From positions 1 through 26,189 of IMG/VR virus record IMGVR_UViG_3300035703_000380: a stretch of 26,189 bases of DNA; one strand, written 5' to 3'. The position numbers and the translations under genes were made by a program. Source of the stretch: a virus. The notes below the pieces were generated by a model. That model was not told the DNA's origin and did no database searches. It saw only the letters and a list, made by a program, of their open reading frames with translations. Shown here in pieces: positions 1 through 26,189 of this stretch. Numbering within the stretch: the first letter of the stretch is position 1; the number at the start of each line of letters is the position of its first letter.

Positions 1-1
1 G

Positions 2-3000
2 GCATCGGCAGCTAATGCAGTGAACATTGCAGGTGGTACTGGCACAGGATCTGTTAACCTAAGTACACAAACACTAACTGTGGCGGGAACTACGAACGAA
101 ATTGAAACAAGTGCTAGCGGTCAGACTATTACAATAGGCTTGCCTAACAATGTTACTATAGGCAACAACTTAATAGTTACAGGCGACTTAACTGTAAACG
201 GAACTACCACTACGGTTAACAGTACAACAGTAACGCTAGATGACCCTATACTTACATTAGGCGGGAATACTGCGCCTAGCGTTGACGACAACAAAGATCG
301 TGGTATTGAATTTAGATATTATAGTGGATCAGCTAAAGTAGGTTTCTTCGGTTATGATGACAGCACTGGTTACTTCACATTTATACCAGATGCAACAAAT
401 ACCAGCGAAGTGTTTAGCGGCTCTAAAGGTATACTTGATGTAGCCAGCATCACCGGTAGCGCAGCTAGTTTAACCACAGCCAGAACTATTGCTATTAGCG
501 GAGATGTTACAGGAACTGCTACTTCGTTCGATGGTAGTGCCAATATCACAATATCAGCAGGCATTACTGCTGATTCGATTGTTAACGCAGATATAAATTC
601 CGCGGCAGCAATAGCTGACACAAAGCTAGCAACAATTTCTACAGCAGGTAAAGTATCCAACTCAGCAACAACAGCAACAAATACCAATACCGTTAATGCT
701 ATAGTTGCCAGAGATGCAAGCGGTAACTTCTCAGCAGGAACTATTACCGCTGCACTAGTGGGTAATGCAGATACTGCAACTAAATGGGCTACTCCAAGAA
801 CTATTACCCTCGGCGGCGACTTAACTGGTAATGTAAGCATTGACGGAAGTGCAAACGTGACGTTAACTGCAACTATTGCAGCAGATAGTGTTGCTCTTGG
901 TACTGATACCACCGGGGATTATGTAGCTACTGTGGGTGCAGGTACAAGTAGTACTCAAACAGGATCGAGTGGATTAACTATTACTGGCACCGGTGAAGGG
1001 GCAAGTGTAACAATTGCACACGCTGATACTAGTAGTGTATCTAATTTATCAAGCGATAATTCCAATGGTGTTGTACTACAAGATATTGCGTTTACTTTTG
1101 ACACATACGGGCATGTCACCGCAGCTAGTGTTGTTACATTAGATTTAGATGGTCGTTATTATACGGAAACAGAAGCCGATAACAATTTTGTCAACGTGTC
1201 GGGAGATACATTGACTGGATTCTTAACACTACATGCCGACCCTAGTAATGCGTTACATGCTGTAACCAAACAATATGTAGATGCAGTTGCAGAAGGATTG
1301 CATGTTCATGAAGCATGTTTGGTTGCTACAACCGACACTTTAGCAGTAATCTCGGGTGGTACAATAACTTACGACAATGGTACCAGCGGAGTAGGTGCAA
1401 CACTTACTACAACCGGATCTTATACTACCATCGATACTGTAACTTTAGCAAATACAAATAGGATTCTAGTTAAAAATGAAGCAACCGCAGCACATAACGG
1501 TATATATGTAAGAACTAGCTCGACAGTATTAACAAGAGCCGCTGATCATGACAGTATATCTGAAATGGCTGGTGGTGACTTTGTATTCGTAACAGGCGGC
1601 GAACAATATGATAACACTGGTTGGGTACAAGAAGCCAATGTTACTACAGTAGGTTCAAGTGCAGTAACGTTTGTGCAGTTTTCTGGTCAAGGTACTTATA
1701 GTGCTGGAACTGGTTTACAATTAATAGGCTCGGAATTTTCCATTGATTCTACAGTAGTAACAACGCTATCAGGATCACAAACATTAACTAACAAAACATT
1801 AACAAGCCCTAGCATCAGCGGTCTTTATATAAGCGACGGTAGTATCATATTCGAAGGTGCTACTGCGAATGCATTTGAAACCACGCTTTCTATAACAGAT
1901 CCAACTGCTGATAGAACTATCACAATACCAGATATAACTGGTACAATAATCACTACCGGCGACACTGGATCAGTAACAAATGCAATGCTAGCGGGAAGTA
2001 TTGCAAACTCTAAACTTAGCAATAGTGCAGTTACAGTAGGTACAACAAGTATTTCATTGGGTGCTAGCAGTACTACGCTTGCTGGATTAACTTCTGTAAC
2101 CAGTACCAGTTTTGTAGGTGCGTTAACGGGAAACGCATCAACTGCAACTACATTAGCAAACGCTCGAACTATTGCTATTAGTGGCGATGTGACTGGCACA
2201 GCTACTTCGTTCGATGGAAGTGCTAACATCACAATATCAGCAGGCATTACTGCTGATTCGATTGTTAACGCAGATATAAATTCATCAGCAGCAATAGCTG
2301 ACACAAAACTAGCAACGATCTCCACCGCAGGTAAAGTATCTAACTCGGCGACAACAGCTACTAGTTTGAACACAAGTAGTGCTATAGTTGCTAGAGACTC
2401 GAGTGGTAACTTCTCAGCAGGAACAATTACCGCGGCACTTAGCGGAAATGCGTCAACAGCTAGTGCATGGCAAAATTCTAGAACTATTACACTGGGCGGC
2501 GATTTAACAGGCAACGTAAGTATTGACGGAAGTGCTAATGTAACATTAACTGCAACTATCGCAGCAGATAGTGTTGCTCTTGGCACTGACACAACTGGAA
2601 ATTACGTAGCGGCAGGTGCAGTAAGTGGTAACGGATTAAGCGGGAGTGCAAGCACCGAAGGCGCAACATTTACAGTTACATCAAACGCAACCAATGCCAA
2701 TACACCCAGCACTATTGTATTCAGAGATTCGAGCGGCAATTTCAGTGCTGGTGTAATCAGTGCAGCAATTACAGGTAATGTCACAGGTAACGCAGACACT
2801 GCAACCACACTTGCTACCACAAGAACACTATGGGGACAAAACTTCAATGGCAGTGCTAACGTTACTGGAAACCTATCTAGTGTAGGAAACATTACAGGTA
2901 CAAGCGCAATTGTGATTACAGCAGGAGGTAGTAATCAAAGTATTACGCTAACTCCTTCTGGTACTGGTTATACATTATTAAACGGAAATGTAGGTATTAA

Positions 3001-3382
3001 TGTTGCTACACCGGCAGAAAAATTACACGTAGATGGCGCTGTTAGGATTGACAGCACTTACAACTTAGATAGTGCAACTGCAACAGTTGCTTCGGTTAGC
3101 CAAACAGCGATTGCTAGTTTTAGTTCAACAACCTTTGGTGGTGGTAAGTTTGTAATTCAAGCATACGATTCTGTGACTGGAAACAGAACTATATGTGAAC
3201 TACTGATTGTTCACAATGGATCTACTGCTAGTGCAACTGAATATGCAATTATTAATACAGGTGCTAGTGCAGTTGCAACTTACGATGTTGATATCAGTGG
3301 CGGCAATGTCAGAATCTTAACAACCGGTGCTAGTACAAACAGTACACAGTATAAGGTTGTGCAGACACTTATCCTTGCATAA
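2..3382 (+). CDS. Tail fibre-like virion structural protein, 5' end outside window
   Basis: The reading frame is open from base 2, so the gene starts upstream; the GTG at 20 is simply an internal Val codon. At least 1126 residues are visible, almost all Thr/Ser/Ala/Gly/Asn-rich beta-structure repeats. Visible pieces in order are a VTGDLTVNGTTTTVNST motif (nt 177-240), a long module duplicated within the gene (nt 483-927 and 2166-2610) with a shorter third relative near 2710-2900, a VTKQYVDA-type fibre motif followed by a compact domain (nt 1260-1700), a TLTNKTLTSP motif (nt 1780-1810), and a C-terminal globular-looking end preceded by VGINVATPAEKLHVDG. These motifs are common in fibre and baseplate-associated proteins of marine T4-like phages. 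The role is probably host attachment; the receptor cannot be told. The stop codon is part of the late promoter box for the next gene. Confidence 0.8.
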   Translation, partial: ASAANAVNIAGGTGTGSVNLSTQTLTVAGTTNEIETSASGQTITIGLPNNVTIGNNLIVTGDLTVNGTTTTVNSTTVTLDDPILTLGGNTAPSVDDNKDRGIEFRYYSGSAKVGFFGYDDSTGYFTFIPDATNTSEVFSGSKGILDVASITGSAASLTTARTIAISGDVTGTATSFDGSANITISAGITADSIVNADINSAAAIADTKLATISTAGKVSNSATTATNTNTVNAIVARDASGNFSAGTITAALVGNADTATKWATPRTITLGGDLTGNVSIDGSANVTLTATIAADSVALGTDTTGDYVATVGAGTSSTQTGSSGLTITGTGEGASVTIAHADTSSVSNLSSDNSNGVVLQDIAFTFDTYGHVTAASVVTLDLDGRYYTETEADNNFVNVSGDTLTGFLTLHADPSNALHAVTKQYVDAVAEGLHVHEACLVATTDTLAVISGGTITYDNGTSGVGATLTTTGSYTTIDTVTLANTNRILVKNEATAAHNGIYVRTSSTVLTRAADHDSISEMAGGDFVFVTGGEQYDNTGWVQEANVTTVGSSAVTFVQFSGQGTYSAGTGLQLIGSEFSIDSTVVTTLSGSQTLTNKTLTSPSISGLYISDGSIIFEGATANAFETTLSITDPTADRTITIPDITGTIITTGDTGSVTNAMLAGSIANSKLSNSAVTVGTTSISLGASSTTLAGLTSVTSTSFVGALTGNASTATTLANARTIAISGDVTGTATSFDGSANITISAGITADSIVNADINSSAAIADTKLATISTAGKVSNSATTATSLNTSSAIVARDSSGNFSAGTITAALSGNASTASAWQNSRTITLGGDLTGNVSIDGSANVTLTATIAADSVALGTDTTGNYVAAGAVSGNGLSGSASTEGATFTVTSNATNANTPSTIVFRDSSGNFSAGVISAAITGNVTGNADTATTLATTRTLWGQNFNGSANVTGNLSSVGNITGTSAIVITAGGSNQSITLTPSGTGYTLLNGNVGINVATPAEKLHVDGAVRIDSTYNLDSATATVASVSQTAIASFSSTTFGGGKFVIQAYDSVTGNRTICELLIVHNGSTASATEYAIINTGASAVATYDVDISGGNVRILTTGASTNSTQYKVVQTLILA
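483..927 (+). repeat. Direct repeat copy 1 inside the first fibre gene
   Basis: This stretch aligns without gaps to 2166-2610 at a constant offset of 1683 bases (561 codons). The best block, 545-600, is identical over 56 bases to 2228-2283; the rest has drifted mostly at third codon positions. It encodes the TIAISGDVTGTATSFDGSAN and ITLGGDLTGNVSIDGSANVT blocks. Confidence 0.9.
2166..2610 (+). repeat. Direct repeat copy 2 inside the first fibre gene
   Basis: Second copy of the module at 483-927. A shorter, more diverged relative follows around 2710-2900 (RDSSGNFSAGVISAAITGN, then NFNGSANVTGNL), so the gene contains two good copies and one partial copy of one beta-repeat unit. Confidence 0.9.
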
Positions 3383-3385
3383 ATA
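3378..3385 (+). promoter_or_regulatory. T4-type late promoter box CATAAATA
   Basis: CATAAATA matches the T4 late consensus TATAAATA at 7 of 8 positions. It overlaps the TAA stop of the upstream fibre gene (3380-3382) and lies 30 bases before the GTG start at 3416, leaving room for a leader with a GGGGAGAG Shine-Dalgarno. The call rests on motif and position only. Confidence 0.6.
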
Positions 3386-3415
3386 CATATAGACGCCAAT
3401 TGGGGAGAGTGAACC

Positions 3416-4906
3416 GTGGCAAACGATAAAGATTTTGTAGTTAAGAACGGCCTTGTTGTAGGCGGTAATATCACAGTTACAGGTACAGTTGATGGCAGAG
3501 ATATTGCCACTGATGGTACAAAGCTAGACGGTATTGAAACTGGAGCAACTGCCGATCAAACTGCCAGCGAAATCCTAAGTTTGCTACTCACAGTTGACGG
3601 TGCAAGTAGTGGCCTTGATGCAGATTTACTTGACGGAATTAGTAGCGGTTCGTTTTTACGAAGTGATGCCGCTGCAACTAAAACAAGCGGTGATCTGACA
3701 CTTAACGATAACATAAAAATTAACATCGGAACAGGCAATGATTTACAAATTTATCATGACGGTTCTAATAGTTATATCGATGACGCTGGCACCGGCGTTT
3801 TAGCAATCAGATCCAACAGTGTAAGATTACAAAAATATACCGGCGAAGAAATGCTGCAAGCAGATGCCGACGGTGCTGTTACACTGTACCATGACAACAG
3901 TGCCAAACTAGCAACTAGTTCAACTGGTGTCACTGTAACTGGCGTTGTGTCTTCAACTACAATTTCTACTAGTAGTGATGCAGGCATTGGCGGCAATTTA
4001 ACTGTAACAGGAAACTTAACAGTTAACGGTACAACTACCACAGTCAACAGTACAACTATTAGTGTTGACGATAAAAACATCGAACTAGGTGCAGTTTCGA
4101 GCCCAACAGATACAACAGCGGACGGCGGCGGTATCACACTTAAAGGTGCAACTGACAAAACATTTAATTGGATTGATGCTACTGATTCTTGGACCAGCAG
4201 TGAGCACCTTGCATTAGCAGCAGGGAAAACTATACGAGTAAGTGGTCTTAGTTCAGGTACTGCTATAATCACTGCACCTTCCGCAGCAGGAACGCCTACA
4301 CTAACATTGCCCACTACCACTGGTACACTGGCTCTAATAGAAAATAATTTAGGTTCCTTTGCAGCAACAACTAGTTCGCAACTTGCTGGTGTTATAAGCG
4401 ATGAAACAGGAACCGGAAGTTTAGTATTTTCCATTAGCCCAGCGTTGACTGGGACTCCGACTGCCCCGACAGCAGTGACCAGTACTAATACTACACAAAT
4501 CGCTACAACAGCATTTGTACAAAGTGCAGTGGCTGGTACATATATAACAAAAACTTCAAATTATACCGCCGCATCAGGCGATAGAATTTTAACAAACACA
4601 TCAGCAGGCAGTTTTACGATTACTTTACCTGCCTCTCCTTCAGCTGGCGATACTGTAATTGTGTACGATATAGATAATTGGGAAACAAACAATTTAACTG
4701 TTGCGAGAAACGGCAGCACAATCGAAGGCAGTGCAGACGACTTTCTATTAGATTTAGGTCAAATAAAAGTTGATTTTGTATACAGCGGTACAACATGGCA
4801 AGTTTACGCCGCGGTTGGTCACGCTGGACCCGCAGGGCCAGCTGGGGCTACCGGAGCAGCCGCACCAATTTCAACTTCTGTCGCACTTGCGATTGCACTA
4901 GGATAA
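3416..4906 (+). CDS. Tail fibre-like protein with collagen-like C-terminus
   Basis: The start is a GTG with a strong GGGGAGAG Shine-Dalgarno at 3402-3409; the protein is 496 residues. The N-terminus (DKDFVVKNGLVVGGNITVTG) is a form often seen in marine phage fibres. Next come ATDGTKLDGIETGATADQTA (residues 31-50), the IYHDGSNSYI to YHDNSAKLATS module (103-175), LTVNGTTTTVNSTTISVDDKNIELG (201-225), an ISDETGTGSLVFS motif (327-339), a QIATTAFVQSAV motif (361-372), a compact beta domain (380-466) and a short Gly-Pro-Ala collagen-like run (469-481). Two of these modules recur in other fibre genes here. It probably shares a late transcript with the following two genes. The role is inferred to be host attachment or a fibre shaft; the exact position in the virion is unknown. 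Confidence 0.8.
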   Translation: MANDKDFVVKNGLVVGGNITVTGTVDGRDIATDGTKLDGIETGATADQTASEILSLLLTVDGASSGLDADLLDGISSGSFLRSDAAATKTSGDLTLNDNIKINIGTGNDLQIYHDGSNSYIDDAGTGVLAIRSNSVRLQKYTGEEMLQADADGAVTLYHDNSAKLATSSTGVTVTGVVSSTTISTSSDAGIGGNLTVTGNLTVNGTTTTVNSTTISVDDKNIELGAVSSPTDTTADGGGITLKGATDKTFNWIDATDSWTSSEHLALAAGKTIRVSGLSSGTAIITAPSAAGTPTLTLPTTTGTLALIENNLGSFAATTSSQLAGVISDETGTGSLVFSISPALTGTPTAPTAVTSTNTTQIATTAFVQSAVAGTYITKTSNYTAASGDRILTNTSAGSFTITLPASPSAGDTVIVYDIDNWETNNLTVARNGSTIEGSADDFLLDLGQIKVDFVYSGTTWQVYAAVGHAGPAGPAGATGAAAPISTSVALAIALG

Positions 4907-4918
4907 CAAGGACATAAA

Positions 4919-7834
4919 ATGGCTAAGAAAAGAATCAAAGATTATGCGTTTACTCCGGGGTCGGCTGGCTCGGGCACAATAATTTTTCCGGGAAATTATA
5001 CACTGTCGGACATATTAGTAATAACTAATACTACTGACAACGTTATAATTTATAACTTTGCAGATAGTGCGTTTGCTGGTACAACAGTTGCATTTACTGT
5101 GGGTAACGAAACCACAAATTTTCCTACAATTACTAACAGAACAGACGGTTATACTACAATTACATTAGCTGCTAACACAGCCAGTATGAGCTCAGCTGAC
5201 AGTTTACTAATTTATGTAGAAAGTAAAGAAAACGAAGCAACCACCATTAGACCATGGAGTTTTGGAACAGACGCAATTGAACGTATGCGTGTGTCTAACC
5301 CGCAGTCATTGATTGACGCTGACTTTGAATATGGCCTTCAGCCAACAAAGTGGGCCGGTTACGGTACGGTTCGAGGTTATCCGTCAGCATACGAACTTCC
5401 AGGTATTGATTTAACAGTAAGTACTATTACCACTAATTACACCACTACTAGTAGTACGAATAGCTTGATAACTGTGACGTTTAGTACTACGCATAGTATG
5501 TCTGTTGGAGGTGTAGTCAACGTATCCGGATTGAATTCCGGTATATCAGGATACAGCCGTGCAGACGGTAATTTTGTTATATTTTCTGTTCCTACAACAT
5601 CTTCGGTGACTTATTTTGCAAGAGGTTTGGTTGGAACTTCGTCGGGACAAAGTTTAAAAACCGATGAAACTCTTGTAAAAAGAGGAGCATTTTACAATGG
5701 TGCAAGTATTCCAGTCAGCAGTGCAACCAGTAACGGTGCGAATCCCAGCGTTATTACTCTTAACTTTACAGGCCCTCATGGACTTATTCCTGGTACAATT
5801 ATTCATGTTAATACTGCAAGTGGAACTAACGCTGCACTAGCTACTGGGCCGTTTGTTGTGCTGTCAACTCCTAGTTTAACATCATTGACATTTCTAGCAA
5901 GGGGAGGTGGCATAGTTACTACGCCTGCCACTATAACTCTTTATGCAACGTCTAACGCAACTATCTTACATAGGCCAATGGACGGCGGTGTTATTCTTTC
6001 TACAAAAACTCCGACATATGGAGCAACAGTAGTTCGTCAAAGTAAAAAGTATTTTAGATACCAGTCTGGTAAAGGATATATTTGGTCTACTGGTACGCTA
6101 TTTAAACCAAATTACAGTGTTATCTCAGTTACCGCAAGTGGCACTAGTATAGGTGCTACTATTACAATCAAAACAGATGATATCGATCACGGGCTTCAAG
6201 CAGGTGCGCAGGTAAACCTGGCAGGCGTTGTTACAAGTGGTTTCGACGGTAATTATACTGTTGAAAGTATTGTAGATGATTACACATTTACTGTGATTGC
6301 GACATCGTCTCTGGGTAGTACAACCCCTGCATTAGATAGAAAAACTAAAGTATATGTTAAAAGTTGGCAGGGTGCAGCGGTGCGTGCCGGTGTGTTTGAC
6401 GAACAAAATGGCTTGTTCTGGGAATTCAACGGGAAAGACTTGTTTTGTGTAAGACGCAGTAGTACATTCCAAACCTCGGGGTCTGTTACAGTTAACCCCA
6501 ACGATAACTTAGTAACAGGACTTGGAACTAGATTCACTGAACAATTGCGTGTGGGTGATAAAATTGTCATCAGAGGTATGATACACTTTGTGTCACAAGT
6601 TTCAAGTAATACTAGTTTGTATATTACTCCTGACTATAGAGGTATTGCAGCAACTGGTGTAAGAATTACTTTAGTTGAAGAACTTCGAATTAAACAAAGT
6701 GATTTTAATATAGATACGTTAGACGGAAATGGGAACAGCGGGTTTACTCTCGATTTAAATAAGATGCAAATGATGGGCTTACAGTACAGCTGGTATGGTG
6801 CAGGATCTGTTGATTTTATGGTCCGTGGCAGCGATGGTAATTGGGTATTTGCTCATAGAATTAAAAACAACAATATCAACGACGAAGCATATATGCGTTC
6901 AGGTAACTTGCCTATTAGGTACAGTATCGAAAATGACAGCCCTAGTACGTTCTTGACAGCCAGTATGAATAACAGCCAGACTACAATACCAGCAGCAGAT
7001 TTAACATACTTCCCCGATTCCGGAACAATGTATATTGATAATGAAATGATTAGTTATACTGGAAGAAGTACAACTAGTGGACCTGGAAACTTCACAGGAT
7101 GCACTAGAGCAGCTAGTTTAGTTCAATATCAACAAGGTAATACTAATACTCTAACTGCCGGTGCAGCGTCCACTCATACTGCTAAGACAGGGGCTATTAT
7201 TATCAGTAACACATGTAGCCCCACACTCACACACTGGGGTAGTGCGCTGATTGCAGATGGCGGCTACGATGAAGATCGTGGTTATATCTTTAACTATCAG
7301 CAGTTAGGTGTGCCGCTGTCTACTACAACAAAAACTGCGTTCATGATCAGACTTGCTCCCAGTGTTGCTAACAGTGCGGTGGGCCAGCTTGGGGCAAAAG
7401 ACCTATTAAATAGAAGCCAGTTGCTACTACAAGCAATTGGTACTGCAGTTAGCGCAGGTTCTGGTTCTGGGGCTGTTGTGGTCGAAGGTATACTTAATCC
7501 TAGAAACTTTAGTAATGCTACTTGGTTTGCGCTTAATACAGAAGCAGCGGGCGGTCAACCTAGTTTCGCACAAGTTGCAACCAGTGTTACTTACACAAGT
7601 GGAACATTTGCACTGCCTGGTGAACAGGTATTTGCGTACACAGCACCTTCCACAACTTCAGGTTCGATTGATGGTGGCCTCGAATTAACAAAACTAAAAG
7701 AACTAACTGGTGCTCCATTGGGTGGTGATTTCAAATATCCTGACGGGCCCGATATCCTGGCTATTAACGTTAGAACAACAGCAGGTACAGCAACAGGACA
7801 AATTCTGTTAAGATGGTCAGAAGCGCAAGCGTAA
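4919..7834 (+). CDS. Large T4-like virion structural protein (tail/baseplate-associated)
   Basis: 971 residues, ATG preceded by AAGGA at 4909-4913, 12 bases after the previous stop. Near residues 120-150 it carries ERMRVSNPQSLIDADFEYGLQ, a block I recall from a large virion protein of cyanophage-type T4-like phages. Three related beta modules follow (nt about 5470-5640, 5752-5915, 6166-6320), each with a pattern like HGLxxGxxVxVxG, xGxFxV and a final FxARG or similar. Later blocks are GLGTRFTEQLRVGDKIVIRG, a VDFMVRGSDGNWVFAHRIKN block, a DNEMISYTGR block and HWGSALIADGGYDEDRGYIF (near residue 770). There is no signal peptide or membrane segment. It is probably a baseplate or fibre-connecting structural protein; family membership is fairly sure, the exact role is not. 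Confidence 0.75.
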   Translation: MAKKRIKDYAFTPGSAGSGTIIFPGNYTLSDILVITNTTDNVIIYNFADSAFAGTTVAFTVGNETTNFPTITNRTDGYTTITLAANTASMSSADSLLIYVESKENEATTIRPWSFGTDAIERMRVSNPQSLIDADFEYGLQPTKWAGYGTVRGYPSAYELPGIDLTVSTITTNYTTTSSTNSLITVTFSTTHSMSVGGVVNVSGLNSGISGYSRADGNFVIFSVPTTSSVTYFARGLVGTSSGQSLKTDETLVKRGAFYNGASIPVSSATSNGANPSVITLNFTGPHGLIPGTIIHVNTASGTNAALATGPFVVLSTPSLTSLTFLARGGGIVTTPATITLYATSNATILHRPMDGGVILSTKTPTYGATVVRQSKKYFRYQSGKGYIWSTGTLFKPNYSVISVTASGTSIGATITIKTDDIDHGLQAGAQVNLAGVVTSGFDGNYTVESIVDDYTFTVIATSSLGSTTPALDRKTKVYVKSWQGAAVRAGVFDEQNGLFWEFNGKDLFCVRRSSTFQTSGSVTVNPNDNLVTGLGTRFTEQLRVGDKIVIRGMIHFVSQVSSNTSLYITPDYRGIAATGVRITLVEELRIKQSDFNIDTLDGNGNSGFTLDLNKMQMMGLQYSWYGAGSVDFMVRGSDGNWVFAHRIKNNNINDEAYMRSGNLPIRYSIENDSPSTFLTASMNNSQTTIPAADLTYFPDSGTMYIDNEMISYTGRSTTSGPGNFTGCTRAASLVQYQQGNTNTLTAGAASTHTAKTGAIIISNTCSPTLTHWGSALIADGGYDEDRGYIFNYQQLGVPLSTTTKTAFMIRLAPSVANSAVGQLGAKDLLNRSQLLLQAIGTAVSAGSGSGAVVVEGILNPRNFSNATWFALNTEAAGGQPSFAQVATSVTYTSGTFALPGEQVFAYTAPSTTSGSIDGGLELTKLKELTGAPLGGDFKYPDGPDILAINVRTTAGTATGQILLRWSEAQA
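5470..6320 (+). repeat. Three diverged beta-sandwich modules in the 971-residue virion protein
   Basis: Units near 5470-5640, 5752-5915 and 6166-6320 share the order 'H(S/G)xxxGxxVxVxG - xGxFxVxSxxxxxSxTFxARG'. A similar unit (VGSQIIVAGVTPAGYNGTF) sits in the next gene near 10384-10500. The relation is visible in protein, not in DNA. Confidence 0.6.
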
Positions 7835-7843
7835 GGAAATAAA

Positions 7844-10800
7844 ATGGTAGTTAAGTTAAGTGAATTTTTAAACACATCGTTTAGTACGTATACGGAGAAT
7901 GACGCTTTTAACACAAGCGTGGTATATCCTATTACGCTAACGCACACTAGTACCGGTACCCCAGGTAATGGAATTGGTACAGGGTTAAGATTTATTACAG
8001 AGACCAGTGCAGGTAATAATGAAATCGGTGGTCTACTGGATGTTGTTGCTACTGATGTAACTTCTACCAGTGAAGATTTTGATTTTGTGTTTAAAACAAT
8101 GGCAGCGGGTAATGCTGCGACTGAAAGTTTACGTATTTCTAGTATAGGAAATTTGTCGGTCGCAGGAGACTTGACAGTGAACGGAGGTCAAGTCATACTA
8201 ACTGCTACCAGTACAAGAGACAAATATCGTGTGTGGACTAGTAGTGAGTATGCTATTGGTATGCAAAACAGTGTAACATTTGGTGCAATCAATAATGATT
8301 ATGCTATGACATTTCAAATGTCCAACACTGCAAACAGAGGCTTTTGGTGGGGCGATACAGCACACACTGTAGCACAAGGTGCAATGGCACTTTCCACAGA
8401 TGGTAAACTCAGTGTTGCACACAGCTTGAGATTGGGTTACGGGGAAAGTGACACTACTACACCGGGCATCGGAGTTGTGCTTGACGTAAACGGCAGTATC
8501 ACTGCTACTAACATTGACTTTGGGAATGTAGACATTGGTTCTGTCACGGGGTTTGATTCTTGGAAGTATAACGGTAATAATTTCGATCTAACCTCAGAAA
8601 CTTCAAATCCTGGGGGAATATTTGTAGATTCTACTGGTTTTAGGGCGTATGTTGTGGCACTGGATTTGCCCAGCGTATATCGTTACTCGTTTCAAATTGT
8701 CAATCGAATCGACACACTATTATATCTAGAGCTGTTGGATACATCTTCTGAGGACACACAGCTAACTTCAGTATTTTTAAAATCAGATGGTACAGAGTTG
8801 TATATTACTGGTTTAGAAAATACTTCTATCTATCAATACACATTGAGTACTCCGTACTTGTTGTCCAGTGCAACATACACCAGGACACGTTCGGTTTCCA
8901 CAGTTGACACAATACCCGTTGGGTTGTTCTTTAAACCAGACGGAACTAAAATGTATCTACTAGGACAACAAAATTCAGATGTCTACCAATACAACCTAAG
9001 TACAGCGTGGAATATATCCACTGCGACCTATTTGCAAAATCTTAATTTAAGTAACTTGGCAAAAACACCGACTGCTATTGCGTTCTCTGACGATGGATTA
9101 GAACTGTACATATCCGACAGCAAATACGACAGCATACTTAAATTTACACTAAACACTGCTTGGGATATCAGCACTGCCGTTTATACTGATCAAGTGGACA
9201 TTGGCGATGCAAGTGGTATCAGTTTGACTAATCCAAAAGGCATTGCAATTAGCGAAACCGCAGAACGATTGTATATTGTTTGTGCCGACAATGCCAAAGC
9301 CTTTGAACTTGATTTAGCATCACCTGCTGCAAAAGTTAGTGGAAACAGATTCATTGTTGACACTGATTCTCATGTTAAAAATGATTTAGTAGTATACCAA
9401 GACACAAGATTACATAAAAATTTAGAAGTAAATGGCGCAACTATATTACACGATAGTTTAAGTGTGAACAGTACAATCACAACAAGTGTAGCTGAAACCA
9501 ATACTACTGCATCTCACTACTATGTAGAAATAGCAAGTGACGGCGCAATCAGACCAAAAACACTAGAAAATGTGAGAGCTGAAATAGTAACTACTGATGC
9601 AGTAAACATTGTCGCTGCAACAACAGTTGGTACAATTACAAGCGGTACATGGAACGGCGATGTTATCAGCGAAACTTATGGCGGAACTGGGTTGTCTAGT
9701 TTAGGCAGTGGTGTTGCTACTTTCCTCGGAACTCCCTCTTCTAATAATTTACGTTCTGCTATAAGTGATGAAACAGGTAGCGGAGTTTTAGTATTTGCTA
9801 CATCGCCGACCTTTACTACCACAATTGATGGCGGTGCGACATTTGGGGCGTTTGCAAGTTCTACTGCATTGACTTTAGGATATAATAGTACAGCATCATC
9901 AACAACTAACTTGTCAACGGGTGCAGTTGCATCTGGATTTACAAAAACAATCAATATAGGCACAGGTGGTGCAGCTGGTTCTACCACTACAATTAATATA
10001 GGAGATGCAGACGGTGGATCGACTATTGTTAACTCTCCTAGTCTCATTGTCCCTGGAAATCTCAGCGTTGGACAAAACATTCTTGCCACAACTGGCCCAA
10101 TTTTAACACTTGGGACATTAGTCGGCGGCGGTACTGGATACATGAATGGCACTCATACTAATCAATCGTTAACTGGTGGTACTGGTGCATATATGCTAGG
10201 CACTGTAGTAGTTGCATCGGGCGTTGTGACTGGTATAACGTTAACTTGGGGCGGACATCGTTACACCGCTGCTGATGTACTCACAGTTGGATCGCTGTCA
10301 ACAACATTGGCAACTACTACTGCCGGCGGAAATGGCACTACAGCGACAATATCATTTGCAGCACAAGCAGCAGCACCATTTCAAGTGGGCTCTCAAATCA
10401 TAGTTGCAGGTGTAACTCCAGCTGGATATAACGGTACATTCACTGTTACTGCGTGTACAACCACTAGTGTATCCTATGCAAATACCACCATAACTTCACA
10501 AACTGTCGCTGGTACTGTTAAAATGGGAACGGCATTGACAAGCTCAACGATTCCGGTTGCTACTATTCAAGGAAGTGATATATATGTATCATCGGCAATT
10601 TCAGATGCGATTGGCGCAAGAATTCGTCTAGAATCCAACGACACTTCAACAGCGGTGGGTCAGGAATACGGAGCAATAGTATTTGGTAGTAGAGATGCTA
10701 GTGCGCAGGGATCAGGAGACGTTGGATTAATACGTGGTGTTGCGGTTAATACATCTGGTGGTAGTGAAATACAGTTATGGACAGCAGAAAACGGCACCGC

Positions 10801-11659
10801 GCCTAACATATCAGCAGTAATTACATCTGGCGGAAACTTTAGAATGTATAACGCAACTGGTACGTTCTACAGTGAGTTATCAAATTCACCAACTGCAAAC
10901 CGAACGGTTGCAATACCAGATGTTGCTGGAACAGTTCTTGTAGCGCAGGCGGCAGCGGCAGCAGGATATTTTGATACCAGTGCAACCACACCCACTGGTA
11001 CTACTAGATTAAATTACGGTGGATATCTGTACCCAACCTTCTTAAACTTATTAGGATCAACCGAAACTGCTACTGCTGCCACTCACTACTTTGTAGAAAC
11101 AGGAAGTGATGGATTTGTACGACCAAAGACACTTGCAAACGTCAGAACTGAAATCGTAACCAATACTGCAGTAAACGATGCCGGAGCAGTTATGAACACC
11201 GGTAACGAATCGATTAGTGGTATCAAAACATTCAGTAACGGCACTGCTTCAACTACTAACACTACTGGTAGTGTTGTAATTACAGGTGGATTGGGTGTAA
11301 GTGGTGCTATCAACGCAGGCGCTGACGTCACTGCGTTTGCTGCATCGGACAGTAGATTAAAAACCAATATTGAAAACATTACAGATGCATTGTCAAAAGT
11401 AAATCAGTTGAACGGTGTGACATATAATTGGAACGATTTGGCACACGAAGTAGAACACAAAGATACAACTGTTAGAGAAGTCGGTGTTATTGCACAACAA
11501 GTAAATTCGGTGCTTCCAGAAGTGATTACTATCAGAGACAATGGTTACATGGCAGTGCGTTACGAAAAAATGATTCCTTTACTAATCGAAGCTATCAAAG
11601 AATTAATATTACAGAATCGTCAATTAACTCAGAGATTGTCTGATCTTGAGAAAAAATAA
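7844..11659 (+). CDS. Giant tail fibre with beta-propeller and C-terminal S74 intramolecular chaperone
   Basis: 1271 residues, ATG preceded by AAGGAAA at 7833-7839. Residues about 236-497 hold at least five repeats of a beta-propeller type (PVGLFFKPDGTKMYLLG, PTAIAFSDDGLELYISD, PKGIAISETAERLYIVC and two more). The middle is low-complexity fibre sequence, with a HYYVEIASDGAIRPKTLENV block (near 9510) that recurs as HYFVETGSDGFVRPKTLANV (near 11080). From about residue 1167 comes a peptidase S74 / endosialidase-type chaperone: SDSRLKTNIENI, then GVIAQQVNSVLPEVI, MAVRYEKMIPLLIEAIKEL and a terminal coiled coil. In known members this domain trimerises the fibre and is then cut off before the serine of the DSRLK region. 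This is the strongest candidate for the receptor-binding or side fibre in the window. Confidence 0.85.
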   Translation: MVVKLSEFLNTSFSTYTENDAFNTSVVYPITLTHTSTGTPGNGIGTGLRFITETSAGNNEIGGLLDVVATDVTSTSEDFDFVFKTMAAGNAATESLRISSIGNLSVAGDLTVNGGQVILTATSTRDKYRVWTSSEYAIGMQNSVTFGAINNDYAMTFQMSNTANRGFWWGDTAHTVAQGAMALSTDGKLSVAHSLRLGYGESDTTTPGIGVVLDVNGSITATNIDFGNVDIGSVTGFDSWKYNGNNFDLTSETSNPGGIFVDSTGFRAYVVALDLPSVYRYSFQIVNRIDTLLYLELLDTSSEDTQLTSVFLKSDGTELYITGLENTSIYQYTLSTPYLLSSATYTRTRSVSTVDTIPVGLFFKPDGTKMYLLGQQNSDVYQYNLSTAWNISTATYLQNLNLSNLAKTPTAIAFSDDGLELYISDSKYDSILKFTLNTAWDISTAVYTDQVDIGDASGISLTNPKGIAISETAERLYIVCADNAKAFELDLASPAAKVSGNRFIVDTDSHVKNDLVVYQDTRLHKNLEVNGATILHDSLSVNSTITTSVAETNTTASHYYVEIASDGAIRPKTLENVRAEIVTTDAVNIVAATTVGTITSGTWNGDVISETYGGTGLSSLGSGVATFLGTPSSNNLRSAISDETGSGVLVFATSPTFTTTIDGGATFGAFASSTALTLGYNSTASSTTNLSTGAVASGFTKTINIGTGGAAGSTTTINIGDADGGSTIVNSPSLIVPGNLSVGQNILATTGPILTLGTLVGGGTGYMNGTHTNQSLTGGTGAYMLGTVVVASGVVTGITLTWGGHRYTAADVLTVGSLSTTLATTTAGGNGTTATISFAAQAAAPFQVGSQIIVAGVTPAGYNGTFTVTACTTTSVSYANTTITSQTVAGTVKMGTALTSSTIPVATIQGSDIYVSSAISDAIGARIRLESNDTSTAVGQEYGAIVFGSRDASAQGSGDVGLIRGVAVNTSGGSEIQLWTAENGTAPNISAVITSGGNFRMYNATGTFYSELSNSPTANRTVAIPDVAGTVLVAQAAAAAGYFDTSATTPTGTTRLNYGGYLYPTFLNLLGSTETATAATHYFVETGSDGFVRPKTLANVRTEIVTNTAVNDAGAVMNTGNESISGIKTFSNGTASTTNTTGSVVITGGLGVSGAINAGADVTAFAASDSRLKTNIENITDALSKVNQLNGVTYNWNDLAHEVEHKDTTVREVGVIAQQVNSVLPEVITIRDNGYMAVRYEKMIPLLIEAIKELILQNRQLTQRLSDLEKK

Positions 11660-11670
11660 ACGTTGACGTT

Positions 11671-11681
11671 CTAAATAAATA
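11671..11681 (+). promoter_or_regulatory. Late promoter box CTAAATAAATA
   Basis: CTAAATA and an overlapping ATAAATA lie between the S74 fibre gene and the small gene at 11713, with an AGGAAAG Shine-Dalgarno downstream (11702-11708). A TTGACG at 11663-11668 with TAGTAT 17 bases later (11686-11691) could be an overlapping weak sigma70 promoter; only the late box is convincing. Confidence 0.6.
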
Positions 11682-11712
11682 ATGCTAGTATAGAATATTA
11701 TAGGAAAGATTT

Positions 11713-11874
11713 ATGGCACTACCGGCGACAGGCACAACGATTAGTATAAATCAAGTGCAAATTTATTACGGATTTGTGAGCGGTGCTACTAGATCATTGG
11801 GCCAACTTGGCCCACAAGTCGGAATTACCTTAGGTAACACTGTAAGTTTAAGTGGCAGCTTTGGTGGTACATAA
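11713..11874 (+). CDS. Small 53-residue structural-like protein
   Basis: A short ORF with a clear AGGAAAG Shine-Dalgarno and its own late promoter box upstream. It begins MALPATGTTISINQVQIYYG and ends in a Gly/Ser-rich tail (LSGSFGGT). The opening 'LPATGTTISINQV' is, from memory, a recurrent start of small or N-terminal virion proteins in marine T4-like phages. It has no cysteine, no membrane segment and no charge clusters. Its place between fibre genes and the next unknown gene, and its late promoter, suggest a minor structural or fibre-associated part. Function is unproven. Confidence 0.65.
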   Translation: MALPATGTTISINQVQIYYGFVSGATRSLGQLGPQVGITLGNTVSLSGSFGGT

Positions 11875-11896
11875 AGAAAACTCAAAGGAGAAATCA

Positions 11897-12349
11897 ATGT
11901 CAACAACTAAACTTGAATACACTATGTTTGCACTGGGAGAGTATCCCACAGTGGCAAGCAAATATAGAAAAATATGTGAAGATCTGAACATGCACAACAG
12001 CTTGTCATACTTCTCACGCAAAGCAGAAAAATCAACAATTGCCTATCTGACAGAATTAAAGGCCGAATATGAATCAATATATTCCGCAGATGAACTTGAG
12101 ATGACTGAGCAAAAAGAAAAAGAATATTGGATCAAACGTTTGGCCAAGCGTGGTGCTGTGGAGTTACTTGCACAAGGAAAAGTGTCAGCAGATGTTATGT
12201 TTAAAATGGCATCACTCTCTAACAATGACTATGTGGAATGTGTCAAAGAAACAACGAAACTAAGCTCATATATGAATCACGTTACACAACAAGCAGAAAA
12301 GGAAGTTGCGCCTTCTGATATTGTGCCCAACGAGTTAATGCCAAAATAA
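11897..12349 (+). CDS. Unrecognised 150-residue protein
   Basis: The start is the ATG at 11897 after AAAGGAG (11885-11891 region). An in-frame GTG at 11852 lies inside the preceding small gene and has no ribosome site, so it is rejected. The protein is soluble, rich in Lys/Glu/Ser, and predicted mostly helical from its composition (SYFSRKAEKSTIAYLTELKA; EMTEQKEKEYWIKRLAKRGA). It has no motif I can name. Its TAA stop overlaps the ATG of the glycosyltransferase gene (TAATG at 12347-12351), so the two are probably translationally coupled. That coupling hints at a shared task but does not identify it. Confidence 0.7.
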   Translation: MSTTKLEYTMFALGEYPTVASKYRKICEDLNMHNSLSYFSRKAEKSTIAYLTELKAEYESIYSADELEMTEQKEKEYWIKRLAKRGAVELLAQGKVSADVMFKMASLSNNDYVECVKETTKLSSYMNHVTQQAEKEVAPSDIVPNELMPK

Positions 12350-12957
12350 TGACCTTAGCTATCTGTGTCCCGGTTCGCGACACACTACACAGTAAATTTG
12401 CGTTTTGTTTAGCTGAGTTAGTAGCTAAGTTAGTTAAAGACAATGTGTCTTATCGGTTATTTTTTCAGAACGGCAGTGTACTTCCGGAACAACGACATTT
12501 ACTAGTAAAGTCTGCATTGGCTAACGACTGCAAGAAAATATTGTGGTTGGATAGTGATATGACGTTCCCTAGTAACATATACCAGCTTCTCAACAATCAC
12601 AACAAGCCAGTTGTGGCATGTTACTACAGCACAAGATCACTTCCGTTCAGGAGTGTTGCATTTTTAGATAACAGAGATATGACAAAAACGCTAACTGCAA
12701 AATCGGGACTGCACAGTGTCGCTAGTGTAGGCATGGGTATAATGTTAACCAGTATCGAAGTATTTAAAAATACAACAGCACCATGGTTCGGTTTTAAATA
12801 CATGCCATCGTATGATGCATATTTGGGCGAAGATATTGTATTTTGCGAACTACTTAAAGAGTATGATTACGATGTTTTTGTTGATGCAGACGCTAGCAAT
12901 CATTGTTCTCACTTGGCTAATTTAGAAATAGGGATAGGCAATATCAATAATGTTTAA
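12349..12957 (+). CDS. GT-A-type (family 2-like) glycosyltransferase
   Basis: 202 residues. It opens with a Rossmann-like nucleotide-sugar strand (LAICVPVRDTLHSKFAFCLA). The key motif is ILWLDSDMTFP (residues 64-73), in which D68-S69-D70 is the DxD that binds metal and the sugar nucleotide. Residues 160-162 (GED in YLGEDIVFCELLKEY) fit the catalytic/acceptor loop, and a late SNHCSHL could supply a metal-binding histidine. Proteins of this size and pattern are frequent in marine phages and are usually annotated as glycosyltransferases. The target could be phage DNA, virion proteins or host surface sugars; its place directly after fibre genes makes a virion protein possible, but this is inference. 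It overlaps the next gene by 8 bases. Confidence 0.75.
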   Translation: MTLAICVPVRDTLHSKFAFCLAELVAKLVKDNVSYRLFFQNGSVLPEQRHLLVKSALANDCKKILWLDSDMTFPSNIYQLLNNHNKPVVACYYSTRSLPFRSVAFLDNRDMTKTLTAKSGLHSVASVGMGIMLTSIEVFKNTTAPWFGFKYMPSYDAYLGEDIVFCELLKEYDYDVFVDADASNHCSHLANLEIGIGNINNV

Positions 12958-14059
12958 AACAGCTTTTAGTTATACTAAGCAAAATTTTAACAAGTGGCCT
13001 GTTATCGAAACAGATCAAATGGACTCGTATGATCTAGCAGATGCATATAAAGATAAAGTACCTTATGTTTGGTTTGTAAATCCAAACTACAACATACACG
13101 CAGAGTTTAACTGGAATTTTAGACCACTAGAAGAACAACGATTTAATGTGCATTCGTTTCCTAGATGTTTTGCTAAATCTAAAAAACCTATAAATTGGGA
13201 TGTTGTAAAAATTGTGCCCACTAATCCAAATAGCAGAATAAATGTTGACATTAAACAGCCAGTGATATCTTCTTTTGTAGAATCCGAATATCCAATTTAT
13301 ATATATTCATTCAATGATAGATTTTCTACTAAAAAATTATTAGCCAGGCCAATTCACAAAAAGCATCGCCTTATCAAAAGTAGGAAATCACTAAGTGATA
13401 TATTTTCAAATTTGAATTTAGATTACATTGAAGATTTTGTGTGGCTATTGGATATAGATGTAGACACTGGCGCAAAGTTTTATTTTGATTTTGTCCCCCA
13501 ATCAGATGATACCATTTATATGTTCAAAGTAGAACACAAGTCCACTGGATTGGTCTATGGAGATCACAGTGTGATGCTAATACCTAAAAAATATATTACT
13601 GAAGTACAAGACAGTCAGAAAACAAAAATACAACCTAAGTTTCATTATACTGAAGTAGATATTTTAGCAGGCACACTAGATGATATAACAGATCCTGCTA
13701 AAGCATGGCAACGTGCATTTGCAACTGCTAGTTTGCTGATACAAGGAAAATTCCCCAACGACAACAAGAAACTTAAAAATAAAATAATGGCAAGCTACAT
13801 TTCGCAACATACATCCAGGATGAATGACTATGTTAAAGATGCGTGTGAATGTGCAGTTAAGAAAAACGAAAATGAATATATTTACGTTGATTTATTATAC
13901 AATCATCAATGGCTAGAAGATGTGTTTAATCAAAGACAAGAATTTTTAAGAAACGAGCAAAGTAATCTACAGCCTAATAGGCTAGAGATCATTAAAAAGA
14001 TCTACGGGGAAAACAGCGAACAATACAAAGCCTATGAACAAAAATTAAAAACTGTCTAA
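12950..14059 (+). CDS. 369-residue phage protein with two related 'VWxxDxD' modules
   Basis: The start ATG overlaps the end of the glycosyltransferase gene by 8 bases. Two segments resemble each other: residues 37-91 (VPYVWFVNPNYNIHAEFNWN, then FNVHSFPR and VVKIVP) and residues 161-215 (EDFVWLLDIDVDTGAKFYFD, then MFKVEHKSTG and SVMLIPKKY). The shared pattern is 'VW-[FL]-[VL]-[ND]-x-[DN], aromatic-acid-aromatic, hydrophobic-K/H, final [IL]-[VI]-P'. A helical, Lys/Asn-rich C-terminal part (residues about 235-369) follows. I recall similar proteins next to glycosyltransferases in marine T4-like phages but cannot assign a reaction; a sugar-transfer or modification partner is one option. The gene overlaps the convergent Nudix gene by 15 bases. 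Confidence 0.65.
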   Translation: MFKTAFSYTKQNFNKWPVIETDQMDSYDLADAYKDKVPYVWFVNPNYNIHAEFNWNFRPLEEQRFNVHSFPRCFAKSKKPINWDVVKIVPTNPNSRINVDIKQPVISSFVESEYPIYIYSFNDRFSTKKLLARPIHKKHRLIKSRKSLSDIFSNLNLDYIEDFVWLLDIDVDTGAKFYFDFVPQSDDTIYMFKVEHKSTGLVYGDHSVMLIPKKYITEVQDSQKTKIQPKFHYTEVDILAGTLDDITDPAKAWQRAFATASLLIQGKFPNDNKKLKNKIMASYISQHTSRMNDYVKDACECAVKKNENEYIYVDLLYNHQWLEDVFNQRQEFLRNEQSNLQPNRLEIIKKIYGENSEQYKAYEQKLKTV

Positions 14060-14503
14060 CCAATTTGGTAGGTCCAGTTTTCCTTTTTGGCGTTCATATA
14101 TAACACGTATTTTTTCAGACATGTCTGGCTTATCTAACACTAGTTTAGCGCCTCTATGCAATGGTTTAGGCCATGCGCCCATCTTAACCCACGCATAGCC
14201 TGCACTTTCGGAATTGCACTGCGGAATAAATTCTTCAAATACTGTTACACAAAAAGTATTGTATTGAAAGTTGCTGTCATCACTAGTGAACTGATGTATA
14301 GGATATACTTTTTCAATGTCAGGCAATGGCCCCATTTCTTCTTTGCATTCTCTCAATAAAGTTTCGATAGGTCGTTCGTTCAGTTCTGCTTTGCCACCCC
14401 AAAAACTCCAAGTAAGAGGATGGCTTGCTGTTTCACTGCGCTGTTGCAGCATGATACGACCTGTGTCTAAGGCTAAAAAACAACAACCACTTGCGGTTAA
14501 CAT
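14045..14503 (-). CDS. Nudix hydrolase
   Basis: 152 residues if started at the ATG at 14503, which overlaps the stop of the gp15-like gene in a TAATG arrangement. An upstream in-frame ATG at 14575 would place 24 extra residues inside gp15 with no support. The Nudix box is complete: G37-x5-E43-x7-R51-E52-x2-E55-E56-x-G58, i.e. GGKAELNERPIETLLRECKE then EMG. The usual hydrophobic residue after the final G is replaced by P59. The family cleaves nucleoside diphosphates linked to another moiety, using the RExxEE glutamates to hold Mg2+. The substrate cannot be read from the sequence; damaged or modified nucleotides are possible. Its position at the end of a virion-protein operon is unusual. The 3' end overlaps the convergent gene by 15 bases. 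Confidence 0.85.
   Translation of the reverse strand: MLTASGCCFLALDTGRIMLQQRSETASHPLTWSFWGGKAELNERPIETLLRECKEEMGPLPDIEKVYPIHQFTSDDSNFQYNTFCVTVFEEFIPQCNSESAGYAWVKMGAWPKPLHRGAKLVLDKPDMSEKIRVIYERQKGKLDLPNWLDSF
14048..14081. terminator. Possible bidirectional terminator in the convergent overlap
   Basis: AAAACTG (14048-14054) pairs with CAGTTTT (14075-14081), and ACCA (14059-14062) with TGGT (14066-14069) inside, leaving mismatches between. On the plus strand the stem is followed by TTTTCCTTTTT; on the minus strand it is followed by TTTTTAATTTTTG. T-rich tails on both sides of one stem fit a two-way intrinsic terminator between converging operons. The stem is imperfect and AT-rich, so the call is tentative. 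Confidence 0.4.
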
Positions 14504-15903
14504 TATAGGTATATCCGCCAAAAACCTGGATTGTAAGTGCCTTCGTAGGCATTGATCCATGCAGTGCCATTCCATTTTAGTTTGTCCAGCGTGTGCAGAT
14601 TTGTAGTATAATGTGTGGCTTCTAAATTATTGCTGGCATTGAAAGTTACGCTCCAACTGCCTGCGTTGTATTCAATTATGTCGTTTGCATCGGCGGCAAT
14701 ACCTCCCCACGCACTGCCTTCCGGCACACTGTTCAATATCAAATAACGCTGACCATTTGCAGCACTGGGCAACACAGTGTCCCCGGGGAAATTTAGTTCA
14801 GGGTCCACGATACGATTAATAGCATTTTGTGTATTGGCAGGTATAGTATCAGTATCCAATGTGACTACTAATAAATTTGCATCAGTTGGATGGCTGGCCA
14901 GGGTTCCTACTATGTCATTGGTTACATCGCTGGGGTCGTCAGTTTGTTTTAATCTCAGTTGGCTTATGTCATTTCTAAATTCACCAAAGCTAGTAAACAC
15001 AGTGGCCCATGTTAGAGGATCACCATTGGAGTCAGTAGTGCCGCCTTGGCGATTAAGAATTTGTGCAGTGGCTACGCCTGCGCTGCTCACAGTAAATCTT
15101 GTTTTATAGTTTTCTAACGTAATAACTTTGTAACTGGTAAACAGCGGAACGAAACTATTGCCGTTTCTGATGGATTCTGCGACACCTGTTTCCACATCAT
15201 GTATGTTGGCAACAATAGTATGTATTAGTGTATTGCGCAATACTTTTGCTGGTGGGTTGATCAGTATAGGCATATCAAATGTCAATGATGCAATATCAAT
15301 TACATCGTCTACACCTTGAGGTAAACTGCGACTACTCCACTGAGTATTCACCAATTCGACATAACTTAAACTACTCCAATCCAATGGATTGTTTGTGGTA
15401 TGTATATTGAGAGAAGGGTTAAACAACACCAGTATTTGTTCCAGTAATTGTAATTTTTGTTCTGTGTTACTGGTCCATAAATCTACTTGCATGGATAGTT
15501 TGTAAGGTACTGGCTGGTGTCTAGTTACAGTGTAAGTATTGCCAGCCTCATTGGAATAACTGCTAGTTGATTCGTCATACTTTTTTTCAATCACTGGCAG
15601 TTTTTCTTCAAATTGCTGGTAGGTACGATGTGCTGCGTCTAGACCTAGACCACTAACATAACAACTAATAAAAGGCACAGTGTTCAACATGTTTTCGCTA
15701 TTCTGCTTTTGTATATGTGCAGCCATACGACTTATGTCACCATAACGAACAGGTACTGTTTGATAAACAGGTTCTCCGTCGCTGGTGTAACTTACTACAA
15801 ACTGAAACCCTGCAAACAACCGTATAAATTGCTGAATGTATCTACGAAATTGCTTATCGTAAAAGTAAGGCACTGCTGTTATACTGGTTGATCCCGAAGC
15901 CAT
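14503..15903 (-). CDS. 15: T4 gp15-like tail sheath terminator, C-terminally extended
   Basis: 466 residues, ATG preceded by AAAGGAAA. The N-terminal half follows T4 gp15, recalled from memory: YFYDKQFRRYIQQFIRLFAG (residues 13-32; T4 has YFYNSSFRRY), then VPVRYGD (50-56), a NTVPFISCYVSG segment (74-85), YKLSMQVDLWTSNTEQKLQL (134-153) and EQILVLFNPSL (155-165; T4 has EQILPYFQP). In T4, gp15 forms the hexamer that closes the top of the sheath and tube and joins the head neck. T4 gp15 has about 272 residues; here about 225 residues are added after residue 240, including an ANGQRYLIL...GSWSV block and a Trp-rich end. The stop overlaps the Nudix start. Confidence 0.8.
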   Translation of the reverse strand: MASGSTSITAVPYFYDKQFRRYIQQFIRLFAGFQFVVSYTSDGEPVYQTVPVRYGDISRMAAHIQKQNSENMLNTVPFISCYVSGLGLDAAHRTYQQFEEKLPVIEKKYDESTSSYSNEAGNTYTVTRHQPVPYKLSMQVDLWTSNTEQKLQLLEQILVLFNPSLNIHTTNNPLDWSSLSYVELVNTQWSSRSLPQGVDDVIDIASLTFDMPILINPPAKVLRNTLIHTIVANIHDVETGVAESIRNGNSFVPLFTSYKVITLENYKTRFTVSSAGVATAQILNRQGGTTDSNGDPLTWATVFTSFGEFRNDISQLRLKQTDDPSDVTNDIVGTLASHPTDANLLVVTLDTDTIPANTQNAINRIVDPELNFPGDTVLPSAANGQRYLILNSVPEGSAWGGIAADANDIIEYNAGSWSVTFNASNNLEATHYTTNLHTLDKLKWNGTAWINAYEGTYNPGFWRIYL

Positions 15904-15918
15904 TGGTTATTTCCTTTA

Positions 15919-17100
15919 TTATGCAAATGCCGCGCCGTTATTGCCAATGCAGAACCATTTACTGTTAACATACTGTAGTGTACATCCATGGCCCGCTGCA
16001 CTAAATGTTATAGTACCAGCGCCGCCCCATCCCGGATTAGTGACAGTGATTACCATATTTCCAACGTAACCTGCCATCATAAATGTTTTGATTTGACCTT
16101 CAGTTCCGGCAGCTAGTGTCGCAGTTTCAGCGCCAGCTGTAGTAAAGTAACTTGCATGTAGTACTAAGCTAGCTGCGGCTGTGTCAGCGAGATCTTCTGA
16201 TCCGTTTACAACTAAATTACCAGCGACACTTGCACCTGAAATAGTGGTTGCTAACTTAGAACTGTTGTCGTAATATAAAGTAACAGCACCGTTATCTACA
16301 AATGTAGCCATAATTTCTGCACCATCTGGTCCGCCCAGTAGATCAATTTGGCTTGAAGAAATTATAAGATTCCCGGTAGACAAATCGGTTATAAAGCTAT
16401 GAGATCCATCATGATATATTTCTAAATCGTCGTCTGTCCCAAATCTAATTTTAGAGTTATCTCCGAATCTTACAATTGACAATGCGTCGGCGGTAACAGT
16501 TTTGTTTGCCTCCACAGTACCAATGGTAGTAATATCGTTATAATTAAGTTCAGCTATGCTAGCAGTTAATCCAGACAATGTGGTTGCAGTTGCAGCGTTA
16601 CCAGTAATGTCCAGCGGAGGAGTGTATGTAAACACACCTGTCCCGCTATTAAATGCAATACCGCCGTCGCCACTGGCAGCAGCTTCGGCACCGACACTTA
16701 AACTAGAGAGTGCAATAGCGCCAATTCCGAGTGCAGTAGGCGGTGTGTAAGTAAATACACCAGTAGTGTTGTCGTACGAGATACCGCCGTCGTTGCTTGC
16801 AATAGTTTCTGCACCAACGCTAATATCAGATAATGTAATATAAGTCGACAAGTCGGGTGGTGTATAAGTAAGTACCGCAGTAGAGTCGTCGTAAGCAATA
16901 GCACCATCACCGCTTGCTGTTTCTTCCGCACCAATGGTAAAGGATGGAATAACATAGTCTAAATTGTTCCATGCATTATTACCATCGCCGTATTTAATTT
17001 TGCGAGTGTCTGTTTCAAACCCAGGTTCGCCGGGCGCCAGTACAGGATTTTCTGTTGTCCAATTCGACGCAGTGTCTCTACGTAATTTAATTTTTGCCAT
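15919..17100 (-). CDS. Short tail fibre-like protein with Mtd-type N-terminal domain
   Basis: 393 residues, ATG one base after the upstream stop, with GGCGGAG as ribosome site. The N-terminus (KIKLRRDTASNWTTENPVLA, then GEPGFETDTRKIKYGDG, residues 4-40) matches the small domain found at the start of the Bordetella phage major tropism determinant and many fibre proteins. Residues 53-82, 93-121 and 133-162 are three copies of a 40-residue repeat ('VGAExxAS-DG-IxY-xxTxVxTYTPP'). Residues 211-293 repeat the DLxIYHDGS module of the fibre gene at 3416. The C-terminal domain (about 300-393) is compact and contains two Cys. It is probably a baseplate or fibre component made with gp14-like and gp15. 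Despite the Mtd-like domain there is no reverse transcriptase here. Confidence 0.75.
   Translation of the reverse strand: MAKIKLRRDTASNWTTENPVLAPGEPGFETDTRKIKYGDGNNAWNNLDYVIPSFTIGAEETASGDGAIAYDDSTAVLTYTPPDLSTYITLSDISVGAETIASNDGGISYDNTTGVFTYTPPTALGIGAIALSSLSVGAEAAASGDGGIAFNSGTGVFTYTPPLDITGNAATATTLSGLTASIAELNYNDITTIGTVEANKTVTADALSIVRFGDNSKIRFGTDDDLEIYHDGSHSFITDLSTGNLIISSSQIDLLGGPDGAEIMATFVDNGAVTLYYDNSSKLATTISGASVAGNLVVNGSEDLADTAAASLVLHASYFTTAGAETATLAAGTEGQIKTFMMAGYVGNMVITVTNPGWGGAGTITFSAAGHGCTLQYVNSKWFCIGNNGAAFA
16222..16470 (-). repeat. IYHDGS module shared with the fibre gene at 3722-3940
   Basis: Residues 211-293 here (KIRFGTDDDLEIYHDGSHSF ... GAVTLYYDNSSKLATT) correspond to residues 103-175 of the plus-strand fibre gene (DLQIYHDGSNSYI ... 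GAVTLYHDNSAKLATS). The two copies lie on opposite strands about 12 kb apart. Confidence 0.8.
16615..16944 (-). repeat. Three 40-residue repeats in the Mtd-N fibre protein
   Basis: Residues 53-82, 93-121 and 133-162, period 40. Each runs from (I/V)GAE(E/T/A) through DG(A/G)I(A/S)(Y/F) to (V/L)(L/F)TYTPP. Conservation is clear in protein and weaker in DNA. Confidence 0.8.
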
Positions 17101-17101
17101 T

Positions 17102-17635
17102 TTATGCTCCGCCTCCGTCGATTTCGATATCGCCGGTTGATTCTACTGTGAAGGCATTGCCTCCATCTATTTCTAAAAATTGTCCAGAACTGATAACTCC
17201 ACTACTTATAGTGATAGTGGTTCCGTCAATTTTAACACCACCTAATGTTGATGTTGTTGCAGTTGGAAGCACATACGCACTTCCACTGCTACTGCTAATA
17301 ACACCGCTGCCATCTATGGTAATAGTAGTTCCGTCGATCTTAACGCCACCCAATACTGATGTAGTTGAAGTTGGTAGAACATATGCAGCTGGTGTACCAG
17401 ACAGATCGCTATATGCTCCTGTTGCTGCAACAGTTGCTAGCCCTAATGTGGTTCTTGCAGCGGCATCGTTTGCGTCGTCGATCAATGTAAGACCGAATGC
17501 ACTGACACTGTTTGCAGGTAGTTTAGCACTTGCTGATTCCAGAGTGTCTACTCTACCGTCTAGGTCTATAAAGTTTTCGTCCAACTCGGTATAAGTTAGT
17601 GCTAATCCTTTGGTATTTCTTAATGTAATTGTCAT
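17102..17635 (-). CDS. Small fibre-like virion protein
   Basis: 177 residues. The start follows AAGGA in the 16-base gap after the gp14-like stop. The N-terminus LRNTKGLALTYTELDENFID (residues 5-24) is a familiar opening of phage tail/fibre proteins, followed by TTLGLATVAATGAYSDLSGT (62-81), another common fibre motif. Residues 85-116 and 121-150 are a 36-residue tandem repeat, YVLPT(S/A)TTS(V/T)LGGVKIDG then TTITI. The end is Gly/Ile/Asp-rich. It is one base from the next gene, which it probably partners. It is likely a fibre or baseplate appendage; no enzyme motif is seen. Confidence 0.75.
   Translation of the reverse strand: MTITLRNTKGLALTYTELDENFIDLDGRVDTLESASAKLPANSVSAFGLTLIDDANDAAARTTLGLATVAATGAYSDLSGTPAAYVLPTSTTSVLGGVKIDGTTITIDGSGVISSSSGSAYVLPTATTSTLGGVKIDGTTITISSGVISSGQFLEIDGGNAFTVESTGDIEIDGGGA
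17186..17383 (-). repeat. Two 36-residue tandem repeats in the small fibre-like gene
   Basis: Residues 85-116 and 121-150 share YVLPTxTTSxLGGVKIDG and TTITI; the DNA copies are also clearly related (for example ACATA(T/C)GCA and CCGTC(G/A)ATxTTAAC on the plus strand). Confidence 0.85.
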
Positions 17636-17651
17636 TTAGATTGATCCTTAA

Positions 17652-18743
17652 TTATGTATCTAACTTAGGCAATATAACATCGCTAAGTGCTTGTTTTTCG
17701 TTAAATTCTTGGTTGTCAACAATAGTAGTACGTTGATTGTTGTTGATAAATGTACTAGCATTGTAGGTTCTGTCGCTCCATGTTTTTTCGGTTATGTTAT
17801 CGTATAGTCTGTGCCATTTGCTGCCACGACGTACAAACAGTCTATTAGGAACAAAGTCAGATCTAATAAAATAATCGCCTTCATGGGGTGCAGTAGGGAA
17901 CAACGTACCGGTAGGAATTGACTCGCCGTGATTGTATGTGTTGTCTTGATTTACAACACCTCCACTGGTGGCGTAGTTGTAGCCAAATAAATGATCTATC
18001 AGTGCAGTGCCATCTGGATCATCTTGTGCTGCGCTTGCAACAATCGCATCGCTTATGTTAAACTCGCTCTTGTATGTGCTGATGTCGTTTTTGAGGCTAG
18101 TGTTATCGTGTTCACTGCCTAGTATGTCTCTATATTCCTGACTGTCAGTTAGCGGACTTAACTTGACACGCCATATATGGGAATACCAAGTTTGACTAAA
18201 TCCTTCAGAACCCCGACTGGCGTCATTTACTACATAAAATTTGCTAATGGGATTTTTGCTGGCATCCAGTGGCGAATCATCCAGCAAGCTGGGCATTTCA
18301 ATAACATCACCAGCTAATAATTTTCGACCCATCCTCTCTATCATATCATTGATATGAAAGGTCATATAGAACATGTCGTTGCTTAAGAATAGACCAAATT
18401 GACTAAGATCGAAGTCGTTGTCGCTGACATTGTATACTCCCCAAAGTTCGTAGATATCCGGGTCGTACTTGCGATCACGATTTTCCATAAACAGTAGGTC
18501 TTGTATTTTGGTTTCGTTGAGTATACCATCTACATTGATAAATTCGCCGCTGAGTGGATCTATTTCTCTACCGTCCATGTAGTTGGGTTGAGTAGGATCT
18601 TTGGCGTCAGGTTGTGCTGCGGGTCCGATGTACTTGTGTACAATGATCCCGACACCGCCCACCCAAAACTGTTCTCGGATGGTGCGATCCATAAATTTGT
18701 AATCATTTGTCTTAGTGGGGTTGAACGATGTGAGTCTAGGCAT
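17652..18743 (-). CDS. Probable T4 gp14-like neck protein / virion structural protein
   Basis: 363 residues. The centre resembles the gp14 neck family: a VGIIVHKYIGP strand (residues 31-41), DIYELWGVYNVSDNDFDLSQ (96-115) then FGLFLSNDMFYMTFH (116-130), GRKLLAGDVIEMPS (139-152) and ISKFYVVNDA (166-175), in the same order as the gp14 segments for strand, 'FG' strand, 'GDLIYxP' and 'LFEIxFVE'. SQTWYSHIWRVKLSPLTDSQ (183-202) is recalled from marine T4-like homologues. The C-terminus carries EGDYFIRSDFVPNRLFVRRG, a short beta motif also seen in other phage structural proteins. T4 gp14 is about 256 residues, so this is longer. Being first in an operon with gp15 supports a neck role. No Shine-Dalgarno is visible; a late box sits 8 bases before the ATG. 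Confidence 0.55.
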   Translation of the reverse strand: MPRLTSFNPTKTNDYKFMDRTIREQFWVGGVGIIVHKYIGPAAQPDAKDPTQPNYMDGREIDPLSGEFINVDGILNETKIQDLLFMENRDRKYDPDIYELWGVYNVSDNDFDLSQFGLFLSNDMFYMTFHINDMIERMGRKLLAGDVIEMPSLLDDSPLDASKNPISKFYVVNDASRGSEGFSQTWYSHIWRVKLSPLTDSQEYRDILGSEHDNTSLKNDISTYKSEFNISDAIVASAAQDDPDGTALIDHLFGYNYATSGGVVNQDNTYNHGESIPTGTLFPTAPHEGDYFIRSDFVPNRLFVRRGSKWHRLYDNITEKTWSDRTYNASTFINNNQRTTIVDNQEFNEKQALSDVILPKLDT

Positions 18744-18751
18744 GATACATA

Positions 18752-18758
18752 TATTTAG
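18752..18758 (-). promoter_or_regulatory. Minus-strand late promoter box CTAAATA
   Basis: On the minus strand CTAAATA is followed by eight bases (TATGTATC) and the ATG of the gp14-like gene. With T4-type spacing the RNA would start about three bases before the ATG. It would drive the five-gene minus-strand operon. Confidence 0.6.
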
Positions 18759-18771
18759 CTACAAATAATGG

Positions 18772-18800
18772 TTGACAAACCGAGATACTTCACTTATATT
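18772..18800 (+). promoter_or_regulatory. Sigma70-type (early) promoter TTGACA-17-TATATT
   Basis: A perfect -35 (TTGACA, 18772-18777) and a 5/6 -10 (TATATT, 18795-18800) are separated by exactly 17 bases. It lies upstream of the cluster of small genes starting at 18829. In T4-like phages early genes use host sigma70-like promoters, so this cluster is probably expressed early. Confidence 0.75.
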
Positions 18801-18828
18801 GTATATGTAGACAGCGAAAGAGGGCGTC

Positions 18829-18978
18829 ATGAAACAAGCACTTCTGGATTACATCAAAACTTGCGAAGCACTCATTGCTCAACATATGTTGATCGAAGAT
18901 GAAGATGACCGTGTACGAGCTGTTACTGCTCAGACCAAGATGAAAGAAGATTTTGAAGCTCTGCTGGAGACGCTCTGA
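18829..18978 (+). CDS. Small 49-residue acidic helical protein, unknown
   Basis: The ATG follows an AGAGGG ribosome site, about 28 bases after the sigma70-type -10 box. The sequence (MKQALLDYIKTCEALIAQHM through KEDFEALLETL) looks like one or two amphipathic helices with a central acidic IEDEDDR segment. It is the first gene of the early cluster. The stop overlaps the next start as TGATG (18976-18980), so the two are coupled. I do not recognise it. Small early phage proteins often act on host factors, but nothing here shows that. Confidence 0.65.
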   Translation: MKQALLDYIKTCEALIAQHMLIEDEDDRVRAVTAQTKMKEDFEALLETL

Positions 18979-19094
18979 TGTGGGTTTGTCACTTCTATAA
19001 CATCGGCACCAAGTATCACTTCAACACTGAAGCTGATGCCGGTGCTTACGGCGATAACGCCGGCTTTCAATTTTCCGTTTACTTTGAGGAGTAA
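18978..19094 (+). CDS. Tiny 38-residue protein, unknown
   Basis: The ORF starts at the ATG that overlaps the preceding stop (TGATG) and ends just before the next gene. The sequence (MWVCHFYNIGTKYHFNTEAD, then AGAYGDNAGFQFSVYFEE) is aromatic-rich with an acidic end. Its 'Y-x-F-x-TE-A-A...G' pattern faintly resembles the middle of the following 78-residue protein. The tight coupling on both sides supports a real gene despite its size. Function is unknown. Confidence 0.5.
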   Translation: MWVCHFYNIGTKYHFNTEADAGAYGDNAGFQFSVYFEE

Positions 19095-19098
19095 ATAA

Positions 19099-19335
19099 AT
19101 GCGTGAAGCTATTATTACCGAAGAATGGGTCGATGACGATGTGTGCATTGGCGACTACGATAGTCATGTAACCCGTAAAACCTACGAAGTTGCGTTCTTC
19201 AAAGACGGAGACACAGATCCTTTTGATCGCTGCTGGTACAAAACTGAACTTGCAGCACAAAATGCTGCTAACTCATATGAACGTGGCCATTACGTAATCG
19301 GCACGTATGGTCAAGTTGAATTGGAGATTTGCTAA
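19099..19335 (+). CDS. Small 78-residue acidic protein, unknown
   Basis: The ATG is 4 bases after the previous stop with GAGGAG (19086-19091) as ribosome site. The protein is acidic (EEWVDDDVCIGDYDSH; FFKDGDTDPFDRCW) with three Cys, and ends IGTYGQVELEIC. Its TAA stop overlaps the start of the 381-residue gene (TAATG at 19333-19337). It belongs to the early cluster. I recognise no family. Confidence 0.7.
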   Translation: MREAIITEEWVDDDVCIGDYDSHVTRKTYEVAFFKDGDTDPFDRCWYKTELAAQNAANSYERGHYVIGTYGQVELEIC

Positions 19336-20480
19336 TGGTTAAATCACTTACACCCCGTAAAAAGAAAACAGTTCGTGCAGTGCGTCGGGCAACTGGCATG
19401 GCAGCAATGCCCACTGGCGATTTTCAGAAAGCAAAGTTCTATGTGCATTACGAAGTGGAGAGCCGAGAGTGGGGCGCCGCAGTAAAGGCCTATGTTAAAA
19501 AGTTTATGAGTAAGCCAGATCAGGCAGCTATCAACAAGGTCTCTGATAGTAAACTTTGTTTTGGTAGCCACTGGGCTACTACTGCACAAATGTTGATTAT
19601 GGATCATCCTGTGCCTGAAGTTTACGCAAAGGGATTTCAAAAATTTCTAGCAGGCTTGGTGGCTGAAGGTAAACTTGTTGTTTCCTCGCAAAAAGAAGAA
19701 ACAAAAAAAGTAGCATACGTGCCTACTATCCAAGAACGGCTGCAAGAAGCTACTGAAGAAAAGCTGGAAGAACTCGAGCAGTGGATTGACGACTTTATTC
19801 GTGATCCCAAATCCAATCCTCTCAAAGACAAACAGCCCTTGGCATTTTTCAAGGGTAAAGAAATTAACTTGGGCCATGCTCGATTTATTCAAAAGTGGTA
19901 TGAAGGCCCTGTTGCTGAACTGGAAGAACTGATGACTCTTCCAGTCGCTGCCAAGCAAACCGAAATGCAAAAGCAATTGGCGGAAGGCTACAGTACCTAT
20001 ACCAAAGCACAGCAAAAAGAACTGTATGATTTCTACAAGCGTTTGTTTCAAGCACTGGATATTCTCCGGGCAGAGAAAAAGCAAGTGCGACCTGTTCGCA
20101 AAGTCAAAGCAAAGAGTGCAGCCGAACTGGTGAAAAATCTTAAATTCAAGAGCAGTGATGCCGCACTTGGTATTGCAAGCCTTAACCCTGCAGACTTGAT
20201 TGGTGCTACAGTAGCAGTGGTGTTCAACACTAAGAATCGAAAGCTAGGCGTATACCATGCAGAACCTAACTGCACTTTGCAGGTCAAAGGTACCACTCTG
20301 CAATTTTTCGATGAAGCCAAAAGTGTACAAAAAACTATTCGCAAGCCCGAAGAGATTTTGCCACAGTGGAAAAAAGTAACCAAGCACAAAGTGGATACTC
20401 AGTTTGGATTTGTGAAAACCACTGAAACCAAAATGAACGGCAGGTTCAATGAAGATACGGTTCTTTTGAAAGTGTTCTAA
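19335..20480 (+). CDS. Unrecognised 381-residue basic protein
   Basis: The start is the ATG at 19335, overlapping the previous stop; a TTG two codons earlier is an unlikely alternative. The N-terminus is very basic (VKSLTPRKKKTVRAVRRATG), suggesting nucleic-acid contact. A Glu/Leu-rich, probably coiled-coil stretch (IQERLQEATEEKLEELEQWI, near residue 130-150) is followed by a second helical part (EMQKQLAEGYSTYTKAQQKE), another basic linker (EKKQVRPVRKVKAKS) and a beta-rich end (GATVAVVFNTKNRKLGVYHA; LQVKGTTLQFFDEAKS; IRKPEEILPQW). I recall proteins with the last block in other marine T4-like phages, all without known function. It is the last gene of the early cluster; a late box overlaps its stop. 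Confidence 0.75.
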   Translation: MVKSLTPRKKKTVRAVRRATGMAAMPTGDFQKAKFYVHYEVESREWGAAVKAYVKKFMSKPDQAAINKVSDSKLCFGSHWATTAQMLIMDHPVPEVYAKGFQKFLAGLVAEGKLVVSSQKEETKKVAYVPTIQERLQEATEEKLEELEQWIDDFIRDPKSNPLKDKQPLAFFKGKEINLGHARFIQKWYEGPVAELEELMTLPVAAKQTEMQKQLAEGYSTYTKAQQKELYDFYKRLFQALDILRAEKKQVRPVRKVKAKSAAELVKNLKFKSSDAALGIASLNPADLIGATVAVVFNTKNRKLGVYHAEPNCTLQVKGTTLQFFDEAKSVQKTIRKPEEILPQWKKVTKHKVDTQFGFVKTTETKMNGRFNEDTVLLKVF

Positions 20481-20487
20481 ATAAATA
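20477..20487 (+). promoter_or_regulatory. Late promoter box CTAAATAAATA, 5 bases before ATG
   Basis: It overlaps the TAA stop (20478-20480) of the 381-residue gene. The second, overlapping box (ATAAATA, 20481-20487) is separated from the ATG at 20493 by only CTTGC, so T4-type initiation would fall on or within a few bases of the start codon. Confidence 0.6.
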
Positions 20488-20492
20488 CTTGC

Positions 20493-21188
20493 ATGAGATT
20501 GCATGAATTATTAGAAGCTAGAATGGAACCTGACCAAAATTTCCTTGCTCAAATTGAGGAAATAGTAGATGACTCGATCGACGAGTATCAAGACTTTCTT
20601 GAAGAAAACAATGACGTCGACGATATTGATGAACTAGAATCAATCCTAAACAGCAATAACGTCGACGAGTTGCCGATAGAATTTATTACTGATCATAACC
20701 CACGTAAAGATCCAGATGAATGGATCAGTGCAGTAGCAGACTGGACCGAAAAAGAAGGCAAGTTTGTTACTGTCTACTTGCATGCCAAGAATCTAGAAGG
20801 CGCATATGGTCCCAAAACATTCAAAAACATTTTGATGCGTATGTTAGGACATGAAACCATACACTGGAACCAATACGACAAGATGGGTGCAAAGGTACTG
20901 AACAATTACAAAAGTGGTTATCAAAAAGGTGTAATTAAAAAAGCTGCTGGCGGAACAGATCGTGATCTGATGCGCAGTTATCTTCGTGATCCACACGAAC
21001 TAATGGCATATGCACATGATCTCGCAGGTGAAATGAAGGAAACAGATAATCCCGAAGATGCACTTCGTAATCCAGAAAAGTACAAGTCTGAACTACCAGT
21101 GTACAATAGATTCAGAGAGATTTTTCCTTCTAACTCCAAGCAATTACGACAGCTTTTGAAATATACTGCTGACTACTTCAAATCATAA
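20493..21188 (+). CDS. Putative zinc metalloprotease-like protein (HExxH)
   Basis: 231 residues. The core is GHETIHWNQ with H120-E121-x-x-H124, the zincin zinc-binding and catalytic motif. Some 45 residues later, DPHELMAYAHD offers E169 as a likely third ligand. The N-terminus MRLHELLEAR followed by a long acidic stretch (residues 20-60, many Asp/Glu) resembles the short start peptides of phage head- or virion-associated proteins; this is only an impression. An HExxH protein in a virion region might trim virion or host proteins, but the substrate is unknown. No Shine-Dalgarno precedes the ATG, and the late box sits 5 bases upstream. The gene ends 8 bases before gp13. Confidence 0.65.
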   Translation: MRLHELLEARMEPDQNFLAQIEEIVDDSIDEYQDFLEENNDVDDIDELESILNSNNVDELPIEFITDHNPRKDPDEWISAVADWTEKEGKFVTVYLHAKNLEGAYGPKTFKNILMRMLGHETIHWNQYDKMGAKVLNNYKSGYQKGVIKKAAGGTDRDLMRSYLRDPHELMAYAHDLAGEMKETDNPEDALRNPEKYKSELPVYNRFREIFPSNSKQLRQLLKYTADYFKS

Positions 21189-21191
21189 ATA
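21184..21191 (+). promoter_or_regulatory. Late promoter box CATAAATA, 5 bases before ATG of gp13
   Basis: CATAAATA shares its TAA with the stop of the HExxH gene (21186-21188) and is separated from the gp13 ATG (21197) by GTAGT. No Shine-Dalgarno is present between the box and the ATG. Confidence 0.6.
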
Positions 21192-21196
21192 GTAGT

Positions 21197-21937
21197 ATGG
21201 CAAAGACACAAGAACTCATCAAAGAAATAGAACTCCGCTTAGGCGGTCAAATGGTCGACGTTGAACTTGACCCCGAACACTACGAACTTGCGATTCGTAA
21301 GTCAGTTGAAAAATTTAGACAACGCAGTGAAAATGCAGTGGAAGAAAGTTTCTTTCCATTGGAACTTCAAGTTGAACAAAGTGAATATACCTTGATCGAC
21401 GAGATAATGGAAGTAAAAGATGTATATCGTCGTGTTAGCGGTACACTAAATGGTAGTAGCGGAGGTGACATTGAACCTTTCGAAACTGCATATCTCAACA
21501 ATTATCTGTTGTACAGCGGTCGTGCCGGCGGTATGGCAACATACGATTTCCTTGCACAAAATAGAGAAACACTAGGCAGACTGTTTGGTGAAAAATATAT
21601 GTTTACTTGGAATCCTGTCACTAAAAAACTTCTGCTGCATCGTCGTGTTAAAGCACAAGACACAGTGTATCTGCATGTGTATAAAAATCGTAGCAATGAA
21701 GAACTGTTGATGGATCCATATGCTGCACCTTGGATCAAAGAACTTGCGCTTGCTTATGCAAAACTAATGCTGGCGGAAGCACGTGGCAAGTTTGGCACAA
21801 TTGCAGGACCACAAGGCGGCACTAGCATGAACGCTGATGCATTGCGCTCAGATGCGCAAGCAGCAATTGACAAGCTAGACGATGAACTCAAAACATACGT
21901 AGATGGTAGTACAGGACTTGGGATTATTATTGGTTGA
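21197..21937 (+). CDS. 13: T4 gp13-like neck protein
   Basis: 246 residues. The start TQELIKEIELRLGGQMVDVE fits T4 gp13 (recalled [20 protein letters not shown]), so the N-terminus at 21197 is firm although no ribosome site is seen. The C-terminus WIKELALAYAKLMLAEARGK, then AALR-type helix and GLGIIIG, fits the gp13 end ([20 protein letters not shown] ... PFGILVG). In T4, gp13 and gp14 form the neck that closes the filled head and accepts the tail. The middle segment (DFLAQNRETLGRLFGEKYMF, then WNPVTKKLLLHRR) is the usual beta part. It is shorter than T4 gp13 (about 309). The stop codon is part of the palindrome at 21935-21946. Confidence 0.8.
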   Translation: MAKTQELIKEIELRLGGQMVDVELDPEHYELAIRKSVEKFRQRSENAVEESFFPLELQVEQSEYTLIDEIMEVKDVYRRVSGTLNGSSGGDIEPFETAYLNNYLLYSGRAGGMATYDFLAQNRETLGRLFGEKYMFTWNPVTKKLLLHRRVKAQDTVYLHVYKNRSNEELLMDPYAAPWIKELALAYAKLMLAEARGKFGTIAGPQGGTSMNADALRSDAQAAIDKLDDELKTYVDGSTGLGIIIG

Positions 21938-21946
21938 CAATTGTCA
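21935..21946. repeat. Perfect 12-base palindrome TGACAATTGTCA
   Basis: It begins with the TGA stop of gp13 and contains most of a TTGACA hexamer (21934-21939). It could be an operator-like site, a small hairpin or part of a weak promoter for the kinase gene. A -10 at the right distance is poor (TAACTT, 21957-21962). Confidence 0.4.
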
Positions 21947-21980
21947 GTTCTTGTTGTAACTTAAAAAAAACAACAAGGAT
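21947..21980 (+). promoter_or_regulatory. Hairpin covering the kinase Shine-Dalgarno
   Basis: Bases 21947-21957 (GTTCTTGTTGT) pair with 21970-21980 (ACAACAAGGAT): eleven consecutive pairs, two of them G-U, around a 12-base A-rich loop. The Shine-Dalgarno AAGGAT (21975-21980) lies wholly within the 3' arm, 6 bases before the ATG at 21987. Folding would hide the ribosome site in read-through RNA from gp13. Confidence 0.5.
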
Positions 21981-21986
21981 ACCCCA

Positions 21987-22493
21987 ATGAAATATCGCCC
22001 CAAGCTACTTGTAATTGGTCATGGCCGTCATGGCAAAGACACGGTGTGTGAATACCTAAACCAACACATGGGATTCGACTTTAAAAGTAGCAGTATGTTT
22101 TGCAACGAACGTTTTATCTTTGATATGTTAAAGGACACGTATGGATATGCTAATGAAGAAGAATGTTATGCTGACCGGCATAATCACCGAGCAGAATGGT
22201 ATGATGCTATCTGCGCTTATAATGTTCCTGATGCAGCACGTTTAGGCAGAGAAATTTTCGCTGCACACGACATTTACTGCGGTCTCAGAAACAAAAAAGA
22301 ATTCCATGCCATGAAAAATACTGGCATATTTGACTACGCTATTTGGGTTGATCGCAGCGATTATCTCCCAGTTGAGTCAAAAGACAGTATGAGTCTAGAA
22401 CAGTGGATGGCTGATTATACAATTGATAATAACGGCACACTGGACGAACTTTACTTTAATATCAATGAACTGATGCACCATTTGCTTAAATAA
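21987..22493 (+). CDS. P-loop nucleotide kinase, dNMP kinase-like
   Basis: 168 residues. KLLVIGHGRHGKDTVCEYLN has the Walker A motif GHGRHGKDT (residues 11-19) right at the N-terminus. The middle is helical and rich in acidic and aromatic residues (NEEECYADRHNHRAEWYDAI), then a VWVDRS-type strand (YAIWVDRSDYLPVE), and the end (YTIDNNGTLDELYFNINELM) matches the 'DNNGTLDEL' close seen in many phage deoxynucleoside monophosphate kinases. It would turn dNMPs into dNDPs for phage DNA synthesis, using ATP. It is the only metabolic enzyme between neck and sheath genes. Substrate specificity cannot be read. The ribosome site AAGGAT is within a hairpin. Confidence 0.75.
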   Translation: MKYRPKLLVIGHGRHGKDTVCEYLNQHMGFDFKSSSMFCNERFIFDMLKDTYGYANEEECYADRHNHRAEWYDAICAYNVPDAARLGREIFAAHDIYCGLRNKKEFHAMKNTGIFDYAIWVDRSDYLPVESKDSMSLEQWMADYTIDNNGTLDELYFNINELMHHLLK

Positions 22494-22535
22494 TTTAAGT
22501 ACGCAGTTAACCTCCATATCAGCCTGAATATATAG

Positions 22536-22577
22536 CTCCTCTGGTAAATAGTATTAGTAAAATACAATCCAGAGGAG
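22536..22577 (+). promoter_or_regulatory. Hairpin with internal late promoter box covering the gp18 Shine-Dalgarno
   Basis: CTCCTCTGG (22536-22544) pairs perfectly with CCAGAGGAG (22569-22577), and an inner GTATT (22551-22555) pairs with AATAC (22561-22565) around AGTAA. The 3' arm contains the Shine-Dalgarno AGAGGAG of gp18 (ATG at 22584). There is no T tract, so this is not a terminator. The late box GTAAATA (22544-22550) lies between outer and inner stems; RNA started there, expected near 22556, would lack the 5' arm. Confidence 0.7.
22544..22550 (+). promoter_or_regulatory. Late promoter box GTAAATA for gp18
   Basis: TAAATA at 22545-22550, 33 bases before the gp18 ATG. The first base differs from the CTAAATA/CATAAATA form of the other boxes, but position and strand fit a strongly expressed late gene. 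Confidence 0.5.
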
Positions 22578-22583
22578 TAAAAC

Positions 22584-25052
22584 ATGGTTACTTTAGTATC
22601 CCCAGGTGTGTCAGTTACAGTAGTAGATGAAAGTGCATACGGTGCCCCAGGCGCTGGAACAATTCCATTACTAGTGATTGCTACACAACAAGACAAAACA
22701 GATCCTACTGGCAGTGAAGCTGACGGTATTGCAAAATATACAAAATCAGCCCGTGCAGGCGAAGTCGTGAGAGTAACTTCACAGCGCGAGTTGACCCAAT
22801 ATTTTGGTAATCCACTTTTCACTACTAGTGGAAGTGCTGTGGTTCAAGGCAGCGAAACAAGCGAATACGGTCTTATGGCCGCATACAGTTATCTAGGTCA
22901 AGGCAGTCAAGCATACATTGTTCGTGCCAACGTTGATTTAGCAGCACTAGCATCTACTACAACCCAGCCAACCGCAGCATGGAGTACCGCATCAACTCTG
23001 TGGCTTGACACTGATGCAAGCACTTACGGTATTCACGAGTATAACAATACTACCGGATTGTGGGACGCAAAAACTCCGCTAATCGAAGTAAACGACAACG
23101 CTACATCAGGTGAAGCAGGTGGAACTTACACCCCATCTACAACTGTAGTTAACGGTGCTTACTTGGTTGTTATACACGGCAATCAGACCGGCAATATGTC
23201 ATTGCAATACTTCAAAGGCATTAGTGCTGCATGGGAAGAACTAAACAGCGATGCAGTTACCAGCCAAAGCGATACTGTTACTTGGGCAAGACATTTTAGT
23301 GTGCCTTCAACACCAGGTAACGGCGATATATGGATCAAAACTACTAGCCCAGGCAATGGTATTAATCTAGTAATTTATGAATACAACACCACTACAGCTA
23401 CTTTTGTTGCTAAAACAGTACAAGGTGTTACTACTGCTCTAACTGCTGGTCTAAGCACTTCTATCGGAGACTTCTACCCACAAGACGGAAGCTCTAACAC
23501 TGCACTGACTAGTTCAACTGCGGTAGCAGGAAACATACTACTTGACTTAGACGTAAACACCGAAGCGTTGATTCAGCTACAGCGTGTCAGCACATTAGGT
23601 GCACCGTCTAACTTAAACAGCTATGTGAAGAAAATTCAAACCAGTACGCCAACTGCAACAGCAGCAACTGGTGCGCTATGGTATGATGATTCACTTGATG
23701 AGTTAGATGTATATGTTGTATCTTCGGGTGCATACAGTGCAGTTACTCCAACGTATAGTACCACTGCGCCAACAAGTCCTTCAAACGGCGATGTTTGGGT
23801 TGATACTACTAATGCGGCAGAGAATCAAGCACTAGAAAGAAGTTATCCAGTAATAAAAGTTTACAACAGTACACTATCTTCTTGGATCACTCATGACAAC
23901 ACAGATCAAACTACCCAGCGTGGTGTACTGTTTGCTAACATCAGTGACACTGCTGGAGATGCATCAACTCTTATTACTGGTGCACCAAATCCAGTGGTTT
24001 ATCCAAATGGTATGATTGCAGTAAACATGGCTCAAAGCAGAAACACTGTTAGAACTTGGAATGGTACTGCTTGGAGAAACGCAGTAGCTAATCATGCTGA
24101 CGGTAGCGGTCGTTTTGGTCGTTATGCACAAAGAGCCTACATTGCAACTGCAATGCAAGCTGTTACTGCGGGCACTGATCTGCGCGACGAGCAATACACA
24201 TTTAGCTTGATCTGTGCTCCTAACTATCCAGAGCTAACAGACGAACTAGTGACACTAAACAGTGACAGAGGCGAAACTGCATTTATCATTATAGATACAC
24301 CAATGCGTAAGAATCCAACCGATGCAGTTCTTTGGGTGCAAAACAGTGACGTGGCAACAGAAAATGGTGAAGATGGTCTTGTTACCAACAACACTTATAG
24401 TGCAGTGTACTACCCTGCAGGACAAACCACAGAACCTCTTAACGGAAATACTGTAGTTGTTCCTCCAAGTCATATGGCGCTTTACACTTATGCATACAAT
24501 GACAACATTAGCTTCCAGTGGTTCCCGCCAGCAGGTCTAACACGTGGTGTTGTACAAAATGCTAGCGGTGTAGGTTATATCACTACTGAAGGTGAATTCA
24601 AAGCAGTTGCGTTGACTCAAGGTCAAAGAGACAGCATGTATCAAAATAAACTTAATCCAATCACTACATTTGTTGGACAAGGTACTATTATTTTCGGTCA
24701 GAAAACTATGCACACTGGTACTACTGCATTAGATCGTGTAAACGTTGCACGTCTAGTATGTTACTTGCGTGAAAGATTTGACAGCATTGCTCGTCCATTC
24801 TTGTTTGAAATCAATGATGCTCAAACAAGAGCAAGAGCAAAACTAGTATTTGAACGATTCTTAGCAGACATTCTAAGCCGCAGAGGCATCTATGACTTTG
24901 CAGTAGTTTGCGACGAATCTAACAATACACCTGCACGTATTGATCGTAACGAACTGTATATTGACGTTGCTATCGAACCTGCAAAGGCTGTGGAATTTAT
25001 CTACATACCAATCAGAATTGTAAACACTGGAACTATCGCAGCTACAGTCTAA
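22584..25052 (+). CDS. 18: Tail sheath protein (gp18-like)
   Basis: 822 residues. The N-terminus VTLVSPGVSVTVVDESAYGA is the classic sheath start (SPGVxxxExD-type), followed by GTIPLLVIATQQDK, the TQYFGNPLF block and EYGLMAAYSYLGQGSQAYIV. The C-terminal domain contains FGQKTMHTGTTALDRVNVAR, LFEINDAQTRARAKLVFERF, RRGIYDFAVVCDESNNTPAR and a terminal beta-strand pair, which in T4-like sheaths links neighbouring subunits into the contractile lattice. T4 gp18 has 659 residues; the extra length lies roughly at nt 22940-23950, an insertion of repeated beta units (TLWLDTDAS, GDIWIKTTSP, GALWYDDSLDE, GDVWVDTTN) probably exposed on the outside. The ribosome site AGAGGAG is strong but lies in a hairpin. 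A terminator follows the gene. Confidence 0.92.
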   Translation: MVTLVSPGVSVTVVDESAYGAPGAGTIPLLVIATQQDKTDPTGSEADGIAKYTKSARAGEVVRVTSQRELTQYFGNPLFTTSGSAVVQGSETSEYGLMAAYSYLGQGSQAYIVRANVDLAALASTTTQPTAAWSTASTLWLDTDASTYGIHEYNNTTGLWDAKTPLIEVNDNATSGEAGGTYTPSTTVVNGAYLVVIHGNQTGNMSLQYFKGISAAWEELNSDAVTSQSDTVTWARHFSVPSTPGNGDIWIKTTSPGNGINLVIYEYNTTTATFVAKTVQGVTTALTAGLSTSIGDFYPQDGSSNTALTSSTAVAGNILLDLDVNTEALIQLQRVSTLGAPSNLNSYVKKIQTSTPTATAATGALWYDDSLDELDVYVVSSGAYSAVTPTYSTTAPTSPSNGDVWVDTTNAAENQALERSYPVIKVYNSTLSSWITHDNTDQTTQRGVLFANISDTAGDASTLITGAPNPVVYPNGMIAVNMAQSRNTVRTWNGTAWRNAVANHADGSGRFGRYAQRAYIATAMQAVTAGTDLRDEQYTFSLICAPNYPELTDELVTLNSDRGETAFIIIDTPMRKNPTDAVLWVQNSDVATENGEDGLVTNNTYSAVYYPAGQTTEPLNGNTVVVPPSHMALYTYAYNDNISFQWFPPAGLTRGVVQNASGVGYITTEGEFKAVALTQGQRDSMYQNKLNPITTFVGQGTIIFGQKTMHTGTTALDRVNVARLVCYLRERFDSIARPFLFEINDAQTRARAKLVFERFLADILSRRGIYDFAVVCDESNNTPARIDRNELYIDVAIEPAKAVEFIYIPIRIVNTGTIAATV

Positions 25053-25071
25053 TACAATTAACATAATACTT

Positions 25072-25101
25072 AATAGGCAGCTCTTTGCTGCCTATTTTTT
25101 T
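25072..25101 (+). terminator. Intrinsic terminator after gp18
   Basis: AATAGGCAGC (25072-25081) pairs perfectly with GCTGCCTATT (25087-25096) around TCTTT, followed by a run of seven T (25095-25101). It is a textbook Rho-independent terminator, just before the gp19 promoter box. Confidence 0.9.
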
Positions 25102-25113
25102 GACTAAAACTTG

Positions 25114-25120
25114 CTAAATA
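25114..25120 (+). promoter_or_regulatory. Late promoter box CTAAATA for gp19
   Basis: It lies 13 bases after the gp18 terminator and 28 bases before the gp19 ATG, with an AAGAGGAG ribosome site between (25135-25142). This gives gp19 its own late transcript. Confidence 0.65.
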
Positions 25121-25148
25121 TGTATAAGCCAGTTAAGAGGAGATTTCG

Positions 25149-25760
25149 ATGGCAGTAATCACAACATTAGGTGTTCCTGATAACACAGGTAATACCACCA
25201 CAATCATGCCAAAACTACAATACAGATTCCGTGTAACGTTCATTGGTGAAGGTTTCACTTCAACCCCCACTCGTAGCGTAATGAGTGCAGGCCGTCCGTC
25301 ACTAACACATGATCCAGTAACAATTGATGCATACAACAGCAGAATTTATCTAGCTGGTAAGCACACTTGGAACGAAGTCACTATTATGTTCAGAGATGAC
25401 GTTGACAGCGCAGTACTTCGCGAACTTAACGGACAACTAAATCGTCAAGTTGACCATGCGAACCAAAGCAGTTCAAGAGCAGGTTCGGCATATAAATTCC
25501 AAACACTAGTAGAAACACTAGACGGTGGAAATCCAAATCCAGGTGTATTGGACAAGTATGAACTTGCTGGTTGCTATATCAGCGGCATCCAGTATGGCGA
25601 TTTAAACTATGCAACCAGTGACCAGATTACATTTAATGTGACTTTGCGTTATGACAACTGTGAAATTTTTGATGCTGCGGGTAATGCTACATTAACTGGA
25701 GTAGCGCAGAACCAGACTCTAAGTAACGCTACAGGCGGCGGCTCGTTACCGTCAGCATAA
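25149..25760 (+). CDS. 19: Tail tube protein (gp19-like)
   Basis: 203 residues, ATG after a strong AAGAGGAG. The features are those of the T4 tail tube family: PKLQYRFRVTFIGEGF near the N-terminus, SAGRPSLTHDPVTIDAYNSR, KHTWNEVTIMFRDDVDSAVL, the VETLDGG block, and YELAGCYISGIQYGDLNYAT followed by ITFNVTLRYDNCE. T4 gp19 has 163 residues; the difference is mostly at the C-terminal tail (Thr/Ala/Gly-rich after residue 180) and the loop near 120. It polymerises into the inner tube through which DNA passes, inside the gp18 sheath. Confidence 0.92.
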   Translation: MAVITTLGVPDNTGNTTTIMPKLQYRFRVTFIGEGFTSTPTRSVMSAGRPSLTHDPVTIDAYNSRIYLAGKHTWNEVTIMFRDDVDSAVLRELNGQLNRQVDHANQSSSRAGSAYKFQTLVETLDGGNPNPGVLDKYELAGCYISGIQYGDLNYATSDQITFNVTLRYDNCEIFDAAGNATLTGVAQNQTLSNATGGGSLPSA

Positions 25761-25769
25761 GGGTAAACT

Positions 25770-26189
25770 ATGGGACTAACTTCTAATACTGGCTTGTATA
25801 ATGCTGCCGCGGAACATTATGGTGTCGATGACGCAGTGATGACTAGAATTCCGCGGCAGAAGTTTCAATTCATGATAGGACTTCATGTAAATGAAACAGT
25901 CCCGCTTATTGCAGAACCTGTTAACGGCAGACGCTTTTTCTTTCACAGAGTGCAAAGCGCCACTTTACCGGATTATAATTACAATTTAGTAAAAGTAAAT
26001 CAATACAACAGACCTCGTTACGTACCTACTAGGCTGGACTACCAACCTGTTACTATTGTATTTTACGACACCAAGGACAATGAGTTTCAGTATCTATTAC
26101 AAGCGTACACAGGGTTGTATTTTAACCAAGGCATGAATCTAAGTGCCACCGCAGCTAGAGATAGTTCTATGGTAACAGCGGGCCCCGAT
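25770..26189 (+). CDS. Second tube-fold structural protein, 3' end outside window
   Basis: The ATG at 25770 is 9 bases after the gp19 stop; 140 codons are visible and open to the window edge. The pattern FQFMIGLHVN ... RFFFHRVQSATLPDYNYNLV, then VNQYNRPRYVP, YQPVTIVFYDTKDNEFQYLL parallels gp19 (RFRVTF ... SAGRPSLTHDPVTIDAYNSR ... WNEVTIMFRDDVDSAVLREL). It is therefore probably a tube-fold paralogue, such as a tube initiator or terminator, or an extra tube-like virion protein. In T4 the gene after 19 is the portal gene 20, and this sequence is not portal-like. The ribosome site is weak (AAGGGTAA). Confidence 0.65.
   Translation, partial: MGLTSNTGLYNAAAEHYGVDDAVMTRIPRQKFQFMIGLHVNETVPLIAEPVNGRRFFFHRVQSATLPDYNYNLVKVNQYNRPRYVPTRLDYQPVTIVFYDTKDNEFQYLLQAYTGLYFNQGMNLSATAARDSSMVTAGPD

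Follow-up and report, generated by a model that had tools for sequence, protein, structure and literature searches.

How might the tail sheath gene, a late virion gene, be kept silent in RNA that enters it from an early-type promoter upstream? The question arises in the window, by which we mean the whole 26,189-nucleotide stretch of viral DNA analysed here, where a kinase gene sits amid late structural genes, with the head-tail adaptor gene on its 5' side and the sheath gene on its 3' side. The features that raise the question are as follows.

21934..21962, + strand: predicted sigma70-like early promoter of the kinase gene, with TTGACA at 21934-21939, a 17-nt spacer and a weak -10 element, TAACTT, at 21957-21962 (from comparison with relatives' leaders)
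21987..22493, + strand: dNMP-kinase-like gene, immediately 5' of the sheath gene (phrog_38514, 6.5e-55; phrog_139, 1.7e-12)
22584..25052, + strand: tail sheath gene, gp18-like (phrog_10581, E 2.6e-200; PF17482)

The top match of the kinase ORF (21987-22493), phrog_38514, has no named function. Since its early-type promoter lies amid late structural genes, the kinase is a plausible source of early RNA running into the sheath gene. A search for plus-strand terminators at 20300-22700, which includes the kinase-sheath junction, found none. The window combines, as far as sequence can tell, an early-type kinase promoter with a junction at which read-through may occur. On the far side of the sheath gene, the gap to the tube gene (25052-25149) holds a strong intrinsic terminator (GGCAGC..GCTGCC followed by TTTTTTT) and then a new late promoter; this layout and its flanks are kept in relatives, and the terminator stem shows compensating changes.

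We propose that the sheath leader acts as a translational insulator embedded in a late promoter, and put the probability of this reading at roughly 0.78. Early RNA from the kinase gene would enter the sheath leader with both arms of a stem, and this read-through RNA would fold the sheath Shine-Dalgarno (SD) sequence into a long helix, leaving the sheath untranslated. Late RNA polymerase would start at TAAATA (at about 22556) and yield RNA without the 5' arm; in such RNA the SD would be much more open, and so sheath would be made only late. The rationale given with the original prediction, that this averts early synthesis of an aggregation-prone sheath protein, is speculative.

The sheath leader in the window

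The elements of the leader are the following.

22535..22544, + strand: 5' arm of the SD-hiding stem, GCTCCTCTGG (fold; 10/10 pairs)
22544..22550, + strand: late box GTAAATA, whose TAAATA (22545-22550) falls in the loop that separates the arms (sequence)
22551..22565, + strand: inner 5-bp stem, 22551-22555 with 22561-22565, SD not included (fold)
22556, + strand: predicted late transcription start, the sixth base after TAAATA (T4 geometry and a TAAATA-N5-ATG peak)
22569..22578, + strand: 3' arm, CCAGAGGAGT, which holds the sheath SD AGGAG at 22573-22577 (fold, opening cost)

The original prediction described a perfect 9-bp stem, and 22536-22544 (CTCCTCTGG) indeed forms nine Watson-Crick pairs with 22569-22577 (CCAGAGGAG). 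A G-U pair between 22535 and 22578 lengthens the stem to 10 pairs. The inner 5-bp stem that had also been named is predicted by the fold, but it leaves the SD uncovered. The 86-nt leader has a minimum free energy of -23.1 kcal/mol (z = -3.07), and 0 of 200 dinucleotide shuffles fold equally well. In the read-through RNA the unpaired probability of the SD is 0.00, whereas shuffling the upstream part gives about 0.30 (0/200 shuffles as low). Folding both RNA forms bears out the anticipated difference between them, in that opening the SD costs 13.7 kcal/mol in the read-through RNA and 2.8 kcal/mol in RNA that starts at 22556. The stem at the sheath leader is confirmed by these calculations and, as in T4-type leaders, the computed fold places the SD inside a helix in RNAs begun upstream. 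The 3' arm is followed by AAAACATG, without a T-run, and the stem is therefore not an intrinsic terminator. Rfam covariance models gave no match up to E = 1 to the window or to four relatives.

The late box had been placed between the arms. TAAATA lies wholly in the loop, but because GTAAATA occupies 22544-22550, its first G is the final base of the 5' arm. In T4 late promoters, +1 is the sixth base after TAAATA. The predicted start at 22556 is thus 3' of the arm, in keeping with the claim that late initiation near this position drops the 5' arm from the RNA. The promoter, with TAAATA directly after the 5' arm, is placed so that the predicted RNA omits the 5' strand of the helix, a second feature of T4-type leaders. 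The spacing agrees with a 342-kb relative (contig G008, L407-L423), in which TAAATA-to-ATG distances show a sharp peak at exactly 5 nt and a second, broad hump at 18-45 nt. The 5-nt peak fits leaderless late genes that start at the A of ATG, as would be expected, and supports the spacing used for 22556. TAAATA-N5-ATG also precedes two late genes of the window (20482-20493 and 21186-21197), the head-tail adaptor among them; late mRNAs with this arrangement are probably leaderless.

The late RNA of the window has an SD unpaired probability of 0.36. Exposure reaches only about one third because the SD pairs weakly with the coding region.

Neighbouring genes and the distribution of the stem

A first round fetched 80 sheath homologues, and a kinase-based search together with more distant sheath proteins brought the set to 159 distinct sheath leaders. 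TAAATA is found 5' of the start codon in all 159. We call an SD hidden when it is paired by sequence that the late RNA would lack.

The idea that sheath genes in general carry the hairpin was rejected: across the first 43 leaders mean SD exposure was 0.44, against 0.34 in shuffles, and only the close kin of the window hid the SD. A pattern emerged only once the leaders were sorted by neighbour. The first split (kinase near, far or none) proved too coarse and was redone with profiles. Leaders scored as "kinase far" turned out to have an antisense HNH-like ORF, and so did most family-B leaders without a kinase (the two leader families are described below), and some marine leaders scored as lacking a kinase actually adjoin a second, gp1-type kinase. 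The profile-based contexts weakened the tidy picture through this second kinase, and the main result stayed.

Context classes and thresholds took shape as the analysis went on, with one revision once the neighbour genes had been inspected. On this basis, 47 of the 67 leaders that directly follow the window-type kinase (kinase A) without a terminator hide the SD. None of the six in which an intrinsic terminator separates kinase A from the sheath gene do so, nor do any of the 16 that have a terminator but no identified kinase; of those with an antisense HNH-like ORF in between, 4/52 do. Where the gp1-type kinase B is adjacent, the SD is hidden in 1/16, although no terminator was found. Comparative sequence thus supports the original reading of the leader as a late promoter combined with an SD-hiding hairpin: the stem follows an early-type kinase upstream with nothing stopping read-through (48/83 hidden over all uninsulated kinase contexts vs 4/74 over insulated ones).

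The size of the effect points the same way. Among kinase-adjacent leaders, the median cost of opening the SD is 6.8 kcal/mol in the read-through RNA and 1.9 kcal/mol in the late RNA. The difference between the two reaches at least 5 kcal/mol in 32/67 of these leaders and in 0/87 in the other classified contexts. Every partner of the SD lies upstream of the first TAAATA base in 45 of the 47 hidden leaders, and late initiation would therefore remove them. Because the relatives are not independent, we also used contrasts on the sheath tree, in which the leader in the exposed context pairs its SD more in 10.6 independent pairs and less in 1.6 on average (sign test, median p 0.02). A binary independent-pairs test at a fixed threshold has the same direction (3.8 vs 0.1 pairs) but is underpowered (median p 0.125).

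Loss of the 5' arm without compensation had been named as one outcome that would tell against the proposal. The sheath proteins of L004 and the window are 76% identical, and in L004 the SD arm is unchanged and the 5' arm is lost. L004 and its kin (L200, L184, L206, L202), all without the arm, have a strong terminator right after the kinase gene (for example AAAAGACACCTTAATGGTGTCTTTTTT, -12.9 kcal/mol). The stem is thus lost where a terminator, as in the L004 group, or an antisense gene intervenes. There are exceptions: 20/67 leaders adjacent to kinase A and 15/16 adjacent to kinase B fall below the threshold with no terminator found, and most of the below-threshold kinase-adjacent leaders belong to a marine clade. 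Examples are L016, L033, L075, L080, L085 and L092, which have an early-type kinase next to the sheath gene (kinase A or the gp1-type B) but neither a terminator nor a strong stem.

The antisense ORF encodes about 110 amino acids (for example L225:648-983, - strand) and in 52 leaders occupies the gap between the sheath gene and the kinase or adaptor gene upstream. Its Pfam HNH matches are weak, below the curated cut-off. It is possibly a homing endonuclease gene that inserted at the junction upstream of the sheath gene.

On the kinase side of the junction, a TTGA-type promoter (TTGACA-N17-TAnnnT) is present in 58/62 distinct kinase leaders, with a spacer of nearly always 17 nt. In the window this promoter overlaps a hairpin that mirrors the one in the sheath leader.

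21947..21980, + strand: kinase mirror hairpin, 21947-21957 with 21970-21980, which hides the SD AAGGA at 21975-21979 (fold)

The predicted early start of the kinase RNA, at about 21969, removes the 5' arm of this hairpin. The kinase SD has an unpaired probability of 0.01 in read-through RNA, 0.33 in the early RNA and 0.46 in shuffles (p 0.025). For about half of the 62 distinct kinase leaders, transcription is predicted to begin at the A of ATG, so that an early kinase mRNA would be leaderless; L036, L045, L101, L128, L177, L187 and L245 are examples among these relatives, with others. The remaining kinase leaders mostly give a short leader, often with an SD. Mean exposure in the SD-bearing ones is 0.29 in read-through RNA and 0.63 in early RNA; shuffles give 0.44 and exchanged upstream parts 0.41, and individually 5/20 leaders reach p <=0.05.

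We regard the kinase half as a lead, weaker than the sheath half. A junction insulated both ways is a possible extension to which we give slightly less than even odds: the sheath gene would be shielded from early RNA by its late-promoter hairpin and the kinase gene from late read-through RNA by an early-promoter hairpin or a leaderless start, with hairpin, terminator and antisense endonuclease gene serving as interchangeable devices at one position in related phages.

Arm sequences and other explanations of the stem

The structure is kept in related phages in two forms, though not universally. Family A is the form of the window, with arms CTCCTCTGG/CCAGAGGAG; 10/10 pairs are kept in L166/L002, L164/L076, L185 and L189 through C-to-U wobble changes. 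Family B, the larger of the two, is unrelated to family A in leader sequence, and its sheath proteins are about 35-48% identical to that of the window in the best segment. Its arms are widely variable around the pattern TTTTCTCC..GATC, then CTAAATA, then GATCC..GGAGAAAA-like; they include a 16-bp stem in L370 and TCTGTCTCTTTTTT../..AAAGGAGAGACAGA in L176.

In a swap test on pairing probability, the own 5' part of a family-B leader hides the SD better than the 5' parts of its relatives (P 0.78 vs 0.63, permutation p 0.0002). The same test shows no effect in the control groups (antisense-HNH leaders, p 0.16; no-kinase leaders, p 0.44) and is not significant in the family of the window (p 0.34). 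A swap measure based on duplex energy was discarded as evidence, since the control groups were also positive (0.0009 and 0.003) and shared ancestry therefore inflates it; only the pairing-probability measure is clean in the controls. Applied to an alignment of family-B sequences, RNAalifold found nothing, since the arms cannot be aligned. The compensatory arm changes expected of related phages are thus present in family B, whose arms co-vary, but not in the family of the window, where the 5' arm shows wobble changes only and the change is not two-sided.

These results bear on the possibility that the complementarity arose by chance, in which case a conserved CTGG before the late box would simply match the common SD form CCAGAGGAG and the stem would be functionless. 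TGG before TAAATA is conserved in the clade of the window with or without the stem, and many marine relatives share the promoter without a strong stem; the lack of two-sided compensation in family A fits as well. Chance would not readily account for 10/10 pairs in four distinct leaders besides the window, for a sequence-unrelated family that rebuilds the arrangement with co-varying arms, or for a stem that tracks the read-through context. We therefore consider this explanation unlikely, with something like one chance in eight.

Adjoining the stem is a block of about 40 bp, TTAACTACTAGGTTAACC..ATAACCCCC..GATATATAG (22494-22535 in the window and the equivalent position in L006-L080). It is gap-free and strongly conserved, lies 9 nt before TAAATA in 135/135 element hits, and always precedes the sheath gene on contigs that extend far enough; within the clade it is single-copy and sheath-specific. 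In some phages its left edge runs into the 3' end of the kinase gene. We know of no requirement for upstream sequence in T4 late promoters. A conserved block at fixed spacing resembles a protein-binding site and, together with arms that flank the promoter, might suggest that the repeat works at the DNA level, for instance as an operator surrounding the late promoter, or plays some other part in the RNA, such as a processing site or attenuator, with the SD pairing as a by-product. Yet the block is independent of the stem and equally present in relatives without an SD stem. The arm sequences vary freely between phages and still keep the pairing with the SD, unlike an operator, and the stem always takes in the SD rather than just flanking the box. 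With the missing T-run speaking against a terminator, we find such a role very improbable. Still less credible is a stem that tunes the level and not the timing of sheath synthesis around an SD that is always partly hidden, a notion which the roughly 36% exposure in the late RNA of the window would fit, because the 5' arm precedes the late box and late RNA would lack it unless its start differs from the T4 geometry and the N5 peak.

Comparison with known systems

Taken together, these observations favour the translational insulator, in which the stem would lower sheath translation in the cell as long as RNA arrives from the kinase gene. Under the proposal, a mechanism that is textbook knowledge for T4 would also serve a major virion gene across a wide group of uncultured phages. 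The relatives offer a natural comparative test of the purpose of the hairpin, as stems are frequent downstream of an early-type gene that could read in and rare where there is another insulator, and sequence alone may predict which late genes need shielding from early RNA. Compact promoter-plus-hairpin parts of this kind could separate adjoining genes by time instead of by a terminator. Our search of the open-access literature (subscription papers being outside its scope) found no sheath-gene case of this leader, and a search of cultured phages found no cultured relative with it.

The T4 genes e, soc, 49 and I-TevI are precedents for an SD hidden in RNA from upstream promoters (PMC3014915, PMC2988022). 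They have in common that late genes lie on long early RNAs and that a late promoter immediately upstream gives RNA without the 5' arm. The mechanism proposed here would be the same, and its sheath-gene instance is, as far as we found, new. The products of the T4 set are lysozyme, a small capsid protein, a nuclease and homing endonucleases; here the leader belongs to the tail sheath gene in uncultured T4-like phages. A further difference is that this leader has two or more forms unrelated in sequence, and that whether it is present depends on whether the early neighbour is already set apart by some other insulator. Experiments have tested the T4 e and I-TevI leaders, whereas the sheath leader is proposed here from sequence and computed folding.

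Aeromonas phage Aeh1 mobE and T4 segB (PMC2988022), also free-standing late genes, are likewise preceded by a late promoter and a hairpin that hides the SD, but they are mobile endonuclease genes and the sheath gene is a virion gene. Outside phages, a long hairpin has likewise been proposed to block read-through translation of Bacillus subtilis sigG from the upstream operon, and this hairpin cannot form in RNA from sigG's own promoter (PMC5942855). The sigG case differs in that it is cellular and belongs to sporulation sigma factors, and its promoter is not of the T4 late type.
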